Shown: positions 1 to 64,000 of the stretch, piece after piece | Position numbering within the stretch: the first letter of the stretch is position 1 | Layout of the letters: each line of letters begins with the position of its first letter | NCBI RefSeq assembly: GCF_030845995.1 | Contig: NZ_CP132719.1 | Span: 1,860,001 to 1,924,000, forward strand | DNA length: 64,000 nt | Origin: Geothrix sp. 21YS21S-4 | GTDB lineage: Bacteria > Acidobacteriota > Holophagae > Holophagales > Holophagaceae | Direction: 5' to 3' | Translations under genes and position numbers: made by a program | The notes under the pieces: generated by a model | The model's input: the letters and a program-made list of their open reading frames with translations, nothing else | Told to the model about the DNA's origin: nothing | Databases searched by the model: none

Positions 1-2975
1 GCGGACAGATCCACCACGTAGATCTTGGAGCGCGTGGAGGAATCCAGCCGGGACCAGTTGACGTCCGTCCCATCCACCGGCTTGACGTTGGCGACGTTCA
101 GCGCGACACCGCCCACCAGCCGGGGCGTCTCGTTGGGATAGGCCTGGTAGACCACCGGATTGGCGGAGGAGCCCGAATCCGAGGACGTGAGGCTGAAAGT
201 GGAGGTGCGGGGGTAGATGCCGCCGCGGAGCAGGACGCGGAGCGTTCCCGCACTGGCCCGGCTGGCGCTCTGGAGAAGGGCCTTGGCCCCTTCCAGGGTC
301 GTGGGGGCGGTGACGGTGCCCGCGTTCCCCTGGACGCCGTTGGGCGCCACGATGATGCCCGAGGGGATGGCCGCCGCCTGGACCGTGACGACCGCCGACC
401 CCTTCTTGGTGGCATCCGTCAGGCTGGTGGCCGTGATGGTGTGGGTGCCGGCCGCAGTCGGCGCCGTGTACACCACCGCCGTCCCGTTCACGGCGAGGGT
501 GCCCACAGTGGCGCTGCCGTTGGTGATTCCATCGACCGCCCAGGCCACGCCCGCGCTCGACCCGCTGACCGTCGCCGCGAAGGACTGGGTGGCCCCGGAA
601 GCCAGGGTGGACGTGGTGGGACTCAGTGCCACGGTCACCACCGGCGCCTGGACCGTGATGGTCGCGGAAGCGCTCTTCGTGCTATCGGCGGAACTGGTGG
701 CCACCACCGTATGGGTGCCCGCCGCATTGGGCGCGGTATAGGTGGCCGTCGTCCCGCTCCCGGCGATGGTTCCCGTGGTGGTGTTCCCCCCGGCGACACC
801 GTCCACGGTCCAGGTGACGCCTGCCGTGGAGCCGGAAACGGTGGCGGTGAAGGCGAGGGTCGCGCCCGCGGCCACGGAGGATGTGGTGGGGCTCAGCGTG
901 ACGCCCACCGGAGGGGCCTGGACCGTGATGGTCGCGGAGGCGCTCTTGGTCGCATCGGCCGAACTGGTGGCCACCAGCGCGTGGGTTCCCGCCGCCGTGG
1001 GGGCCGTATACGTCACGGTGTTGCCCGTCCCCGACACCGTGCCGGTGGTCGAGTTCCCCCCGGCGATACCGTCCACCTTCCAGGTGACGGCGGCGTTGGT
1101 GGCGTTGGACACCGTAGCGGTGAAAGAAGCCGTTCCCCCCGACGCGACCGTGGTGGCGGTGGGAGTGAGAGCCACACTCACCGGCGTGGGCGCCTGGACG
1201 GTGATGGTCGCGGAAGCGGATTTGGTCGTATCGGCGGTGCTGGTGGCCACGAGGACATGGGTCCCACCGGCCGCCGGAGCCGTATAGGTGACGGTGGCCC
1301 CTGTGCCGGAGACCGTGCCCGTCGTGGCGTTTCCACCGGCAACGCCATCCACGGTCCACGTGACGGTGGTCGTGGTCGCATTGGAGACGGTGGCCGTGAA
1401 GGAGGAAGTGCCCCCCGCGGCCAAGGTGGTGGCATTGGGATTCAAGGCGACGCTCACGGGCGTGGGAGCCTGCACCGTGATGGTGGCCGTGGCCGACTTG
1501 GTGGCATCCGCGGCGCTGGTGGCCTTCAAGGTGTGCGTTCCCGCGGCCGCCGGAGCCGTATAGGTCACCGTCGAGCCGGTCCCACTGATCGTGCCGGTGG
1601 TGGCGTTTCCGCCGGCTATACCGTCCACCGTCCACGCGACTCCGGCGGAAGATGCCCCCGTTACCGTCGCGGTGAAGGAGGCGGTGCTGCCCGCGAGAAG
1701 GCTGGCCGAAGCGGGATTGAGCGCGACTCCGACCGTGACCGGGACAGCCTGAACCGTGATGGCGGCGGAGGCCGACTTGGTGGCATCGGCCGTGCTCGTG
1801 GCGGTGAGCGTATGGGAGCCTGCCGTCCCCGGCGCGGTGTAGGTCACGGTGGCACCGGTGCCGGTCACCGTCCCCGTCGTCGTATTCCCGCCCACGACTC
1901 CATCCACGGCCCAGGTCACGGTCGTGGTGGAAGAGCCCGTCACGGCGGCCGTGAAGGAGGTGGTTCCTCCCGCAATCAGACTCGCCACGGTGGGGTTGAG
2001 GGTTACTCCCACCGTGGGCGCGGGGGCCTGAATGGTAAGGACGGCGGAGGCGGATTTAGTGGTGTCGGCGGCACTGGTGGCGGTCAGGGTGTGGGTGCCG
2101 GCGCTGGCGGGAGCGGTGTAGGTGACGGTCGTTCCGCTACCGCTCACGGTCCCAGCCGTGGCATTGCCTCCGCTGACGCCGTCCACCGCCCAGGTGACCG
2201 CGGTGTTGGAAGCATTCGCCACGGTGGCGGTGAAGGACGTGGTTCCCCCGGTCGTGAGGCTGGCGGAGGTGGGATTGAGGGCGACGCTAACGCTCGCCGC
2301 GGGCGCCTGGACGGTGATGGTGGACGTGGCCGACTTGGTCGGATCCGCCACGCTGGCGACCTTCAACGTATGGGTCCCTGCAGCGGTCGGCGCGGTGTAG
2401 ATCACGGTGCTGCCCGTGCCGCTGATGGTGCCGGCAGTCGCATTGCCTCCAGCGACGCCATCCACACTCCACGTCACATCCGTATTCGACGTATTGGAAA
2501 CCGTGACCGTGAACGACTGGTTCGCCCCCGTTTTGATGGTGGCGGCGGTGGGACTCACGCTCACGCTGGTCCGGTTTCGGAGGCGGACATTCACCGCCGA
2601 TGTGGCCGACTTGTTCCCGTCCACGGCGCTGACCACTGTCAGGACATGGCTTCCCTCGGTTTCCGGGGCCGTGTAGGTCACGGTGGTGCCGCTTCCGCTG
2701 ATGATGCCGACGGAGGCATTCCCGTTCGTGATCCCGTCCACTTTCCAGGTCACGGATGTGTCCGACGTCCCGCTGACGGTGGCGGTCAGGGACAGCGTGT
2801 CCCCGGCGTCAATTTCCGTGGCGCTGGGGGTCACACCCAGGGTGATGGTGCCCGGCGTGATCGGAGTGGCGGCGGCGGGGCTGCCTCCTCCTCCGCCGCT
2901 GCAGGCGATGAGCGAACAGAAGACCCCAATGGCGAGGAGGCCCAGCAGTCGGACTTGAATACTCCCAGCATGCAT
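1..2975 (-). CDS. Surface lipoprotein with nine Ig-like repeats and a beta-helix-like C-terminal domain (partial)
   Basis: The reading frame is open from an ATG at 2975 to the left edge, so the C-terminus is missing; about 991 residues are visible. GAGGGG lies a few bases upstream of the ATG. The N-terminus is a lipoprotein signal (hydrophobic LLGLLAIGVF then SLIAC followed by a Gly run), so the protein should be lipid-anchored after export. Then come nine consecutive Ig-like (Big-type) repeats of about 90-93 residues, each with a TVTWSVDG-like strand, a GTISGTGSTVTYTAP-like strand and an ATSTITVQAP-like end. After the last repeat (below about 380) the sequence changes to one with RVLLRGGIYPRTSTFSL and PVVYQAYPNETPRLVGG, which resembles the entry of right-handed parallel beta-helix (pectate-lyase-like) proteins. 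Likely role, inferred: stalked cell-surface protein presenting a carbohydrate-active or adhesive beta-helix. The enzymatic part is out of view. Confidence 0.8.
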   Translation of the reverse strand, partial: MHAGSIQVRLLGLLAIGVFCSLIACSGGGGGSPAAATPITPGTITLGVTPSATEIDAGDTLSLTATVSGTSDTSVTWKVDGITNGNASVGIISGSGTTVTYTAPETEGSHVLTVVSAVDGNKSATSAVNVRLRNRTSVSVSPTAATIKTGANQSFTVTVSNTSNTDVTWSVDGVAGGNATAGTISGTGSTVIYTAPTAAGTHTLKVASVADPTKSATSTITVQAPAASVSVALNPTSASLTTGGTTSFTATVANASNTAVTWAVDGVSGGNATAGTVSGSGTTVTYTAPASAGTHTLTATSAADTTKSASAVLTIQAPAPTVGVTLNPTVASLIAGGTTSFTAAVTGSSTTTVTWAVDGVVGGNTTTGTVTGTGATVTYTAPGTAGSHTLTATSTADATKSASAAITVQAVPVTVGVALNPASASLLAGSTASFTATVTGASSAGVAWTVDGIAGGNATTGTISGTGSTVTYTAPAAAGTHTLKATSAADATKSATATITVQAPTPVSVALNPNATTLAAGGTSSFTATVSNATTTTVTWTVDGVAGGNATTGTVSGTGATVTYTAPAAGGTHVLVATSTADTTKSASATITVQAPTPVSVALTPTATTVASGGTASFTATVSNATNAAVTWKVDGIAGGNSTTGTVSGTGNTVTYTAPTAAGTHALVATSSADATKSASATITVQAPPVGVTLSPTTSSVAAGATLAFTATVSGSTAGVTWTVDGVAGGNTTTGTIAGSGTTATYTAPNAAGTHTVVATSSADSTKSASATITVQAPVVTVALSPTTSTLASGATQSFAATVSGSSAGVAWAVDGITNGSATVGTLAVNGTAVVYTAPTAAGTHTITATSLTDATKKGSAVVTVQAAAIPSGIIVAPNGVQGNAGTVTAPTTLEGAKALLQSASRASAGTLRVLLRGGIYPRTSTFSLTSSDSGSSANPVVYQAYPNETPRLVGGVALNVANVKPVDGTDVNWSRLDSSTRSKIYVVDLS
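375..2855 (-). repeat. Nine tandem Ig-like coding repeats, unit about 270-281 bp
   Basis: The unit boundary, where each domain ends in a TITVQAP-like motif, recurs near 2585, 2307, 2029, 1748, 1470, 1191, 919, 649 and 381. Units differ at many positions, so this is an old, diversified domain array and not a recent identical expansion. It encodes the stalk of the lipoprotein. Confidence 0.75.
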
Positions 2976-3116
2976 TTGGGAGACCCCTCAGCTACGGACA
3001 AAAACGTCTTCCGTCTACGTATCGGCGAAAAGGTGAGCGTTGCCAACCCAAGCCAACTTTATACCATTCCTTGCGAATCTCCACCGGCTACTTATCATGA
3101 TGTCGAGGGAGTCATC

Positions 3117-3749
3117 ATGGGCAAGACTGCGGACCATCGCACCTACCAACGCATCCCTTTCACCCAAAAGGTGAAGGTGGTGGCCCTGGGCCGCGTGGTG
3201 GCGTACTCCATGGCCATCAACATCGGCCTGGGGGGCGTGCTCCTCAGCGCGGCTCCGCTCGCAGTGGGCAGCCAGTGCCGTCTCACCATCCCGGTCCCGG
3301 ACGGAGAGGGGATCAAGCGGATCCTCACCGAAGGCACCGTGGTACGCAGCGACGCGGGCGGAACGGCCGTCCAGTTCGCCAAGGCGCTCGAATCCGACAG
3401 CTTCGCCTACCTGTTCCGTGAGAGCTCCCGGATCTCCTTTGGCTCCATTCTTTCCGGCTACCAGGCCTACTTCCGCGTCAGCCGGAATCAGAACCTCGCG
3501 GATTGCGAAAGGCTTCTCGGGGTGAGCAAGCGCACCTTCCGCACCTCCTTCTACATCTCTTTCTTCTCCTGCATCTCCCTGGCGGTGCTTTCCGTATGGC
3601 TGCTGCGGAACAGCATCCCGGCCGCCCCCAATTGGGTGAAGGTGGTCTTCTCCTTCTGCTACGGCGCCGTGTGGCTCACCATCATCCAGCCGGCCGTCGA
3701 CCTGACCGTTTTCCGCATTCTCCGCCACCGCCACCCCGCCACTTCCTGA
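3117..3749 (+). CDS. PilZ-domain protein with two C-terminal membrane helices
   Basis: 210 residues. ATG at 3117 is preceded by GAGGGAG at a normal distance. Residues about 5-110 look like a PilZ domain: RTYQRIPF at the start corresponds to the RxxxR c-di-GMP-binding arginines, and the following strands end in DAGGTAVQF, the usual late PilZ strand. Residues about 145-205 form two hydrophobic helices, so the PilZ domain would sit on the cytoplasmic face of the inner membrane. It probably binds cyclic di-GMP; the output is unknown. The N-terminal D/NxSxxG motif appears as INIGLGG, with Asn-Ile-Gly in place of the canonical serine, so affinity is uncertain. It diverges from the lipoprotein gene and ends at a shared terminator. 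Confidence 0.75.
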   Translation: MGKTADHRTYQRIPFTQKVKVVALGRVVAYSMAINIGLGGVLLSAAPLAVGSQCRLTIPVPDGEGIKRILTEGTVVRSDAGGTAVQFAKALESDSFAYLFRESSRISFGSILSGYQAYFRVSRNQNLADCERLLGVSKRTFRTSFYISFFSCISLAVLSVWLLRNSIPAAPNWVKVVFSFCYGAVWLTIIQPAVDLTVFRILRHRHPATS

Positions 3750-3765
3750 ATTTCACGAAGCCAAA

Positions 3766-3800
3766 AAGAAGCCCCGGAGCGATCCGGGGCTTCTTTTTTT
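3766..3800. terminator. Bidirectional rho-independent terminator
   Basis: A perfect 13-bp stem (AAGAAGCCCCGGA and its complement) with loop GCGA at 3779-3782. It is followed by a T run on the + strand and has A residues before it, so it can end both the PilZ gene (+) and the capD-like gene (-). Confidence 0.85.
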
Positions 3801-3808
3801 GGTTCGCT

Positions 3809-5845
3809 TCAGCTGATCTTGGACTTGTTTTCGATCAGCCAGGGGGCGGTCGCGTCCTTGTGGGGAGGGTTTTTCCGGCGGCAGGGCTCCTCCGGGGACC
3901 GCAGATGGTTCAGCTGGCGGCGGTTCCAGGCGTAGCCGCCGTAGCGGGCGACACCGAGCAGCGAAGGCGTATAGGTGGGCACCATCCACTGGAGCAGGCG
4001 GACAATCTCCGGCTGGCGGTCCCGGAAGGGGAGGTTGACGGCCTTCCGAAAGCCCTCCAATCCCTCGAACAGCTTTTCCCGATCGATCCCCTGGGGGTTC
4101 GTCTCGAAGACCTTGGCGTGGAGCTTGGTGCTCGACCGCTCCTGGTCCAGGAACAGTTCTTCGTGCAGCTTCTCGCCGGGCCGGAGGCCCGTGAACTGGA
4201 TGTCGATGTCGCGACCGGGAGTGAGCCCCGACAGCCGCGCCATGTCCGAGGCCAGGTCCGCAATCTTCACCGCCTCGCCCATATCCAACACGTACACCTT
4301 CCCCGTTTCGCCGAGGAGGCCGGCCTGCAGGACGAGCTGGCTCGCCTCTGGAATGGTCATGAAATACCGGGTCATGTCGGGGTGGGTGACCGTGAGGGGC
4401 CCGCCGCGTTCGATCTGCTCCTTGAACACCGGCACGACGCTTCCGCGGCTTCCCAGGACGTTCCCGAAGCGGACGCTGACGAACCGGGCGCCCGGCTTGG
4501 CCTTCTTGGAGGCCTCCAGGACGATGCACTCGGCGATCCGCTTGGAGGCCCCCAGGACGTTGGTCGGATTGACGGCCTTGTCCGTGGAGATGCTGACGAG
4601 GATGCGCGTGTTGAACTCCAGGGCCGCTTCCACCACGTTCATGGTCCCGAAGATGTTGTTGAGAACGGCCTCGGCGGGATGCGTCTCCAGGAAGGGGACG
4701 TGCTTGTGCGCGGCCGCGTGCATCACGATGTCGGGGCGGTACATCTGGAAGACTTCCCGGAGTCCGGCCCGCTTCCGGATATCCATCAGTTCCAGGGAAT
4801 AAGCCTGATCCGGGAACAGCCGCTGGAATTCCCGCTGGATCATCCACAGGCTGTTCTCTCCCCGGCCCAGAAGGACGATGTGCTTAGGCTTGAAACTGGC
4901 GATCTGGCGGGCCAATTCGCTGCCGATGGATCCGCCGGCGCCCGTGATCAGCACCACGGACCCTTCCACCGCCTCCAGGAGGGCCGCGGTGTCGAGGTGG
5001 ACGGGCTCCCGGCGCAGAACGTCCTCGATGGACACGTCGCGGATCACCGGTTTCCAGACCTGGGTTCCCAGGAGATTGAACAGTCCCGGCACCGTCTTGA
5101 TGTGAACCCGGAGCGCCTGGAGGGAGGCGTTGAGCCGGCGGACCACATGGCCGGGGGCGCTCGGCAGGGCCAGGATGGCGTGGGTGACGTGATGCTTCCG
5201 GACCACTTCCTCCAGGCGGGAACTGCCGCCGAGGATGGGCAGGCCGTGGACCCGCTCGCCGTGGATGGCGGCGTCATCATCAATGAAGCCCACCACCTGC
5301 AGCCCCAGTTCCGGATGGCGGAGCAGTTCCTGAAGGACCAGGGCCCCGGCCTTCCCCGCCCCCACGATCAGGGCGCGGCTCCGGCGCTGGTCGGCCTTGT
5401 AGGCCCCGCCGTGGGTGTGGCGGTCCCGCCACCAGCGGCAGCCGATCCGCAGGGTCGCCCAGAACCCGCCGGTCAGGAGGCTCGCTCCTACGGCGATGTT
5501 GGAGACAGGCGGATACAGGCCGAAGGGACCCGTGAGAACCCGCAGGAGGAAGGCCAGCGCGACGAGGGTCAGCGTCGCCACGCCGAGCCGGAGGGCGTCC
5601 CGCAGATCGGTCATCCGATAGACGTGGCGGGTCAATTGATACAGGCCCCCCACGCTGAGGGAGATCAGCACCCAGATCCCCGCCCGCTTCAGATCCCAGC
5701 CGGAACCCGCCCACAGTCCCTCTGCGATCAGCCAGGCGGCGGCGGCCAGAAAGCCGTCCATGACCTGCTTTCCCGCCTGTCGCAGGAAGGGGTTTTCCAA
5801 CTGAAGAAAGCGAGGCATGGCTATCGTTCTGGCTGGAGCTTCCAT
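3809..5845 (-). CDS. Membrane-bound nucleotide-sugar 4,6-dehydratase, CapD/WbpM/PglF family
   Basis: 678 residues. Four predicted N-terminal helices (about 30-48, 55-72, 85-105, 112-132) anchor it in the inner membrane. A first Rossmann-like domain begins at VGAGKAG (161-167). The catalytic SDR domain has the NAD(P) motif TGAGGSIGSE (301-310), HAAAHKHVP (377-385) and STDKA (420-424), typical of UDP-GlcNAc 4,6-dehydratases, and ends with the RPGEKLHEEL segment seen in this family. Length matches the two-domain long form. It makes a UDP-4-keto-6-deoxy-hexose for surface polysaccharide or glycosylation. GGGAGATGGGAAG precedes the ATG at 5845; a second Met at residue 10 is possible. No other glycan genes lie alongside, so the final sugar is unknown. 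Confidence 0.85.
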   Translation of the reverse strand: MEAPARTIAMPRFLQLENPFLRQAGKQVMDGFLAAAAWLIAEGLWAGSGWDLKRAGIWVLISLSVGGLYQLTRHVYRMTDLRDALRLGVATLTLVALAFLLRVLTGPFGLYPPVSNIAVGASLLTGGFWATLRIGCRWWRDRHTHGGAYKADQRRSRALIVGAGKAGALVLQELLRHPELGLQVVGFIDDDAAIHGERVHGLPILGGSSRLEEVVRKHHVTHAILALPSAPGHVVRRLNASLQALRVHIKTVPGLFNLLGTQVWKPVIRDVSIEDVLRREPVHLDTAALLEAVEGSVVLITGAGGSIGSELARQIASFKPKHIVLLGRGENSLWMIQREFQRLFPDQAYSLELMDIRKRAGLREVFQMYRPDIVMHAAAHKHVPFLETHPAEAVLNNIFGTMNVVEAALEFNTRILVSISTDKAVNPTNVLGASKRIAECIVLEASKKAKPGARFVSVRFGNVLGSRGSVVPVFKEQIERGGPLTVTHPDMTRYFMTIPEASQLVLQAGLLGETGKVYVLDMGEAVKIADLASDMARLSGLTPGRDIDIQFTGLRPGEKLHEELFLDQERSSTKLHAKVFETNPQGIDREKLFEGLEGFRKAVNLPFRDRQPEIVRLLQWMVPTYTPSLLGVARYGGYAWNRRQLNHLRSPEEPCRRKNPPHKDATAPWLIENKSKIS

Positions 5846-5877
5846 GGTCTTCCCATCTCCCGAAGGCTAGTCCAGGA

Positions 5878-5909
5878 AGTATAGGCGCCGGCACATGGGC
5901 ATGTGTAAA
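5878..5909 (-). promoter_or_regulatory. Candidate promoter with a palindrome in its spacer, upstream of the capD-like gene
   Basis: On the minus strand TTTACA (5909-5904) and TATACT (5883-5878) lie upstream of the gene, but the 20-bp spacer is longer than ideal. The spacer contains the perfect palindrome CACATGGGCATGTG (5892-5905), which partly overlaps the -35. This could be an operator or coincidence. The rest of 5846-6010 is AT-richer non-coding sequence. Confidence 0.3.
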
Positions 5910-6010
5910 ATTCCTGCGTTTGAATCTAAAAAATCGTCTATGAAACGACTGAAATATCCCATTCTTCACGAATTTAACCCCATTGAAGACCCGTGGATCT
6001 GCGAGGGTTT

Positions 6011-7084
6011 TCAGCCGCGGCGAAGGGTGATGCGGACGATCTCGGGACGGCAGCGGAACCGGATGGGAAGCCCCGTGCAGCCCAGCCCCCGCGTGACGAA
6101 AAGGCGGTCGGCGCCCTTCTCGTACCGGCCCTGGACGTAGGGCGAACGCTCCAGCGCGGCGTTGTACAGGGGACTGAGGTTCACCTGCCCGCCGTGGGTA
6201 TGCGCCGCCAGGGTCAGGCGGGCGCCCTCCTCTCTCAGCACCGGCCACTGCTCGGGGCCATGGCAGATCCCGATCCGGAAGCCCTCGGGCCAGGGCTTCC
6301 CCCGCCAGGTCGGAACGTAGGTGGCGCCTTCCTCTTTCGGATGCCCGCATCCCAGGAAGACCAGCCGCTGGCCGGCTCGCTCGATGGCCAGGCCCTCGTC
6401 GCGGAGGATGGTCCAGCCGCCCCGGCGGAGGCGCTCCGCCACGTCCCGCGCGCGGACGTACTGATCGTGGTTCCCCAGGACACCCACCCGCCCGTCGGGA
6501 GGATGCACGTCCGCGAAGGCCACCACCGTGCGGTCGGCTTCCTCGGGGACGAAGGTGACGAAATCCCCCGCTCCCACCACGAGATCCGCCGGGATGCGCG
6601 CCACGGCGCGCGCCCAGCGCCCCACCACCCGCGTTCCGGCGTAGGGGCCGGCGTGGATGTCCCCGAACAGGACGATGCGGTACCCGTCGAAGGCCGGCGG
6701 CAGGTCGGGGAAGGCCAGGGTCGCTTCCGTCACCACGGGCGGACCATAGGCTTCACCCAGGCCCCAGGCGGATCCCCCGAGCAGGATCCCCAGGCCCGCA
6801 AAGCGCACCCACCTGCCCCAGGGCAGCAGCCGGGCCAGGATCTCGACGCCCACGACCGGCGCCAGCAGCAGGTGGAAGGCGAGCCACGTGGCCACCGGCG
6901 ACAGCGACCACACGCCCGCGGCGCCGAGGCTGCGGGGATCGTGGAGGTACCAGAAGCCCCATGCCGCATCGAGAAGAGCCGCGGCCCCGGCGGCGGGGAT
7001 CCGCCAGCTGCGGGGAAGCAGCGCCCAGCCCCCCGCCTGGGCCCCGAGGCCCAGGATGAGGAGGACCAGGTGGCTCGACCTCAT
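6011..7084 (-). CDS. Membrane-anchored metallophosphoesterase (YkuE/YaeI-like)
   Basis: 357 residues. Three to four N-terminal hydrophobic segments (to about residue 110) are followed by a calcineurin-like phosphoesterase domain. The metal-binding motifs appear in order: GDIHAG (141-146), AGDFV (about 172), GNHDQ (about 200), a His in ICHGPE, and AHTHGGQ (about 293). This is the YkuE/YaeI pattern of phosphoesterases, some of which act on lipid headgroups such as UDP-diacylglucosamine-type substrates; the substrate here is not determined. It lies 51 bp downstream of era in the same direction and may be at the end of that operon. Confidence 0.8.
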   Translation of the reverse strand: MRSSHLVLLILGLGAQAGGWALLPRSWRIPAAGAAALLDAAWGFWYLHDPRSLGAAGVWSLSPVATWLAFHLLLAPVVGVEILARLLPWGRWVRFAGLGILLGGSAWGLGEAYGPPVVTEATLAFPDLPPAFDGYRIVLFGDIHAGPYAGTRVVGRWARAVARIPADLVVGAGDFVTFVPEEADRTVVAFADVHPPDGRVGVLGNHDQYVRARDVAERLRRGGWTILRDEGLAIERAGQRLVFLGCGHPKEEGATYVPTWRGKPWPEGFRIGICHGPEQWPVLREEGARLTLAAHTHGGQVNLSPLYNAALERSPYVQGRYEKGADRLFVTRGLGCTGLPIRFRCRPEIVRITLRRG

Positions 7085-7135
7085 CCTTCCGCCGCGGAGC
7101 GCGAGATTCCGGGGAAGCGGAGACGAGGCACGGGC

Positions 7136-8068
7136 CTAGAGCTCCAGTCGGTCCAGGCGATCGGGCCGGTCCCGCCAGCCCTCGTCCACCTTCACGAACA
7201 GCTCCAGGCGGACGGGGCGATCCAGCACCTTCTTCAGCTCCCGCTGGGCGCTCTGGCGGATGTCCTTGATCATCTCCCCGCCGGAACCCAGCAGGATCTT
7301 GCGGTGGCCGTCGCGATCCACCAGGATCCGCGCGGCGATGAACACCCCCGTGGAATCCAGATCCTCGGGAAAGTTCTCCTGGCCCGTTTCGATCCAGCGC
7401 TCGATCAGGACGGCCACGCCGTGGGGGACTTCCTCCCGGGTCTTCCTCAGCACCTTCTCGCGGATGAACTCTGCGGCCAGGGAGCGCTCGGTCTGGTCCG
7501 TGAAGGCCTCTTCGCCGTAGGGCCAGCCCGGCTGGGCGGCATCCCGCTCCAGGAGCGCCCACAGCGGATCCAGGTTGACGCCCGTCTTGGCGCCCACGGG
7601 AACGATCTCCTGGAACGGCAGGAGGTCCTTGTAGAGGGCCACCTTCTCGAGGAGCCGTCCCTTGGAGAGGAGGTCGATCTTGTTCAGAAGCAGGTAGACC
7701 GGCCGCTCCAGCCGGCGCAGGCGCTTGGCCAGCGCGCGCTCGCCCGTGCCCAGGTGGCCATCCGCGTCCACCACCCACAGGAGGAGGTCCGCCTCTTCGA
7801 GGGCCTGCTCGACGTGGGCCATCATCCGCTCGTTGAGGGCGTGCTTCGGTAGGTGGACGCCCGGCGTGTCCAGGAAGGCCAACTGCACGTCGCCGCGGTC
7901 CACGACGCCGCGCACCCGTGTGCGGGTGGTCTGGGGGATCTGGCTGGTGGCCGCCAGCTTCTGGCCCAGAAGGGCGTTCAGCAGGGTGGATTTGCCGGCA
8001 TTGGGAAGGCCGACGATGGCGATCGTCGCGTGGCGTCGATTCTGGTCCGAGGCGGGTTGATCACCCAC
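7136..8068 (-). CDS. era: GTPase Era
   Basis: 310 residues, normal length. G1 GLPNAGKS (20-27), G2 TTR, G3 DTPG, G4 NKID and a G5-like GAKTG are all present, followed by a C-terminal KH domain (GGEMIKDI near residue 270). Era binds 16S rRNA and assists 30S assembly. The start is GTG at 8068, which overlaps the last 8 bp of lpxA, so translation is probably coupled. Confidence 0.95.
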   Translation of the reverse strand: MGDQPASDQNRRHATIAIVGLPNAGKSTLLNALLGQKLAATSQIPQTTRTRVRGVVDRGDVQLAFLDTPGVHLPKHALNERMMAHVEQALEEADLLLWVVDADGHLGTGERALAKRLRRLERPVYLLLNKIDLLSKGRLLEKVALYKDLLPFQEIVPVGAKTGVNLDPLWALLERDAAQPGWPYGEEAFTDQTERSLAAEFIREKVLRKTREEVPHGVAVLIERWIETGQENFPEDLDSTGVFIAARILVDRDGHRKILLGSGGEMIKDIRQSAQRELKKVLDRPVRLELFVKVDEGWRDRPDRLDRLEL

Positions 8069-8846
8069 GGTGAACGCCCCGCTTGGCCTCGCGGATGAAC
8101 GTCAGCAGGTAGGCGACCTCGGGAATGTGCCCCACTTCCCGCTCGGTCTGGGCCATGGCCTCCTCCCGCAGCAGGCCGGAGAAGAACAAGAGGCGATGAG
8201 CCCTCTTCAGGCCCTCGACCACTTCCGCGGAAAAACCCTTCCGCTGGAGGCCGATGGTGTTCACGCCGTAGCTCTTGGTATCCCGAGCGCCCGCCGTCTT
8301 CATGAACGGCAGCACGTCCTGGGTGGCGACGGTGAACCCGCCCATGAAGGCGTGGTTCCCCACGCGGCAGAACTGGTGGACGGCGGAGAAGGCGCCAATG
8401 TTGCAGCCGTCGCCGACTTCCACGTGCCCAGCCAGGGTCGCCGCGTTGGCGAAGATGTTCTTGCTCCCCACGTGGCAGTCGTGGGCGACGTGCGAACCGG
8501 TCATCAGGAAGTTGTCGTCCCCGACGGTGGTGAGCCCGCCCCCGCCCTCGGTGCCGCGGTGGAAGGTGCAGCCCTCGCGGACCACGTTCCGGCTGCCCAC
8601 CACTAGGCGGGTGGGCGCGCCCTTGAACTTCAGGTCCTGGGGACCCATGCCCAGGGTGGCGTGGGGATAGATGTCGTTGTCCTCGCCCAGCTCGGTGTGG
8701 GGGCCGATCACGACGTGGCTGCGGAGCAGGGTGCGGGCGCCGATGACGGCGTTGCCCTCGATGAGGCAGAAGGGCCCCACGACCACGCCCTCGCCCAGCC
8801 GGGCCTCCGGGCTCACCACGCTGCTCGGATGGATCTGAGCGCTCAT
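8061..8846 (-). CDS. lpxA: UDP-N-acetylglucosamine acyltransferase LpxA
   Basis: 261 residues, normal length. Left-handed beta-helix hexapeptide repeats run from IHPSSVVSPEA through the HVEVGDGCNIGAF region. The catalytic-His segment MTGSHVAHDCHVG is present, with the helical C-terminal acyltransferase part after NTIGLQRKG. It performs the first step of lipid A synthesis in the cytoplasm. ATG at 8846 overlaps the fabZ stop (ATGA). The coupling of fabZ with lpxA matches their shared use of 3-hydroxyacyl-ACP. Confidence 0.95.
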   Translation of the reverse strand: MSAQIHPSSVVSPEARLGEGVVVGPFCLIEGNAVIGARTLLRSHVVIGPHTELGEDNDIYPHATLGMGPQDLKFKGAPTRLVVGSRNVVREGCTFHRGTEGGGGLTTVGDDNFLMTGSHVAHDCHVGSKNIFANAATLAGHVEVGDGCNIGAFSAVHQFCRVGNHAFMGGFTVATQDVLPFMKTAGARDTKSYGVNTIGLQRKGFSAEVVEGLKRAHRLLFFSGLLREEAMAQTEREVGHIPEVAYLLTFIREAKRGVHRG

Positions 8847-9313
8847 TTTCCTTCCCCTTCCGCCAGGTCCATCAGCATGGACATGAATTCGGCTTCGGCC
8901 ACCTTCTGGCCTTCCACGAAGGCCTCGCCGCGCATTTTGCAGATCCGGCCCTTGAGCTGGACCACCTTGACTTCCATCACCAGCTGATCGCCTGGGAGCA
9001 CCGGCTTCCGGAACTTCGCGCCGTCGATCCCCATGAAGTAGATCACCTTCCGGGCCCGATCCTCGACCTGCTGGAGGAGGAGGCAGCCGCCGGTCTGAGC
9101 CATGGCCTCCAGGATGTACACCCCGGGAAACACCGGTCGGCTGGGGAAGTGCCCCTGGAAGATCTCCTCGTTGTAGCTGACGTTCTTCAGGCCCCGGATC
9201 CACTGGCCGGGCTCGTAGTCGAGGATCCGGTCCACCAGCAGGATGGGATAGCGGTGGGGCAGCAGGTCCATGATCCCCTGCAGATCGATGGTGCGAGGTG
9301 CGTGTTCGGACAT
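8843..9313 (-). CDS. fabZ: 3-hydroxyacyl-ACP dehydratase FabZ
   Basis: 156 residues in the hot-dog fold. The catalytic motif GHFPSRPVFPGVYILEAMAQ holds the active-site His and Glu. It dehydrates 3-hydroxyacyl-ACP in fatty-acid elongation. A GTG six bases upstream (9319) is in frame, but GGAG sits five bases before the ATG at 9313, so the ATG was chosen. First gene of the fabZ-lpxA-era overlap group. Confidence 0.93.
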   Translation of the reverse strand: MSEHAPRTIDLQGIMDLLPHRYPILLVDRILDYEPGQWIRGLKNVSYNEEIFQGHFPSRPVFPGVYILEAMAQTGGCLLLQQVEDRARKVIYFMGIDGAKFRKPVLPGDQLVMEVKVVQLKGRICKMRGEAFVEGQKVAEAEFMSMLMDLAEGEGK

Positions 9314-9375
9314 GGCCACTCCAATCCCCTAGCCTACCGTCTCCCGCCCCCGCCCTCCAGCCTTCCCGCCCCGGC

Positions 9376-11094
9376 TCAGGCCTGCCGGACGGTCCGCTCG
9401 AACACCCGCGCGGCGATGAACAGGTCCAGAAGCCCGGGGTCCAGGGCGCCGCCCTTCGCCTCCTCCTCCAGGATGGCGAGGCTGCGCTCCGGCGACAGGG
9501 CCCCCTTGTACGGCCGGTCCTGGGCCGTGAGCGCGTCGTACACGTCGGCGATGGCCATGGCCCGGCTCTGCACGGGAATCTCCGGCTCGGTCAGCCGGCG
9601 CGGGTATCCCCCCCCGCTCAGCCGCTCGTGGTGCGCGTAGGCGATGGCCGGAATGCCCGCCAGGTCGCGCGTCCAGGGGATCCGCTGCAGGAAGCGGAAG
9701 GTGTGGGTGACGTGGCTTTCGATCTCCAGCCGCTCCGTCTCCGACAGGCTCCCCTTGCGGATGCTGAGGGTGGCCAGTTCCGCCGTTCCCGCCACGGGCC
9801 GCTGTTCGCCGCTCCAATGGGTGAAGGTCAGATCGCCCAGCAGCCCCAGCCCCTCGGCCACTTCCTGGGGGAGGACCGTGGGCTCGTTGCTCTGGCGGAC
9901 TAGGTGCATCAGCCGCTCCGTCTCGGTCTGGCGGTCCTGCGCGGCCCGCTCCCACAGGTCGAATCCGCCGCCCCCCTTCCACGCCGCGGCCAGCGTCTGG
10001 AGGGCCTCCTCCAGTTCGCGCTGGCGCAGCCGCTGAAGGATCAGCTCCAGCTGGGCGGGCTCCAGCTTCTTTGCCTTCACCAGGACCTGCTCCCGGACGC
10101 CCACCTTCCCGAAGTCGTGCAGGAGGCTCGCATAGCGCAGCTCCCGCAGTTGGCGGGGCGTGAAGACCAGGCCGCCGTAGGCGCCGTTGGGCGTGGCGTT
10201 GACCGCCTCCGCCAGGCCGACGCTGAGGTCCGCCACCCGCCCCGAATGGCCGCTGGTGACCGGATCCCGGGCCTCGATGGCCGTCACCGACGCCGCCACG
10301 AAGCCCTCGAACAGCCGCTCGATCTCCTCCCGCAGCTGGGCGTTCTTCACCGCCACCGCCGCCTGCCCCGCCAGGCTCTGGGCCAGGTTTCGGTCGCCGT
10401 CGGAGAAAGCCCCCGCCCGACCGTCCTCCTCCTGGCGGTTGAGGAGCTGGAGCACGCCGAGCACCTCGCCTTCCGTGTCCTGCATGGGCACCACTAGCGC
10501 CGAAACCGTGTGATAGCCCGCCTGGCGGTCGAAACTGTCGTTGAAGCGGTAGGGCGCCTCCTCCGGAATTCGGTAGACGTCCGGCAGGTTGAGCGATTCC
10601 CGCGTGAGGGCCGCGAATCCGGCCAGGGTCTCCCGCGAAACCGGCAACAGGACGCGGTGGAAGGGGAGGCTGAGCCGCGCGTTCTGGGTGTGGGCGAACA
10701 GGAGCTTCCCGTCCGTCCCCTCGCCCGTCATCAGGTAGATGGAACCCGCCTCGGCCTTCAGCAGGCCCCGCGCCTGGGTGAGGATCAGGTCCAGCAGCCG
10801 GTCGAGGTTCTGTTCCGAGGCGAGGGCGCGGCCGACTTCATGCAGCCGCTCCATGTTGCGGCGATCCTGGAGCCGCTCCCAGCCGGCCTGGAGCAGCGCC
10901 GCGGCCGCCTCCGCGCCGGGCCAGGACGCGCACTCGGCGAAAGTGCCGCCCCGCGCGCCCAGCGCCACGTCCGCCGGCCCCTCGTCCACGAAGACCAGCG
11001 CGTGGCGCATCTCTCCGGCGGCGCAGTCCAGGAGGATGCTACGGTGCTGTGGGGGGACGGCCACCGTGAATCGCAAGGCGGAATCAAGCTCCAA
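9376..11094 (-). CDS. GAF/HD-GYP cyclic di-GMP phosphodiesterase with an insertion in the HD domain
   Basis: 572 residues from a TTG at 11094; the start is uncertain because a TGA lies seven codons upstream and no strong ribosome site is visible. Residues about 80-255 form a GAF domain; about 262-560 an HD-GYP domain with HSGRV (283-287), HDFGK (326-330), ESHVTHT (459-465), HHERLSGGGYP (488-498) and ADVYDALTAQDRPYK (516-530). These are the metal and GYP determinants for c-di-GMP hydrolysis. About 105 residues (343-447) are inserted between the HDFGK helix and the segment SLSETERLEIESH, where family members normally have only a few residues. It diverges from the neighbouring RNA methyltransferase by 4 bp. 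Confidence 0.85.
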   Translation of the reverse strand: MELDSALRFTVAVPPQHRSILLDCAAGEMRHALVFVDEGPADVALGARGGTFAECASWPGAEAAAALLQAGWERLQDRRNMERLHEVGRALASEQNLDRLLDLILTQARGLLKAEAGSIYLMTGEGTDGKLLFAHTQNARLSLPFHRVLLPVSRETLAGFAALTRESLNLPDVYRIPEEAPYRFNDSFDRQAGYHTVSALVVPMQDTEGEVLGVLQLLNRQEEDGRAGAFSDGDRNLAQSLAGQAAVAVKNAQLREEIERLFEGFVAASVTAIEARDPVTSGHSGRVADLSVGLAEAVNATPNGAYGGLVFTPRQLRELRYASLLHDFGKVGVREQVLVKAKKLEPAQLELILQRLRQRELEEALQTLAAAWKGGGGFDLWERAAQDRQTETERLMHLVRQSNEPTVLPQEVAEGLGLLGDLTFTHWSGEQRPVAGTAELATLSIRKGSLSETERLEIESHVTHTFRFLQRIPWTRDLAGIPAIAYAHHERLSGGGYPRRLTEPEIPVQSRAMAIADVYDALTAQDRPYKGALSPERSLAILEEEAKGGALDPGLLDLFIAARVFERTVRQA

Positions 11095-11098
11095 GAAG

Positions 11099-12331
11099 AT
11101 GAGGCTGCCTTCAGCTTATCGGAATTCCCCTGCCCCGGCTGAGACCTGGCGCGGCGCTGTGGAGCGCCTGGCCTGGGGCGGAAAGGGCGTGGCGCACGCC
11201 TCCGATGGCCGATTGCTGCTCCTGGAGGCTCCGCTCGCCCTTTTTCCCGGCGAAGTGGTGGAGGCCACGGTCCGCTGGAAGCCGCGCCACGGCGAGGGCC
11301 GCGTGGAGCGATGGATCAGCCGCGATCCCCGCCGGGCGCCTGCCGAGTGCCCCGTCGCCGGGACCTGCGGGGGATGCGAGCTGTGGGAGGCCGGACGCCA
11401 CGCGCCCGATCTGAAGCGCCAGATGGTGGCCGATCTCCTCCGCCGCCAGCTGGGCGAAGAGGTCGCCTGGGAATGGCGCCCGGCCCCCGACGAAGCCCGC
11501 CGCCACCGCATCCAGCTCCACTGGGACGGTTCGGCGCTGGGGTACTTCCGGCGGCACAGCCACGCCCTCGTCCCCGTGTCGGCCTGCCCCATCGCCGCGC
11601 AGCCCCTGTCCGACGCCATTCCCCGCCTGCTGGAAGCCATGGCCGGCCGCGTCCTCCCTTCCCGCCCGGGCCGCTGGGAACTCTCCACCGGCACGCCGGC
11701 CGGCGACGTGCTCGCCACGGACGAGCGGAACCGCACCTGGCGGCTGGAGCCCGACGGGTGGCACCGCAGTACGGAGCCCTTGGCCCACCGGCTCGGAGAT
11801 CTCACCCTGCGCCATGAGCCGGGGGCCTTCTTCCAGGTGAGCCCGCCCTGGGCGGCCGAGGCCTTCCGCAGCCTGCTGGAGACGTGGGACCTGCGGGGCC
11901 GGACCCTCTACGACCTCTACGGCGGCGTGGGCCTCTTTTCAGCGCTGCTGGGGAGGCGTTTCGACCACCGCGTCCTGGTGGAATCCGGCGAAGCCGCCGT
12001 GACTTGGGCCCAGCGGAATCTGGAGGCGCTGGACCTTCCCTCGGAATGCCACGTGGGCGACGTGGCGGAATGGCTTCCCGAAGGCCTGGGAGAACCCGGC
12101 GACACGATTCTGCTGGATCCGCCCCGCACCGGCCTGGACGCGGCCCTCGTCGATCGGCTGTGCGGGGCGGGCGCCGGAACCCTGGTCCTGGTGGGCTGCG
12201 ACGGCGCCGCGTTCTGCCGGGATCTCAAGCGCCTCGCCGCCAACTGGACGCTGGACAAGCTGGCGATCCTCGACCTCTTCCCCCTCACCAGCCACGTGGA
12301 AGGCGTCGCCCTTCTCCGGAAGCGCCCGTGA
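11099..12331 (+). CDS. 23S rRNA/tRNA uracil-C5 methyltransferase, TrmA/RumA family
   Basis: 410 residues from an ATG at 11099. A TRAM-like N-terminus (about 17-75) precedes a 4Fe-4S cysteine set (C84, C90, C93 in CPVAGTCGGC, and a later CPI). The methyltransferase part has FFQVSPPWAAEAF, DLYGGVGLFS (SAM site; the family usually has Cys where the first Gly is), LLDPPRTGLD and VGCDGAAFCRDL, which carries the catalytic Cys. Those features fit RumA/RlmD or TrmA-type 5-methyluridine synthesis; which RNA is modified cannot be told. Stop overlaps the next start (GTGA). Confidence 0.85.
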   Translation: MRLPSAYRNSPAPAETWRGAVERLAWGGKGVAHASDGRLLLLEAPLALFPGEVVEATVRWKPRHGEGRVERWISRDPRRAPAECPVAGTCGGCELWEAGRHAPDLKRQMVADLLRRQLGEEVAWEWRPAPDEARRHRIQLHWDGSALGYFRRHSHALVPVSACPIAAQPLSDAIPRLLEAMAGRVLPSRPGRWELSTGTPAGDVLATDERNRTWRLEPDGWHRSTEPLAHRLGDLTLRHEPGAFFQVSPPWAAEAFRSLLETWDLRGRTLYDLYGGVGLFSALLGRRFDHRVLVESGEAAVTWAQRNLEALDLPSECHVGDVAEWLPEGLGEPGDTILLDPPRTGLDAALVDRLCGAGAGTLVLVGCDGAAFCRDLKRLAANWTLDKLAILDLFPLTSHVEGVALLRKRP

Positions 12332-12699
12332 GCCCTTCCGGGACGGCCCTGGGCCGGCACCTGCTGGTGGAATTCACGGGCTGCGATCCCGCGGCCCTCG
12401 CGGACCTGGAGCGGATCACAGCCGCCATGCTCGCCGCCGCCCGGGCCTCCGGCGCCACCATCGTCACCCACAGCTTCCACCACTTCAGTCCCCACGGCGT
12501 CAGCGGCGCCGTGATCATCGCCGAGAGCCACCTCGCCATCCACACGTGGCCGGAGCACGGCTTCGCCGCGGTGGACTACTTCTCCTGCGGCGCCGTCGAC
12601 GCGGAAGCCGCGGTGGCCGTCCTGAAGGCCGCCCTCAGTGCCGCCGCCACGGAAGTCCTGAGCCTCACGCGGGGTCCGCTGGGCCGGCTCGACGGATGA
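12328..12699 (+). CDS. speD: S-adenosylmethionine decarboxylase proenzyme, short bacterial type
   Basis: 123 residues from a GTG at 12328 overlapping the preceding stop. The self-processing site is ESH (Glu66-Ser67-His68): Ser67 would become the pyruvoyl group. His72 and Cys87 match the proton-donor and catalytic residues of the SpeH-type enzyme, and HFSPHGVSG precedes the cleavage site. It makes decarboxylated SAM, the aminopropyl donor for spermidine. speA lies about 28 kb away in the same window; no speE or agmatinase gene was seen. Confidence 0.93.
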   Translation: MSPSGTALGRHLLVEFTGCDPAALADLERITAAMLAAARASGATIVTHSFHHFSPHGVSGAVIIAESHLAIHTWPEHGFAAVDYFSCGAVDAEAAVAVLKAALSAAATEVLSLTRGPLGRLDG

Positions 12700-13091
12700 A
12701 ACCGCGCGGCCCTTCCCGGCCCTGGCTGCGCCCCCTCTTCCTGGTCGGAGGGCTGCTCTGCGTGGGGCTGGCCGTCCTGGGCCTCTTCCTCCCGCTCGTG
12801 CCCGCCACGCCGTTCCTGCTGCTGGCCGCCGCCTGCTTTGCGCGATCTTCCGAGCGCCTCCATCAGTGGATGCTCCAGCACCGCCGGTTCGGCCCCCTGC
12901 TCCAGGACTGGGAAGCGCACCGCGCCATCCGGCCAGCCGCGAAGCGGGCTGCCACCGCGGCCATCCTGGCAAGCGCCGCGCTGACCTACGGCTTCGCCCG
13001 TCCGCCCCGCGCCGCTCAAATCGCGGTGGGGCTGAGCCTCGCCGGCGTCCTCGTCTTCATCTGGACCCGCCCTAGCGGACCCAGCCGGTGA
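12696..13091 (+). CDS. DUF454 (YbaN-like) inner-membrane protein
   Basis: 131 residues; ATG overlaps the speD stop (ATGA). Residues about 14-45 carry the family signature GLFLPLVPATPFLLLAA followed by CFARSS and the QHRRFGPLLQDWE segment; two further helices follow near 88-122. Function of this family is unknown. The last 20 bp overlap the convergent MGMT gene. Confidence 0.85.
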   Translation: MKPRGPSRPWLRPLFLVGGLLCVGLAVLGLFLPLVPATPFLLLAAACFARSSERLHQWMLQHRRFGPLLQDWEAHRAIRPAAKRAATAAILASAALTYGFARPPRAAQIAVGLSLAGVLVFIWTRPSGPSR

Positions 13092-13584
13092 GGGCCCCTT
13101 CGAGCGCCAGCAGGCGCTCCTTCATCGCGAGGCCGCCCGCGTAGCCCGTCAAAGTACCGTTGGCGCCGATGACCCGGTGGCAAGGCACCAGGATGGAGAT
13201 CGGATTGGCGCCGTTGGCCCGACCCACGGCGCGGCTGAGGTTGGGATCGCCCAATTCCGTCGCCAGCCGCCCGTAGCTGCGGGTCTCCCCGAAAGGAATC
13301 CGCTGGAGGGCGGCCCACACGCGCTGTTCGAAGGGGCTCCCGTGGAGCCGGAAGGGGACGTCGAAATCATTCCTGGCACCGGCGGCGTAGGCGTCCAACT
13401 GCTTCTGGAGCCTCGCCACCACGGCGGGCGCAGGCGAGACGGCCGGCTCCAGCCGGGCCAGTTTCGCCAGAAGGGGTTCCCGGAACTCGTGGTCCGCGAA
13501 GCCCAGGTAGATGACGGCGCCCGCCCCGTCGAAGGCGGCCTGGATGGGGCCGAGGGCCGTGTCGAGACGTTGGATGCCCTTCAT
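13072..13584 (-). CDS. ogt: Methylated-DNA--protein-cysteine methyltransferase (active-site Cys present)
   Basis: 170 residues. The suicide-repair site is VPCHRVIG, with the preceding RANGANP and SYGRLA segments and a GYAGGLAMKERLL tail, all usual for Ogt-type O6-alkylguanine methyltransferase. ATG at 13584 overlaps the stop of the Ada-AlkA gene (ATGA), so both should be made from one message: base removal and direct reversal of alkyl damage. Confidence 0.92.
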   Translation of the reverse strand: MKGIQRLDTALGPIQAAFDGAGAVIYLGFADHEFREPLLAKLARLEPAVSPAPAVVARLQKQLDAYAAGARNDFDVPFRLHGSPFEQRVWAALQRIPFGETRSYGRLATELGDPNLSRAVGRANGANPISILVPCHRVIGANGTLTGYAGGLAMKERLLALEGALTGWVR

Positions 13585-14996
13585 GCAGGGACTCCTTTCA
13601 GGCTGGACCACAGGTGGAAGGTGGCGAGGCTGCGGTGGGGCGCGAAGGCCGCCATCAGGCGGAGGGTCTCCTCCGGGCCGGGCCGGGCGTCGAGGTGGAA
13701 CCACCGCTGGAGAGCCAGCGTGAGCCCGGCGTCGCCCACCGGCACGCAATCCCGGAATCCCAGGCCGCGCATCAGGACGTACTGGGCAGTCCAGGGACCA
13801 CAGCCCCGCAACGCGAGCAGCCGCTTCGCCGCCGCGGTGGCCGTGGGAAAGGCCTCCAGGTCCAACCGGCCGGCGGCCGCTTCCGTCGCCGCATGGAGGA
13901 GGTACTCCGCCTTGCGGGCCGACAGCCGCAGGGCGCGGAGATCCGCCGGTTCCAAGGCCGCGACGGCCGCGGCGTCCGGATGCGCCACCAGCCCCTTCGC
14001 CGCGGGCAGGCCCGCCCGGCGGATCAGGTCCCGCCGCAGGGCGTAGGCGAAGGCGAGGTTCACCTGCTGGCCCAGAATGGCCCACACCAGGGCCTCGAAA
14101 GGATCCGCCGTGAGCAGCACGCGCAGCCCCGGCCGCGGGACGCTCCATTCCGGATGGGCGGTCTCGAAAGCCGCAGGGTCGTCCTGCCAGCCCAGCAGGC
14201 GGAGGGCGATGCGATGGGCCCGGGCCATGGCCGCAGGCCCCGAAGCGCCCGCCAGCGACACCTCGACGTCGGATTCGCCGAAGGCGAGGCGGAGGGTGGC
14301 GGGCGCGCCCCCCATGAGGAAGGCCTTCCACAATCGGCGCCCCTCCACCCGTTCGGAGACGCTGGCTGCGTCCCGGCCGTGGAAGCGGAGCACGTCGTCC
14401 ACGCGAAGGCCGGACGGCTGGGAAAGCACGAAGCGGTCCGACCCCAGCATGGCGCGGTAGGCCCCGGGGCTCAGGCCGGTCTGCTTCCGAAAGGCGCCGT
14501 GAAACCCGGAAGCGCTTTCATAGCCCGAATCGAAAGCCAGGTCCGCCAGATCACTGCGGCCTTCCACGAGCCGGGCGCAGCCAGCCTGGATGCGGATCCG
14601 CTGGAGGAAGGCGGCGGGTTGGGCGTGGAGGTGGATCCGGAACAGCTCCTTCAACTTGGTGACCCCCACGCCGGCGGCCTCCGCCAGGGCATCCACGTCG
14701 GAAAATGCCGCGGGATCGGCCGTGACGCGGCTGAGGGCAGCTTCGAGCCGGGTCAGGCCCGCATCCTCGCCCCGGTAGAAGGCGTCGGGCCGGCACCGCT
14801 TGCAGGGACGGAGACCCGCCGCCTGGGCCGCGGCTTCATCCGAGAAGAACCGGACGTTGCGCTGGAGCGGTTTCCGGGCCGGACAGGAGGGCAGGCAGTA
14901 GATCCCGGTGGTGAGCACGCCCACGACCACCTGCCCGTCGAAGGAGGCGTCCTTCGCCAGGATCCGTTCGTAGAGGTGCTCCTCCGACCAGCGCAT
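13581..14996 (-). CDS. Ada-AlkA fusion: methyl-phosphotriester sensor/AraC regulator with 3-methyladenine DNA glycosylase
   Basis: 471 residues. Residues 1-75 are an Ada zinc domain with Cys34, Cys38, Cys65 and Cys68 (YCLPSC and CKRC). Residues about 85-185 form an AraC helix-turn-helix (FDSGYESASGFHGAF is the second recognition region). Residues about 195-280 resemble the AlkA N-terminal domain, and 290-465 are an HhH-GPD glycosylase with LRGCGPWTAQY and the catalytic Asp in VPVGDAGL. It would sense methyl phosphotriesters, activate repair genes and excise alkylated bases. The MGMT part of classic Ada is supplied by the separate, overlapping ogt gene downstream. Confidence 0.92.
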   Translation of the reverse strand: MRWSEEHLYERILAKDASFDGQVVVGVLTTGIYCLPSCPARKPLQRNVRFFSDEAAAQAAGLRPCKRCRPDAFYRGEDAGLTRLEAALSRVTADPAAFSDVDALAEAAGVGVTKLKELFRIHLHAQPAAFLQRIRIQAGCARLVEGRSDLADLAFDSGYESASGFHGAFRKQTGLSPGAYRAMLGSDRFVLSQPSGLRVDDVLRFHGRDAASVSERVEGRRLWKAFLMGGAPATLRLAFGESDVEVSLAGASGPAAMARAHRIALRLLGWQDDPAAFETAHPEWSVPRPGLRVLLTADPFEALVWAILGQQVNLAFAYALRRDLIRRAGLPAAKGLVAHPDAAAVAALEPADLRALRLSARKAEYLLHAATEAAAGRLDLEAFPTATAAAKRLLALRGCGPWTAQYVLMRGLGFRDCVPVGDAGLTLALQRWFHLDARPGPEETLRLMAAFAPHRSLATFHLWSSLKGVPA

Positions 14997-15056
14997 GCCT
15001 TCATGCTAGGGAGGCGGCGGGCGCCTGTCCTCCGATGGTCGTCGCCGGAATCCCCG

Positions 15057-15602
15057 CTACGCCTCGGGACGCTCCCGCCACATGCGGACCCGCCGCAGCG
15101 CCCAGGGGACGCCGAAGGCCAGGAGGGCGGGAATCCCGATCCACACGGCCTCGGTACTCAGCGAGAACAGCAGCCAGTCCAGCAATTTGCCCGAGAGGGG
15201 AATGGGCGATACGAAGAGCGGCTGCCAGGCGCAGACGTAGCGGGCTTCGGAAAAGGGCAGGAACATCGCCACGCCGGTGCCGCCGAACGTGCAGGCGTCC
15301 AGCAGGCTGTGCGAGAAGGCCGCGGTCGTCATGCATCCCCAATGCCGACCGCTGCGGAGCTGGGATCGGAAACCGACCAGCATCGCGGCGGCGGCGAGCA
15401 TGGCGGCGGCGACCAGGGAATGGCTCAGGCCCCGGTGGGCGAGGTGGCTTTCCGCCAGGGGCGTGAAGCGGGTGAACCAGTCCAGATCCGGCGCCACCGC
15501 GCAGGCCGTCACCAGGAGCCACATCCGCCGGGGGGGCTTCCCCTGCGTGAAGGCCGCGCTGACGGCCAGGCCGGCGAGGGTGTGGCCGAAGATCGAAGGC
15601 AT
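15057..15602 (-). CDS. Membrane-bound metal-dependent hydrolase, DUF457/YdjM-like
   Basis: 181 residues with four to five hydrophobic segments. The conserved FGHTLAG near the N-terminus, PDLDWF, HRGLSHS and SHSLLDACT supply the His/Asp metal ligands typical of the YdjM/DUF457 inner-membrane hydrolase family. Substrate unknown. It stands alone between Ada-AlkA and a coiled-coil protein, in the same direction as both. Confidence 0.75.
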   Translation of the reverse strand: MPSIFGHTLAGLAVSAAFTQGKPPRRMWLLVTACAVAPDLDWFTRFTPLAESHLAHRGLSHSLVAAAMLAAAAMLVGFRSQLRSGRHWGCMTTAAFSHSLLDACTFGGTGVAMFLPFSEARYVCAWQPLFVSPIPLSGKLLDWLLFSLSTEAVWIGIPALLAFGVPWALRRVRMWRERPEA

Positions 15603-15683
15603 AGACGAGTCCCGAAAAGCGAAGCGGCGCGCCGTCCGGACGAGAAGCGGACCGCCCTTCCATCATATCCGCCGCGGATCCGG

Positions 15684-16802
15684 TCATTCCACGACGGCGA
15701 ATACCACCTTGTCGTTCTTGAACCGCGAGGGCGCCAGCAGCTCCACCGTCACGGTCTGCCGATCGGGGCCGAAGGACAGCCGGTAGTGCTCGTCCGGAAG
15801 GTAGGAGCCGGGAACCACGTTCACCTTGCTGATCCGCTTCAGGCCCAGTTCCGCCGCTTCGATCTGAATGGTGTGGCCGGTGCGGAGGTCCAGGTGGCGC
15901 GTGAAAACCCGGTCGCGCCAGTTCCGGCCCGAGCGGTCCTTGTCGAAGAAGGGCGTCTCGATTACGCCCTCCTTTTCCAGGACCGACCGGACGCCCACGG
16001 CGTAGTGCAGGGCGTTCAGCTTGGCCAGCTGCCGGGCGTTGGCGGCCTCCAGTTCGCCGCGGTTCTGGAGCAGTCCCGCCCGCTCCTGGCGGATGGCGGT
16101 CATCTCCTCCTCGATGCGCTTCTTCTGGTCCGCCAGGGCGGCCAGTTCCTTCTGGAGACGGGCGCCCCGGCCGACCTCCTTGTCCCGTTGGGATTCGATC
16201 TGGTCGACGTCCCCGCGGCCCAGGTCCTGGGGCGTGAAGGGCGCGGTTCCCTGGGCGACCCAGCTGGCGTAGGCGCCGTGAAGGTAGAAGTGGTAGACCT
16301 CGAATCCGGGCGCGAGCTTGGCGGAGATGGGGACGCGGCTGAGCAGCCGCCGGGCCTCCTCCATCGAACAGCCCCGGCCCTGAAGGAAACGCATGGCCAT
16401 GCCGTAGTGGCTGTCGTTCCGCTGGACCACCTCCGGCTCGGGCAGGCCGGTTTGAAGGCCCGCCAGCCGATCGCGGAGGCCGCGGAGTTCCTGGTCCTTC
16501 TCCAGGGTTTCCCGGATGAGGGCGCGGCGGGAATTGTCCTTTTCGCTCCGGACCCGGGCCTCCAGCGCCCGCTTCTGGTCGTCCGACAGGAGAAGCAGCG
16601 ACGCATCGGGCCGCGCCTGCCGGACGCCGAGGGTGGCGAAGCGCCGGAGCTGATCGCTCCAGGCCTGCCGCAACTGGCGCGAAGCCTCATCGGCCTGAGC
16701 CGCCCGCTCCGTCAGCTCGCGGATCTGGGGATCCTCCCGACGGCAGGCGAGCCCCGCCACGACCACGGCGGACGCCAGGAGCCATCGACCGCGCACACCC
16801 AT
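15684..16802 (-). CDS. Exported coiled-coil protein, possible lipoprotein, unknown function
   Basis: 372 residues from the ATG at 16802, chosen because GGAGGGGG lies directly before it; an in-frame upstream ATG (16835) lacks one. The N-terminus is a signal sequence ending VVVAGLAC, a weak lipobox. Two charged heptad-rich stretches (about 30-130 and 205-265) predict coiled coils. A C-terminal beta-rich part (about 300-372) follows. No family recognised. A periplasmic structural or scaffolding role is only a guess. Confidence 0.7.
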   Translation of the reverse strand: MGVRGRWLLASAVVVAGLACRREDPQIRELTERAAQADEASRQLRQAWSDQLRRFATLGVRQARPDASLLLLSDDQKRALEARVRSEKDNSRRALIRETLEKDQELRGLRDRLAGLQTGLPEPEVVQRNDSHYGMAMRFLQGRGCSMEEARRLLSRVPISAKLAPGFEVYHFYLHGAYASWVAQGTAPFTPQDLGRGDVDQIESQRDKEVGRGARLQKELAALADQKKRIEEEMTAIRQERAGLLQNRGELEAANARQLAKLNALHYAVGVRSVLEKEGVIETPFFDKDRSGRNWRDRVFTRHLDLRTGHTIQIEAAELGLKRISKVNVVPGSYLPDEHYRLSFGPDRQTVTVELLAPSRFKNDKVVFAVVE

Positions 16803-16853
16803 TCCCCCTCCCGCCTGGAGCCTTCTTCCCACCATATCAAGGCAGCGGAGCGC

Positions 16854-17366
16854 TCAGAGCCATTCCAGGGGCAACGCGGGCTGGGGCGGGGCTTTGGGCA
16901 GCACGCCCTCCAGCCTGAGCAGGTATTCCTTCATGTCGAGCCCTCCGCCGTAGCCCACCAGCGAACCGTCCGACCCGATCACGCGGTGGCAGGGAATGAG
17001 GATGATCAGGGGATTGGCCCCGTTGGCGCGCGCGGCGGCGCGGATGCACTTCTCGTCGCCCAGCCGGCGGGCCAGTTCCAGGTAGGAGATCGCCTGGCCG
17101 TAGGGAATCTTCTGCAGCTCCTTCCACACCCGGCGCTGGAAGTCCGTGCCCTCGGCCAGCATGGGGATGTTGAAATCCCGCAGGTTTCCCGAGAAATAGG
17201 CGTCCATCTGGCGCTTCAGATAGGGGAGGCTCTTCGGCACGGGCCCAGCCGGAACCGCGGGCGGGCGACCGTGGAGACGGATCAACTGCACCAGGCGCCC
17301 GTCCTCGTCGAAGGCCGCGCCCAGGTCTCCCAGGGGCGTGGCGAGCGGGTGGAAGGAACCGGGCAT
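16854..17366 (-). CDS. Second MGMT-family O6-alkylguanine methyltransferase (active-site Cys present)
   Basis: 170 residues with the complete motif IPCHRVIG, RANGANP, SYLELA and GYGGGLDMKEYLL. It is a clear paralogue of the ogt gene 3.3 kb downstream but divergent enough to be old. Expected to repair O6-alkylguanine by direct transfer. Upstream in the same direction lies a third family member lacking the Cys. Confidence 0.9.
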   Translation of the reverse strand: MPGSFHPLATPLGDLGAAFDEDGRLVQLIRLHGRPPAVPAGPVPKSLPYLKRQMDAYFSGNLRDFNIPMLAEGTDFQRRVWKELQKIPYGQAISYLELARRLGDEKCIRAAARANGANPLIILIPCHRVIGSDGSLVGYGGGLDMKEYLLRLEGVLPKAPPQPALPLEWL

Positions 17367-17427
17367 GGTTGAAGGATGCCAGAAGCGCGGTTTTTTGTTG
17401 ATGCCGCACGGAAGCGGCGGCGCCTTC

Positions 17428-17892
17428 TCAGAGCCCCCGCCACCCCAGGCCCGACTCCAGGTCCCTCAGGGCCCGCGGCAGCGGACCCTCGCCGGGCAGG
17501 ATCACGCGATGAGAGGGGATCAGCAGGACGATGGGATTCGCCGCGCAGGCCATGACGACCAGATCCTCATCCACCTGGAGGGACGCGGCGATCTCCGCCG
17601 GCTTCTGCGCGCGGCCATAGGGAATGGCGTGCACCACCTCCCAGATCCGCTGTTCGAGCGAGGAACCCTCCGGATCGAGGGGAACGGTGAACGTCCGGAG
17701 CGTGCCGGCCAGGTAGGCCTCCAGTTGGCGATCCAGAAAGCGCTTGGCCTCCCGCTGCTCCTTCGGCGGCAAGGGCGACGTCTTGCGGGGATCCAGCGCT
17801 TCCACCGCCAGCTCCCGCAGCCGGCCCCGCCCGTCGAAGGCCGCCCGCATGGGGCCCATGGGAGTGGTGAGCTCGTAGTGCCACAGGACCAT
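17428..17892 (-). CDS. Alkyltransferase-like protein: MGMT paralogue with active-site Cys replaced by Ser
   Basis: 154 residues. It aligns with its two neighbours (TPMGPMRAAFDGRG at the N-terminus; EQRIWEVVHAIPYG; ACAANPIVLLIPSHRVI), but the PCHR motif reads PSHR, so it cannot accept alkyl groups in the usual way. The tyrosine of the SY pair is KP and the RANGANP arginine is lost as well. Known alkyltransferase-like proteins, with Trp or Ala at this position, bind O6-alkylguanine and hand it to nucleotide excision repair; Ser is unusual. The start at 17892 aligns with the paralogues; an in-frame ATG at 17928 overlaps the mqnA start codon on the other strand. Confidence 0.85.
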   Translation of the reverse strand: MVLWHYELTTPMGPMRAAFDGRGRLRELAVEALDPRKTSPLPPKEQREAKRFLDRQLEAYLAGTLRTFTVPLDPEGSSLEQRIWEVVHAIPYGRAQKPAEIAASLQVDEDLVVMACAANPIVLLIPSHRVILPGEGPLPRALRDLESGLGWRGL

Positions 17893-17926
17893 GAAGGGAT
17901 GATGGCAGGCCCGGTAGACTCGTGCC

Positions 17927-18736
17927 ATGGCCACCGAACCTTTCCGCCTGTCCATCATCGACTACTTGAACGCGGCGCCCCTGAATCACGGATTCAAGCA
18001 CGGCCTGGGCTGGGAACACTTCCACCTGAAGTTCCACTTCCCCTCCACCTGCGCCGACCAATTGCGGTCCGGAGAGGTGGACGCGGGCATCGTCAGTTCC
18101 GTGGAATACCTCCGGATTCCGGATCTCCTTATCGTCCCCGGCCTCTGCATCGCCTCCCCCAAGCGCGTCAGGAGCGTGGTGATCCTTTCCAAGGTGCCGC
18201 CGGAGCAGATCCGCACCCTGGCGCTGGACACGTCCAGCCGGACGAGCGTCGTCCTGGCCCAAATCCTCCTCCGGGAGCGCTACGGCGTGAGCCCTGCCGT
18301 GACGGACATGGGGCCGGATTTGCCCGCCATGCTGGAGGCGAACGACGCGGCCCTGATGATCGGCGACGCCGCCATGCGGGCGCCGCGCCAGGGGCTATTC
18401 GTCCTGGACCTGGCGGAGGAGTGGCACGCCTGGACGGGCCTGCCCTTCGTGTTCGCCCTGTGGCTGGTCCGGAAGGACGCCCCGGAACTCCCCCTTCCCG
18501 GCGGCGTGGCCTCCTTCTTCCACCGGAGCTACGAAATCGGAGTGTCGCAGCTGCCGGCCATCATCGAGGAGGCCCGCAGCACCATCGGCTGGACCAAGAT
18601 CGAGCTCCACGAGTACCTCACCGAAAACATCAGCTACACCCTGGGCGAAGCCGAACGTAAAAGCCTCGCCCTCTTCTTCGAGAAGGCCGTGCGCCACGGA
18701 TTCGCCCCCGAGGAGAAACCGCTCCGGTTCCTCTGA
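17927..18736 (+). CDS. mqnA: Chorismate dehydratase MqnA (futalosine menaquinone pathway)
   Basis: 269 residues. The N-terminal DYLNAAPL and the segment GEVDAGIVSSVEYLR are characteristic of MqnA, which converts chorismate to 3-[(1-carboxyvinyl)oxy]benzoate, the first step of the futalosine route to menaquinone. SSRTSVVLAQILL is the other conserved part of the periplasmic-binding-protein-like fold. No other mqn gene is close. It shares a CCATGG with the divergent alkyltransferase-like gene. Confidence 0.92.
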   Translation: MATEPFRLSIIDYLNAAPLNHGFKHGLGWEHFHLKFHFPSTCADQLRSGEVDAGIVSSVEYLRIPDLLIVPGLCIASPKRVRSVVILSKVPPEQIRTLALDTSSRTSVVLAQILLRERYGVSPAVTDMGPDLPAMLEANDAALMIGDAAMRAPRQGLFVLDLAEEWHAWTGLPFVFALWLVRKDAPELPLPGGVASFFHRSYEIGVSQLPAIIEEARSTIGWTKIELHEYLTENISYTLGEAERKSLALFFEKAVRHGFAPEEKPLRFL

Positions 18737-18776
18737 ACGCCGCCCCTCCACGCACCGCCGCTCCTTTGGGGATTTC

Positions 18777-20090
18777 ATGACCGACCTAGCCGCCCTCTTT
18801 CACGCCCATCTCGCGGAACGCCAGCGCACCGCGGAGGAGGCCCTCGCCGCCACCGGCTTCGACGCCCTGGTGATCTCCAGCGGCCAGGCCCACACCTACT
18901 TCGCCGACGATCAGGACGCGCCCTTCCACGCCACGCCCCATTTCATCCACTGGTGTCCGATGGCCGGACCGCATCATGTGCTGCTCGTGCGCCCCGGCCA
19001 CCGGCCCCGCCTGATCCGCTATGCGCCGGAGGATTTCTGGTACGAACAGGCGCCCCTGGGGTCCCCGTTCTGGGCCTCCGAATTCGACCTGGAGGAAGCG
19101 GGGACGGTCGATGAGGTCTGGGCCCGGCTGGGAAGCGTGACTCGCGCGGCCTACATCGGGAGCGAGACGGACCGGGCCGCCACCGCGCGGCTGGAAGCGA
19201 ACCCCGCGGAGCTCACCGCCCGCCTGGATTGGCACCGCACGAACAAGTCGGAGTACGAGGTCCGGTGCATCGAAGAGGCCACCGTCCTAGCTGCCCGTGG
19301 ACACCTGGCCGCCAAGGCCGCCTTCCTGGCCGGGGCCACTGAACTGGAGATCCATCACGCCTACGTCCAGGCCGCCGGCGTAGCGGACCAGGACCTGCCC
19401 TACGGGAACATCGTGGCGCTCAACGAAAAGGGCGCCATCCTCCACTACGAGGGCAAGCGGAAGGACCTGCGGAACGGTTCCGTCCTGCTCATCGACGCGG
19501 GCGCCCAGGTGCGGGGCTACGCCGCCGACATCACCCGCACCGTCGCCGCTCCCCACTGCGATCCCCGCTTCGCCGGTCTCGTCGAGGGCATGGATCGCCT
19601 CGAACTTCAGCTCTGCAATGCCGTCAAAGCGGAGATGCCCTACGGCGACCTCCATCACCAGGGACACCTCGCCATCGCGGGCCTTCTTCACGATCACCAC
19701 ATCCTCAAGGCTGGCGCCGAAGAGGCCGTAGAGAAGGGTCTCAGCCGCCCATTCTTTCCCCATGGTTTGGGACACCATCTCGGTATCCAGGTCCACGATG
19801 TGGCGGGCAAGCAGGGCGCTCCCGATGGGACCCCCCAGCCGCCGCCGGCCCAGCACCCCACCCTGCGGACCACGCGCACCATCGAAGCAGGCCAGGTCTT
19901 TACGGTCGAACCCGGACTCTACTTCATCCCCATGCTCCTGCGCCCCTTCCGAACCAACGAGCACAAGGATCTCTTCAACTGGACGCTCATTGACGAGCTC
20001 ACCCCCTGCGGCGGAATCCGCATTGAGGACAATCTGCTGGTGACCGCCGAGGGCCACCGCAACCTCACCCGCCCCCACCTGCCCAACTGA
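18777..20090 (+). CDS. pepQ: Xaa-Pro dipeptidase (PepQ-like, M24B)
   Basis: 437 residues, close to enterobacterial PepQ. The pita-bread fold metal ligands are visible: IDAGAQ and YAADITR (two Asp), HGLGHHLG (His), TVEPGLYF (Glu) and GIRIEDN (Glu). It hydrolyses dipeptides with C-terminal proline in the cytoplasm; enzymes of this type also hydrolyse some organophosphates. It follows mqnA by 40 bp in the same direction. Confidence 0.9.
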   Translation: MTDLAALFHAHLAERQRTAEEALAATGFDALVISSGQAHTYFADDQDAPFHATPHFIHWCPMAGPHHVLLVRPGHRPRLIRYAPEDFWYEQAPLGSPFWASEFDLEEAGTVDEVWARLGSVTRAAYIGSETDRAATARLEANPAELTARLDWHRTNKSEYEVRCIEEATVLAARGHLAAKAAFLAGATELEIHHAYVQAAGVADQDLPYGNIVALNEKGAILHYEGKRKDLRNGSVLLIDAGAQVRGYAADITRTVAAPHCDPRFAGLVEGMDRLELQLCNAVKAEMPYGDLHHQGHLAIAGLLHDHHILKAGAEEAVEKGLSRPFFPHGLGHHLGIQVHDVAGKQGAPDGTPQPPPAQHPTLRTTRTIEAGQVFTVEPGLYFIPMLLRPFRTNEHKDLFNWTLIDELTPCGGIRIEDNLLVTAEGHRNLTRPHLPN

Positions 20091-20193
20091 TCTCACCCCA
20101 CGGGGAGCGCGCCCCCGGTAGCGCCTCAACCGGGCCCTCATCCGGATCGGCTTCCCACCTTCTTCCACCACGATCTCCATCCAGGAGTCCACC

Positions 20194-20517
20194 GTGTCCA
20201 CCCAAGCTTTCGATTCCGCCCGTGACCACCGCATCACCCGCGAAGAAGCGTCCGAACTCGTCAAGGCCTTCCAGAGCAAGGCCAAGACCGACGAGCACCG
20301 CGCCTCCGCCTTCAACCGCAGCGCCTTCGAACAGCTCCTCGCCCAGCCCAACGCCGCCGGCATCCGCATCTACCGCGCCGCGCACAAGGACGGGTCTCCC
20401 ACGATGGTGATGGTGGCGGTGGATCAGGCTGGGCAGGACCTCGTGGGTGGAGAGGCGATTTTCATTCAGAACGGCACTGATTGCCCGCCCTTCTGTGCGG
20501 CCAAGAACTGGATCTAG
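20194..20517 (+). CDS. Small cytoplasmic protein of unknown function
   Basis: 107 residues from a GTG at 20194 preceded by AGGAG. No signal peptide or membrane segment. The N-terminal half is charged and helical; the C-terminal half looks beta-rich (GIRIYRAAH, TMVMVAVDQ) and ends with NGTDCPPFCAAKNWI, holding a CPPFC cysteine pair. No family recognised. It lies just before the low-GC patch and has normal high GC itself. Confidence 0.65.
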   Translation: MSTQAFDSARDHRITREEASELVKAFQSKAKTDEHRASAFNRSAFEQLLAQPNAAGIRIYRAAHKDGSPTMVMVAVDQAGQDLVGGEAIFIQNGTDCPPFCAAKNWI

Positions 20518-20528
20518 GTTTTGAGCAT

Positions 20529-21194
20529 ATGGGGATGAGCCATTCCCAAATCCTGCGTTGGGGTTGGGGCATCCAAATGGTTTCCCCCCTCATTCCCGTC
20601 CTGGCTGCCACGATGCATTGGCAGTCGGGACGGTATGTGTCATTTTCCTGGATGCGGCGTTTGACGGCTTTCGTCGTCTTTCAGCTCGTCGTCAACTGGA
20701 CCATGCTCGGCATGGCCATTAATTTAAAACCAAATTATTGGGTGGCGGACCTAGTTCATCTCCCCGAGGCTTTCCTTCCGCTATGGGTTCTTGCAGGGCT
20801 CGCTTTGAGATTCCCGATGAAGGTTCCGTTGACGCTCGGCGGAGCAGCCATTGTTCTGAGTACCGCTTGGGATGCAAGCCATGTCGGATTGAAAGCTAAG
20901 TGGCCTCTGGCAGCGATCGTTTCATGCTTCGCGCTCTTGATGCTATGTGTCGGCAGTTTCATAGCCCTTCTTCTCAAGGAAGAGACGCCGCGTGACAATC
21001 ATCCGGCTTATTGGCTTTTAGGAACGTGGGCATTGGACTATGGAATCATGTTGATGTTCTATCCCATGCAGACGTTTTTCCTCCAACACCTCTCTCGGGA
21101 ATGGATTCTTGTCCCGTGGATGCTTAGATTCACAATCGGTCTTCTTCTCAACATCACCCTTGCCAAGACGTTCCTGTGCCGGAAAACCAGTTAG
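20529..21194 (+). CDS. Seven-helix integral membrane protein, candidate sensor partner of the overlapping histidine kinase
   Basis: 221 residues with seven hydrophobic helices and hardly any soluble part. No family recognised. Its last 19 bp overlap the next gene, a histidine kinase that has only one helix and no sensor domain, so this protein may be the sensing half of a split two-gene receptor. Base composition is clearly different: one line sampled (20701-20760) is 45% GC against about two-thirds in the flanks, which suggests transfer or relaxed selection. The start is uncertain; ATG at 20529 and 20535 are both possible. Confidence 0.65.
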   Translation: MGMSHSQILRWGWGIQMVSPLIPVLAATMHWQSGRYVSFSWMRRLTAFVVFQLVVNWTMLGMAINLKPNYWVADLVHLPEAFLPLWVLAGLALRFPMKVPLTLGGAAIVLSTAWDASHVGLKAKWPLAAIVSCFALLMLCVGSFIALLLKEETPRDNHPAYWLLGTWALDYGIMLMFYPMQTFFLQHLSREWILVPWMLRFTIGLLLNITLAKTFLCRKTS

Positions 21195-22015
21195 TCCTCA
21201 GCTACATCTTTGGGGTCTTGGCCTTATTAGCCCTAGGTGGCCTTGCGATCGTCGCTGTTTTTCACGCCAAGAATCGCATCATCCGTGAATCACAGAAGGC
21301 TCTGGAAGCGGAACAGCGGTTGCGCCGAGCGCAGGAAGCCTTCACGGACAACGCCCATCACGAGTTGCGGACGCCGGTACAGATTCTGGCCGGGAACTTG
21401 ATGATGCTGAGCGATCTGGATCCGACGCCCGATCAGGCTTCGATTCTGGGGCAGGCGCGTCGGACCACGGCGCAGCTCGGGCATCTGGTTCAGGGGTTGC
21501 TGGATCTGTCGAGCCTGGGCCATGGCACCCTCACCTTCCAGCCAGGGTTGACCGACCTGAACGCCCATCTCTCGGGATTGCGCGGGCGCTGCGATGCGAA
21601 CGCACAAACGAAGGGCCTGCGCTTCCATGCCGACCTGGTTCCTCTGCCGCGCCCGGTGATCTGCGATCCCGCCCGACTGTGCCAGGCCCTGGAAGCCCTG
21701 CTGGAAAACGCGCTGGGTTTCACCACCGAAGGAGCCGTGACCTTCCGCATGGCGGCGCGGCCGGAAGGCCGGGCCTGGCACCTCCGCTTCGAGATCGAGG
21801 ATCAGGGACCGGGCTTGCCCCCGGATTGGGAGCGGCTGCTCCACCCCTTCGAGCAGGAGGAGCGCGGCCTTCGTCGCCGTCGCGGCGGATTGGGCATCGG
21901 CTTGCCGCTGGCGACCGGGATCATCGAACTGCTGGGTGGTCGGATGGGATTCCAGCCACTGGCGCTCGGCACCCTGGCCTGGGTGGAGATTCAACTCGAA
22001 GAGGGCGAGTTCTAG
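21176..22015 (+). CDS. Orphan sensor histidine kinase with a single N-terminal helix
   Basis: 279 residues from a GTG at 21176. One transmembrane helix (about 8-30) and a short linker lead straight into HisKA (HHELRTP, phospho-His at about 62) and a HATPase domain with an N box ([10 protein letters not shown]), EDQGPGLP and [10 protein letters not shown]. There is no HAMP, PAS or receiver domain, and no response regulator adjoins. The upstream seven-helix gene overlaps it and probably supplies sensing. Its stop codon and that of the convergent chemoreceptor share a CTAG (22012-22015). Confidence 0.85.
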
Positions 22016-23601
22016 AGCTTGAAGCTCCCCGCCAGGCTCCTCAGTCCTTCCGCGACCTGAGCCAGGTCCTCGGAGGTCCGCGCGATCTCCTTCACGGTAG
22101 CGGCGAGTTCGTGGGTGGCGGTGGCGTTCTGGGCCAGGCTCTGGCTGGTCTGATCCATCATCCGCGTCACCTCGGCGCTGGTGCCGGCCTGGCCCTGCGC
22201 GAAGGTCCCGATCTGCGAGACGCGGCTGGCCACTTCCTGGATGCGCTCCCGGATGGCCTGGAGGCTCTGCATGGTGCCCTGGACGCTGGTGACACCGCCG
22301 GCGACCGCTTCCTGGGCCCGCTGGATCAGCTCCTCGATTTCCTTGGCGGAGGTGCGGCTGCGCTCGGCCAGCTTGCGGACCTCCTCCGCGACCACCGCGA
22401 AGCCCTTGCCCATGGAGCCGGCCTTGGCGGCCTCGATGGCGGCGTTGAGGCTGAGCAGGTTCGTCTGGCGGGCGATCTCCTGGATCACGCGCACGGCCTG
22501 GACGATCTGGGCGGTGGCGCCCTGGATCTCGCCCATCCCATGCACGGCGGCCTCGCCGGCTTCGGCGCTGCGGACGGTCTCCGCCACCGCGGCGGCGCCT
22601 TCCCGGCCGCCGGCTTCGCTGTGGCTGGCCACCAGGCCGGATTCTTCGGACAGTTCCGCCATGGCCCGGGCCACGCGCTCGCCGGCCAGTTTCAACTCCT
22701 CGCTGACGTGGGCGATCTCATCCACCGCGCGGGTCATCTCGTCGGAACTGGCGGCCAGTTCCGTGCTGCCGGAGGCCACGCGGCTGGCGAAGCCCGAAAT
22801 CTCGACCACGCGGCTCCTCAACCCGGCGTTGTAGGCGTTGAAGGCCTTGGCGGCCTCGCCGATCTCGTCCGAAGCATCGATCCGGATCTCCCGGGTGAGG
22901 TCGCTGTTGTGCAGGCCGTCCACCAGCTCATGCAGCGGCCGGGACATCCGCCGCGCCAGCTTCCGCACGGCGAAGAACAGGATCGCCGACAGGACCAGCA
23001 GCCCGCCAAGGATGGACCACGTATAGAGCCGGACCTGCGCCTGCAGGTCGTCGATGTAGACGCCCGTGCCGATGTTCCAGCCCCAGGGCTCGAAGAGTTT
23101 CACGTAGTTCAGCTTGGGGAACGCGCCGTCCACGCCGGGCTTGCCGAACCACAGCTGCATGTAGCCGCCGCCGGGCTCTCGGCCCAGCTTCTGCAACTCC
23201 ACGTAGATCCGCGTTCCCTGCTTGTCCGTGAAGTCGTTGACCAGCTTGCCTTCCATCTCGGGACGGATGGGGACGGTGACGATCCGGGGTTCCTGGTTGA
23301 AGACGTAGAAGTAGTTGCCGGCCCCGTACCGGATGGCCTTGATCTGGGCCACGGCCCGACGCTGGGCCTCCTCGCGAGGGATGGCGCCGGAGGCCGCCTC
23401 GGCCTCGTGGGCCGCCAGGATCCCCACGGCGGTCTCCGTCAGGCTGCGGATCTCGGTCTTGCGGGCATCCAGAAAGCCCCGCTCGACGGCGGGCACCAGC
23501 AGCAGCCACGACATGAGGAAGACGATCAACAGCGGACCGAGCCCCACCAGCAGGATCTTCCCCGCCAGCGACTGCGGCTTCATCCGATCCACGAACGACA
23601 T
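22012..23601 (-). CDS. Methyl-accepting chemotaxis protein with single-Cache periplasmic sensor
   Basis: 529 residues. Helix about 15-38; periplasmic single Cache domain about 45-190 ([15 protein letters not shown] and [13 protein letters not shown]); second helix about 193-213; HAMP about 215-265; then the signalling domain with the hairpin-tip motif [19 protein letters not shown] near 385. It should sense a small molecule (family ligands include short carboxylates) and control CheA. No other che gene is nearby. It lacks a C-terminal CheR-tether pentapeptide. Confidence 0.92.
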
Positions 23602-23726
23602 CGTTGCACCCCAACTTTCGGGGACCGGCCCCGTTCCATCATCGGTGGACCTCCGGCCGTCCTCAAATCCTGGGGCCGCGCCGCACCTCGTTTTACGATA
23701 TACCTGGTTACTTTGCTGGAGCGTTC

Positions 23727-25913
23727 ATGTCCGCCCGCCATTTCCTGACCGGCCTCGTCCTCGCGTCCTCCCTGGCGGGCCAGGCGCCGAGTCCCGCGCC
23801 GAAGCAGACGCCGGCCCGACTCACCCTGGAAGCCGTCGCCCATCCCACCCGAAAAGTGGATTTCGCGGGGGCGCCGGCCACCCGTCTGGACTGGCTGTCG
23901 GACGGAGCCTTGGTGGAGACCCGGCGGAAGAGAGATCAACTGGCCCTCTTCCGGATCGATCCCGCGACCTGGGAAGCGACCCCTCTGCTGGAAGCGGATC
24001 GTCTCCAGGCGGCCCTGATCGCCGCGGGAGCGACGGAAGCGACCGCGAAAGCCGCGCTGGGACGGGGCACCTTCACCTGGAGCGGCGATCGCAGCGCCTT
24101 CCTGCTGGACGTCGCGGGGGACCTCTACGTGGTGAACGTGAAGGCGGCTTCGGCCCGACGGCTGGCCGGAGGAAAACCGGACGAACCGGCGTTCAGTCCC
24201 GACGGCCACCAGGTGGCCTACCTCCGCGGGAACGACCTCTACCGCGTGGACGTGGCGACGGCGCGGGAAACCCGCCTCACCACCGGCGGCAGCGAGACGG
24301 TGTTCAACGGCCGCCTCGACTGGGTCTACCAGGAGGAGGTCTACGGGCGCGGCACCTTCCGCGCTTTCTGGTGGGCCCCGGATTCCAAGCGCCTCGCCTT
24401 CCTCAGTCTGGATGAAACCAAGGTCCCCGTGTTCACCCTGATGGACGACCGGTTCCAGCCCCAGCAGGCCCGGAAGGCCCGCTATCCCAAAGCCGGGGAC
24501 CCCAACCCCATCGCCCGTCTCGGCGTGGTGGATCTCGAAGGGCGCGCCACGTGGATGGACGAGCCCTATCCGGGACAGGAGACGCTCATCGTCCAGGTGG
24601 GCTGGGATCCGGAAGGCCGTCTGATCGCGGCCCACCAGGACCGCGTTCAGAGCTGGCTGGACCTCCGCCGCTACGAACAGAAAGCCTCCCGGCTGATGCT
24701 CCGGGAGAAGGCGGCGGGCTGGCAGGAGCGCCTCCCCCTGCCCCGGTTCCTGCCCGACGGCGGGTTCCTGTGGGAATCCAGCCGCACCGGCCGCCACCAC
24801 ATCTACCGCTACGGAAAGGACGGCGCCCTCGTCGGCGCCGTGACGGCCGGAGAGTGGGACGTGCGGCGGATTCACGGCACGAACCCCAAAGGAACGCACG
24901 TCTACTTCGAAGCCACGGAGCGGAGCGCTGTCGGGCTGGACGCCTACCGCGCGGGAACCGACGGGAAAGGCCTCGTCCGGCTGACGGAACGGCCCGGCAC
25001 CCACCGCGCGCGGTTCAATCCCGACTTCACGGCCTTCCTCGACACCTGGAGCGAGGCGCTGACGCCGCCCCAGCAGGCCCTGCACGATGCCGCCGGCAAG
25101 CGGCTCCGCCTCATCGACGCCAATCCCGGGGACGCGATCCGAGCCCTGGATCTAGGGAAGGTGAGCTTCCAGCAGGTGAAGACCCGGGACGGATTCCCCA
25201 TGGAGACCGTGCTGGTTCTTCCGCCCCACCTGGATCCGGCCAAGAAGTATCCCGTGGTCCAGTACATCTACGGCGGACCCAACGCGCCCCTGGTGCGGGA
25301 CGCCTGGACCCGCGACATGCCCTGGTTCCAGTTCCTCGCCCAGCAGGGCATCGCCACGTGGATCTGCGACAACCGCAGCGCGTCGGGAAAGGGCCCCTCC
25401 AGCTCCCAGGGCGTCCATCGCAACCTGGGCCCCCAAGAGCTCCAGGACCAGTTGGACGGCCTCGCGTGGCTCAAGGCGCAGGGGTGGGCGGACATGGACC
25501 GCGTCTGCCTGGAGGGCTGGAGCTACGGCGGGTTCATGGTCACCTATGCCCTCACCCACAGTCGGGCATGGAAGCTGGGGATCGCCGGGGCGCCCGTCGT
25601 GGATTGGAGCCTCTACGACAGCATCTACACCGAGCGGTACATGGGACTCCCGTCGGACAACAAGGCCGGCTACGAAGCGAGTTCCGTGCTGAAGAGCGTG
25701 GAGAACTTCTCGGGAAAGCTGCTCCTGCTGCACGGGACGCTGGATGACAACGTGCATCCCCAGAACACCGTCATGTTCCTCGACGCCCTGCAGAAGGCGG
25801 GCCATGTCGCGCCCCTGATCCTGCTGCCCGGTTCCGACCACAGCCCCCGCGCCCCCCAGCACGCGTGGGCGCGCTACCAGGCCATGTGGGAATTCCTGTC
25901 GAAGAACCTCTGA
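23727..25913 (+). CDS. Secreted S9-family dipeptidyl peptidase (DPP-IV-like)
   Basis: 728 residues from the ATG at 23727, six bases after GGAG; it starts with a signal peptide cleaved near SLAGQA. Residues about 35-480 form the beta-propeller with a typical YQEEVYGRG-like double-Glu segment (WVYQEEVYGRGTF) that binds the substrate N-terminus in DPP-IV. The C-terminal hydrolase has GWSYGGF (nucleophile about Ser598), DDNVHPQN (Asp about 674) and GSDHSPR (His about 705). It removes N-terminal dipeptides in the periplasm, which fits the prolidase and POT-like transporter nearby as peptide-use functions. Confidence 0.92.
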   Translation: MSARHFLTGLVLASSLAGQAPSPAPKQTPARLTLEAVAHPTRKVDFAGAPATRLDWLSDGALVETRRKRDQLALFRIDPATWEATPLLEADRLQAALIAAGATEATAKAALGRGTFTWSGDRSAFLLDVAGDLYVVNVKAASARRLAGGKPDEPAFSPDGHQVAYLRGNDLYRVDVATARETRLTTGGSETVFNGRLDWVYQEEVYGRGTFRAFWWAPDSKRLAFLSLDETKVPVFTLMDDRFQPQQARKARYPKAGDPNPIARLGVVDLEGRATWMDEPYPGQETLIVQVGWDPEGRLIAAHQDRVQSWLDLRRYEQKASRLMLREKAAGWQERLPLPRFLPDGGFLWESSRTGRHHIYRYGKDGALVGAVTAGEWDVRRIHGTNPKGTHVYFEATERSAVGLDAYRAGTDGKGLVRLTERPGTHRARFNPDFTAFLDTWSEALTPPQQALHDAAGKRLRLIDANPGDAIRALDLGKVSFQQVKTRDGFPMETVLVLPPHLDPAKKYPVVQYIYGGPNAPLVRDAWTRDMPWFQFLAQQGIATWICDNRSASGKGPSSSQGVHRNLGPQELQDQLDGLAWLKAQGWADMDRVCLEGWSYGGFMVTYALTHSRAWKLGIAGAPVVDWSLYDSIYTERYMGLPSDNKAGYEASSVLKSVENFSGKLLLLHGTLDDNVHPQNTVMFLDALQKAGHVAPLILLPGSDHSPRAPQHAWARYQAMWEFLSKNL

Positions 25914-27170
25914 TCAGGCCCGGCGGGGCACCACGAAGCGGTCGTACAGCAGCATCAGCGCCGTGGAGGCCAGTCCCACGGAGGCCAGGGCGAACCACAT
26001 CATGCCGGGCCGGTGGGACTGGCGCATGAAGTGCTCGACCAGGAACCCGCTGAGGTAGCCCGCCACCAGGGCGCCGATGGCCACGGGCAGGAACGCGAAG
26101 CCCATGTACGTCCCCACCTGGTCCGTGGGGGCGAGATCGGCCACGTATTCGTAGAAGCGGGGCGCCTGCATGGCCTCGCCCACGGCGAAGATCACGATCC
26201 CCGCGATGGTGCCGCCCAGGGTGGGCACGGCGCCCACGAAACACCAACCCAGGCTCGCCATGGCGAAGCCCGAAGACATGGCCAAGATCGGGCGCACCTT
26301 CTTCATGAGGGCTGTGACCGGCACCGTCAGCAGGATGATGGCGCAGGAGTCCACGGTCTCGATCAGCTCGAAGCGCGAGAAGTGCAGGACGTCCCGGACG
26401 TAGAACGGCAGTCCGTAGAAGATCTGCCAGAACATGATCCAGAACCCCGAGAAGATCACCAGGAAGCCCATGAACCGGAGGTTCCGGAAGACCATGCCCA
26501 TGTCCCGCACCACCTGGCCCAGGGTCCGCGTCGAACCTTCCGCCGCGCCGCCGGGTTCCGGAAAGAAGAGGAAGGTGCCCAGCAGGTTCAGGACCGAGGT
26601 CAGCGCCGACATGATGAGCACGTACTCGATGCCGAACCCTTCCCGTACCTGGAGGCCCAGCACCGGCCCCATGGCTCCGCCGAGGTTCACCAGGGTGTAG
26701 TAGATGGAGTAGCCCAGGGATTTGGTTTCCGGCGTCGTCGTCCGCGCCACGGTCCCCACCACGCAGGGCTTGATGAGCGAGCCCCCCACCGCCGTCAGCA
26801 GCAGGGCGCCCACGATGTAGGGCGTGAGTCCGATGGAGGCCACGAAGGCCTGGCCCTGGGGCAGGCCCGCCAGCCCAATGGCGAAGTAGCCCACGCTGAA
26901 GATGGAGAAGCAGGCGATCAGGCTGCGGCGGAAGCCGTAGCGGTCCACCAGGGGGCCGGCCAGGGTCGGCAGGAAGAAAACCGCGAACCCGTAGAGGCCG
27001 ACGAGGGCGCTCCCCAGCCGGCCCAGCCCCACCTTTTCCACCAGGTAGACGGCCAGGATCGCCTTGGAGCCGTAAAAGGCCAGGCGCTCGAACAGCTCCA
27101 GGGTATTGGCCACCCAGAAGGCGCGGGCGAAGCCTGAGCGCAGGGCCTGGGGCCGATCGGTCGCGGACAA
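25914..27170 (-). CDS. POT/PTR2-like MFS transporter
   Basis: 418 residues, about 12 helices. The N-terminal LELFERLAFYGSKAILAVYL matches the ExxER motif of proton-coupled oligopeptide transporters, so peptide uptake is the best guess; the rest is generic MFS. The start is a TTG at 27170 because a perfect AGGAGG lies four bases before it; a longer frame to 27281 has a proline/arginine-rich start unlike the family. It ends directly at the DPP-IV gene stop (TGATCA shared region) and may function with that peptidase. Confidence 0.8.
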   Translation of the reverse strand: MSATDRPQALRSGFARAFWVANTLELFERLAFYGSKAILAVYLVEKVGLGRLGSALVGLYGFAVFFLPTLAGPLVDRYGFRRSLIACFSIFSVGYFAIGLAGLPQGQAFVASIGLTPYIVGALLLTAVGGSLIKPCVVGTVARTTTPETKSLGYSIYYTLVNLGGAMGPVLGLQVREGFGIEYVLIMSALTSVLNLLGTFLFFPEPGGAAEGSTRTLGQVVRDMGMVFRNLRFMGFLVIFSGFWIMFWQIFYGLPFYVRDVLHFSRFELIETVDSCAIILLTVPVTALMKKVRPILAMSSGFAMASLGWCFVGAVPTLGGTIAGIVIFAVGEAMQAPRFYEYVADLAPTDQVGTYMGFAFLPVAIGALVAGYLSGFLVEHFMRQSHRPGMMWFALASVGLASTALMLLYDRFVVPRRA

Positions 27171-27285
27171 GGTTCCTCCTGGGACGCTCGTCGATCTTCC
27201 CGGGGTTCCGCGACCCCGGTCAACCGGCGCCTCCGGCGCGGGAGCGGGCCGGAGATCCGGTCCGCTCTCCCATGCAGGCAATGGT
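27171..27285 (-). other. Intercistronic spacer with GC-rich hairpin between the CBS gene and the POT-like transporter
   Basis: It contains a stem CCGGGGT/ACCCCGG around 27208-27227, with no T run on the minus strand. It may attenuate read-through from the liv-CBS transcript into the transporter gene. Confidence 0.3.
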
Positions 27286-27705
27286 TCACTTGGCCTTGGC
27301 GAATTCCACGACGGCCCTCAGCATGTCGCCGACGGACATGATGCCCACCAGGGTCCCCGCGCCGTCCACGACGCACAGTCCGTAGAGCTTGTGGTCGAGG
27401 ATGGCCTGGGCCGCGGTGGCGAGATCCACGTCCGGGGTGACCGTGCGCGGGCGCGGATTCATCACGTCCTTCACGGGCGTCTTCGACAGGAGGTAGTGGA
27501 CTTCCCAGGTATCCAGGGAGGTAGCCTTCCCCGGTGTGTAGTCCTTGATCATCCGCTCGGTGATCAGGCCCGTGAACTTGCCGCCGGCCATCACCGGAAG
27601 GCGGCGGATGCCCTTCTCCTTCATCAGGTGGATGGCTTCGATGATCGAGGCATCCTGATCGATGGTGATGGGGTTTTTCGTCATCCACTTTTCGACGGTG
27701 GTCAT
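27286..27705 (-). CDS. Two-CBS-domain protein
   Basis: 139 residues made of a CBS pair: the first begins WMTKNPITIDQDASI and the second VMNPRPRTVTPDVDL, each ending in a LITE/IMSVGDML-type segment. Such pairs bind adenosine nucleotides or SAM and regulate partners. It follows livF by 9 bp in the same direction, so it is probably in the liv operon and could be a nucleotide-sensing regulator of the transporter; this is inference. Confidence 0.88.
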   Translation of the reverse strand: MTTVEKWMTKNPITIDQDASIIEAIHLMKEKGIRRLPVMAGGKFTGLITERMIKDYTPGKATSLDTWEVHYLLSKTPVKDVMNPRPRTVTPDVDLATAAQAILDHKLYGLCVVDGAGTLVGIMSVGDMLRAVVEFAKAK

Positions 27706-27714
27706 CGGATCTCC

Positions 27715-28419
27715 TCACATGCCCAGGAAGGCTTTCTTGATGTGGTCGTTGTCGAGCAGTTCCTCGCCCTTGCCCGACAGCACCACCCGACCCGTCTCCA
27801 TGACGTAGGCGCGGTGGGCGATGCGGAGGGACTGGTAGACGTTCTGCTCCACGAGAAGGATGGTAACTCCCTGCCTGTTGATGCCGGTGATGATGTCGAA
27901 GATGTTCTTCACGAGCAGAGGCGACAGCCCCAAAGAAGGCTCATCCAGCAGCAGGAGCTTGGGGTTGGCCATGAGGCCGCGGGCGATGGCCAGCATCTGC
28001 TGCTCGCCGCCGGACATGGTGCCACCCAGCTGTTTCTCCCGCTCCTTGAGGCGCGGAAACAGCTCGAACACCCAGTCGATGTTCTTCTGCCGGTCGCCCC
28101 GGGTGCCCTTGACGTAGGACCCCATCCGGAGATTCTCCATCACGGTCATTTCCGGAAAGATCCGGCGCCCCTCCGGCACCTGGACCAGCCCCCGCTCCAC
28201 CACGTCGTGGGGCGGGACCTTGACCAGGTTCTCCCCGCAGAACGTGATGGACCCCGACGCCGGCGCCACCAGGCGCGAGATGTTCTTGAGGGTGGTGGAT
28301 TTCCCGGCGCCGTTGGCGCCCACCACGGTGACGATCTCACCCTCGTGGACCTCCAGATCCACGTCCCACAAGACCTTGAGATCGCCGTACGAGAAGTTCA
28401 GCTTTTCGATCTTAAGCAT
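27715..28419 (-). CDS. livF: Branched-chain amino-acid ABC transporter ATPase LivF
   Basis: 234 residues. Walker A GANGAGKST, signature MSGGEQQMLAIARGL, Walker B LLLLDEPSLGL, and the LivF-typical VPEGRRIFPEMTVMENL. ATG at 28419 has GGTGAG five bases upstream; an in-frame GTG at 28428 is less likely. It overlaps the livG stop by 8 bp. Confidence 0.93.
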   Translation of the reverse strand: MLKIEKLNFSYGDLKVLWDVDLEVHEGEIVTVVGANGAGKSTTLKNISRLVAPASGSITFCGENLVKVPPHDVVERGLVQVPEGRRIFPEMTVMENLRMGSYVKGTRGDRQKNIDWVFELFPRLKEREKQLGGTMSGGEQQMLAIARGLMANPKLLLLDEPSLGLSPLLVKNIFDIITGINRQGVTILLVEQNVYQSLRIAHRAYVMETGRVVLSGKGEELLDNDHIKKAFLGM

Positions 28420-29131
28420 GGCTCTCACCCAGGTACGCGCTGATCACTTCGGGGTTGCTGACGACGTCCTGGGGGGAACCCTCCGTGAGTTTCTCGCCCG
28501 ACGTCAGGACCACGACGCGGTCGGAGATGCGCATGATGGCCTTCATGTCGTGCTCGATGACCATCTGCGTCAGGCCCCGCTGCTTGATGTCGAGAATGAG
28601 CTGGATGATCTCCTCGCTTTCGGCGGGGTTGAGCCCGCCCATCACCTCGTCCAGCAGCACCAGCTTGGGCTGCGTGGCGAGGGCGCGGGCCACCTCGAGC
28701 TTCTTCCGCTCGCCGATGGGCAGGCCGCCGGCCAGAAAGGCCGCCCGGTGCTCCATCCGCACCACCTTGAGCTGCTCCATGGCCATCTCGCGGGCGGTCT
28801 TGAGGGAGGAGGTGCGGGCCAGCGCCCCCACCATCACGTTGTCCACCACGGAGAGCTTGGCCAGGGGCCGCACCTTCTGCCAGGTCCGAACCATCCCCAG
28901 CATGCACACCTTGTCGGGCTGGAGCCCGTTCATCCGCCGGCCGTCGAACAGGATCTCGCCCTTGGAGGGCGGGTAGTAGCCGGTGATGCAGTTGAACAGC
29001 GTGGTCTTGCCCGCGCCGTTCGGCCCGATCAGGCCGGTGATGGTGCCCTCTTCCACGGCGAAGGAGACGTTGGAATTCGCCGCCAGCCCCCCGAAGAACT
29101 TGCTGACGTTCTTGATCTCCAGAATGGCCAT
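28412..29131 (-). CDS. livG: Branched-chain amino-acid ABC transporter ATPase LivG
   Basis: 239 residues. Walker A GPNGAGKTT, degenerate signature IGERKKLEVARAL, Walker B LVLLDEVMGGLNP and the C-terminal VVSNPEVISAYLGE segment typical of LivG. ATG at 29131 overlaps the livM stop (ATGA). It pairs with LivF to power the LivHM permease. Confidence 0.93.
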   Translation of the reverse strand: MAILEIKNVSKFFGGLAANSNVSFAVEEGTITGLIGPNGAGKTTLFNCITGYYPPSKGEILFDGRRMNGLQPDKVCMLGMVRTWQKVRPLAKLSVVDNVMVGALARTSSLKTAREMAMEQLKVVRMEHRAAFLAGGLPIGERKKLEVARALATQPKLVLLDEVMGGLNPAESEEIIQLILDIKQRGLTQMVIEHDMKAIMRISDRVVVLTSGEKLTEGSPQDVVSNPEVISAYLGESHA

Positions 29132-30180
29132 CAGACCGCCTCCCGCTGCCGGCGCGCGGCCAGCTTCCGGACGAAGCCCATGAGTCCCTCCGGCATGAAC
29201 AGGATCACCAGCACCACGAGGATGCCGTAGAGCAGGACGTGGGCGTGGGCCAGGTTCTCCTTGAGGAACAGCCCCGCCTTCGAATCGGCGGCCACGATCC
29301 CCACCTTCACGAGGAGATCCGTGAGCATGTTGCTTCGCAGAGCCTCGGAAAGTGGCACCAGCACGAGGGCTCCGAGCACCGGTCCCCACAGTGTGCCCAT
29401 CCCGCCGATGATGCAGATCAGCATGATCTGGACGGAGACATCGAGGCCCAGGACCGTGGGAGGATCCACGAACCCCACGTAGATCCCGTAGAAGCTGCCC
29501 GCCAGGGACGTCAGCACCGCCGAGATCACGAGTCCGATGTTCTTGTACCGCGCGATCGGGATGCCCAGGGAGTGGGCCGCGTCCTGGTCCTCCCGGATGG
29601 CCTGGAAGTAGTAGCCCAGCTTGGAGCGCTCCACCCACGCCGTGACGGCGATGGTGAGCAGGGCCAGGAAGAGCCCGATGTAGTAGAAGGGCACCTTGGT
29701 GAGGAATTCCGTCACCACGCGCTCGCCGATCTTGAAGGCGGGGATTTCGGTGGCGAGAATCCCTTCCGCGCCGTTGGTGAGGGTCGTGAGGTTGATGGCG
29801 GACAGCCGCATGATTTCGGCCACGGCGATGGACGCCAGGACGAAGTAGGGGCCGCGCAGGCGGAAGCAGATGCTGCCGATCGCCAGGGCCACCACGACCA
29901 CGGCCGCCACTCCCGCCCACACGCCCACCCAGGGGACGATCTGCTTGGAGTGCATCAGCATCATGGTGGTGTAGGCGCCCACGCCGAAATAGGCGGCGTG
30001 GCCCACGGAATGCTGGCCGGTGTAGCCCCCCAGGATGTTCCAGCTCTGCCCCTGGGACACGCTGAGGAACAGCAGGATCATCATGTGGAGCGCGTAGGGG
30101 CTTTCCACGTACCGCGGAATGGCCAGGAGCACGGCTAGGACGGCGAGGCCGAAGGCGGCCTTGAGAATGGTCTTGGTCAT
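29131..30180 (-). CDS. livM: Branched-chain amino-acid ABC transporter permease LivM
   Basis: 349 residues, nine to ten helices. The LivM signature regions are present: NILGGYTGQHSVGHAAYFGVG, shortened here to its core GYTGQHSVGHAAYFG; RLRGPYFVLASIA; IGGMGTLWGPVLGA; and the ending MPEGLMGFVRK. Inner-membrane half of the uptake channel; starts 10 bp after livH. Confidence 0.93.
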   Translation of the reverse strand: MTKTILKAAFGLAVLAVLLAIPRYVESPYALHMMILLFLSVSQGQSWNILGGYTGQHSVGHAAYFGVGAYTTMMLMHSKQIVPWVGVWAGVAAVVVVALAIGSICFRLRGPYFVLASIAVAEIMRLSAINLTTLTNGAEGILATEIPAFKIGERVVTEFLTKVPFYYIGLFLALLTIAVTAWVERSKLGYYFQAIREDQDAAHSLGIPIARYKNIGLVISAVLTSLAGSFYGIYVGFVDPPTVLGLDVSVQIMLICIIGGMGTLWGPVLGALVLVPLSEALRSNMLTDLLVKVGIVAADSKAGLFLKENLAHAHVLLYGILVVLVILFMPEGLMGFVRKLAARRQREAV

Positions 30181-30190
30181 GTCGTCCTCC

Positions 30191-31060
30191 TCAGGTCCGC
30201 GACTTGCCCATCAGGCCCGAAGGCTTGAAGAGGAGTACCAGCAGGAAGAGCACGAAGACCACCACGTCCTTCCACCCGGAGGAGATGTAGACCGCGCTCA
30301 TGGATTCGGTGATGCCGATCAGGATGCCGCCGAGCGTGGCGCCCACAACGCTGCCCATGCCCCCGAGGACGGTGATGACGAAGGCCTTCAGCGTGAAGAC
30401 CCCGCCCACCTGGGGAAAGATGTAGTAGGTCGGGGAGATGAGCGCGCCCGCCGTTCCCGCGAGGGCGGCTCCCAGGCCGAAGGCGATGATGGACATGCGC
30501 TTCACGTTGATGCCCATGAGCTGGGCGGCTTCGCGATCCTGGGCCGTGGCGCGGATGGCTTGGCCCGTGTCCGTCTTCAGCAGGAACCAGTAGAGGGCCG
30601 CCGTGATGGCCGCGGTGATCAGGAACGAGATGAGGAGGGGCGTGGAAACCGAGACGCCGCCTCCCACGGGGATGGTGGCCGAGGAATAGGAGGTGGTGAG
30701 GATTTTGTAGTCGGACGTGAAGATCAGCATCATCGAGTTGCTCATCACGAGCCCCAGGCCGATGGTCAGGAGGATCTGGTTCTGGGCCACGGCGTTCAGC
30801 ACGCGGTTGATGAACACCTTCTGGAGGACGCCCCCGAACAGGAACATCAGCGGGAAGCTGATGAGCACCGACACGAAGGGGTCGATCCCCAGGAGCGTGA
30901 ACAGCAGGTAGGTGACGTACATCCCCACCATCAGGATGTCGCCGTGGGCGAAGTTGATGACCCGCATCACGCCGAAGATGAGCGTGAGGCCGATGCCGAT
31001 GAGCGCGTACACCCCGCCGATCAGGATGCCGCTGATGAGGGATTGGAGGAAGACAGCCAT
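30191..31060 (-). CDS. livH: Branched-chain amino-acid ABC transporter permease LivH
   Basis: 289 residues, about eight helices. YALIGIGLTLIFGVMRVINF and HGDILMVGMYVTY at the N-terminus and VLGGMGSVVGATLGGI near the C-terminus are LivH hallmarks. Second permease subunit. It is preceded by a 106-bp gap with a strong hairpin that separates it from livK. Confidence 0.93.
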   Translation of the reverse strand: MAVFLQSLISGILIGGVYALIGIGLTLIFGVMRVINFAHGDILMVGMYVTYLLFTLLGIDPFVSVLISFPLMFLFGGVLQKVFINRVLNAVAQNQILLTIGLGLVMSNSMMLIFTSDYKILTTSYSSATIPVGGGVSVSTPLLISFLITAAITAALYWFLLKTDTGQAIRATAQDREAAQLMGINVKRMSIIAFGLGAALAGTAGALISPTYYIFPQVGGVFTLKAFVITVLGGMGSVVGATLGGILIGITESMSAVYISSGWKDVVVFVLFLLVLLFKPSGLMGKSRT

Positions 31061-31085
31061 GGGTTCGCGAGACTCCGGAGGGAAA

Positions 31086-31114
31086 GTCCCAGTCCGGCTT
31101 CACCGGACTGGGAC
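31086..31114 (-). promoter_or_regulatory. Intercistronic 12-bp hairpin between livK and livH
   Basis: A perfect inverted repeat, GTCCCAGTCCGG and its complement with a 5-base loop, without a proper T run on the minus strand. Such hairpins after a binding-protein gene usually protect the upstream message or partly terminate, giving more LivK than permease. Confidence 0.7.
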
Positions 31115-31166
31115 GCAGGAACCCGGGGATGTGCGCGCAACGCGGAACCCCCGGCCGGATTCGGCC

Positions 31167-32312
31167 TCACTTCCACCTGGGGAAGGGATAGACCGCCTTC
31201 TTGGTGGCGAACTGGGACGGCAGCACCGTCTCGTAGTTCCCGCCGAGGATCTGCTGCACCAGCATCTGGTGGTTGTTCTGGTTGGTGAACCCGTCGTAGT
31301 CCGCGAATTTCACCTCGCCCATGACGCCGTTCCACTTGCCGGCCTTGAGGGCGTCGCGGGTCTTGGCGCGGTCCCCGCCGGCGTGCTTGGCGGTCTCGGC
31401 CATCACGATCATCGAAGCGTAGGCGCAGGCGGCGTGGTAGGTGGCTTCCTTCCCGAACCGGGCCTTGTAGCGGGCGCCGAATTCCTTGGCGCCGGGCCAG
31501 TTCACGTCCTCCGTCCACTGCGTGCAGGAGATGACGTTCTCCGAGATGGCCCGCTCCTTGGCGAATTCGGCGGTGGTGAAGCCCGCGCCCGCGCCCAGGA
31601 ACGCCTGGGGCTGGAGGCCCACTTCCTTGGATTGCCGCATCAGCAGGATCGCATCCGCCACGTAGGAGACCATGAACACGAGGTCGGGGTTCTTGGACTT
31701 CACCTTGGCCAGGGTCGAGCGGTAGTCGGCGGAACCCTTGGGATAGGGCTCGTCCGCCACCACCTGGATCCCCTTCTTGGCGACGTAGTCCTTGGCCGTC
31801 TTCGACGTGGAGGTGCCGAAGTCGGTGTTCTCGTAGATGAAGGCGATGCTCCTGGGCTTCCCGAGGGCCGTGGCGGCATCGATGAGGCTGGAGGCGTACT
31901 GATCCGCCGGCGCGTTCATCCGGAAGACGTTCTTGAGCCCCTGGCGGGTGATCTCCTCCTTCGCCGCCGCGGGGATCAGGAGGGGCACGCGGTACTTCTC
32001 CGCCAGCTTGGCCACGGCGTTGGAGCAGGCCGACGTGTAGGGCCCCACCACGCCCACCACGTTGTCCCGGGTCGCCAGCTTCTCCATGGCGCTCATGGAT
32101 ATCTGCGGCTTGCCCGTGTCGTCCTCCCACACCAACTGGAGCTGGATGCCCTTCTTCCTGAGATCCTCCTCCGCCAGCTTGATGCCGTTGGTGATGTTCT
32201 CCCCGATGGGGGCCTCCGGGCCGCTCATGGAATTGATGACGCCGATCTTCTGTGCCAGGAGGCACGGAGACAGCGCCATGGCGGCGCCCAAGGCCAAGAG
32301 GTGCTTGCGCAT
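31167..32312 (-). CDS. livK: Branched-chain amino-acid ABC transporter substrate-binding protein LivK
   Basis: 381 residues with a cleavable signal peptide ending near SPCLLAQ. The mature protein starts KIGVINSMSGPEAPIG, the usual LivK entry; YGTS-type ligand motifs appear as NTDFGTS, and GVVGPYTSACSNAVA corresponds to the ligand-binding loop. First gene of the liv operon. AGGAG precedes the ATG. Family members also bind aromatic acids or amides, so leucine-type specificity is likely but not certain. Confidence 0.9.
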   Translation of the reverse strand: MRKHLLALGAAMALSPCLLAQKIGVINSMSGPEAPIGENITNGIKLAEEDLRKKGIQLQLVWEDDTGKPQISMSAMEKLATRDNVVGVVGPYTSACSNAVAKLAEKYRVPLLIPAAAKEEITRQGLKNVFRMNAPADQYASSLIDAATALGKPRSIAFIYENTDFGTSTSKTAKDYVAKKGIQVVADEPYPKGSADYRSTLAKVKSKNPDLVFMVSYVADAILLMRQSKEVGLQPQAFLGAGAGFTTAEFAKERAISENVISCTQWTEDVNWPGAKEFGARYKARFGKEATYHAACAYASMIVMAETAKHAGGDRAKTRDALKAGKWNGVMGEVKFADYDGFTNQNNHQMLVQQILGGNYETVLPSQFATKKAVYPFPRWK

Positions 32313-32375
32313 GGCAGCTCCTGCTCAAAAGTGTTGTTGTTGGAAAGTTGAGAAGAGTCTACACCCCCGAAGGTT

Positions 32376-32419
32376 AAAAAAAGCACGGAACTCGCGGGAG
32401 GACCCGGGAGTTCCGTGCT
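32376..32419 (-). terminator. Rho-independent terminator of the porin gene
   Basis: A 12-bp perfect stem (AGCACGGAACTC 32382-32393; complement 32408-32419) is followed on the minus strand by a run of seven T (the A run at 32376-32382). It isolates the porin transcript from the livK region. Confidence 0.85.
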
Positions 32420-32454
32420 GTGCGACTGGACAAGGATCAGCTAAGCGATCCGGC

Positions 32455-33726
32455 TCAGTAGGAGAACATGAGGGAGGCGACGAGGGTGTTGCCACCCTGC
32501 TCGCCGGTCTGGCCGGCGCGGGGAGCCAGGAAGTTCTTGCTGCGGATGATGTAGTCGAGCTTCACCTTGCCCGCGGACTGCTTGGTGGGGATGAAGACGT
32601 AGTTGTAGCCCACGGTGACTTCCGTGTACTTGGGGCTGAAGTCGCCGGTCGCCGTCTTGTAGGGGTTGGCAACGGTGTACCAGTCGTCGCCGGAGTTGTA
32701 GTTCAGCACGTCGTAGCGGCCGGTGATCCAGTGGTTGCCCATCTTGTAGGCGCCGTCCACCGCGTAGCCCGCGAACTTCTGGTCCAGGTGCTCGCGCAGG
32801 GGAGCCGCGGCGGCGGTGAACACGGTGGGGTAGCGGCGGCCCAGGAGGCCCGTGGCGTACTCCGCGCTCATCTGCCACGCGGCGCTGTTGAAGGCGTAGT
32901 AGGCGCCCATCATGGTCGTCTTGTCTTTGTTGTCCCGGATCTGGCTGGCGTTGGGCGCACCGACGGCCCAGCTGGCGGGGACGGTGGCGGACACGAAGGT
33001 GGAGTCCTTCAGGTTCGTCACGCCCTCGCGGTAGTAGACGCCCGCCTTGTGGCGAGACAGGAAGTTGCTGTCGAAACGGAAGGTCCAGTCCTTCTGGGCA
33101 TTGCCGGCGCCGGCCACCGTGTTCTCGTTGTTCTTGCCGCCGCTGCCGTCATCCGTGGTGCCGTTGGACACGGCCACGTTGATCTTGCCCTGGAAGGCCT
33201 TCGCATCGCCGTAGGTGTAGCTGGCCCACACGCCGCGGTCGCGGGAATCGGCGAAGCGACGGTTGATCTGGTTGCGGTCCCAGAAGAGGATTTCGCGGGC
33301 GGCGACCAGGGTGGCTTCGTAGCCGGTCGGCATCTTGAACTGGCCGGCCTTGACGTTGAATCCGTTGCCGGGAGCCCAGGTCACGACCAGATCCTGGAGG
33401 ACATTGTTGGGGGCGCCGGGCGCCGCCGCGTTGTTGTTGTTGGGATCGAACATCACGTTCCAGCTGAACGTGTCGGTGATGGTGCCGCTCATGTAGATTT
33501 CGGCGCGCTTCACAGCGAAGTTGTTCTCCTGGAAGCGGGAGTCCAGGGCGTAGTATTTCGAGGCCCCGGCGGAGGCGGTCGTGTTGAGCCGCAGGTTGTT
33601 GTCCATCATCTGGGTGGCCCAGAACTCGAGGAGAACCCCATCCATCTTGATGGTGGGGGTCTGGGCCTGAGCCGCGGCCCCGGCAGCTAGCAGCGCAGCG
33701 ATGCCGGCAAGGCGGAAGATCTTCAT
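32455..33726 (-). CDS. Outer-membrane porin, phosphate-selective porin O/P-like
   Basis: 423 residues with a signal peptide (cleaved near AAAQAQ) and alternating amphipathic strands, ending in the aromatic residue expected of a beta-barrel (LMFSY). The IKMDGVLLEFWATQ entry, VKRAEIYMSGTITDTFSWNVMFDPN and VKAGQFKMPTGYE match the pattern of OprP/OprO-like porins, where VGxFKxPF-type strands recur. The substrate is not shown by sequence; family members are not all phosphate-specific. AGGAG lies six bases before the ATG. A long 5' leader and a CRP-like site lie upstream. Confidence 0.85.
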   Translation of the reverse strand: MKIFRLAGIAALLAAGAAAQAQTPTIKMDGVLLEFWATQMMDNNLRLNTTASAGASKYYALDSRFQENNFAVKRAEIYMSGTITDTFSWNVMFDPNNNNAAAPGAPNNVLQDLVVTWAPGNGFNVKAGQFKMPTGYEATLVAAREILFWDRNQINRRFADSRDRGVWASYTYGDAKAFQGKINVAVSNGTTDDGSGGKNNENTVAGAGNAQKDWTFRFDSNFLSRHKAGVYYREGVTNLKDSTFVSATVPASWAVGAPNASQIRDNKDKTTMMGAYYAFNSAAWQMSAEYATGLLGRRYPTVFTAAAAPLREHLDQKFAGYAVDGAYKMGNHWITGRYDVLNYNSGDDWYTVANPYKTATGDFSPKYTEVTVGYNYVFIPTKQSAGKVKLDYIIRSKNFLAPRAGQTGEQGGNTLVASLMFSY

Positions 33727-33797
33727 GGGGGACTCCTATGGAGGGTTGGGGGGACTGGGCAGAGGGCGAGCAATGATCCGAGGAGCGGTCAGACCAT

Positions 33798-33816
33798 CTG
33801 ATGTCTCAGACATCAG
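33798..33816. promoter_or_regulatory. 19-bp palindrome in the porin leader
   Basis: CTGATGTC-TCA-GACATCAG, perfect 8-bp arms, lies between the predicted transcription start (about 33875) and the porin ATG. It could be a repressor operator or a stabilising 5' mRNA hairpin. A second perfect palindrome, AACGGCGCCGTT (33856-33867), lies near the predicted start. Confidence 0.45.
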
Positions 33817-33881
33817 GCTCCCGGATGTGGAGGTGATCAAACGGTTCTCAAGCTAAACGGCGCCGTTCCCGCCGTCCATCA

Positions 33882-33923
33882 AAAATAGACCAAAGGTTCC
33901 CCCCCTTGTGATGAAGCGCACAA
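33882..33923 (-). promoter_or_regulatory. Candidate CRP-dependent (class II) promoter of the porin gene
   Basis: The + strand reads TGTGATGAAGCGCACA at 33908-33923, nine of ten matches to the CRP half-sites TGTGA-N6-TCACA. On the minus strand TATTTT follows at 33887-33882. Counting from that -10, the start would be about 33875 and the CRP-like centre about -40.5, the class II spacing. No good -35 is present, as expected for an activator-dependent promoter. Confidence 0.45.
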
Positions 33924-33954
33924 AGCTGTGGCGACTTCCTTGTAATGAGAGGGT

Positions 33955-33971
33955 TACGCAGGAGTTACGCG
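33955..33971. promoter_or_regulatory. Direct repeat TTACGC with 11-bp period
   Basis: TTACGC at 33955-33960 and 33966-33971 are spaced by one helical turn, as in direct-repeat sites of OmpR/PhoB-type regulators. About 230-245 bp upstream of the porin ATG. Confidence 0.25.
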
Positions 33972-34197
33972 CTCCGGAACCCCCATGGTTGCTTGATCTG
34001 GATCATGACAACACTTTCCCGAACCGGCTCCCTGGAAAGGCGCCAAAGACCTCTTCGGTGCCCCTCTCCGACGCCTCCGTCTCAGAGGCCCTCCTCCCTT
34101 TCGGAGAAGAGCTGATGGATGAGGAGTCAGCCGACAGGCTGGGCCGATGAGAACCGTCGCGCGGAACGGAAGGGCCTGCGGAAGCCGGCAATCGCCT
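33972..34197. other. Non-coding stretch upstream of the porin, with an FNR-like box
   Basis: Together with 33727-33971 this makes about 470 bp without a gene. Short open frames here lack ribosome sites and codon bias. TTGATCTGGATCAT (33994-34007) matches nine of ten half-site bases of the FNR box TTGAT-N4-ATCAA. Nothing else was recognised. Confidence 0.4.
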
Positions 34198-34623
34198 TCA
34201 CACATACCTGATCCAACTCCGTACCAGCGCCCGGAGAGAAGCGCGTGCGTCGAGAAGGGACTCCATCCCTTCAAACACCATCCCGGCTCGACCCTTCGCC
34301 ACTCAAGTGAGGAGATTCGCTGGGTCCTCGATTTCAGAACGCTCGGGGAGCCCAGCCTGAACCTTGGCTCCAAAGTGAAGCATGATGCCCATGCCGTCCT
34401 TGGCTCGAAGGTTCAGCGTGGCGAAATGGTTCCCCGTGCGAAAAGGGGGCGCATTCCACTTGATCCCTTCCGAAATGGCCGGATCGGCCCCGAGGATGAT
34501 CCGACGAATCCCTTCGATCCCGGGCTTGAAGGGATGTTTAAGCGTCGACATGAAGGCATCCACGGCCCTTATCGAATCCGGCGGAAGAATGGGACTGCTG
34601 GGTTTGGGTTTCCTGGAGGACAC
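34198..34623 (-). pseudogene. DUF1801 (YdhG-like) gene interrupted by one in-frame TGA
   Basis: From a GTG at 34623 (AGGGGGAG five bases upstream) the frame encodes a DUF1801 protein: AVDAFMSTLKHPFKPG, GIKWNAPPFRTG, HFATLNLRAKDGMGIMLHFG and IEDPANLLT. A TGA (34305-34303) then stands exactly where this family has a tryptophan (LL-x-W). The same frame continues for 34 more family-like codons (VAKGRAGMVFEGMESLL to LVRSWIRYV) to a second TGA at 34198. A single TGG-to-TGA change explains it. It is either a recent pseudogene, a sequencing error, or, less likely, read-through. Function of intact members is unclear. It sits beside a tRNA gene. Confidence 0.75.
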
Positions 34624-34827
34624 GGCGCTCCCCCTGAAACGACCCAACGAACGGGAGCGCCGGAGCAGGCCGGTTGTCCGATGGGCAAAGGAACGTCAGA
34701 GCATAAATTGGCGAGCACTCGCACCATCGGCACGCACCACTCACCTCCTCGATCGATCCCGATCCGGCGAATGGATGGAAGACATCTCCGGCCGGACAGT
34801 CCTCCCACCTCGCGAGCCATCAACAAG
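34624..34827. other. Spacer between DUF1801 remnant and tRNA-Arg terminator
   Basis: About 200 bp with no gene-like frame, repeat or recognisable site seen. Confidence 0.4.
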
Positions 34828-34851
34828 AAGCCCCTGCAATGGCAGGGGCTT
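34828..34851 (-). terminator. Terminator downstream of tRNA-Arg
   Basis: A 10-bp perfect stem, AAGCCCCTGC and its complement with a 4-base loop, lies 6 bp after the tRNA 3' end and is followed on the minus strand by the T-rich CTTCTTGTTG. Confidence 0.75.
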
Positions 34852-34857
34852 AGGTGG

Positions 34858-34931
34858 TGGTCCCGGAGCGACTCGAACGCCCGACCCTCAGATTCGTAGT
34901 CTGATGCTCTATCCAGCTGAGCTACGGGACC
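34858..34931 (-). tRNA. tRNA-Arg (anticodon ACG)
   Basis: Full cloverleaf on the minus strand: acceptor GGTCCCG/CGGGACC, D arm GCTC/GAGC, anticodon stem TCAGA/TCTGA with loop CTACGAA giving anticodon ACG (reads CGN after A34 deamination), T arm with TTCGAGT. The CCA end is not encoded. It is bounded by its own promoter and terminator. Confidence 0.96.
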
Positions 34932-34945
34932 GCACTGAAGAGATG

Positions 34946-34973
34946 ATTCTACCGGATCTCCGGCGACTGTCCA
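34946..34973 (-). promoter_or_regulatory. Promoter of tRNA-Arg inside the 3' end of the GlpD-like gene
   Basis: On the minus strand TGGACA (34973-34968) and TAGAAT (34951-34946) are each one mismatch from the sigma-70 consensus, with a 16-bp spacer. The -10 begins with the TAG stop codon of the GlpD-like gene. The start would fall about eight bases before the mature tRNA. Confidence 0.65.
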
Positions 34974-36181
34974 TCCCAAAGGCGCAGGGGCGCGGTGGTG
35001 GAGGCGGCGCAGGGCCTTCCGGTGAGGGCCGTGGCGAGGCGATCCATGAGGAGGCGGGCGGTGGTGAGCTTGCCGCCCAGCACGAGCGTGAGATTGGCGA
35101 GCCGGGGATGCCGCTCCAGCAGGGCCTCGCGGCTGAGGTGGGTTGTGGCGCCCCGGGCGACGACGAGGGGCCGCACGCCGGATTCCTCGTCGCGGACGGG
35201 CAGCGTCCGCCAGGGAATGGCCGGAAGGGCGGTTTCCAGAGCCCCGAACAGCTCCTCCCGTTCCGCGTCGATCACCGGGACCCAGCCATCCTCCACCTCT
35301 CGTTCCGTGGTGCCCACCTGCAGCCTTCCGTCCCGGGGAATGACGAACAGGATCCGCCCCTTGGGCCGCCGGATGGCCCAGGGATGGACGCAGCCGGGAA
35401 TCGGATCGAACCACAGGTGAATCCCGGAGGACAGGCGCAACCGCCGGTCCGTGTCACCGAACCAGCCGCGGAGGGCGTCGTCGGTCCAGGGGCCGAGCGC
35501 GAAGACCCACTGCCGGGCCGCCAACCAGCGGAGCGTTCCGTCGCGGCGGTCCCGCACGTGCACGGCGACCAGTCCCCCTGCCCCTTCCTCGAAGCTTTCG
35601 GGCTCGTGGAAATCCAGGCGCAGCGCCTCGCTGGAGGCCGCCAGATCTTTCGTCAGGTCCCGGTCCCAGGTCAGGAGATCCGCGTAGGCCGTGGCGCCCC
35701 GGAAAGGCCCCTGGGGAGTACGCGGATCGGCTGCGAAGGCATCCGCCGGCACGCCGCCCAGCGCCAGTTCCGGAGGCCAGCCGGGGCGGTCGGCCCCCCA
35801 CCGGTCGTAGAGCCCGATTCCCACGCGGTGGGCCATCCCTTCCAGCCGGGAACGGTGCGGCATCCAGAAGGCGTCCCACCGGCAGCGCCGGGGCGCGATG
35901 CGGGCCCAGACGGCCCGTTCCGCCAGCCCTTCGCGCATCTGGCGGACATCGCCCGTGAGCAGGTAGCGGATGCCGCCGTGCAGGAGCTGGCTGGACCACT
36001 GGCTGGTGCCGCCGCCGATGTCGCCCTTGTCCACCAGCGCACAGGAGATGTCGCGAAGGGTCAGTTCCCGCGCCAGGGCGGCGCCGTGGATCCCTGCGCC
36101 CAGGATCCCGACCTCCACGTCCAGCGAGGCGGGGAGGCCGCAGGCGCCTGCGGGCGGGGCGGGCCATACGGAAGGGGACAT
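34949..36181 (-). CDS. FAD-dependent glycerol-3-phosphate dehydrogenase-like protein (short form)
   Basis: 410 residues. The FAD-binding GxGxxG motif is LGAGIHGAALARE (about 28-40) and the GlpD signature appears as GTSQWSSQLLHGGIRYL (family: GTSxxSSKLxHGGLRYL). The DAO fold runs to GGKLTTARLLMDRLA. It lacks the C-terminal helical domain of classical GlpD (about 500 residues), so it is a short form; glycerol-3-phosphate is a likely but unproven substrate. No clear ribosome site precedes the ATG. It diverges from an MFS transporter by 41 bp. Confidence 0.75.
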   Translation of the reverse strand: MSPSVWPAPPAGACGLPASLDVEVGILGAGIHGAALARELTLRDISCALVDKGDIGGGTSQWSSQLLHGGIRYLLTGDVRQMREGLAERAVWARIAPRRCRWDAFWMPHRSRLEGMAHRVGIGLYDRWGADRPGWPPELALGGVPADAFAADPRTPQGPFRGATAYADLLTWDRDLTKDLAASSEALRLDFHEPESFEEGAGGLVAVHVRDRRDGTLRWLAARQWVFALGPWTDDALRGWFGDTDRRLRLSSGIHLWFDPIPGCVHPWAIRRPKGRILFVIPRDGRLQVGTTEREVEDGWVPVIDAEREELFGALETALPAIPWRTLPVRDEESGVRPLVVARGATTHLSREALLERHPRLANLTLVLGGKLTTARLLMDRLATALTGRPCAASTTAPLRLWDGQSPEIR

Positions 36182-36222
36182 GGGATCAGTGTGGCGCCCC
36201 CGCGTGATTCAATGAAGCCACC

Positions 36223-37443
36223 ATGAGCCCGTCGCGCCTGAAGACCGTCCTGAACCTCACCGTCCTGGTGGCCGCCCTGGGCTATTTCGTGGACATGTTC
36301 GACCTGCTGCTGTTCCCCATCGTCCGCCAGCCCAGCCTCACGGCCCTCGGCGTCCCAGCGGCGCTCCAGATCGAAGTGGGCGCCCGGCTCCTCAACTGGC
36401 AGATGGCGGGAATGCTCCTGGGCGGAATCTTCTGGGGCGTTCTTGGCGACCGGAAGGGCCGCTTGTCCACCCTGTTCGGGAGCATCGCCCTCTATTCCGC
36501 GGCCAACCTGGCCAATGCCTTCGTCCATTCGGTTCCCGCCTACGCCTTCTGGCGCTTCCTCGCGGGACTGGGGTTGGCGGGCGAGCTGGGGGCCGCCGTC
36601 ACCATGGTGGCGGAGATCCTGCCGAAGGACCTGCGGGGCTACGGCACCGCCATCGTCGCCGCCGTGGGGATCTTCGGCGCGGTCACCGCCAAGCTGGTGG
36701 GCGACTTCTTCCCCTGGCGGATCACCTACGCCATCGGCGGCGCCCTCGGGGTGGCGCTGCTCTTCCTGCGCGTGGGGCTGCGCGAGAGCTTCATGTTCTC
36801 CCAGGCCCACGGCGCCACCGTCGCGCGCGGCGATTTCCTCAGCCTCTTCACCGACCGAAACCGCCTGGGGCGCTACGCGCGCTGCATCCTGATCGGCCTG
36901 CCCACGTGGTACGTGGTGGGAATCCTCATCACCTTCTCGCCGGAATTCGCGCCGATCCTGGGGGTGCGCGGCCCCGTGAGCGCGGGGACCGCCGTCGCCT
37001 TCTGCTATTCCGGCATCACCCTGGGCAGCGTCCTCAGCGGCTTCCTCAGCCAGGCCTGGGGCACCCGCAAGAAGGTGGTCGGCTGGTCCATCGCGGCGGC
37101 CCTCGCCGGCGTGGGCGTCTATCTCGCCGCCCGGGGCCTCACGGCGGACGTTTTCTATGTCCTGGCGGGCTACCTGGGCGTGGCGACCGGCTACTGGGCC
37201 GTGTTCGTCACCGTCGCCGCCGAGCAGTTCGGCACCAACCTGCGGGCCACCGTCGCCACCACCGTGCCCAATTTCGTGCGGGGCGCGGTGCCCCTCATCA
37301 CCGGCAGCTTCCTGCTGCTCCGGCCTTCCCTCGGACTGGTGGGTTCCGCGGCGGCGGTGGGCTCCGCCTGCTTCGCCCTCGCCTTCGGCGCCCTGTGGGG
37401 CCTGCCGGAGACCCACGGGCGGGACCTGGATTTCATGGAATGA
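36223..37443 (+). CDS. MFS transporter, metabolite:H+ symporter type
   Basis: 406 residues, 12 helices. The loop 2-3 signature is GDRKGRLSTLF, and GYFVDMFDLLLFPIVR at helix 1 resembles the sugar/aromatic-acid symporter groups, where an Asp in helix 1 is conserved. The C-terminal PETHGRDLDF matches the PETKGxxL-type end of these carriers. Substrate unknown; the divergent GlpD-like gene hints at glycerol phosphate or a related compound, but this is weak. Confidence 0.8.
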   Translation: MSPSRLKTVLNLTVLVAALGYFVDMFDLLLFPIVRQPSLTALGVPAALQIEVGARLLNWQMAGMLLGGIFWGVLGDRKGRLSTLFGSIALYSAANLANAFVHSVPAYAFWRFLAGLGLAGELGAAVTMVAEILPKDLRGYGTAIVAAVGIFGAVTAKLVGDFFPWRITYAIGGALGVALLFLRVGLRESFMFSQAHGATVARGDFLSLFTDRNRLGRYARCILIGLPTWYVVGILITFSPEFAPILGVRGPVSAGTAVAFCYSGITLGSVLSGFLSQAWGTRKKVVGWSIAAALAGVGVYLAARGLTADVFYVLAGYLGVATGYWAVFVTVAAEQFGTNLRATVATTVPNFVRGAVPLITGSFLLLRPSLGLVGSAAAVGSACFALAFGALWGLPETHGRDLDFME

Positions 37444-37446
37444 CGG

Positions 37447-38175
37447 TCAGTAGACCGCGTCGGCGCCGCCGTCGATGGGAATGACGGTTCCCGTCGTCCA
37501 GCCGCTGTCGGGACCCAGCAGATGCGCCGCCAGGGCCGCCACTTCCGCCTCCCCACCCATCCGCTGGAGGGGATTCACCGCGGAGAGCTTCGCCAGATCC
37601 CCTTCCGGATCGGGACCGGCGGCGAGCCGCGCCTCCACCATCGCCGTGCGGACCGGGCCCGGAGCCATGGCGTTGCAGCGGATGCCGCGCGGCGCCCATT
37701 CCAGCGCCAGCACCTTCGCCAGCATGTGGACGCCGGCCTTGGCCACGCTGTAGGCGGCGCTGTCGGGAATGGCGCGGATGCCGATGTTGGAGCCCACCAG
37801 GACGACGCTGGCGCCCTCCTTGAGCTTGGGATCCAGGTGGTGGGCCATCAGCCAGGGCCCCCGGAGGTTGGCGGCGATCATCGCGTCGAAGGCCGCGGCG
37901 GAGGTGGAAGCCACGGAGCCCGTGAGCAGCGCGCCGGCGTTCAGGAACATCCCGTCCAGCTCCGGACAGTCCCTGGCGAAGGCGGCCACTGCGGCGTCGT
38001 CGGCGTGGTCGAGAACCACATGGAGCGCGTCCGGGAGCGTCTCGCGCAGGGCCTCCGGTCGGCGGCCCGCGAGGATCAGCTCCGCGCCCCGATCCCGGAT
38101 CAGCCGGGCCGCGGCTCGGCCGATCCCGCTGCCGGCGCCGGTGATCAGGATCCGCCGGCCCTGGAGCCCGTTCAC
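37447..38175 (-). CDS. Short-chain dehydrogenase/reductase
   Basis: 242 residues. Cofactor motif TGAGSGIGRAAA (about 13-24), NAG (LNAGA), and the catalytic set Ser/Tyr/Lys as VGSN, YSVAKAG; the APGPVRTAM and C-terminal IPIDGG segments are classical SDR. Substrate not predicted. The GTG at 38175 overlaps the preceding gene's stop, so it is the third gene of a coupled pgsA-DUF502-SDR set. Confidence 0.85.
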   Translation of the reverse strand: MNGLQGRRILITGAGSGIGRAAARLIRDRGAELILAGRRPEALRETLPDALHVVLDHADDAAVAAFARDCPELDGMFLNAGALLTGSVASTSAAAFDAMIAANLRGPWLMAHHLDPKLKEGASVVLVGSNIGIRAIPDSAAYSVAKAGVHMLAKVLALEWAPRGIRCNAMAPGPVRTAMVEARLAAGPDPEGDLAKLSAVNPLQRMGGEAEVAALAAHLLGPDSGWTTGTVIPIDGGADAVY

Positions 38176-38786
38176 GGCTCGGCCTTCCCGGTGGGCGCGA
38201 TCACCCCGCCGCTCACGGCCCAGGTGAGCGCCTGGTCGGCGCTCAGGTCCACCGGCCGGACCTTCGCGGCCTCGACCATCACCACGTAGCCGGAGGTGGG
38301 ATTGGGGGCGGTGGGAACGTACACCGCGACCATGGTCTCTCCGCCGGGAACCGCCCAGGAGCAGTCGTGGCGCGCCACGAAGCCCAAGGTGAAGGAGCCG
38401 GGATGGGGCCATTCGACGAGAACGACCTCCTTGAAGCTCCCTCCGCGCCCCGACTGGATGGCGCCCAGCAGTTGGCGGGTGGACCCGTAGATGGTCTTCA
38501 CCACGGGGACGTAGCGCATCAGCTCGTCCAGCCACCGCACCAGCTGGCGGCCCACGAAGTTCCCCACCAACGCGCCCACGAGCAGCAGCAGCAGAAGGGT
38601 CGCCAGGCCCGAGAAGAGGCCCAGGGCCCACAGCGGCGGATCGGACATCTGCGTCCCGTGCGCCAGCCAGGTCAGCGGCACCCGGAAGATGCCCACCAGC
38701 GTGGTGAAGATGGCCTTCAGGATCCAGACCGTCACCACCAAGGGAAGGAGGGTGAACAGGCCTGCAATGAGGTACTTGCGGATCAT
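38172..38786 (-). CDS. DUF502 membrane protein
   Basis: 204 residues. Two N-terminal helices (about 5-30 and 52-78) surround the family motif LFTLLPLVVTVWI, and PVVKTIYGSTRQLL with VVLVEWPHPGSFTLGF is the conserved soluble part. Function unknown; homologues are often next to lipid or cell-envelope genes, as here with pgsA. ATG overlaps the pgsA stop. Confidence 0.85.
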   Translation of the reverse strand: MIRKYLIAGLFTLLPLVVTVWILKAIFTTLVGIFRVPLTWLAHGTQMSDPPLWALGLFSGLATLLLLLLVGALVGNFVGRQLVRWLDELMRYVPVVKTIYGSTRQLLGAIQSGRGGSFKEVVLVEWPHPGSFTLGFVARHDCSWAVPGGETMVAVYVPTAPNPTSGYVVMVEAAKVRPVDLSADQALTWAVSGGVIAPTGKAEP

Positions 38787-39430
38787 TCGTCGCCCTTCCC
38801 GCCGGTCAGGCGGCCATTCTCGGTCATGATGCGCGGGCCCACCACCTTCCAGAACCCGTGGAAGTACGAGATCGCGCTCCAGATGGCGAGGATCACCGCG
38901 CCCCACAGCAGGAGGATGCCCATCCCCCAGAAGAAGGTGTAGGGCCGGTTGAGCTGGATGAAGAAGTGGAAGATGTCCTTGCGGGTCCACTCGTAGAGCC
39001 AGTAGTCGAGCCGGGGGCCGAGGATGAGGCAGGAGATGGCCGCCACCTGGAAGCCCATCTTCCACTTGCCGACCCGGCCAGCGGGGATGGTGAGCCCCTC
39101 CTCGCTGGCGATCCCGCGGAGGCCCGTGACCACGAATTCCCGCGCGATGATGATGAAGGTCATCCACGCGGGCGCGAGGTTCAGTTCCACCAGCGACATC
39201 AGCGCGCCGGTGACCAGCAGCTTGTCCGCCAGCGGATCCAGCAGCTTGCCCAGAGTGGTCACCTGCTTCCAGCGGCGGGCCAGGTAGCCGTCCAGCCAAT
39301 CCGTGATGGAGGCCGCCCAGAAGACCAGAACGCCGATGACCTCGTGGTTCGTCACCTTGGTCATGAGCACCACGACCAGGACGGGGACCATGAGGATCCG
39401 CGCGAGCGACAGGAAATTGGGCAGGTTCAT
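38783..39430 (-). CDS. pgsA: CDP-diacylglycerol--glycerol-3-phosphate 3-phosphatidyltransferase
   Basis: 215 residues from the ATG at 39430 (the usual MNLPNFLSLARI start). The CDP-alcohol phosphotransferase motif is seen as DWLDGYLARR followed by GKLLDPLADK. Five to six helices. It makes phosphatidylglycerol phosphate, the precursor of phosphatidylglycerol and cardiolipin. A C-terminal extension of about 30 residues (after WSAISYFHGF) is more than usual. Confidence 0.92.
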   Translation of the reverse strand: MNLPNFLSLARILMVPVLVVVLMTKVTNHEVIGVLVFWAASITDWLDGYLARRWKQVTTLGKLLDPLADKLLVTGALMSLVELNLAPAWMTFIIIAREFVVTGLRGIASEEGLTIPAGRVGKWKMGFQVAAISCLILGPRLDYWLYEWTRKDIFHFFIQLNRPYTFFWGMGILLLWGAVILAIWSAISYFHGFWKVVGPRIMTENGRLTGGKGDE

Positions 39431-39475
39431 GGCGGACGGTCGGCTCCGCTTCCAGCCTACCGCCATTCGCGGCGT

Positions 39476-40063
39476 TTACAGGACGGTCACCCCGCCACGG
39501 GCCAGCAGCTTCTGCCAAGCGGCGTCCGGCATCAGGTCGAACGCTTCACCGTCCGCGCCGGTGTGGGCCAGGCTGGCCACGGACACGCGGACGGGGATGC
39601 CCCGGGCCTGAACCGCCTCCAGGGCCGCGACGGCGACGGCATCCTCCAGGAGCTCCACCGCCTGATGGGCGAGGCACACCCAGGGCGTCCCGGCCTCCAG
39701 GTGCGTCAGGGTCTCCAGCAGGAGGCGGCGGCCCAGGGCCCGGTCGCCGGGCGCGAAGGCGCTGCGGAGGAGGAGCACGGGCCGGGGACCGGCGGAGGGC
39801 GCGACCGGGGGCGCGGATACGGAAGCGACGGGAGCGGGAGGACGCTCCGCGGCCGCCACCCGCAGTTCCCACTGGGCGCCACGCTGGATGAGTCGGGCCG
39901 CCCGCCCCTGTTTCTCCAGGAAGCCCGCCACGTTGAGGCGCAGCATGTCGTCCTCGCCGAGGACGCTCAGGGCCTCGCCCGGATGCTCGGCCAGCAGCGA
40001 ACGCAGCTCCAGCAGGGCCTGGAAGACCGTGACATCGCGGAGTTCGAGGGTGAGGATATCCAT
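39476..40063 (-). CDS. YedF-like protein: TusA-like domain without the Cys-Pro motif plus DsrE-like domain
   Basis: 195 residues. The N-terminal 65 residues follow the TusA pattern (LELRDVTVFQALLELRSLL, then GEALSVLGEDD and FLEKQG), but the functional CPxP element is replaced by VFQA. A proline-rich linker leads to a DsrE/YchN-like half (GDRALGRRLLLETLTHLE, CLAHQAVELLEDA). This resembles YedF proteins that accompany selenium or sulfur metabolism genes, but without the catalytic Cys sulfur transfer is unlikely. It starts 15 bp from the divergent queG. Confidence 0.6.
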   Translation of the reverse strand: MDILTLELRDVTVFQALLELRSLLAEHPGEALSVLGEDDMLRLNVAGFLEKQGRAARLIQRGAQWELRVAAAERPPAPVASVSAPPVAPSAGPRPVLLLRSAFAPGDRALGRRLLLETLTHLEAGTPWVCLAHQAVELLEDAVAVAALEAVQARGIPVRVSVASLAHTGADGEAFDLMPDAAWQKLLARGGVTVL

Positions 40064-40078
40064 GGGAGGGGCCTTCGC

Positions 40079-41023
40079 GTGCCAGTTGAACACCCGGATC
40101 CGCTGGCGTTCAAGGCCTGGCTGCGCTCGGAGGCGCTTTCTTCGGGGTTCGCCCTGGCGGGATTCGCCCCCTGCGACCCCTTCGCCACCGAGGCGGATCG
40201 GCTCCAGACCTGGTTCCGCGACGGCGGAGGCGCCCTCCTCCCTTACCTCGATCCCGGGACGCTCCTGGATCCGCGGGCGCTGTGGCCCCAGGCCCGCACG
40301 GCCCTGGTGGGCTTCTTCCCCTACGCCCGGCCCGAGGCCGTGCCCGGCGCCGCCCCCGGCAGCCTGAAGCTGAGCCGCTACCTGTGGGGCCCCGACTACC
40401 ACGCCGTCCTGAAGCCCCGGCTCGCCCGGCTCATGGAGGCGGCCCAGGCCCGCTGGCCGGGACTGGAAGGCCGGGTCTGCGTGGACACGGCGCCCCTTCT
40501 GGAGCGCCAGCTTGCCGCGCGGGCGGGCCTGGGCTGGCAGGGGAAGCACACCCTCCTCATCGCCGGAAAGGACGGCTCCTGGGGCTTCCTGGGCGCGCTG
40601 CTGCTGTCGGTGGACCTGCCACCGGACGAGCCCTTCACCGCCGAGCACTGCGGGTCCTGCACCGCCTGCCTGGACGCCTGTCCCTCGGAAGCTCTGGCGC
40701 CCTTCCGCCTGGATCCGGCCCGCTGCCTGACCACCTACACCATTGAGACCGAAGCCGAGCCGCCCGCCCCGGTCGCCCGGGCCCTGGCCGCCAGCCGCTG
40801 GGCCGCCGGGTGCGACGCCTGCCAGGAGGCCTGTCCCTGGAACCGGGCGCCGCTTTGGGGAGAGCCGGGCCTGTGGGGCGGCCCGAGCCCGCTCCACACC
40901 CGCGCCGCGGCGGATCTTCCGCGCGGCGCGGCCCAATGGCGTAAGCTCACCCGGAGGACCGCCCTGAGGCGCGTTCGGGACCGCCACTGGCGCGCCACGC
41001 TGGCCCGTATTCTGGGTTCGTGA
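40079..41023 (+). CDS. queG: Epoxyqueuosine reductase QueG
   Basis: 314 residues from a GTG at 40079 with GGGAGGGG eight bases upstream. N-terminal cobalamin-binding part with SRYLWGPDYHAVLK; two 4Fe-4S sets CGSCTACLDACP and CDACQEACPWNR; and the GLGWQGKHTLL segment of the family. It performs the last step of queuosine synthesis in tRNA. The C-terminus is about 40 residues shorter than forms with HEAT repeats. Confidence 0.92.
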   Translation: MPVEHPDPLAFKAWLRSEALSSGFALAGFAPCDPFATEADRLQTWFRDGGGALLPYLDPGTLLDPRALWPQARTALVGFFPYARPEAVPGAAPGSLKLSRYLWGPDYHAVLKPRLARLMEAAQARWPGLEGRVCVDTAPLLERQLAARAGLGWQGKHTLLIAGKDGSWGFLGALLLSVDLPPDEPFTAEHCGSCTACLDACPSEALAPFRLDPARCLTTYTIETEAEPPAPVARALAASRWAAGCDACQEACPWNRAPLWGEPGLWGGPSPLHTRAAADLPRGAAQWRKLTRRTALRRVRDRHWRATLARILGS

Positions 41024-41030
41024 TTTTTCA

Positions 41031-41060
41031 TTGGAACTGCTGGGCTTTTTTCCATATAAA
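41031..41060 (+). promoter_or_regulatory. Candidate sigma-70 promoter of speA
   Basis: TTGGAA (41031-41036), 18-bp spacer, TATAAA (41055-41060). Downstream the leader has CGGCC-AAAGGT-GGCCG (41069-41084), and the Shine-Dalgarno GAGGAGG (41095-41101) can pair weakly with CCTC (41104-41107), so translation may be tempered. Confidence 0.55.
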
Positions 41061-41109
41061 CGAACTTCCGGCCAAAGGTGGCCGCCCCGGTTTTGAGGAG
41101 GCCCCTCGG

Positions 41110-43005
41110 ATGCCCATGAAGCACTGGACGGTCCAGGACGCCGCGACCCTGTACGGCGTGAAGGAGTGGGGCAACGGCTACTTCGGCATCAACGCCAAGG
41201 GCCACCTCGAAATCACCCCCACCCAGGAAGCGTCCCTGAGCTGCGACGTCTACGAGATCGTCCAGCATCTGAAGAAGAAGGGCATCCGCACTCCCTTGAA
41301 CCTGCGTTTTCCCCAGGTGCTCGCCGATCGCGTGGTGGAGGTCAACGAGGCCTTCCGCCGGGCCATCATCGAATTCGGATACGAGGGCGGCTACCAGGGC
41401 GTCTACCCGGTGAAGACCAACCAGATCAAGGAAGTGGTCGAGGAGATCGTCCGCGCCGGCAACAAGTATCACTACGGGCTGGAGGCCGGCTCCAAGCCCG
41501 AGCTGATGATCGCCCTCAGCCTGGACCTGCATCCGGAAGCTCTCGTCCTGTGCAACGGCTACAAGGACGAGGCCTTCATCCGGATGGCCCTCTTGGCCCG
41601 CAAGGCGGGGCGCAAGGTCGTCATCACCGTGGAGAAGATGACCGAGCTGCCGCTCATCCTGAAGGTGGCCAAGGAACTCAAGGTGGATCCCCTCATCGGG
41701 CTGCGGGCCAAGCTCAACGCCCAGGGCTCGGGCAAGTGGGAGACCAGCGCGGGCGACCACGCCAAGTTCGGCCTCACCACGCGCGAGATCCTGGAAGCCA
41801 TCGAGGTCCTGGAGAAGCGCGACCTGCTGGACAGCATCATCGAGCTGCACTTCCACATCGGCAGCCAGATCACCGACATCCGCAAGATCAAGTCGGCCAT
41901 GAAGGAGGCCACGCGCATCTACGCCAAGCTCCGCAAGATGGGCGTGCCCATCCGGTACCTCAACGTGGGCGGCGGCCTGGGCGTGGACTACGACGGCAGC
42001 AAGACCACCTTCAGCAGCTCCATGAACTACACCATCAGCGAGTACGCCGCGGACGTGGTCTACACCACCAAGGACATCTGCACCCAGGAGCAGGTGCCCA
42101 TGCCGGACCTGCTGAGCGAGTCCGGCCGCGCCATCGTCGCCTACCACGAGGTCGTGGTGGTGGACATCATCGGGCTGATCGACACCACCCACACCAAGTA
42201 CAAGGTCGAGCTGACGGGACGAGAGCCCCAGATCCTCAAGGAGCTGGCCTACACCCGCGACAACATCTCCGTGAAGAATTTCGCCGAGATGTACCACGAC
42301 GCCATCACCCAGAAGGACGAGCTGCTCACCCTGTTCAACCTGGGCTACCTCAGCCTGGAGGACCGCAGCAAGGGCGAGACCCTCTTCTGGGAAGTGTGCC
42401 GCAAGCTGTCGCGCATCCTCAGCAGCAAGAGCCTGAAGTACGTCCCCGAGGAGTTCCAGGACCTGAACAAGAGCCTGGCGGACAAGCTCATCGCCAACTT
42501 CAGCCTGTTCCAGTCCATGCCGGACCACTGGGCCATCGAGCAGCTGTTCCCCGTCATGCCCATCCACCGCCTCAAGGAGAAGCCGGGACTGTCCGCCACC
42601 CTGTGCGACATCACCTGCGACAGCGACGGGAAGATGGAGAAGTTCATCGATCTGAAGGACGTGCGTGACGAGATCCCGCTGCACGAGCCCCGCGGCGGCG
42701 AGGCGTACTACGTGGCCTTCTTCCTCACCGGGGCCTACCAGGACATCCTGGGCATGCGGCACAACCTCTTCGGCGCCCCCAACGAGGCGCACATCATGGT
42801 CCACGAGGACGACACCTTCAAGGTCCAGCACATCGTGAAGGGCGACACGGTGGACCACGTCCTCCGCAGCGTCCACTACGATCCCGATGTCCTGATCCAG
42901 GGGCCCCAGACCAAGCGGAAAGCCACTGCCAAGGGCGATGCCGCCGAAGCCCTGCGCGCCCTGCTCACCGAGGAGCGCCAGCTCCACACGTACCTGGAAA
43001 TCTAG
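41110..43005 (+). CDS. speA: Biosynthetic arginine decarboxylase SpeA
   Basis: 631 residues, normal for the alanine-racemase-fold enzyme. The PLP lysine lies in GVYPVKTNQ, with HFHIGSQ, NVGGGLGVDYDG and the C-terminal active-site Cys region LCDITCDSDGK. It makes agmatine from arginine, the first step toward putrescine. ATG at 41110 has GAGGAGG eight bases upstream. Agmatinase or agmatine deiminase was not seen here. Confidence 0.95.
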   Translation: MPMKHWTVQDAATLYGVKEWGNGYFGINAKGHLEITPTQEASLSCDVYEIVQHLKKKGIRTPLNLRFPQVLADRVVEVNEAFRRAIIEFGYEGGYQGVYPVKTNQIKEVVEEIVRAGNKYHYGLEAGSKPELMIALSLDLHPEALVLCNGYKDEAFIRMALLARKAGRKVVITVEKMTELPLILKVAKELKVDPLIGLRAKLNAQGSGKWETSAGDHAKFGLTTREILEAIEVLEKRDLLDSIIELHFHIGSQITDIRKIKSAMKEATRIYAKLRKMGVPIRYLNVGGGLGVDYDGSKTTFSSSMNYTISEYAADVVYTTKDICTQEQVPMPDLLSESGRAIVAYHEVVVVDIIGLIDTTHTKYKVELTGREPQILKELAYTRDNISVKNFAEMYHDAITQKDELLTLFNLGYLSLEDRSKGETLFWEVCRKLSRILSSKSLKYVPEEFQDLNKSLADKLIANFSLFQSMPDHWAIEQLFPVMPIHRLKEKPGLSATLCDITCDSDGKMEKFIDLKDVRDEIPLHEPRGGEAYYVAFFLTGAYQDILGMRHNLFGAPNEAHIMVHEDDTFKVQHIVKGDTVDHVLRSVHYDPDVLIQGPQTKRKATAKGDAAEALRALLTEERQLHTYLEI

Positions 43006-43018
43006 TCGGCGGCCCGCT

Positions 43019-43501
43019 TCAAGGCGCCCACCGCGGCCCGGAGCGCCCCTTCCACAGCCAGATGATGTAGTCCACGTTCCTCGGCGTTCCGCCGAGGGCC
43101 TTGATGCGGGACATGTTCTGCCCCCGGTGATGCTGGCCGTGGAGGCAGACCTGGGTCAACGCCTCCGAGACCGGCACCCGGCAGGGAGGATCGGGGAACC
43201 AGGGCACCTGGACGATCCGGTCCAGACCCGCGGGATCCAGGGTGGAGAGGAACGCATCCCACGCGCCGTGGGCGGCGATGCAGCGGGCCTTCACGGCGTC
43301 GAAATCGGCGGCGGAATCCCCCTGGGGAAGGTTGAACTCGCCCTTCACCACCCCCAGGAAGGCCTCCTGCACGTCCAGCATGTGACCCACCCGGGCCCGC
43401 AGTTCGGGATCCTGCCGGAGTTCCGCCTTGCTCCACGCGTGGAAGAACATCGCGTCGGCCCAGGCCTGATGGGCGAAGAGATCCTTCAGCAAACCGAGCA
43501 T
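43019..43501 (-). CDS. DinB-family (DUF664-like) metalloprotein
   Basis: 160 residues forming the DinB four-helix bundle. The metal ligands are His13 or so in LFAHQAWAD, a His in GHMLDVQEAF and the HGQHHRGQ motif. Such proteins may be thiol-dependent transferases; function not determined. ATG at 43501 has GGAGG five bases upstream and is preferred over the GTG at 43507. It converges on speA with a 13-bp gap. Confidence 0.85.
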   Translation of the reverse strand: MLGLLKDLFAHQAWADAMFFHAWSKAELRQDPELRARVGHMLDVQEAFLGVVKGEFNLPQGDSAADFDAVKARCIAAHGAWDAFLSTLDPAGLDRIVQVPWFPDPPCRVPVSEALTQVCLHGQHHRGQNMSRIKALGGTPRNVDYIIWLWKGRSGPRWAP

Positions 43502-43612
43502 GGACACCTCCGGGATGCGGCGTCCCTGAACCTACCGGAGGTTGTCCCTCCCTTCCAGCCCGGACCATTGGAGAATGGACGCGCCATCGCCATTCCAACC
43601 CGGGGGACTCAC

Positions 43613-44500
43613 ATGGACATCCAGCGCATCGGCGTCGTCGGCTGCGGACTCATGGGCGCGGGCATCGCCCAGTGCGCGGCGGAGGCGGGCTACGCCGTCC
43701 ACGTGAAGGAAGCCGACGAAACCCTCCTCGCCAAGGGCCTGGCGCGCATCCGGAGCGCCTGGGAGCGCGGCGTCGCAAAGGGGAAGCTCACGGAACAGCA
43801 GAAGGCCGGCTTCGACACCCGCCTCCACGGAACCACCGCCTTCGCCGCCCTGGCGGACTGCGATCTGGTGGTGGAAGCGGTGCCCGAGCGGCTGGACCTG
43901 AAGCTCCGCGCCTTCGCCGAACTGGATGCGGTGTTGGCTCCGACTGCCCTGCTGTGCACCAACACCTCCAGCCTTTCCGTGGCCCAACTCGGTCCCGCGC
44001 TGGCCCCCGCCCGCGTGCCCCGGCTGGCCGGGCTCCACTTCTTCAACCCCGTTCCCGCCATGCCTCTGGTGGAAATCGTCCGCACCCTCGCCACGGACGA
44101 GCCCACCCTGGCCGCCCTCCGCGCCTTCGTCGGCAGGCTGGGCAAGACCGCCGTCCTGGCGCCCGACGCGCCGGGATTCGTCGTCAACCGCCTCCTGGTG
44201 CCCTACCTCCTGGACGCCATGCGCTGTGCCGAGCAGCGCCTCGCCACCACGGAGGACATCGATACCGGCATGAAGCTGGGCTGCGGCCACCCCATGGGGC
44301 CGTTGCACCTCAGCGACTTCATCGGGCTCGACACCATGCAAAGCGTCGCGGAAGTCCTGTTCGAGGCCTTCGGCGAGCCGCGGTTCAAGGCTCCTTCCCT
44401 CCTCCGCCAGCTCGTGGCGGCGGGCCGCCTGGGCCGCAAATCAGGGGCCGGCTTCTACGGGTGGGAAGGCGACAAGCGCCTGGAAGCCCTTCCGCTGTAG
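43613..44500 (+). CDS. 3-hydroxyacyl-CoA (3-hydroxybutyryl-CoA) dehydrogenase
   Basis: 295 residues. NAD motif GVVGCGLMGAGIAQ (7-20), catalytic His in LHFFNPVP with Glu downstream, NTSSLSV and PGFVVNRLLVPYL, and C-terminal HPMGPLHLSDFIGLD. Typical single-domain Hbd. It oxidises or forms 3-hydroxybutyryl-CoA in fatty-acid or branched-acid metabolism. No acyl-CoA partner genes adjoin. Confidence 0.9.
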   Translation: MDIQRIGVVGCGLMGAGIAQCAAEAGYAVHVKEADETLLAKGLARIRSAWERGVAKGKLTEQQKAGFDTRLHGTTAFAALADCDLVVEAVPERLDLKLRAFAELDAVLAPTALLCTNTSSLSVAQLGPALAPARVPRLAGLHFFNPVPAMPLVEIVRTLATDEPTLAALRAFVGRLGKTAVLAPDAPGFVVNRLLVPYLLDAMRCAEQRLATTEDIDTGMKLGCGHPMGPLHLSDFIGLDTMQSVAEVLFEAFGEPRFKAPSLLRQLVAAGRLGRKSGAGFYGWEGDKRLEALPL

Positions 44501-44512
44501 GCGGGCCGATCC

Positions 44513-44863
44513 GTGCTGGACGTCCTGTTCCTCCCCGCGGCCGCGCTCCTGGGGCTGGCCCTCCTCGCCGCCCGGCGCGGGGATTTCCGGCTCCACGGCC
44601 AATTGGCCGCCCTGGCGGCGACCGTGGTGTTCCTGCGCGTCTCGCTCTATGCCCGCGACCTCACGGCCCTCCACCGGGCGCTGTGGCTGGCCCTGCTGGC
44701 CGCGGCCACGGGGACGCTCGCCCTCGGCAGCCTGGCCCTGGCCTGGCGGGAAGCCCGCAGTCCTCGCGCCTGGGCGCCACGGACCCACCGCGCCGCCGGA
44801 GCTCTCACCCTCGCCCTTGCCGCCGTCACCATCATTCTCTGGCTGCTTCGCGACCGGCGCTGA
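44513..44863 (+). CDS. Small four-helix membrane protein of unknown function
   Basis: 116 residues from a GTG 12 bp after the dehydrogenase stop. Four hydrophobic segments (about 4-19, 28-46, 56-78, 92-112). No family recognised. The stop abuts the convergent response regulator. Confidence 0.55.
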   Translation: MLDVLFLPAAALLGLALLAARRGDFRLHGQLAALAATVVFLRVSLYARDLTALHRALWLALLAAATGTLALGSLALAWREARSPRAWAPRTHRAAGALTLALAAVTIILWLLRDRR

Positions 44864-45547
44864 TCAGAGCCCCAACACCCGCCTCACCTCTTCCATCCGC
44901 CGGCGGCTGATGGAAAGTCGGCCACCGCCCAGGATCAACTCGTCTTCCGCCGTGAGCTCCCGCACCGCCTCCAGCCGCACCAGCGCGTTGCGGTGGACGC
45001 GCAGAAACCCGTGGTCGGAGAGGCGCTCCTCCCAGTGGAGCAGCGTGCCGTCGACGGGCAGCCGCCCCTCCGCCGTCCACGCCATACAATCCCCCAGATC
45101 CGCCACCAGCGCGTCCACCTCCTCGGGCCGCAAGAGGCGCGTCGTCCCCTTTTTCCGCACGGGCAGGCGGAGCCACTCCTTCTGGAGCGGTTCGTCCTTG
45201 GGCCGGATGCGCGAGAGCGCCTGGGCCACCGCGATCCGCGAGATCGGCTTCAGGAGGTAGTGCACGGCGCCGCCCGCGAAGGCTTCGATCGCGTGCTGGG
45301 GATAGGCCGTCACGAAGACCAGCCCGGGGCGCGGCTCAGGCAGCAGGTGCATCAGCTCCGTGCCCTTGATCCCCGGCATTTCGATGTCGAGGAACACCGC
45401 GTCCGGCCGATGCTCCGCGATGGCGGCCAAACCCACCCGCCCGTTTTCCGCCGCCCCCACCACCGCCACGCCGGGAAGCTCCGACAGCAGCTCCACCAGA
45501 TGCTCCCGGGCGAGAGGCTCATCCTCGACGACCACGACGCGGATCAT
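44864..45547 (-). CDS. LytTR-family response regulator (pair 1)
   Basis: 227 residues from ATG 45547, which overlaps the kinase stop (ATGA). Receiver domain: EDEP acidic pair, phospho-Asp in AVFLDIEMPG (about 54), T in VTAYPQHA, K in LKPIS. C-terminal LytTR DNA-binding domain about 125-225 (FLRVHRNALVRLEAVREL). A transcription regulator; LytTR proteins usually bind direct repeats. Target genes unknown. Confidence 0.9.
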   Translation of the reverse strand: MIRVVVVEDEPLAREHLVELLSELPGVAVVGAAENGRVGLAAIAEHRPDAVFLDIEMPGIKGTELMHLLPEPRPGLVFVTAYPQHAIEAFAGGAVHYLLKPISRIAVAQALSRIRPKDEPLQKEWLRLPVRKKGTTRLLRPEEVDALVADLGDCMAWTAEGRLPVDGTLLHWEERLSDHGFLRVHRNALVRLEAVRELTAEDELILGGGRLSISRRRMEEVRRVLGL

Positions 45548-46545
45548 GCCTGCCTCCACCGAATGCCCACCCGGTGCCTCCCCTCCACCCTGTCCAATAC
45601 CAGGTCCTCAGGTTTCTCAAGCCGCTGGCGCAGAGTCTCCAGCGCGGTGCCCGTGCCCTTCTGGGGACTGACTCCGGTGCCGGGATCCTCTACCCAGATC
45701 CAGAGCACGCCCTCTCTGCGCTCGGCACCGATGCGCACCTCCCCGCCCTGCTCCAAGGGCGCCACACCGTGTTTCACCGCATTCTCCACCAGCACCTGCA
45801 GGGACAGGGGCGGGATCTGCGCGGTCTCCAGGGATTCGGGGATATCGATGACGACCCGGAGCCGGTCCCCCAGCCGCGCCTGCTCAATGCCCAGGTAGGC
45901 TTCGACAAACTCCAGTTCCTGCTTGAGGGGAAGCGTGGGCTCATCCGCCACGGCAATGACCTGGCGGAAGAGCTGGGCGAGGCGCTCGGTGGTGGCCTGC
46001 GCCCCTCGGGGATCCTGCTCGATCTGCGCGTGGAGCGTATTCAGCGTGTTGAAGATGAAGTGCGGTGCCAGCTTGGCGCGCAGGGCTTGTTCCCGGGCAG
46101 CCAGCAGATCGAAATTCGCGCGCTGGGAGGCCAGTGCCTGCTCCATGACGAAGACCATGCATCCGAAGATCAGCAGGGGCAGGAGAAGAGGATGCCAGGC
46201 CAGATCCGTAAAGGGACGGATCGTCATCACGAAGGCGAGGCAGACCAGAACCATCGGCAGAGCGCCCTTCCAGCCGGCGATGAGTCCCTTGGAGCGCTTC
46301 TGCTCAATCCGCATCCGCTCGGATTCAACCGCAAGGGCGGCCAGCCACCAGACGAGAAAGGTGCCGGCCAGGATGCCCAGGGCAGCGGGAACCGACCACC
46401 AGGCATCGGCGTTCAGGACGGACAGGAGGGGCCGTTGCAACAGGCAGAAGGTGAGCCCGACACGATACAACCACCAGAAACCGCTGCCTCGTCGCTGCCG
46501 TTGTAACTGATCCCGCTCGCACATCAGGCTGGATGGCATGGCCAT
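45544..46545 (-). CDS. LytS/YehU-type sensor histidine kinase (pair 1)
   Basis: 333 residues. Four N-terminal helices (about 25-150), a coiled linker, then a His_kinase domain with the motif LAPHFIFNTLNTLHAQ (phospho-His in PHF) and an ATPase with LQVLVENAVKHG and EDPGTGVS. No extracytoplasmic sensor domain. GGAGGGG precedes ATG 46545. It is the first gene of the coupled pair. Confidence 0.9.
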   Translation of the reverse strand: MAMPSSLMCERDQLQRQRRGSGFWWLYRVGLTFCLLQRPLLSVLNADAWWSVPAALGILAGTFLVWWLAALAVESERMRIEQKRSKGLIAGWKGALPMVLVCLAFVMTIRPFTDLAWHPLLLPLLIFGCMVFVMEQALASQRANFDLLAAREQALRAKLAPHFIFNTLNTLHAQIEQDPRGAQATTERLAQLFRQVIAVADEPTLPLKQELEFVEAYLGIEQARLGDRLRVVIDIPESLETAQIPPLSLQVLVENAVKHGVAPLEQGGEVRIGAERREGVLWIWVEDPGTGVSPQKGTGTALETLRQRLEKPEDLVLDRVEGRHRVGIRWRQA

Positions 46546-46635
46546 GGCCCCTCCCTGGTCTTGCCCAAGCCTGAGGGGTTCCAGCCCCAGAAATCGGGCA
46601 ACCCGGTGGGCGGATCAACGCCCAACATGAACGGC

Positions 46636-47940
46636 TTACCAGGCGTCCTGAACGGTCTTCCCCGCCTGAGCGTGCGCCAGGGCCTTCAGTCCGATGTCCC
46701 GGCGGAGCTGCATGCCGGGCCACTGGACGTGGGGCAGCGCGGCTTCCAAGGCTGCACGGGCTGCGGCGAGGTCCGGGGCGGAGGCGGCGAGGTTCAGCAC
46801 GCGGCCTCCATTCGTCACCCACTGTCCATCCTGCTTTCGGGTGCCGGCGTGGATCACGGTGGCGGCGGGGGTTTCGATGGAAATGGGCACGCCCTTCTTG
46901 GCGCCTTCCGGATAGTCCTCCGCCGCCAGCACCATGGCGATGGCGGTGTGGGGCTTCAGCTTCACGTCGCGGGAAGCCAGCCGGCCTTCGGCGACTTCCA
47001 AGAGGAGCCCAGCCAGATCCTCGTCCAGGAGCTGCATCAGGACCTGGGTCTCCGGATCTCCGAAGCGGACGTTGTATTCCAGCAGCTTGGGGCCGGAGGC
47101 CGTCCACATGACACCCAGGAACAACACGCCCCGGGCCGTCAGCCCGTCCCGGCGAAGCCCCTGGACCGTCGGTTCCACCAGTTCGACGTGCATCCGCGCC
47201 ACATCTTCCGGCCTGAGGAAGGGAATGGGCCCGAAGGCGCCCATCCCGCCGGTGTTGGGTCCGCGGTCCCCTTCGAAGATCCGCTTGTGGTCCTGGCAGG
47301 CGGGCAGCAGGGCGCAGGTCCCGCGATCGGCGTCCGCATTCACCAGGACGTGCAGGGACAACTCCATCCCCACCAGCGGCTCCTCGAACACCACCGTGCG
47401 GCTGGCGTCGCCGAACTGGCCCGCCATGAACGCCCGGAAGGTCTCCAGGGCCTCCGCTTCATTCTGGGCCAGCACCACGCCTTTTCCCGCGGCCAGCCCA
47501 TCCGCCTTGAGGACGATGGGATAGCCGTAGGACCACCTGTGAATCAGGGCTTCGCCCTCTTCCAGATCCGCGACGGTGTGGCTGGCGGCACAGGGGATGC
47601 CGTGGCGCACCATGAAATCCTTGGCGAAGGCCTTGCTCCCTTCCAGGCGGGCCGTGGCCGCGTCGTGGCCGAAGACCGGGATGCCCAACGCCCGGACGGC
47701 ATCCGCCACGCCCCCCACCAGCGGCAACTCGGGCCCGGCCACCACCAGGTCCGGCCGGTGGGCAGTGCACCAGGCCGCAACCGAAGCGGGATCCTCCAGA
47801 TCGAGGGAAACGCAGGTGCCCAATTCCGCGAGAGCGTCGCTCCCCGGCGCCGACACCAGGTCCACGGGGGTGGAAGCGGCCTTCAGCTTGAGGGCCAGCG
47901 CGTGTTCCCGGCCGCCCGAACCGAGGAGCAGGATCTTCAT
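46636..47940 (-). CDS. purD: Phosphoribosylamine--glycine ligase PurD
   Basis: 434 residues, normal length. N-terminal LLLGSGGREHALA, ATP-grasp segments KADGLAAGKGV and GDRGPNTGGMGAF, and YNVRFGDPETQ. Second step of purine synthesis. GGAGG lies five bases before ATG 47940. No other pur gene is adjacent. Confidence 0.95.
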   Translation of the reverse strand: MKILLLGSGGREHALALKLKAASTPVDLVSAPGSDALAELGTCVSLDLEDPASVAAWCTAHRPDLVVAGPELPLVGGVADAVRALGIPVFGHDAATARLEGSKAFAKDFMVRHGIPCAASHTVADLEEGEALIHRWSYGYPIVLKADGLAAGKGVVLAQNEAEALETFRAFMAGQFGDASRTVVFEEPLVGMELSLHVLVNADADRGTCALLPACQDHKRIFEGDRGPNTGGMGAFGPIPFLRPEDVARMHVELVEPTVQGLRRDGLTARGVLFLGVMWTASGPKLLEYNVRFGDPETQVLMQLLDEDLAGLLLEVAEGRLASRDVKLKPHTAIAMVLAAEDYPEGAKKGVPISIETPAATVIHAGTRKQDGQWVTNGGRVLNLAASAPDLAAARAALEAALPHVQWPGMQLRRDIGLKALAHAQAGKTVQDAW

Positions 47941-48047
47941 ACCGCCTCCAATCCTCCAGTATTCCGGAAAGAGCGTCGGCGATGAAGCGCGACCGCCCAG
48001 GGATGCCACATCTCCGGACGGGATACCTGTCCGCACAGAAAGGCGGG

Positions 48048-48098
48048 TTGACAGAGGACCGTGTGCTCCCTAATCTGATTTATTGAGACTTAGTCTCA
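48048..48098 (+). promoter_or_regulatory. Promoter of tonB with a Fur-like 7-1-7 palindrome at the start site
   Basis: A consensus TTGACA (48048-48053), a 17-bp spacer and TAATCT (48071-48076) predict a start near 48083. The perfect inverted repeat TGAGACT-T-AGTCTCA (48084-48098) lies immediately downstream. It has the 7-1-7 layout of Fur-family boxes (TGATAAT-N-ATTATCA) and matches 10 of 14 arm bases. A repressor bound here would block transcription. Confidence 0.55.
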
Positions 48099-48112
48099 TG
48101 ATTGGATTGACC

Positions 48113-48925
48113 ATGTCCCATTCGGTTCCCTCTTCCTTTCCCGTTCCCGTGCGCCGTTCGACTCCGGAATCCGCCTCTTCTTCCCAGGCTGCGACCTCCC
48201 TGGAGGACTTGGTCTATGTGCCCTCCCTGCTCGGCCCCAATGCCCCTCTGCGGCGGGGCAATCGGGGCTGGGCCATGGGGTTGAGCCTGGCGATCTACGG
48301 CATCCTGGGCACCGGCGTGGTGATCATCGGCGCGCAATCGGCGGAGCTGGTGGCCACCCCGAGGATCGTCAGCGTGGACCTGATCGAGGAGATCCCCCTC
48401 CTGGCTCCGCCGCCTCCCCCTCCGCCGGCTCCCGTGACCCAGTCGTCCGGGCCGGTCCGCACGGCCGAGACCACGGAGTCCCAGCCCATCGTCCCCGAGG
48501 TCCCCACGGAGATTCCTGTGCCCTCCACCCCCGTGGCCTCGTTTGGAGGCTCCGGCGTCACCGGCGGCGTGCCGGGGGGGGTGGCCGGCGGCGTCGCGGG
48601 AGGAGCCGTGGGCGGCGTGGTGGGTGGCACCGTCGGGGGGATCGTCCCTCCCAAGTTCGACGCGGCCTATCTCCAGAACCCGGCCCCCGACTATCCCTCC
48701 CTGTCCCGCCGCCTGCGGGAGGAGGGACGGGTGGTTCTCCGCGTCCTCGTGAAGGAGGACGGTTCCCCCGAGCGCATCGAACTGAAGCAGACCAGCGGGC
48801 ACAACCGCCTGGACCAGGCCGCTCTGGACGCCGTCCGCCGCTGGCGCTTCACGCCGGCCCGGCGGGGATCCGACCAGCTGGCCGCCTGGGTGCTCGTTCC
48901 CCTCAGCTTCTCCCTGGAAGCCTAG
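48113..48925 (+). CDS. tonB: Energy transducer TonB
   Basis: 270 residues from ATG 48113; an in-frame ATG at 48098 lies in the palindrome. One N-terminal helix (about 58-80) anchors it in the inner membrane. A proline run (PPPPPPPAP) and a glycine-rich linker of GGV-type repeats (about 145-175) span the periplasm, then the TonB C-terminal domain (YPSLSRRLREEGRVVLRVLV; ALDAVRRWRFTPA). It couples the proton-motive force to outer-membrane receptors; exbBD genes were not seen. The Gly-rich linker in place of a longer Pro/Lys one is somewhat unusual. Confidence 0.9.
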   Translation: MSHSVPSSFPVPVRRSTPESASSSQAATSLEDLVYVPSLLGPNAPLRRGNRGWAMGLSLAIYGILGTGVVIIGAQSAELVATPRIVSVDLIEEIPLLAPPPPPPPAPVTQSSGPVRTAETTESQPIVPEVPTEIPVPSTPVASFGGSGVTGGVPGGVAGGVAGGAVGGVVGGTVGGIVPPKFDAAYLQNPAPDYPSLSRRLREEGRVVLRVLVKEDGSPERIELKQTSGHNRLDQAALDAVRRWRFTPARRGSDQLAAWVLVPLSFSLEA

Positions 48926-48948
48926 GCTTCCTTTCTTTCCCCTTCGAG

Positions 48949-48975
48949 GCCGCCCGCGAGGGCGGCTTTCTTTTA
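48949..48975 (+). terminator. Rho-independent terminator of tonB
   Basis: Stem GCCGCCC/GGGCGGC with loop GCGA, followed by TTTCTTTTA. Confidence 0.88.
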
Positions 48976-49193
48976 TCTCCCCGTACGGAATCAACGCCGG
49001 CTTTCGCCAACCTCCGGTCCGCCCCGCGTGGGGGTGGCTTCGCCCCATTCGAGGCCGGCTCGCCCCTCACCCATGGCACAGGAGAGGCGGCCTCCGCATC
49101 TTGGGCGGCATCCACTCCGCCCGCCGCACCGCAGCTCCGGGCTTCCCTTCACCCGCGCCGGCTCCGCTCCGGCCGCCCTTTTCCGGAGGCACC
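48976..49193. other. Spacer upstream of the small exported protein
   Basis: About 220 bp, rich in C, without a credible gene or a recognised promoter. The ribosome site GGAGG of the next gene is at its end. Confidence 0.4.
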
Positions 49194-49769
49194 ATGAACC
49201 GCATCTCGACAACCCTCGCCGTGGCCGCGGTGGCCCTCGCCGGGCTGGCGCTCCAGGCCGAGGACTTCCAGTCCCTGATGAAGACCACCCAGGCCACCTG
49301 GCCGGAGAAGCGGCACATCGGCGTGGTCTGCGACTTCAACGCCAGCCGCGAACAGGTGATGGACCTGGCCCGGGCGGCGGGCGAAGGCGCCCTGATCACC
49401 GTGGCCGACACCCGCCGGGTGGAGCACGCCACCTCCGCCGCGCACGTGATCGCCAACCGCCACGCCGACTACGTGGTGCTGCTCCCCGGCGACCGGATGT
49501 TCCGGGACGGTTCGTTCGGCGCCACCGTGGCCATCAACGGACTGGCCGCCCGCGGCGTGCCCGCCCTCGGCACCACCTCCACGGCCCTCAAGCAGGGCGC
49601 GGCGTTCAGCATCGGCGACGGGACGAACGGAGAACTGCTGGTCGCGGACCGCCTCATCGGGACCGTGGACGTGATCCTCCCCAACCGCGCCACCCTCAGC
49701 CAGAAAGCCGCCCTGGTCCTGCGCCAGGAGGGAATGGCCACCATCGCCGTGCACGCCGCCGCGGAATGA
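49194..49769 (+). CDS. Exported protein of unknown function
   Basis: 191 residues from ATG 49194 with GGAGG five bases upstream. Signal peptide ending near LALQAEDF. The mature part alternates strands and helices (HIGVVCDFNASREQVMDLA, DYVVLLPGD, VDVILPNRATL) like a periplasmic Rossmann-type fold, reminiscent of a half substrate-binding protein, but no family is recognised. Monocistronic, with a hairpin behind it. Confidence 0.7.
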   Translation: MNRISTTLAVAAVALAGLALQAEDFQSLMKTTQATWPEKRHIGVVCDFNASREQVMDLARAAGEGALITVADTRRVEHATSAAHVIANRHADYVVLLPGDRMFRDGSFGATVAINGLAARGVPALGTTSTALKQGAAFSIGDGTNGELLVADRLIGTVDVILPNRATLSQKAALVLRQEGMATIAVHAAAE

Positions 49770-49783
49770 CGCGCGCGAATCCC

Positions 49784-49814
49784 CCGAAGGGCCCGGTTCC
49801 ACCGGGCCCTTCGG
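49784..49814. terminator. Strong hairpin between convergent genes
   Basis: A perfect 14-bp stem (CCGAAGGGCCCGGT and complement) with a 3-base loop between the exported-protein gene and the pair-2 response regulator. No T run on either side, so it may rely on other factors. Confidence 0.6.
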
Positions 49815-49817
49815 CGT

Positions 49818-50570
49818 TCACAGCCATTCGCCGAACTGCTCGCGGAAGGTGCGGCTCAGGGTCAGCCGGGTGCCGTCGCGCATGATCACGAGGTAGTCGC
49901 CGCCGGTCCAGGGCTGGAATTCCTTGATGCAATCCAGGTTCACGATGGCGGAGCGGTGGATGCGGCGGAACTGGGCGGGATCGAGCCGCGCCAGCAGGCC
50001 CGACAGCGTCTGGCGGAGGAGGTGCGACGTGCCCTCCACGTGCAGCCGGACGTAGTTGTCCTCCGCCTCGATCCACTGGAGCGCCGCGGTCTTCACCAGG
50101 AAGTGGCGGTCCCCCTGCTTCACCAGCAGGCGGTCCACCCAGGGGCGCTCCCGCCGGAGGCCCGCCATCAGCGCCTCCAGGTCAGGACGCTGGGGGGCGG
50201 CCCGCTCCCCGCACCAGCGCCGGGCCCGCTCCAGGGCCTGATGAAAGCGCTCCGGCGAGAAGGGCTTGAGGAGGTAGTCGAGGGCGTGGACCTCGAAGGC
50301 CCGCAGGGCGTGCTGATCGTAGGCCGTGACGAACAGCGTGGGCGGCATCCGGTCGGGGCCCACCGCCTCCACCACGCCGAAGCCGTCCAGCTCCGGCATC
50401 TGGATGTCCAGGAAGACCAGATCCGGCGCCAGCTCCTCGATGGCCCTGACGGCATCCAGGCCGTGGGCGCATTCGCCCGCGATCTCGACGTCGGGCGTCG
50501 CCCGCAGCAGGTAGCGGATCCGCTGCCGGGCCAGGGCCTCGTCGTCCACGAGCAGGGCGCGCAGGGTCAT
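49818..50570 (-). CDS. LytTR-family response regulator (pair 2)
   Basis: 250 residues. Receiver: VDDEAL, phospho-Asp in LVFLDIQMPELDG (about 55), VTAYDQHA and LLKPFS. LytTR domain about 145-248 (EAEDNYVRLHVEG and FRRIHRSAIVNLDCIKEF). ATG 50570 overlaps the kinase stop. It is more canonical in its LytTR half than pair 1. Confidence 0.92.
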   Translation of the reverse strand: MTLRALLVDDEALARQRIRYLLRATPDVEIAGECAHGLDAVRAIEELAPDLVFLDIQMPELDGFGVVEAVGPDRMPPTLFVTAYDQHALRAFEVHALDYLLKPFSPERFHQALERARRWCGERAAPQRPDLEALMAGLRRERPWVDRLLVKQGDRHFLVKTAALQWIEAEDNYVRLHVEGTSHLLRQTLSGLLARLDPAQFRRIHRSAIVNLDCIKEFQPWTGGDYLVIMRDGTRLTLSRTFREQFGEWL

Positions 50571-51652
50571 CCCGCCTCCAGGCCAGCGTCGTCCAGCGGA
50601 AGGCGCAGGGTCACGAGGGTCCCGCGGCTGGGCGCCCCCAGCAGATCGATGTGGTGGCGCCCCTTGTACAGCAGCCCCAGCCGCGCCCGGACATTGCCCA
50701 GGCCCACGCCTTCCCGACCGGCCTTGAAGCCCTCGCCGTCATCCTGGACCTCGATCACCAGGCTGCCGGCCGCCCGGGAGGCGCGGATCCGCAGCGTCCC
50801 GCCTCGCTGGCGGTCGGACAGGCCGTGCTTGAGGGCGTTCTCCACCAGCGGCTGGAGGATGAAGCTGGGCACCCGCAAATCCAGCAGCTCCGGCGGGATG
50901 TCCAGCGCCACCTGGAGCCGCTCCTGGAAGCGCACCTGTTCGATCGCCAGGTAGGCCTGGATGAAGGCCAGTTCCTTGCGGAGCGGCACGAACTGGTCCG
51001 GCGGCGCGTCCAACGTCATCCGGAGGAAATCGCCCAGGCGGCTGATCATGCCGTCGGCGCCGTCGGGATTCGCGTGGACCAGGGCCGAGATCGAATTGAG
51101 GGTGTTGAACAGGAAGTGGGGCTGAAGCTGCATCCGCAATGCGAGGTTCTGGGCCTCGGCGAAGCGGGCCTCGAGCTGGGCGGCTTCTACTTCGCGGGCC
51201 TTGTACTTCCGGTAGATCCGCAGCCCGTGGAACGCGGCCACCACGGCCCACATGAACAGCAGGTTCGTGTGGAAATAGGCTCGGTAGAACTGCGGCAGCC
51301 CCTTGCGGACCATCGCCAGGTCCCAGAGCCGGCCACCGCTGCCCTGCTCCATTCCCACGGAGAGGAGGTAGGCCACGAACAGTCCCAAAGCCGCCGCCGC
51401 GACGCTGGCCGCGAGGTGCAGCCCCCAGATTTTCCACTGCGATCGCGACAAGGCCTCGAGGGGATGGCGATCCGCGAGCCGGATCAGGAAGAGCCCCAGC
51501 AGGCCCCAGACCCCGTTCTGGAGGAGGTTCACGCCCAGCGTCCGCAGCCACGGCGCGGACGGATACATGGCCAGGTCCCAGGTGGCCATGTACAGCCCCA
51601 TGAGCGCCCAGAGGCCCCAGTACCACCGCCATTTCATGCCCGCGGAATCCAT
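50567..51652 (-). CDS. LytS/YehU-type sensor histidine kinase (pair 2)
   Basis: 361 residues from ATG 51652; a TTG six bases upstream is possible. Four N-terminal helices, a coiled linker, then the motif LQPHFLFNTLNSISAL and ATPase boxes LQPLVENALKHG and DDGEGF. No extracytoplasmic domain is evident. Coupled with the downstream regulator through an ATGA overlap. Confidence 0.92.
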   Translation of the reverse strand: MDSAGMKWRWYWGLWALMGLYMATWDLAMYPSAPWLRTLGVNLLQNGVWGLLGLFLIRLADRHPLEALSRSQWKIWGLHLAASVAAAALGLFVAYLLSVGMEQGSGGRLWDLAMVRKGLPQFYRAYFHTNLLFMWAVVAAFHGLRIYRKYKAREVEAAQLEARFAEAQNLALRMQLQPHFLFNTLNSISALVHANPDGADGMISRLGDFLRMTLDAPPDQFVPLRKELAFIQAYLAIEQVRFQERLQVALDIPPELLDLRVPSFILQPLVENALKHGLSDRQRGGTLRIRASRAAGSLVIEVQDDGEGFKAGREGVGLGNVRARLGLLYKGRHHIDLLGAPSRGTLVTLRLPLDDAGLEAG

Positions 51653-51803
51653 GGTCAAAGCCTAGAAGGACCGCGTTCCGCCCGCCAGCGGCCAGGGGCG
51701 AGCCGAGGGATTCGGGGGGCGGCCGCCGGCCCTTCGAAAAACCGTCCGAATCCGCTTCCGGCGGGAGCCCGGGACCGGTAGCATGAGGCCGCCGGAGGCT
51801 CCC

Positions 51804-52349
51804 ATGGCGACGATCACCCTGAACGGCCAGCCCATCCGCACCAGCGGCGAACTCCCCACCGTCGGATTCGCCACCCCCGACTTCACGCTGACGCGGACGG
51901 ATCTCCAGGACCTCACCAACGTCTCGCTGGAGGGCAAGCGTGTCCTCCTGAGCATCTTCCCCAGCCTCGACACGGCCCTGTGCGCCCACAGCATGCGGAC
52001 CTTCGACGCCCTCACCAAGGACCTCGTGGATACGGTCCTGCTGTGCGTCTCCATGGACCTGCCCTTCGCGCAGGATCTCTTCTGCGGGAGCGAGCGCCTG
52101 GAGCGCGCGATTCCCGTCTCCGCCTTCCGCCACCCGAACTTCGGAAAGGCGTTCGGCATCACCCTGCAGGAAGGTCCCCTGCGGGGCCTGCTCGCCCGCG
52201 CCGTGGTGGCCCTGGACGAGAACGGCACCGTCGTCCACACCCAGCTCGTGCCCGAGCTGACGGACGAGCCCGACTACGACCTCGCCATCCACGCCATCCG
52301 GAACCACCACCATCCCTGCCCCGAAGACGCCTTCGACAGTTCCGAGTAG
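51804..52349 (+). CDS. tpx: Thiol peroxidase Tpx
   Basis: 181 residues from ATG 51804 with GGAGG six bases before. The peroxidatic Cys is in PSLDTALCAHS and the resolving Cys in DLPFAQDLFCGSERL, the atypical 2-Cys arrangement of Tpx. It reduces hydroperoxides in the cytoplasm (or periplasm in some species) using thioredoxin. It has its own terminator. Confidence 0.95.
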   Translation: MATITLNGQPIRTSGELPTVGFATPDFTLTRTDLQDLTNVSLEGKRVLLSIFPSLDTALCAHSMRTFDALTKDLVDTVLLCVSMDLPFAQDLFCGSERLERAIPVSAFRHPNFGKAFGITLQEGPLRGLLARAVVALDENGTVVHTQLVPELTDEPDYDLAIHAIRNHHHPCPEDAFDSSE

Positions 52350-52369
52350 AAGCGGCTCTCTCGACAGAA

Positions 52370-52405
52370 GAAGCCCCGAGGGATCTCCCCGAGGCTTCCT
52401 TTTTT
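52370..52405 (+). terminator. Rho-independent terminator of tpx
   Basis: GAAGCC/GGCTTC outer stem with inner GGG/CCCC pairing, then CTTTTTT. Confidence 0.8.
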
Positions 52406-52423
52406 GGGACCGCGAGCGCGGGT

Positions 52424-52915
52424 TCAGCCTCGCGCCATCAGCCGGGCGCGGGTGTAGGGGATGAGGCCGCCGGCGTCCATGATGCCCTTGCGGGCGGCGG
52501 GGAGCTTCACCTGGGCGTAGGCCTTTCCGGTGGTGCGGTTGACCACCTGGTCCGCTCCGATGTCGAGATCGTCGCCTTCGGAGGCTTCGAGGTCGGGGCA
52601 GATCACCACCTGAAGGCCCAGGTTGATGCTGTTCTGGAGGAAGATGCGCGAGATGCTCTTGGCGACCACGGCGACCTCGTAGCCCTTCAGCGTGGAGCAG
52701 GCCTGCTCGCGGCTGGACCCGCACCCGAAGTTCTCGCCGCCCACGATGATCGATCCGGCCGGAAAGACCTTCGCCTTGAGCTGGGCGTTGAACTCCGTGC
52801 GGTCGAAAAAGGCGAACTGGGGCGTCTCCGTGGGAAGCACCGTCGCCATGAAGCGGCCCGGATAGATGTCGTCGGTGCTGATGTCGTTCCCGAGCGCGAG
52901 GATGACCTTGGCCAT
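52424..52915 (-). CDS. LeuD-like small subunit of an isopropylmalate isomerase/homoaconitase-family hydro-lyase
   Basis: 163 residues, the compact LeuD form. GNDISTDDIYPGRF and GGENFGCGSSREQA are the swivel-domain motifs. It needs the LeuC-like subunit encoded 1 bp upstream. Last gene of the five-gene set. The substrate may be isopropylmalate, citramalate/methylmalate or a homoaconitate; context argues for a C5 acid (see findings). Confidence 0.88.
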   Translation of the reverse strand: MAKVILALGNDISTDDIYPGRFMATVLPTETPQFAFFDRTEFNAQLKAKVFPAGSIIVGGENFGCGSSREQACSTLKGYEVAVVAKSISRIFLQNSINLGLQVVICPDLEASEGDDLDIGADQVVNRTTGKAYAQVKLPAARKGIMDAGGLIPYTRARLMARG

Positions 52916-52916
52916 G

Positions 52917-54206
52917 TCAGGCTCCCTTCCGAGGATCGGTAATGGCGCCGGTGAGGGCGGAGGCCGCGGCCACCGAGGGGCTGCAGAGATAGACCTCGCC
53001 CGTGGGGTTGCCCATCCGGCCCTTGAAGTTGCGGTTGGTGGTGCTGAGCGCGACCTCGTGGTCCCCCAGGGCGCCCTCGTGGACGCCGAGGCAGGGGCCG
53101 CAGCCGGAATTCATCACCACCGCGCCGGCCGCCATCAGGTCGCGGACGTAGCCCTTGTCCAGGGCCTGGGCGAAGATCTTGCTCGACGCCGGGAACACCA
53201 GCATCCGCGTGCCCTGCGCCACCTTCTTCCCGCGCAGGATGGCCGCGGCGTCCGCCAGGTCGTCCAGGCGGCCGTTGGTGCAGCTCCCGATGACGATCTG
53301 CTGCACCTTGGTCCCTGCCACCTGATCCACCGGCTTCACGTTGTCCACCATGTGGGGGCACGCGATCTGCGGCACCAGCGCGGAGACGTCGATGTGCACG
53401 GTCTGGACGTAGGTGGCCTCGGGATCCGCCGACACGCAGGGGATGCCCTCGGTGACGCCCGCTTCGTCCCGCAGGTAGCGCACGGTCTCGGCGTCGCCGG
53501 GCACGATCCCGGAGGTGGCGCCCGCCTCCACGCTCATGTTGCAGATGGCGATGCGCCCGCTGGTGCTCATCTTCCGGATGGTCTCGCCGTGGAATTCCAG
53601 GACCTTGAAGTTGGCGCCCTGGGCCGTCAGCTTCCCGATGAGGTGGAGGATCAGGTCCTTGGGGCCGACGAAGGGCGGGAACTCGCCCGTCACCACCACC
53701 TTGATGGTGGCCGGAACCTCGATGTTGACCGCGTAGCCCAGGCTCCAGGCGGAGGCCATCTCCGTGGCGCCCACGCCGAAGCTGAAGGCCCCCAGCGCCC
53801 CGTGGCTGGTGGTGTGGGAGTCCGTCCCCACCACCACGTAGCCCGGGCGGACGTAGCCGTACTCCGGCAGGATCTGGTGGCAGATGCCGCCCACGTCGCC
53901 GCGGATGTCGTGGAACTTCGTGATGCCGTGCTCGGCGACGAACCCGCGGATCTTCTTCTGGTTGGTGGCGGTCTTGGGGGATTCGGCCGGCACGCGGTGG
54001 TCGAAGATGATGGCGACCCGGGAGGGATCCCACACCTTGGGCGCGAGGCCGGTCCCCTGGAAGACCTCGTGGAACTGGTTGATCACCAGCGCCGCGTTCT
54101 CGTGGGACATGGCGAGGTCCACCTTGGGCTCCACCACGTCCCCCGCCTTCACGGAGGGAAGGCCCGCCGCGCGGGCCAGGATCTTCTCGACGACTGTCAT
54201 GCCCAT
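52917..54206 (-). CDS. LeuC-like large subunit of an isopropylmalate isomerase/homoaconitase-family hydro-lyase
   Basis: 429 residues; ATG 54206 has AGGAGG five bases upstream. 4Fe-4S ligands in GSCTNGR and NSGCGPCLG, and active-site segments GTDSHTTSHGALGAF and SVEAGATSG. This is the short 'LeuC2' form shared by archaeal-type isopropylmalate isomerases, homoaconitases and 2,3-dimethylmalate dehydratase, so the name alone does not fix the substrate. It lies 10 bp after the CoA-transferase gene. Confidence 0.88.
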   Translation of the reverse strand: MGMTVVEKILARAAGLPSVKAGDVVEPKVDLAMSHENAALVINQFHEVFQGTGLAPKVWDPSRVAIIFDHRVPAESPKTATNQKKIRGFVAEHGITKFHDIRGDVGGICHQILPEYGYVRPGYVVVGTDSHTTSHGALGAFSFGVGATEMASAWSLGYAVNIEVPATIKVVVTGEFPPFVGPKDLILHLIGKLTAQGANFKVLEFHGETIRKMSTSGRIAICNMSVEAGATSGIVPGDAETVRYLRDEAGVTEGIPCVSADPEATYVQTVHIDVSALVPQIACPHMVDNVKPVDQVAGTKVQQIVIGSCTNGRLDDLADAAAILRGKKVAQGTRMLVFPASSKIFAQALDKGYVRDLMAAGAVVMNSGCGPCLGVHEGALGDHEVALSTTNRNFKGRMGNPTGEVYLCSPSVAAASALTGAITDPRKGA

Positions 54207-54216
54207 CACGGCCTCC

Positions 54217-55413
54217 TCAGATGACGCCCTTGGATTTCAGATCGGCCAGGTCGGCCTCGCCCAGGCCCAGCCCGCCGTAGATCTCGGCGTTGTGCTCGCC
54301 CAGGAGCGGTGGCGGGGCATCCACGGACCCCGGCGTCTTCTCGAACAGGGGCGTCAGGCCGAAGACCTCGACCTCGCCCACACCCCGCACGTCCACCTTG
54401 CGCAGGACCTCGCGGTGACGGATCTGCGGCTGGCGAAGCGCCGCTTCCAAACTCAGGATCTCTCCGCTGGGCACGTCCTTCGCATTCAGCGCCTGCACCC
54501 AGAAGGCGGTGGGCTTCAGGGTGAGCCGGACCTCCAGGAGGGGCGTCAGCGCCTGGCGGTTCTTCTTGCGGGTGTCCCGTTCCTGGAAGCGCGGATCGGC
54601 CTTCAGCTCGGGCACCTCCAGCACGTCGCAGACGGACTCCCACTGCTCCTGCTTGTTGGCCGCGATGTTGATGTGCCCATCCAGCGTCTTGAACGTGCCG
54701 CTGGGAGCCGCGGTGAAGTTGTCGTTGCCCATCAGCGCCGGCTGCTCGCCGCCGATCAGGAGGTTGGCCGCCACCCAGCCCATGAGGGGCATGATGCTGT
54801 CCAGCAGGGCCACGTCGATGGACTGGCCCTGTCCCGTCCGCTCGCGGTGGAAGAGGGCCGCCATCACCGCGAAGGCCGCGTTCAGGCCGCCCACGGTGTC
54901 GCACACGGGAAAGCCTGTGCGGAGCGGATTGAGGCGCTCGTCGCCGTTGACGGCCATCTCGCCGGACAGCCCCTGGATGATCTGGTCGTAGGCCGGCTTC
55001 AGCGCATCGGGGCCGGTCTGCCCGAACCCCGAAATGGCGCAGTAGATCAACCGCGGATTCAGTTCTGCCAGCGACCGGTAGCCGATCCCCAGGCGCTCCA
55101 TGACGCCGGGGCGGAAGTTCTCCACCACCACGTCCGCGTCCTTCACCAGCTTGCGGAACAGCGCCTTGCCCTCCGCCGACTTGGTGTTCAGGGTGATGGA
55201 TTTCTTGTTGCAGTTCTGGGCCAGGAAGCTGGTGCCCATCAGCTTCTTGTTCAGGTCCGGCAGAATGCCCAGCTTGCGGGCCAGGTCGCCGTCCTTGGGA
55301 TTCTCAACCTTGATCACCTCCGCCCCGAGCAGCGCCATGTGGAGCGTGGTGAACGGCCCGGACAGGACGTTGGTGAGGTCCAGGACCTTGATGCCTTCGA
55401 GAATCTTCACCAT
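54217..55413 (-). CDS. Class III (CaiB/BaiF) CoA-transferase
   Basis: 398 residues. Family segments: VLDLTNVLSGPFTTLHMALLG at the start (core LSGPFTTLHMALLGAEV), NCNKKSITLN, VVENFRPGVMERLGIG and the active-site Asp region AYDQIIQGLSGEMAVNG. The closest described activities for such single-gene enzymes beside LeuCD and HMG-CoA lyase genes are succinyl-CoA:citramalate, :itaconate or :hydroxymethylglutarate CoA-transfer. Exact substrate unknown. Confidence 0.85.
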   Translation of the reverse strand: MVKILEGIKVLDLTNVLSGPFTTLHMALLGAEVIKVENPKDGDLARKLGILPDLNKKLMGTSFLAQNCNKKSITLNTKSAEGKALFRKLVKDADVVVENFRPGVMERLGIGYRSLAELNPRLIYCAISGFGQTGPDALKPAYDQIIQGLSGEMAVNGDERLNPLRTGFPVCDTVGGLNAAFAVMAALFHRERTGQGQSIDVALLDSIMPLMGWVAANLLIGGEQPALMGNDNFTAAPSGTFKTLDGHINIAANKQEQWESVCDVLEVPELKADPRFQERDTRKKNRQALTPLLEVRLTLKPTAFWVQALNAKDVPSGEILSLEAALRQPQIRHREVLRKVDVRGVGEVEVFGLTPLFEKTPGSVDAPPPLLGEHNAEIYGGLGLGEADLADLKSKGVI

Positions 55414-55436
55414 CGACCTACCTCAAGAGCGAGTGG

Positions 55437-55508
55437 AGCCACGGATGAACACGGAGGGACGCAGACGAGGAAGAAGGCATCCGGGTTCATCTGTGTCCAT
55501 CCGTGGCT
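55437..55508. repeat. Palindromic intergenic repeat, AGCCACGGATGAACACGGA type
   Basis: Left arm AGCCACGGATGAACACGGA and right arm whose complement reads AGCCACGGATGGACACAGA flank about 30 bases. I recognise this as a motif that recurs between genes in many unrelated bacteria. It covers the end of the HMG-CoA-lyase-like gene, giving its last codons and stop. Confidence 0.75.
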
Positions 55509-56416
55509 AATTCTGTTTTTGCCGACTGAATGGGCCCCGTCTTGTGCACGCAGCCCGGAAGGTCGCGGCCGAAATGGGCGGACACGTCCTTGGCCACGCC
55601 GATGAGCGCCTCAAGGTCGATGTCCATGCGCCGCCCCGTGCGCTGGAGGCCGTGGACCAGGTCCTCCGTGGCGACGTTGCCCGCCGCCACCTTCGTGAAG
55701 GGACAGCCGCCCAGGCCGCCGAAGCTGGTCTCGATGGCGGTGGCGCCCGCGTCCATGGCGGCGTAGACGCTGGCCATGCCGAGGCCGTAGGTATTGTGGA
55801 TGTGGGCCGTGACTTCCGCGGCGGGATCCAGTTCCAGGACGCGCCGCACGCAGCGCCGGACCTGGTCGGGATGGGAGTGGCCCGCGGTGTCGGCGAGGCT
55901 GATGGCGGTCAGGCCCGCCTCCAGGTAGGCCGCAACGATGCCCAGTACGCGCTCCTCGGCGATGGATCCCTCGAACCCGCAGCCGAAGGCGCTCTGGACG
56001 CTGACCTGGACGCGGCGGCCGGCCCGCTTGGCCTCCAGGGCCGACGCGACGATGCGCCGCAGGGCGTCCTCCGTGCCCATGCCCGTGTTCTTGCGGCTGT
56101 GGGTCTCCGAAGCCGAAACGCCCATGCAGATCAACGGCACGCCCACCTCCAGGGCCCGCTCCAACCCCTTCTCGTTGAGGACGAGGCCCGACAGGACGGC
56201 GCGGTGCGCTTCCTTGCCGAGGATGCGGAACAGGTCGTCGGTGTCCGCCATCTGGGGCACCTTGTCGCCCCGGACGAAGGAGCCGACCTGGACGATGTCC
56301 ACCCCCGAATCCGCCGCCCGGCGGATCCAGTCGAGCTTGACCGCCGTGGGCACTACCGCGGCTTCGACCTGGAGGCCATCGCGGGGGCCAACTTCGTGGA
56401 TGAGGATCGGGTTCAT
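55487..56416 (-). CDS. HMG-CoA-lyase-like acyl-CoA lyase (DRE-TIM family)
   Basis: 309 residues. The DRE-TIM motif is VGPRDGLQ (catalytic Asp/Arg), metal ligands HIHNTYG, and the lid cysteine in GGLGGCPF, with GNVATEDLVH after it. SASETHSRKN matches the HMG-CoA lyase core. It splits HMG-CoA or a similar branched hydroxyacyl-CoA such as citramalyl-CoA. The last residues (LATDGHR) and the stop come from the palindromic repeat, so the C-terminus may be rearranged. It is in the same direction as its neighbours, but 73 bp separate it from the CoA-transferase. Confidence 0.85.
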   Translation of the reverse strand: MNPILIHEVGPRDGLQVEAAVVPTAVKLDWIRRAADSGVDIVQVGSFVRGDKVPQMADTDDLFRILGKEAHRAVLSGLVLNEKGLERALEVGVPLICMGVSASETHSRKNTGMGTEDALRRIVASALEAKRAGRRVQVSVQSAFGCGFEGSIAEERVLGIVAAYLEAGLTAISLADTAGHSHPDQVRRCVRRVLELDPAAEVTAHIHNTYGLGMASVYAAMDAGATAIETSFGGLGGCPFTKVAAGNVATEDLVHGLQRTGRRMDIDLEALIGVAKDVSAHFGRDLPGCVHKTGPIQSAKTELATDGHR

Positions 56417-56434
56417 GGAAGGACCTTTTTTGTT

Positions 56435-56503
56435 AACCGCAGATGGCGCAGATGACTCAGATAAAAGATCGTTTCATCTGCGAAATCTGCGTCATCTGCG
56501 GTT
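56435..56503. repeat. Palindromic intergenic repeat, AACCGCAGATGACGCAGAT type
   Basis: Left arm AACCGCAGATGGCGCAGAT and right arm whose complement reads AACCGCAGATGACGCAGAT enclose a short loop, with an internal CGCAGAT repetition every 9-11 bases. It fills the gap between the dehydrogenase and lyase genes. A second family, different in sequence from the repeat 1 kb away. Confidence 0.78.
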
Positions 56504-56509
56504 CCGAAC

Positions 56510-57628
56510 TCAAAGCTTCCGGGCGATGGCCTCGCCCATCTCCAGAGTCGACGCGCTGCCGCCCATGTCGTAGGTACGGACCTTTCCTTCGGCGATGACG
56601 GCGGCCACGGCCTTCTCCAGACGCGTGCCCTTCTCGCTCTCGCCCAGCCAGTCCAGCATCATCTTGGCGGCGAGGATCGTGGCGATGGGATTCACCTTGT
56701 ACTGGCCGGCGTACTTCGGCGCGCTGCCGTGGCTGGGCTCGAAGACCGCCAGCTTCTCGCCGATGTTGCCGGAGCAGCCGAAGCCCAGGCCGCCCACCAT
56801 CTGGGCCGCGAGGTCGCTGATGATGTCGCCGAAGAGGTTCGTGGCCACCATCACGCCGTAGTTCTTGGGGTTCTTCAGCATCCACATGGTGATGGCGTCC
56901 ACGTTGGCGTCGTCCATCTGGATGCCGGGGTATTCCTTGGCGATGCGCTTGCCCGTCTCCAGGAACATGCCCTCGGTGGCCCGCACCACGTTGGCCTTGT
57001 GGATGACCGTGACCTTGGGATAGCCGAACTTCTTCGCGTACTCGAAGGCGGCGCGGATGATCCGGTCGCAGCCTTTCATGGTGTTCACCTTGCAGGTGAT
57101 GGCGAACTGGTCGCCGGGCAGGTCCGCGAAGTGGCCGAAGGGCTTGCTCAGCGCCTTGAGGCTCTGCTTCAGCTCGTCCGGCACGGGACTGAACTCCACG
57201 CCGGCGTAGAGATCCTCGGTGTTCTCGCGGAACACCACCATGTCCACGCCATCCTGGTAGTTCAGCGGGTTGCCCACGTACGCCTTGCAGGGGCGAAGGC
57301 AGGTATAGAGGTCGAACATCTGGCGCATGCGGACGATGGGGCTGCGGTAGACGAGGCCCTTGCCCTTCAGCTCCGGCACCAGCTCGGCTTCGGCGTCCTT
57401 CACCGGCTTCGAGGTGATGGCGCCGAACATGGCGGCATGGCTCTTCTTCAGCAGGTCGATGGTGCGCTGGGGGAAGGATTCCCCCTCCTTGCACCAGAAT
57501 TCCCACCCGATGTCGCCGTGGGTGTACTTGGCGTCGAACTTCAGGGCGTCGAGGCAGATTCTCGCCGCTTCCATGACTTCTACGCCCACGCCGTCGCCGG
57601 GCAGCCACGCGATGTCGAACTGGCTCAT
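56510..57628 (-). CDS. NAD-dependent isocitrate/isopropylmalate-family beta-decarboxylating dehydrogenase
   Basis: 372 residues. Family motifs: WLPGDGVGVEVM, LRPCKAYVG, FRENTEDLYAGVEF, the catalytic Lys in HKANVVRATEGMF, DANVDAITMWM, NLFGDIISDLAAQMVGGLG and EPSHGSAPKYAG. The RENTEDLYAG form resembles NAD-isocitrate or homoisocitrate dehydrogenases more than LeuB, but related enzymes act on 3-methylmalate and tartrate. First gene of the five-gene set. AGGAG precedes ATG 57628. Confidence 0.85.
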   Translation of the reverse strand: MSQFDIAWLPGDGVGVEVMEAARICLDALKFDAKYTHGDIGWEFWCKEGESFPQRTIDLLKKSHAAMFGAITSKPVKDAEAELVPELKGKGLVYRSPIVRMRQMFDLYTCLRPCKAYVGNPLNYQDGVDMVVFRENTEDLYAGVEFSPVPDELKQSLKALSKPFGHFADLPGDQFAITCKVNTMKGCDRIIRAAFEYAKKFGYPKVTVIHKANVVRATEGMFLETGKRIAKEYPGIQMDDANVDAITMWMLKNPKNYGVMVATNLFGDIISDLAAQMVGGLGFGCSGNIGEKLAVFEPSHGSAPKYAGQYKVNPIATILAAKMMLDWLGESEKGTRLEKAVAAVIAEGKVRTYDMGGSASTLEMGEAIARKL

Positions 57629-57660
57629 GATCGGGCTCCTTCGAGAAGAGGCAGGTGCAG

Positions 57661-57678
57661 CGGCGCGGCCACGCGCCG
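57661..57678 (-). promoter_or_regulatory. Hairpin in the leader of the five-gene set
   Basis: CGGCGCG-GCCA-CGCGCCG, perfect 7-bp arms, about 35-50 bases before the dehydrogenase ATG and not followed by a T run. Possible regulatory or stabilising leader structure. Confidence 0.35.
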
Positions 57679-57788
57679 GATGCGCCCAATCATGACCTCC
57701 CCGTTAACTTCGAGCCCGGGCTGCGGTCACAAAACCCGCCGAATCCACCCGTTTCCGCTCTGACGACCTACAGATCGTCAAGAACGCC

Positions 57789-60587
57789 CTACTTGCAGGC
57801 CAGCCAGCTCGCCCCCTGGCGAACCTCCGCCGCCAGCTTCACGCCCAGGGGACCGAGGTCGTCTGCGCCTTCCATGGCCTCCTTGAGGACGGCCGAGGCA
57901 CGCTCCACCTCCTCCGGCGGGGCTTCCACCAGGAGTTCGTCGTGGACCTGGAGCAGCAGCCGTGCGCGGAGCCCCTCCTCCTTCAATGCCCGATGGAGGC
58001 GCACCATGGCGCGGCGCATCAGGTCGGCGGCGGTTCCCTGGACGATGGTGTTCACCGCTTCGCGCAGCCCCTGGGCCTGGAACTGCTTGTTGGGGCTCTC
58101 CAGTTCGGCGATGCGCCGGATGCGGCCCCAGTGGGTGCGCACCAATCCCTCGGCCAGCGCCCGCTCCTTGGCGCCGTCGATCCACGCGGCCACCTGGGGC
58201 ATCCGCTCGAAATAGCGCTCGATGAAGGCCTTCGCCTCCTTCTGGGTGATGCCCAGGTTGGCCGCCAAGGCGAAGGCGCCCTGGCCGTAGAGCAGTCCGA
58301 AATTCACCGCCTTGGCCTTGCTGCGGTCGTCGGCCGTCACTTCGCCCATGGGCTTGCCCATGACCTCCGACGAAGTCCGCCGGTGGATGTCCTCCCCCGC
58401 CTCGAAGGCCCCGAGCAGCACGGGATCCTGGGCCAGGGCCGCCACCACGCGCAGCTCGATCTGGCTGTAGTCCGCGTCCAGGAGCACCCAGCCCGGCTCT
58501 GGAACGAAGGCCCCGCGGATGGCGCGGCCCTCCTCGGTGCGGATGGGGATGTTCTGGAGGTTGGGATCGCTGGAGGCGAGGCGGCCGGAGGCCACCGCCG
58601 CCTGATGGAGGCGCGTATGCACCCGCCCCGTCAGTGGATTCACCATCTGCGGCAGGGCCTCCACGTAGGTGCCCAGCAGCTTGGTCATCTGGCGGTGGCG
58701 CAGCAGGTCGCGGGCGATCTCGGCGCCCTGGTTCTCCGCCAATTCCTGCAGGACATCCTCGTCCGTGCTGGGCGCCTTGGTCTTCCCCGTGTATTTCACG
58801 GGCGTGTAGCCCAGCTTCCCGAAGAGCACCGCGCCGAGCTGGGTCGGGCTGTTGAGGTTGAAGGGGCCCCCCGCCAGTTCGATCACCCGGACCTGGGCCC
58901 GCTCGCGCTCGGCGCGCATGCGCGTCGCAAGTTCGGACAGGACGCCCAGATCCAGCCGCACGCCATGGGCCTCGAGGGCCGCCAGCACTTCCACGAGGGG
59001 CAGGTCCACCTCCTCGTAGAGACGCTTCAACCGATCTTCTCCCAGTTGCCCGCGCAGCTTGTCGCAGAGCTGAAGCGCCAGGTCCGCGTCCTCCGCCGCG
59101 TACTGGACGGCCCGCTCGAACTCGGCCTCGTCGAACCGCTTCTGGCCCTTCCCTTTCCCCACCAACTCCTCGAAGGCGATGGGCTTCACGTCCAGGTGGC
59201 GCACCGACAGGTCGTCCAGGTTGTGGCGCACGCCGCTGTCCAGCAGGAAGCTCAGCACCATGCTGTCGTCCGCGACGCCGGCCACGGGCAGACCGTGGCG
59301 GGTCAGGACCTGAAGGTCGTACTTGAGGTTCTGGCCGCACTTGAGGATGGCCGGATCGGCGAGGAGGGGAGCCAGGATCCGCCGGGCCTCCGCGAAGGGC
59401 GCGTTGCGGGGATCCAGGTGGGGCGCCAGTTCCCGGAAGAACGCTTCCGGATCGCCCTTCAGATCCAGCAGCGATTCCGGCAGCCCCGATTCCGGAAGAA
59501 GGCCCGGAAGGGCGCCCTCGGTGTCCGCGGCGGCGGGCTTCAGGTGGGCCAGAGGGATGTAGAGCCCCTCATTCGGCTTCCAGGCGAGGCTGACGCCCAC
59601 CAGATGGCCCCGCGCCGAGTCCAGGTTGGTGGTCTCGGTGTCGAGGCCGAAGCGGCCCGCGGCGCGGCAGGCGGCCACGGCGGCTTCCAGATCCGGGAGG
59701 GTGGCCGCCGCGCGGTAGGCCCGGACGCTGCCGGCCTGTTGCGCGCTCCGCGTGAACTCCTTGGTCAGGGTCTGGAAGCCCAAATCCTTGAACGCCTCTC
59801 GCGCCCGGGCCTCGTCCACGCCGGGATAGGCGAGGTCGGCGGGATGCAGGGGCAGCTGGAGGTCGGTCACCACCGTGACCAAGCGCCGGGTCAGGTCCAG
59901 CCAGGGCGCCGCCGCTTCGAGCCCTTCCCGCTGGCGGGGCTTGAGCCCCTCCTTGGCCGCGAGGATTCCCGCGAGGCTGCCGTAGGTATCCAACAGGGCG
60001 CAGGCCCCCTTTTCCCCGATGCCCGGCACGCCCTTGACGTTGTCGGAGGCGTCGCCCACCAGGCTGAGGAAGTCCACCACCTGCTCCGGCCACACGCCCA
60101 GCCGCGTCTTGACGCCCTCCCGGTCGTGCCAGATCTCGCCGTCCTTGGTGTTCAGCACCTGGATCTTCAGGTCGTCGTCCACCAGCTGGAGGAGGTCCTT
60201 GTCGGGGCTGACGATGGCCGTGGGCAGGCCCGCCGCGGCGGCCTCCCGGGCCAGGGTGCCCATCACGTCGTCCGCCTCGTACCCCTGCAGCTCCACGATG
60301 GGAATGGACAGCGCCTCCACCAGCCGCCGGATCATCGGCACCTGGGGGCGCAGGTCCTCGGGCATCTCCGAGCGGTTGGCCTTGTACTCCGGATAGAGCT
60401 CGTGGCGGAAGGTCGGGCCGGACACGTCGAACACGCACGCGAGGTGCGTGGGCCGGTGCTTTTCCAGCAGCTGGAGCACCAGCCGGGAAAAGGTGTAGGC
60501 CGCCCCGTTCTTCAACCGCGGATTGGCGTAGTAGGCCCGAAAGATGAAGGCGAATGTATCGATGAGATAGAGGCGATCCTCAGCCAC
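57789..60587 (-). CDS. polA: DNA polymerase I
   Basis: 932 residues, full three-domain enzyme. 5'-nuclease about 1-290 (YEADD, SPDKDLLQLV, GVPGIGEKGA); 3'-5' exonuclease about 305-530 with intact DTETTN, NLKYDLQ and YAAEDAD; polymerase with DADYSQIELRV, RSKAKAVNFGLLYG and QVHDELLVEA. The start is a GTG at 60587 with GAGG upstream. The first 16 codons are a recoded copy of the start of an overlapping upstream ORF. It repairs gaps and removes RNA primers. Confidence 0.95.
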   Translation of the reverse strand: MAEDRLYLIDTFAFIFRAYYANPRLKNGAAYTFSRLVLQLLEKHRPTHLACVFDVSGPTFRHELYPEYKANRSEMPEDLRPQVPMIRRLVEALSIPIVELQGYEADDVMGTLAREAAAAGLPTAIVSPDKDLLQLVDDDLKIQVLNTKDGEIWHDREGVKTRLGVWPEQVVDFLSLVGDASDNVKGVPGIGEKGACALLDTYGSLAGILAAKEGLKPRQREGLEAAAPWLDLTRRLVTVVTDLQLPLHPADLAYPGVDEARAREAFKDLGFQTLTKEFTRSAQQAGSVRAYRAAATLPDLEAAVAACRAAGRFGLDTETTNLDSARGHLVGVSLAWKPNEGLYIPLAHLKPAAADTEGALPGLLPESGLPESLLDLKGDPEAFFRELAPHLDPRNAPFAEARRILAPLLADPAILKCGQNLKYDLQVLTRHGLPVAGVADDSMVLSFLLDSGVRHNLDDLSVRHLDVKPIAFEELVGKGKGQKRFDEAEFERAVQYAAEDADLALQLCDKLRGQLGEDRLKRLYEEVDLPLVEVLAALEAHGVRLDLGVLSELATRMRAERERAQVRVIELAGGPFNLNSPTQLGAVLFGKLGYTPVKYTGKTKAPSTDEDVLQELAENQGAEIARDLLRHRQMTKLLGTYVEALPQMVNPLTGRVHTRLHQAAVASGRLASSDPNLQNIPIRTEEGRAIRGAFVPEPGWVLLDADYSQIELRVVAALAQDPVLLGAFEAGEDIHRRTSSEVMGKPMGEVTADDRSKAKAVNFGLLYGQGAFALAANLGITQKEAKAFIERYFERMPQVAAWIDGAKERALAEGLVRTHWGRIRRIAELESPNKQFQAQGLREAVNTIVQGTAADLMRRAMVRLHRALKEEGLRARLLLQVHDELLVEAPPEEVERASAVLKEAMEGADDLGPLGVKLAAEVRQGASWLACK

Positions 60588-60690
60588 GGACCACCTCGCA
60601 GCTCAACGGCGAAGTCTCGCGCATCCGCAGAGCGGATACCGAGAAGATGAAGGCGAAGGTGTCGATGAGATAGAGGCGGTCTTCGGACAT
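60580..60690 (-). CDS. 36-codon leader ORF duplicating the polA start
   Basis: An ATG at 60690, preceded by GGAACC, begins MSEDRLYLIDTFAFIF, which equals the polA N-terminus (MAEDRLYLIDTFAFIF) at 15 of 16 residues. The DNA of the two copies differs at 8 of 48 positions, mostly in third codon positions. After codon 16 the ORF continues with unrelated sequence and ends with TGA inside the polA start, overlapping it by 8 bp. The copies are 103 bp apart, so they are in different frames. It may be a translated leader that couples into polA, or a relic of the original polA start. Confidence 0.5.
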   Translation of the reverse strand: MSEDRLYLIDTFAFIFSVSALRMRETSPLSCEVVRG

Positions 60691-60783
60691 GGTTCCAGTC
60701 TGGCAGGCCGGCGGGATTCATGGCCGGGTCGCCGGCTGACGATGCCTACGCGTACACTCAATGTCATGGCTGGGAGGTTTCAG

Positions 60784-61236
60784 GTGAAGGTCCGGCACGT
60801 CTTGCTCCCGGCCCTCGTGTGCCTGGGAGCGCCCCTGGGCGCCCAGGACCAGCGGGCCGAGGCCATGGGCTTGGTGAAAGCCGCGGTGGCCTTCGCGCGG
60901 CAATACGGCAAGGACGCGCTGCGCGCGGAGACGAACCAGGGAACGGGCCGCTTCCATTCCCGGAGCGGCGACGATCTCTACATCTTCGTCTACGACCTCG
61001 GCGGCGTTTGCCAGGCCATCGGGTTCCAGAGCCAACTGGTCGGCGTGAACCGGCTGGGGCTGCGCGATCCCGACGGGAAGTACATCGTGAAGGAGATGAT
61101 CGAAGTGGCCCGAAGCCGCGGCAGCGGTTGGGTGAACTACAAGTACCCCCACCCTCGCACGGGAAAGGTGCTGAACAAGGTCTCCTACGTGGAGTTCTTC
61201 GACGGCTGGGTGGTGGGCTGCGGCGCCTATTCCTGA
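60784..61236 (+). CDS. Exported solo single-Cache-domain protein
   Basis: 150 residues from a GTG at 60784, six bases after GGGAGG. A signal peptide (VLLPALVCLGAPLGAQ) leads to a single Cache domain: YIFVYDLGGVCQAIGF, GWVNYKYPHPRTGKVLNK and YVEFFDGWVVGCGAYS. There is no kinase, MCP or other output domain, so it is a free periplasmic ligand-binding protein. It resembles in outline the Cache part of the chemoreceptor at 22-23.6 kb. Confidence 0.78.
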   Translation: MKVRHVLLPALVCLGAPLGAQDQRAEAMGLVKAAVAFARQYGKDALRAETNQGTGRFHSRSGDDLYIFVYDLGGVCQAIGFQSQLVGVNRLGLRDPDGKYIVKEMIEVARSRGSGWVNYKYPHPRTGKVLNKVSYVEFFDGWVVGCGAYS

Positions 61237-61345
61237 CACCAACTGAGCGATCCAGAAGATGGAGCACGAAGAGGGGCTATCGGCGTGGGCGAAGCCATTG
61301 AATCCCGGCCCCCCGGCTTCAAGAAAAGCCATACCGAAAGAAGAA

Positions 61346-61407
61346 GCCAGGTGCTTACAAGGCAGACACCCGGAGCTTTCTTGGTGTCTTCGTGCCTTGG
61401 TGGTGAT
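61346..61407. repeat. Degenerate copy of a CACCAAGGCACGAAGACACC-type intergenic repeat
   Basis: The complement of 61381-61405 reads CACCACCAAGGCACGAAGAC followed by ACCAA, a motif I recognise between genes in many bacteria. The expected mirror arm is only partly present (AAGGCAGACACC near 61359-61370). Nothing else was recognised in the rest of the 200-bp gap 61237-61436. Confidence 0.5.
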
Positions 61408-61436
61408 CCTCATCTTTTGAATGCCAGCGGCAGGGA

Positions 61437-62261
61437 TCATCCCAGGCCGTAGAGGCGCCGCAGCAGCCATTCCCAGACTCCCGCCGGAACCAGGGCCTTC
61501 ACTCGTCCCACCCAGGCGGCATCCCTTCCGATCCCCACCCGCCGCGGCGGACGAGTCGCGTCCAGCGCGCGAAGGATCTGGCGGGCGCAGGCCCCGGCCT
61601 CCATCGCGAACCGGTCGCCCTGGTCCTTGCGGAGGGCCAGATAGCGGCCGAGCACGGCCTCGTAGCGCGTGCCCCGGGCCCGCTCCGGCAGGTTTCCCCA
61701 CACCTTCGCCAGGGTCTCGCGGAATTCGGTCCGGATGGCTCCCGGCTCCACCAGAACCACCGCCACCTCGCGGCCCACTTCCATGCGGAGCGTTTCCGCC
61801 AGGGCCACCACCGCGTGCTTGGAGGCGTTGTACGGCCCGGCCAGGGGGATCGACAGCCGCCCCAACATGGAAGCCACCTGCAGAATCCGGGCGCCCTGCT
61901 CGCGCCGCAGGAGCGGCAGGAAGGCGTTCGTGACGGCGTGGAGGCCGATCACGTTGGTCTCGAACTGGGCTCGCAGTTCCTCGGGCCGCAGCAGTTCCAG
62001 CGGCCCCACCTGGCCGTAGCCCGCGTTGTTCACGAGGGCCTTGAGCCGCAGATCCGAACAGGCGCTTGCTGCCGCCGCGATGCTGTCCGCGTCCGTCACA
62101 TCCAGGGTCAAGGTGCGCAGGTCCTCGCCCGGGGGCAGGTCCATGAGGGTTTCCGGTCGGCGCGCCGTCGCCACGACGCCCCAGCCCGCCGCGCGACAGA
62201 GCGGAACCAGCGCCCGACCGATGCCGGTGGAACAGCCCGTGATCAGCACCCAAGCGCGCAT
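61437..62261 (-). CDS. Short-chain dehydrogenase/reductase
   Basis: 274 residues from ATG 62261, with AAGGAGG four bases upstream. TGCSTGIGRALV (about 8-19), NNAGYG, and the catalytic YNASKHA with preceding Ser are classical SDR. The longer C-terminus (after about 190) resembles retinol/steroid-dehydrogenase-like bacterial SDRs. Substrate unknown. Confidence 0.85.
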   Translation of the reverse strand: MRAWVLITGCSTGIGRALVPLCRAAGWGVVATARRPETLMDLPPGEDLRTLTLDVTDADSIAAAASACSDLRLKALVNNAGYGQVGPLELLRPEELRAQFETNVIGLHAVTNAFLPLLRREQGARILQVASMLGRLSIPLAGPYNASKHAVVALAETLRMEVGREVAVVLVEPGAIRTEFRETLAKVWGNLPERARGTRYEAVLGRYLALRKDQGDRFAMEAGACARQILRALDATRPPRRVGIGRDAAWVGRVKALVPAGVWEWLLRRLYGLG

Positions 62262-62278
62262 CCCGCCTCCTTCAGGAA

Positions 62279-62302
62279 AACGGGGCGCCGCGGCGCCCCG
62301 TT
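62279..62302 (-). terminator. Terminator of the small periplasmic-protein gene
   Basis: A 24-base perfect palindrome (arms AACGGGGCGCCG) followed on the minus strand by TTTTCC. It lies between the small-protein gene and the SDR. Confidence 0.7.
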
Positions 62303-62321
62303 CCTCACGGTCCTTCGCCAG

Positions 62322-62594
62322 TCACTTCTTCTTCGCGTCCTTGGCCTCGATGCTGCTGGCCACCTGCCGGTAGGTCACGGTGACCTTGTTCCCCACCTTG
62401 AGGGCCTCCTTGCCGCTGGTGCCGCCCTCGGTGTAGAAGCGCCACTCCTCCTTCCCTAGGTCGAGGGTGAAGCTGTCGCCGGACAGCTCCTTCACGACTC
62501 CGGTCTTCTGGTACTTGGCGGCGGCCGCGGCCCATCCCAGGGCGCCGCCGAGCACGGCGACGGCGGACAGCACGACGAGCGGTTTCAGGCGCAT
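62322..62594 (-). CDS. Small periplasmic protein of unknown function
   Basis: 90 residues. Signal peptide (residues 1 to about 25, ALGWAAAAA). The rest is a small beta-rich domain (TGVVKELSGDSFTLDLG, VGNKVTVTYRQVA) of the general kind seen in metal- or nucleic-acid-free OB-like exported proteins, ending in a lysine-rich tail. No family named. Confidence 0.6.
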   Translation of the reverse strand: MRLKPLVVLSAVAVLGGALGWAAAAAKYQKTGVVKELSGDSFTLDLGKEEWRFYTEGGTSGKEALKVGNKVTVTYRQVASSIEAKDAKKK

Positions 62595-62631
62595 GGGCTC
62601 TCCTCGAAAAAGGTGGACCCAGGCTAGCAGC

Positions 62632-64000
62632 TCAGACCAGCGCCAACAGCCCCACCAGCCAGAAACTCAGGTCCACGCTCAGTTCGAAGCGCGTCTTCCC
62701 CGTGGTGAACCGCTCGTGGTACAGCCACAGGTACAGCACGGGATAGGCGGCGCAGATCACCAGGACGAGCGCGACGATCAGGGGATGGCCCTGTTGGCGG
62801 GTATTGAAGGTGAGCCACAGGGTGCCCGCCAGCAGCGTTCCCAGCAGGGCGAGGAGAATGGCCTTGGTGGCGGGTTTCCCCAGAAAGATGGGGAGGGTCT
62901 CCTTCCCGATGATCTGATCGTTCTGCATGTCGCGGATCTCGTAGATCACGGTGCGGACGAAGGTCAGAACGCCGACGAGGAACGCCGCGGCGAAGGCGCG
63001 GAGGTTCCAGGGGCGGCCCGCCTGCCACATGGGCATGACCACCGCGACCGTTGCCAGGGCCAGGGCCACCACCGCGTCCTTGGAGCCGGGGATGTTCCGC
63101 AGGCTGACGCTTCGGCCGCCGACCAGGAAGCGGCGCTTGTAGGCGACGCCCACCAGGCTGGCCGCGGCCATCACACCGAGCGCCTTCGCCCCCAGCGTGG
63201 CGGCCAGTCCCAGGGCGGCGGCCAGGGCGGCCATACCGGTAAGAAGGAGGGCCATCCGGTTCCGCGACAGGAAGCGCGCGCGAGCGGGTCCCTTCGCGCC
63301 GAGCCCCAGGGGATCGAGGAAGGGCGTCAGCAGGTACATGGCCAGAACGTAGGTGCCCACGAGAAGGGGATAGCGCCAGCCGAAGGGAAAGCCGAGCCAC
63401 TTGTGGACGCCCAGGGTCATCAGCCCCGCGCCGATCGCCAACAGGGAGGAACTGCCGAAGGCCGCCTGCACGAAGCTGCGCCAGCGACTGGGGCCGTCGC
63501 CGAGCTGTTCGAGCACATCCACCACTTCGTCCACGAGCCAGGTGGGCGTGGAGGCGCCCGCCAGGACGCCCACGGTCTCGCGACCGGTGAAGGCGGTCAC
63601 GTCCAACTCGGCGGCCGTCTCCACGTACTGCACGGGCTTCCCATAGTGGTGGGCCAACTCGGCCAGGTGCTTGGTGTTGCTGGAGGCCTTCCCGCCGACC
63701 ACGATCACGGCATCCACGGTTTGGGCCAGTTGCCGGGCCTCGTCCTGCCGCATCCAGGTGTCCTCGCAGATGGTGTTCTCGAAGACGGCGTCCTTGGCCC
63801 GGGTGCGGATGTAGTCGGTGATGGCGTGGTAGTCCTTCACGGTGAACGTGGTCTGGGCCACCACCAGCACCTTCTTGAGCTGCTCGTCCGTGAGGGCCTC
63901 GGCCTCGGCCATGTTCGCGACGATGACGGAGCCGCTGTCCGCGAAGCTGCGGTGGGCGACGCTCTCCGCATGGCCGTGGCTGCCCAGGATCACGGTGAAG
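62632..64000 (-). CDS. ispH: IspH (LytB) fused to a UbiA-like prenyltransferase-family membrane domain (partial)
   Basis: About 456 codons visible; the N-terminus lies beyond the right edge (an internal GTG at 63993 is not the start). The first 170 residues are the C-terminal two thirds of IspH: an Fe-S Cys in NTICEDTWMRQDEA, the VVGGKASSNT substrate loop and AGASTPTWLVDEV. Residues about 185-453 form seven to nine helices with KRRFLVGGRSVSLRNIPGSKD and the DMQND motif (UbiA second Asp-rich site) in EIRDMQNDQIIGKETLPI. IspH makes IPP and DMAPP; the attached domain may transfer or bind a prenyl chain. A first NDxxD motif was not seen. Confidence 0.88.
   Translation of the reverse strand, partial: FTVILGSHGHAESVAHRSFADSGSVIVANMAEAEALTDEQLKKVLVVAQTTFTVKDYHAITDYIRTRAKDAVFENTICEDTWMRQDEARQLAQTVDAVIVVGGKASSNTKHLAELAHHYGKPVQYVETAAELDVTAFTGRETVGVLAGASTPTWLVDEVVDVLEQLGDGPSRWRSFVQAAFGSSSLLAIGAGLMTLGVHKWLGFPFGWRYPLLVGTYVLAMYLLTPFLDPLGLGAKGPARARFLSRNRMALLLTGMAALAAALGLAATLGAKALGVMAAASLVGVAYKRRFLVGGRSVSLRNIPGSKDAVVALALATVAVVMPMWQAGRPWNLRAFAAAFLVGVLTFVRTVIYEIRDMQNDQIIGKETLPIFLGKPATKAILLALLGTLLAGTLWLTFNTRQQGHPLIVALVLVICAAYPVLYLWLYHERFTTGKTRFELSVDLSFWLVGLLALV

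Follow-up and report, generated by a model that had tools for sequence, protein, structure and literature searches.

A candidate split receptor in Geothrix: a three-gene unit encoding a small protein, a seven-helix membrane protein and a histidine kinase

The genome of Geothrix sp. 21YS21S-4, which is closed and 3.08 Mb in size, includes a three-gene unit that on balance probably constitutes a split receptor whose sensor cassette is exchangeable. The unit lies in the 64,000-nucleotide stretch analyzed here (the window) and consists of a small gene, a gene coding for a seven-helix membrane protein (7TM) and a histidine kinase gene, in this order, with gaps of 17 and −19 nt (Table 1). A first-pass annotation had proposed a split receptor of two genes. 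The pairing of 7TM and kinase genes is indeed conserved; the gene count was short by one, as the 107-aa gene, with its end 17 nt upstream of the 7TM gene, had been missed, and contact and signaling between the products are matters that we infer.

Organization of the unit and characteristics of its products

Table 1. Features of the three-gene unit (positions in the window)
Feature	Position	Strand	Characteristics
AGGAG preceding the small gene	20183-20187		Read by eye
Small protein	20194..20517	+	107 aa, GTG start; without recognized family; residues 1-83 form a folded body, followed by CPPFC and a type-specific tail
C-terminal CPPxC motif and tail of the small protein	20482..20514	+	CPPxC (20482-20496); tail AAKNWI (20497-20514)
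Seven-helix membrane protein	20535..21194	+	219 aa; type A sensor; low GC3
Overlap of 7TM end and kinase start	21176..21194	+	19 nt
Histidine kinase	21176..22015	+	279 aa; a single membrane helix, then HisKA and HATPase_c; without sensor domain
Kinase membrane helix	21200..21274	+	Residues 9-33; tracks 7TM type rather than the kinase body
Conserved kinase linker	21275..21349	+	Residues 34-58; likely 3' joint of the cassette
Kinase body	21350..22012	+	DHp, with His62 assigned from the HELRTP motif, and CA; follows the species markers

The 7TM and kinase genes overlap by the number of nucleotides first annotated, and by 25 nt in 16 other genomes of the genus. For the 7TM gene, 20535 is a likelier start than 20529, as its closest homologues start at residue 3 of the longer version. 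In several genomes the small gene is preceded by a conserved promoter-like element, TTGTG and TCTGAT with a conserved spacer of 17-18 bases between them (for example, G006:C3:310227-310258, locus L174), which was found once per genome in seven of the eight genomes searched and is absent from the window genome (G000). No known structured RNA was detected upstream of the unit at the gathering score; only weak matches were obtained.

The kinase is a complete enzyme, with HisKA (45.6 bits, cut-off 26.9) and HATPase_c (51.6 bits, cut-off 26.4) both above their cut-offs and a HATPase_c_2 match below threshold. As had been noted earlier, a domain search found neither a sensor domain nor HAMP, no response regulator gene is adjacent (the nearest of 82 Response_reg matches in the genome is >23 kb away), and visual inspection of the sequence suggests a single membrane helix.

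The AlphaFold2 model of the 7TM protein consists of seven long helices forming a seven-helix bundle (mean pLDDT 87.4, pTM 0.83). Its K/R counts favor an N-out, C-in topology with the exception of an acidic fifth loop. Foldseek comparison with the PDB produced GPCRs and rhodopsins as the best matches (best E 0.024, probability 1.00, none below E 0.001), and the VIA alignment had a Z of 12.0 and an rmsd of 4.5 over 203 aligned residues, the noise level for helical bundles being about 13. Given these weak values, the modeled fold is receptor-like in outline only. None of 17 members matched Pfam 7TMR-DISM, 7TMR-HD, MHYT or bacterial opsin at E 0.1, and the retinal-binding Lys in helix 7 by which a microbial rhodopsin would be recognized is missing, as none of the columns that are invariant in the 17-row alignment is a Lys; the Lys near the end of helix 7 of the window protein is Arg in G007 and others. 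Enzymes and known receptor families were also considered as candidates and discarded, as no convincing match was found in Pfam (window protein and 17 members), NCBIfam, PHROGs or PADLOC, and none of the aligned sequences could be assigned to a family of enzymes. The single match among PDB sequences, to a repeat protein (E 0.02), was taken as chance. Decay of the gene is ruled out by dN/dS values of 0.09-0.24 in six of six pairs.

Distribution, genomic location and base composition

Of 60 relatives, 17 carry the 7TM gene, all of them among the 37 genomes of the genus, and a kinase ortholog (E < 1e-40) was present in the same 17 and contiguous in every one, so that the pair for which the first-pass annotation had suggested a search does recur elsewhere. 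The small protein was detected in 13 of 41 genomes, all among those 17 holders. A profile search of 396 genomes of the phylum located the small protein and the 7TM protein in 19 genomes each; the two sets are identical, belong to three genera of one family, and include no relatives outside Holophagaceae. A pattern search of genome contigs, which used Geothrix-like patterns, produced 17 loci, all from Holophagaceae. Among the units read, no 7TM gene without a kinase was encountered, the five further ones (G199, G307, G331, G249 and G339) all having an adjoining one. Scans of viral contigs, which detect close relatives only, revealed no relatives of the 7TM or small proteins.

In total, 22 complete units were collected from 22 genomes, all contiguous; a 23rd, in G339, has the 7TM gene cut to its last part. 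In this second unit of G339 (L071 9892-11949) the small genes are fused and inverted while the kinase is intact. In Geothrix limicola (L072 8489-9643) the small gene is present three times, with two copies joined in a single frame, and the tails have diverged.

The Geothrix unit forms an island flanked by the genes for PepQ and DPP4. In 18 of 20 unit-bearing loci compared, it is preceded by PepQ and followed by DPP4, an MCP gene being present in between in some of them, and the exceptions are the other genera, G331 and G339. In 11 of 16 unit-less loci around PepQ, the PepQ and DPP4 genes are 50-244 bases apart; the remaining ones have an MCP gene next to PepQ (one), an MFS gene (two), a contig end (one) or a second PepQ elsewhere (one). 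The chemoreceptor gene beside the kinase (window 22012-23601, minus strand) is present or absent between the unit and DPP4 across Geothrix genomes. On the other side, one or two further copies of the last ~22 PepQ codons lie downstream of the gene (at 7166-7231 and 7323-7388 of L078, reverse complement, and likewise in G009, G018 and G002), and between the copies there is a conserved hairpin-bearing element of ~90 bases that looks like a mobile palindromic element or a repeated gene-end insertion.

The lower GC content of the 7TM gene described at first is borne out, with values of 0.50-0.54 in 300-base windows within the gene and 0.62-0.73 in the flanks. To allow for amino acid composition, the expected GC3 of each protein was computed under the codon use of the neighboring genes in 21 genomes (G010, which lacks flanking sequence, was excluded). 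The window 7TM gene has a GC3 of 0.61 against an expected 0.93 (z −18.3), the small gene a z of −2.4 and the kinase gene a z of −7.5. Across genomes, 7TM GC3 was below expectation in 21 of 21 (z −0.5 to −54.5), by which an amino acid composition effect is rejected; the kinase was mostly near expectation and the small gene was low in a few. The extreme was Geothrix rubra (G001), with a 7TM GC3 of 0.36 against 0.97 expected (z −54.5). There GC3 stays below 0.6 along the whole 7TM gene, reaches 0.65 in the first 20 kinase codons and is 1.00 thereafter, and this profile, like the GC windows, agrees with the rise within the kinase gene that had been noticed. As the z of the 7TM gene is between 0 and −1.5 in G007, G015, G033 and G002, strong foreignness is not general, and as the whole kinase gene is low in GC3 in the window, the 3' boundary of the cassette is not sharp there. 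The impression that only the sensor part looks foreign holds in the sense that the divergent stretch extends from the last residues of the small gene through the 7TM gene to the kinase membrane helix.

Two sensor types and exchange of the cassette

The 7TM sequences can be assigned to two types, A (8 units) and B (14 units), which are split in the 7TM tree with a support of 100/100. In all 22 units, the type of the 7TM protein is matched by the kinase helix and by the C-terminal residues of the small protein. A penultimate Trp is found in the small-protein tail of all 8 type A and none of the 14 type B units, and the kinase-helix motif of type B occurs in every one of the 14 type B units and in none of the 8 of type A, as scored with regular expressions that were written after the alignment had been seen; one of these, GLA, which also matches three type B helices at a different position, was not used as evidence.

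Among the 22 units, mean pairwise identity amounts to 0.38 for the 7TM protein; within the kinase it is 0.50 (helix), 0.76 (linker), 0.61 (DHp) and 0.62-0.63 (CA). Distances between 7TM proteins correlate with those between kinase helices (0.83) far more than with those of DHp (0.20) or CA (0.20-0.21), the kinase helix shows a correlation of 0.09-0.10 with its own CA domain, and the small-protein tail one of 0.80 with the 7TM protein and 0.13 with CA. When species distance was partialled out in 18 genomes, the correlation of the 7TM protein with the kinase helix was 0.79 (reached by 0 of 1000 permutations) and that with CA was 0.16 (119 of 1000). In the same number of genomes DHp and CA correlated with PepQ at 0.79 and 0.76 and the 7TM protein at 0.31; thus the kinase body follows the species. 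Within type B the co-variation with the 7TM protein is weaker but significant (tail 0.57, kinase helix 0.54). Within type A (8 units) the correlation of tail and 7TM protein is 0.34, a value reached by 126 of 2000 permutations, and that of 7TM and DHp, 0.51, is near that of 7TM and kinase helix, 0.56.

These patterns, taken from sequence comparison, indicate that sensors have been swapped between kinase bodies. The kinase-body tree requires five changes of type, at least three of which are forced by starred branches, and a single clade of type A is rejected (AU p 5e-65, a value to be read with the fact that the types were named after the sequences had been viewed and are not a pre-named group). 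The products of G015 and G026 share 23% identity in the 7TM protein and 20% in the kinase helix, with 84% in the linker and 81% in CA, and those of G018 and G010 share 76% and 80% in the 7TM protein and kinase helix, with 48% in DHp and 52% in CA.

A tract in Geothrix sp. SG200 (G006) and G. paludis (G026) is, on its sequence, one recent exchange. The two genomes have 10 mismatches in 1492 bases (0.7%) from the end of the region downstream of PepQ, through the small and 7TM genes, to the middle of the kinase gene, whereas the flanks differ by ~5% (about 70/1400 before the tract and 134/2500 after it, counted by hand). The dS values are 0.026 for the small gene and 0.023 for the 7TM gene versus 0.156 for PepQ and 0.173 for DPP4. 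A clear drop of dS in both genes together was not seen in the five other pairs compared, this pair being the single case.

Co-variation of tail, 7TM protein and kinase helix can come from physical linkage in one recombining tract, with no need for contact. The 7TM protein could then be an unrelated membrane protein of the same operon and the co-variation hitchhiking, which would be helped by the tail and kinase helix directly flanking the 7TM gene and by a low cross-type identity that would push breakpoints into the conserved flanks. We regard this as improbable. The penultimate Trp is kept in every type A unit despite 7TM identities to the window protein of only 32-55% in the five type A proteins compared, and both the identical presence in 19 of 396 genomes and the lack of a sensor domain in the kinase weigh against linkage alone. 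Since the kinase has no other input domain and its helix is evolutionarily tied to the 7TM protein, the simplest reading is that the 7TM protein is a sensor acting on this helix, and since the tail belongs to the same specificity unit the small protein most likely interacts with the 7TM protein as its partner or ligand.

In the split receptor favored here, the seven-helix protein would serve as the sensor and would contact the kinase's single helix within the membrane, and its state would be transmitted by the linker coiled coil to DHp and CA, which would phosphorylate a regulator encoded elsewhere. The small protein would be the cognate partner or ligand, its CPPxC tail engaging the 7TM protein. 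Tail, 7TM protein and kinase helix would form one specificity cassette that is swapped by homologous recombination onto species-tracking kinase bodies, with the conserved small-gene body on one side and the kinase linker and DHp on the other as recombination arms.

The small protein and comparison with known systems

The small protein had no match in Pfam or NCBIfam (25 copies searched against each) or in the PDB, and only chance-level matches in plasmids. Its C97, P98, P99 and C101 are invariant in 25 aligned rows. Small proteins with a similar C-terminal motif presumably exist in Bacteroidota. Across the 22 units variability is greatest in the tail (mean identity 0.22), the body having values of 0.65 for residues 1-50 and 0.80 for 51-83.

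A possibility that we take seriously, while giving it less weight than the split receptor as formulated above, is that the 7TM protein and the kinase cooperate and the small protein is a cytosolic regulator or a metal- or redox-binding partner (CPPxC) on the inner face, its tail co-varying by contact or linkage. The invariant CPPxC, the absence of a signal peptide by eye, and the inner 7TM loops L3 and L5, which are more variable than the outer loops L2, L4 and L6, would all suit such a location. The high variability of the tail is harder to accommodate, and the AlphaFold2 model of the small protein is poor (pLDDT 63) and lends the idea no structural support.

The opposite location is implied by a pherotype (quorum-sensing) locus, in which the tail would be released outside and sensed by a 7TM protein of the same type, as with ComX-ComP or AgrD-AgrC. 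In its layout, the split receptor favored here resembles the pherotype loci comQXP and agr, its components being of unrecognized families. The reports on comQXPA of Bacillus describe a hypervariable small gene and 5' sensor region and a conserved kinase body (PMC4008528, PMC6334282). The Geothrix unit has a corresponding hypervariable stretch that takes in the tail of the small protein, the 7TM protein and the kinase helix, followed by a conserved body, which recalls the comQ-comX-5' comP layout given there (PMC6334282, PMC4008528). The likeness also includes a small product, a multi-helix membrane sensor and a kinase encoded by overlapping genes, and a Trp near the end of ComX precursors, as in type A tails and unlike type B tails. 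The agreement of tail classes with sensor types in all 22 units and the multiplication of the small gene in G. limicola and G339 would also fit. There are several differences from comQXPA: sensor and kinase are on two genes; the kinase is of the HisKA type while ComP is of the HisKA_3 type (PF07730); the variation is between species rather than between strains, and in a Gram-negative phylum; and the unit has no ComQ-type isoprenyl transferase and no adjacent ComA response regulator, its neighbors being PepQ and MCP or DPP4. Without ComQ and ComA the unit does not qualify as a comQXPA locus.

The agr locus of Staphylococcus has specificity groups determined by a variable stretch over the ligand and the membrane part of the kinase. 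The Geothrix unit, with the small-protein tail as candidate ligand, shares these traits but has no AgrB-like protease and no AgrA, and its sensor and kinase are separate proteins. Pfam and NCBIfam searches with the 7TM and small proteins gave no match to the AgrB protease or the AgrD precursor. A pherotype function for the unit is in our estimation unlikely. It includes no exporter, protease or modifying enzyme, no signal peptide is apparent and the body of the small protein (1-83) is itself conserved at 65-80%, and the loop variability described above is contrary to what is predicted for a polymorphic ligand sensed outside. This loop pattern and the missing export signal lean to a site inside the cell.

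The proposed receptor has other parallels. Sensory rhodopsin and Htr of haloarchaea are a seven-helix sensor and a separate transducer with membrane helices, encoded by neighboring genes and coupled by helix contact. The Geothrix unit likewise pairs a putative seven-helix sensor with a separate membrane-helix partner encoded by a neighboring gene; in it, the 7TM protein has no conserved Lys and the partner is a histidine kinase, not a methyl-accepting transducer. BceS, a kinase devoid of a sensor domain, relies on another membrane protein, BceAB. The Geothrix kinase would depend on a membrane partner in a similar manner, the difference being that this partner is a seven-helix protein of an unrecognized family, obligately linked and exchanged as a cassette. 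Among intramembrane-sensing kinases, SaeS and ScrA are also described with accessory membrane proteins (PMC12239555).

A literature search on quorum sensing with Geothrix returned incidental papers only. Geothrix is a bacterium of soil and sediment. A broader and rather doubtful extension would make the unit an Acidobacteriota pherotype-like communication locus built from unrecognized families, in which the small-protein tail is the type-specific ligand, the separate 7TM protein the receptor and the kinase is driven via its single helix, so that species could change their "language" by a one-event swap of tail, receptor and kinase helix. If the split receptor proposed here is correct, the unit would represent a two-gene seven-helix receptor kinase for which evolution has provided a series of sensor swaps, so that the residues coupling sensor and kinase could be deduced from these and tested by chimeras, and it would suggest that Acidobacteriota, too, have the exchangeable signal-receptor cassettes known from Firmicutes.

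Follow-up and report, generated by a model that had tools for sequence, protein, structure and literature searches.

A 103-bp hairpin-bearing unit that probably split the start of polA, and its relatives at gene ends across the Holophagaceae

The start of polA is doubled in the window (the whole 64,000-nt stretch of DNA that was analysed; Table 1), and we interpret this arrangement, with a probability of about 0.75, as a polA gene that a 103-bp unit belonging to a hairpin repeat family has split after codon 15–16, the old start persisting as a leader open reading frame (ORF) coupled to the working start. We observed directly that the unit is present in some relatives and absent from others, that it has a fixed length and occurs in tandem multiples, that the hairpin recurs together with duplicated ends of many genes, and that the hairpin stem covaries. 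A broader proposal, to which we give somewhat less than even odds, is that the Holophagaceae harbour a new class of small mobile DNA: a 30-nt folded element with a ~73-bp duplication and no known transposase match, which persists in essential genes because their ends stay complete and, at 5′ ends, a leader coupled to the gene is left.

In the course of events that we favour, a 103-bp unit of the hairpin family would have entered an ancestor's polA after codon 15–16, comprising the 30-nt bulged hairpin and ~73 bp that duplicate the target gene end and some of its flank. The original start would have stayed upstream as the leader ORF, with the copy inside the unit becoming the working start. Judging from the sequence, ribosomes from the original site would translate across the hairpin, terminate at the TGA that overlaps the polA start, and begin again on polA, and selection would have fixed the leader stop. 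Insertions would be seen at gene ends because duplication there leaves a complete gene and does the least harm, and the unit would often be lost again by recombination between the repeats. The repeat can thus live inside essential genes without breaking them, including genes for DNA polymerase I, cell-wall and folate enzymes, ribosomal proteins, and respiratory complex I; leader reading frames then arise from the gene's own start. Start-codon annotation in the Holophagaceae is affected, the upstream ATG of polA not being the start of the full-length protein, and both the gain and loss series (0, 1, 2, or 3 units) and the origin of the fixed-length duplication are directly testable.

Layout of the doubled polA start

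A 49-nt direct repeat (60541–60589 and 60644–60692; 86% identical, spacing 103 nt) is the sole direct-repeat family between 60300 and 61000, confirming the original prediction that 16 codons of polA occur twice, 103 apart and out of frame; the ends of the 103-bp unit are uncertain by a few nt because of this repeat. Counting by hand reproduced its figures for the two copies as well: 8/48 nt differ and 15/16 residues agree with GTG read as M, the single residue change being S2A. The doubled start is therefore confirmed as an observation, although the account given of it was incomplete: the hairpin repeat that separates the copies, and on which the arrangement turns, had gone unnoticed.

Table 1 Features of the polA locus (positions in the window)
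Feature	Position	Strand	Basis
polA, DNA polymerase I, 932 aa, GTG start	57789..60587	-	ORF list; Pfam
Inserted, now working copy of the first 16 codons of polA	60540-60587	-	
Leader ORF, 36 aa, MSEDRLYLIDTFAFIFSVSALRMRETSPLSCEVVRG, then stop	60580..60690	-	ORF list; frame and stop in 20/20 filled genomes
Original polA start, ~16 codons, within the leader ORF (ATG at 60690)	60643-60690	-	
30-nt bulged hairpin CTCGGTATCCGCTCTGCGGATGCGCGAGAC, family-wide repeat	60614..60643	-	
Spacer inside the unit, carrying the Shine-Dalgarno GAGGTGG of the working start	60588..60613	-	Conserved in filled genomes
103-bp inserted unit: hairpin, spacer, and working gene-start copy	60541..60643	-	Empty and filled relatives differ by 103n; repeats

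The polA product carries the expected Pfam domains (5_3_exonuc_N, 5_3_exonuc, DNA_pol_A_exo1, and DNA_pol_A), the first beginning at residue 5, and its GTG is preceded by a good Shine-Dalgarno sequence. The leader had been credited with a start, a ribosome site, and a stop overlapping the polA start: the start and the stop were borne out, the TGA at 60580–60582 lying over the polA start region GTGGCTGA, but the ribosome site is only weak (ACTGGAACC-ATG). We found no promoter or terminator in the polA insert; a known Rfam element was rejected, with no match in the insert and one chance-level match outside it. A small secreted-protein gene near polA (62322–62594, minus strand) has no hairpin in this stretch, and its apparent orthologue in genome G006 carries two 69-bp hairpin units at the 3′ end (L006, 2741–2840).

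Empty and filled polA sites, and the leader frame

The polA start was read in 41 genomes of the genus, 21 without the unit and 20 with one to three units in tandem; an upstream motif and the polA body are separated by 68 + 103n nt, give or take 1–2 nt in a few genomes. All 21 empty genomes have a single start of the leader type, M[S/P/T/N]EDRLYLIDTFAFI, with similar upstream sequence, and sister genomes with and without the unit share their flanks (G001 and G021; G045 and G002 against G044). The working copy always opens (A/G)ED, and the native start [S/P/T/N]ED. The leader-type start of the unit-free relatives and the shared sister flanks indicate that the leader is the old start and the 103-bp unit the newcomer, which answers the question, raised with the original prediction, of which copy is ancestral. 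By this comparison, the inserted unit would have supplied the hairpin, the ribosome site, and the second start. The earlier suggestion that the leader was a copy made to control polA does not hold: it is the original start, severed by the inserted unit.

Mapped onto a quick single-gene tree built from the polA body, presence and absence of the unit requires 12 changes, 8 of them forced by well-supported branches, and is no more clustered than shuffled labels. The divergence of the units nevertheless tracks that of the polA body (Mantel rho 0.35, p 0.002), and divergence in step with the body fits an old insertion that was lost many times. Easy loss through recombination between the direct repeats fits this pattern, with repeated gain as the alternative. 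Upstream of the polA start, an operator-like palindrome, TAGAACGATCGTTCGTGCTGTCAAG, occurs in five genomes (G008, G018, G020, G024, and G043).

In every filled genome (20/20) the polA leader remains open through the hairpin and the spacer and terminates at a shared TGA that lies 5 nt inside the working gene, as the original prediction of a layout suited to translational coupling would have it; stops interrupt a second frame in 16 genomes and the third in 12. It is the S2A change that makes this TGA (GGC TGA within GTG GCT GAG). The leaders of the other eight 5′-end targets (see below) use the same hairpin frame, and across all nine targets the leader stop lies between −12 and +8 nt relative to the working start at every site (45/45), against 3/45 and 2/45 for the other two frames; because sites of the same gene do not count as independent, the effective sample is nine genes rather than 45 sites. 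The stop and start often overlap as ATGA or TGATG, and also as ATGGCTGA. Selection for termination at the new start appears to be the best explanation of this placement. In translational coupling, the stop of the upstream ORF lies at or beside the start codon of the one downstream, and such a conserved position is what we observed at polA and at the nine genes together. A synthetic example of coupling by an overlapping stop and start has been described (PMC11602170). Unlike in ordinary coupled pairs, the upstream ORF here is the gene's own severed start, made by an inserted repeat.

Differences at codon positions 1/2/3, calculated without codons 1–2, were 0.097/0.074/0.279 for leaders, 0.017/0.009/0.362 for working copies, and 0.015/0.000/0.224 for native single starts. 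The leader protein is relaxed and the working copy conserved; both copies are coding, as had been claimed, but they are not both now conserved as protein. Because the leader protein is relaxed and the layout is generic, a dedicated control of polA is not supported, so that the earlier regulatory reading stands in part: its anatomy and coupling arrangement are supported, its dedicated control is not. In several genomes, RNA folding predicts that leader codons base-pair with the Shine-Dalgarno of polA, suggesting a possible leader/Shine-Dalgarno attenuator. This stem showed no compensatory changes among the genomes compared, and a conserved attenuator, with pairing predicted in some genomes and no compensatory change, was rejected.

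The hairpin family and duplicated gene ends

The gap between the two polA starts partly recurs elsewhere in the window's own genome (one contig, 3.08 Mb), which holds four copies of the hairpin. Its sequence, CTCGGTATCCGC-TCT-GCGGATGC-G-CGAG-AC, forms a 12-pair stem with a 3-nt loop and one bulged base (folding energy −18.2 kcal/mol, z −4.8). Within the genus the hairpin is present in 46/47 genomes, with 0 matches for a reversed-pattern control, and a search of the class found it in 8/18 genera, all belonging to the window's family, the Holophagaceae, with no matches in the other two families searched. Copies per genome range from about 1 to 26 across the Holophagaceae, the maximum occurring in one genome. 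A scan of genome contigs with the exact pattern returned one match, in a record titled Holophagaceae bacterium, and none of the viral contigs carried the pattern, so phage or viral carriage was rejected. We scored covariation at those stem positions that the pattern used for the class search did not constrain: pair 10–18 was paired in 117/123 distinct hairpins (shuffled mean 58) and pair 11–17 in 114/123 (shuffled 60), which indicates that the folded form matters, as RNA or as single-stranded DNA.

Besides the own-genome and genus loci, we examined ~120 hairpin-bearing regions, which revealed two settings, many hairpins lying in larger intergenic repeats and others near gene ends. The former include L036, L037, L057, L060, L065, L078, L118, and L132; these composites are of the CACCAAGACACCAAG type or of another type with inverted ends, AGGAGCGTGTCCAAGTAATGG, and the hairpin in them is always followed by a conserved AAACNGAAATNT. 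At L130 and L140 the hairpin lies within a coding sequence and is bordered by a short repeat; it appears to be an in-frame insertion of ~51 nt.

At gene ends the order is constant (gene-end remnant, hairpin, spacer, and intact gene end joined to the body), and in the cases examined the gene body lies on the GAGAC side of the hairpin. We found ~20 further genes or gene families with the hairpin between two copies of a 5′ or 3′ gene end, including uppS, manC, folP, rpsT, rpsU, and biotin carriers. By Pfam, the 5′-end targets are Prenyltransf (uppS), NTP_transferase (manC-like), DUF502, ThiF, Pterin_bind (folP), AA_permease, AA_kinase, and MacB_PCD; the 3′-end targets are Ribosomal_S20p, Ribosomal_S21, Biotin_lipoyl (two genes), NFACT-R, 2-oxoacid_dh, Oxidored_q3 (nuoJ), A_deaminase, and Amino_oxidase. 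The arrangement, originally taken for a control specific to polA, is thus shared with eight other 5′-end targets and many 3′ ends.

The distance from the hairpin to the junction with the intact copy is about 70–77 nt at most targets, with exceptions at 38–41 and about 125–140 nt. At the manC-like gene (L203) and rpsT (L193) the noncoding flank is duplicated too (66/71 identical each), and these two sites look recent and resemble local duplicates; at polA, the duplicated noncoding sequence has lost any clear resemblance to the native flank. The simplest reading would be that insertion of the hairpin duplicates ~73 bp of the target. A short target duplication was set aside because the recent cases already have ~70-nt duplicates. 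The duplicates are often bounded by a start or stop codon, and simple target duplication would not lead one to expect this unless drift or conversion followed. At rpsU (L004), a hairpin variant carries, on the gene strand, an ATG whose reading frame is that of the orphaned C-terminal copy (MSKANTEKKTLKRLAQERRLIG, then stop), and the two may form a small ORF made of a ribosomal protein end.

Alternative explanations and related systems

The mainly synonymous differences between working and native starts, together with their (A/G)ED and [S/P/T/N]ED openings, would also be expected if a circular or linear cassette of hairpin and donor gene end had recombined into the homologous end, making the working copy foreign; the identical units in tandem and the patchy distribution (12 changes on the tree) agree with such an import. 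We consider it unlikely, since unit divergence follows that of the polA body, as vertical descent would have it, the L203 and L193 sites resemble local duplicates, and neither circles nor a carrier element were seen, with none in viral contigs. Still less credible is that the leader peptide, or the hairpin with the overlapping stop, evolved as a control of DNA polymerase I: the unit is absent from 21/41 relatives, the same layout stands at eight unrelated 5′-end targets, the leader protein is relaxed, and the Shine-Dalgarno stem lacks compensatory changes, even though the leader frame and stop are kept in 20/20 filled genomes and leader codons are predicted to pair with the Shine-Dalgarno in several.

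An equally improbable origin is mobilisation of a REP-like element by a single-strand transposase of the IS200/RAYT type, replication slippage at the hairpin having produced the duplication. A bulged, covarying hairpin of REP size in fixed orientation relative to the junction speaks for it, but Y1 transposases occur in just 5/47 genomes and are not clearly flanked by the hairpin, no GTAG/CGTC tag is conserved, and we know of no IS200/RAYT-type enzyme that makes 70-bp duplications. Misassembly or contamination has a negligible probability: tandem repeats may be assembled wrongly and a contig of G009 ends near its polA array, but the unit recurs in 20 genus assemblies, single-contig genomes included, in 103-nt quanta and conserved with divergence, and recurrence across genomes already refutes it.

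The hairpin of the preferred insertion reading works like an intragenic palindromic repeat and does not belong with the REP, MITE, or attC elements. At 30 nt, bulged, and with 1–26 copies per genome, it has the form of a REP, a short (20–40 nt) imperfect multicopy palindrome; however, GTAG/CTAC lies near the hairpin in only 7/209 cases on the left and 6/209 on the right, CGTC/GACG in 37/209 and 35/209, and no RAYT gene flanked by the repeat was found. As for MITEs, the inverted part is the hairpin alone and the duplications are mostly ~70 nt or more; some intergenic copies sit inside larger repeats with inverted ends. The RYYYAAC/GTTRRRY core sites of integron attC were found at 0/209 on either side. 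Some integrative elements rebuild the end of the gene they enter, supplying a copy that keeps the target intact and leaving a remnant on the far side; the present unit differs in being ~103 bp, in lacking a recombinase, and in using one hairpin for many target genes.

Of the published systems, Rickettsia palindromic elements (RPE) and CGTC repeats come closest to the Holophagaceae hairpin. As far as the cited accounts go, RPE and other intragenic MITEs are similarly short palindromes, read in frame and tolerated in many unrelated protein genes, but RPE add an in-frame segment to the protein, whereas the Holophagaceae unit duplicates a gene end, adds nothing to the full-length protein, and at 5′ ends leaves a separate leader ORF (PMC10969869). 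REP and CGTC repeats, in the portions of the literature considered, share the 20–40 nt imperfect hairpin with a conserved bulge, and CGTC repeats have no known transposase and lie in some cases inside genes, like the Holophagaceae hairpin (PMC3733652, PMC8266576). The latter differs from both: it has neither a conserved GTAG or CGTC tag nor a linked RAYT, its units have a fixed length and duplicated gene ends, and its copy number is low for REPs. Gene-end duplication is not described in those parts of the papers on RPE and CGTC repeats (PMC10969869, PMC3733652, PMC8266576). The open-access literature yielded no published description of an equivalent hairpin and gene-end duplication, and a hairpin insertion family with gene-end duplication and conserved coupled leaders is apparently new to the literature.

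A search of the 47 genus genomes for PF01797 (IS200-like/Y1) found it in 5, with no clear hairpin within ~1.5 kb of the copies; matches near the transposases were just at the 5-mismatch level, which is also reached by chance in the window. RAYT/IS200 was therefore rejected as the mobiliser, as was a reverse transcriptase, RVT_1 being present in 15/47 genus genomes and absent from the window's genome (G000). These searches turned up no mobilising enzyme, which counts against the insertion reading. G000 itself holds five equal-scoring copies of an IS200-type Y1 transposase (L150, L154, L156, L158, and L160) that is absent from most relatives.
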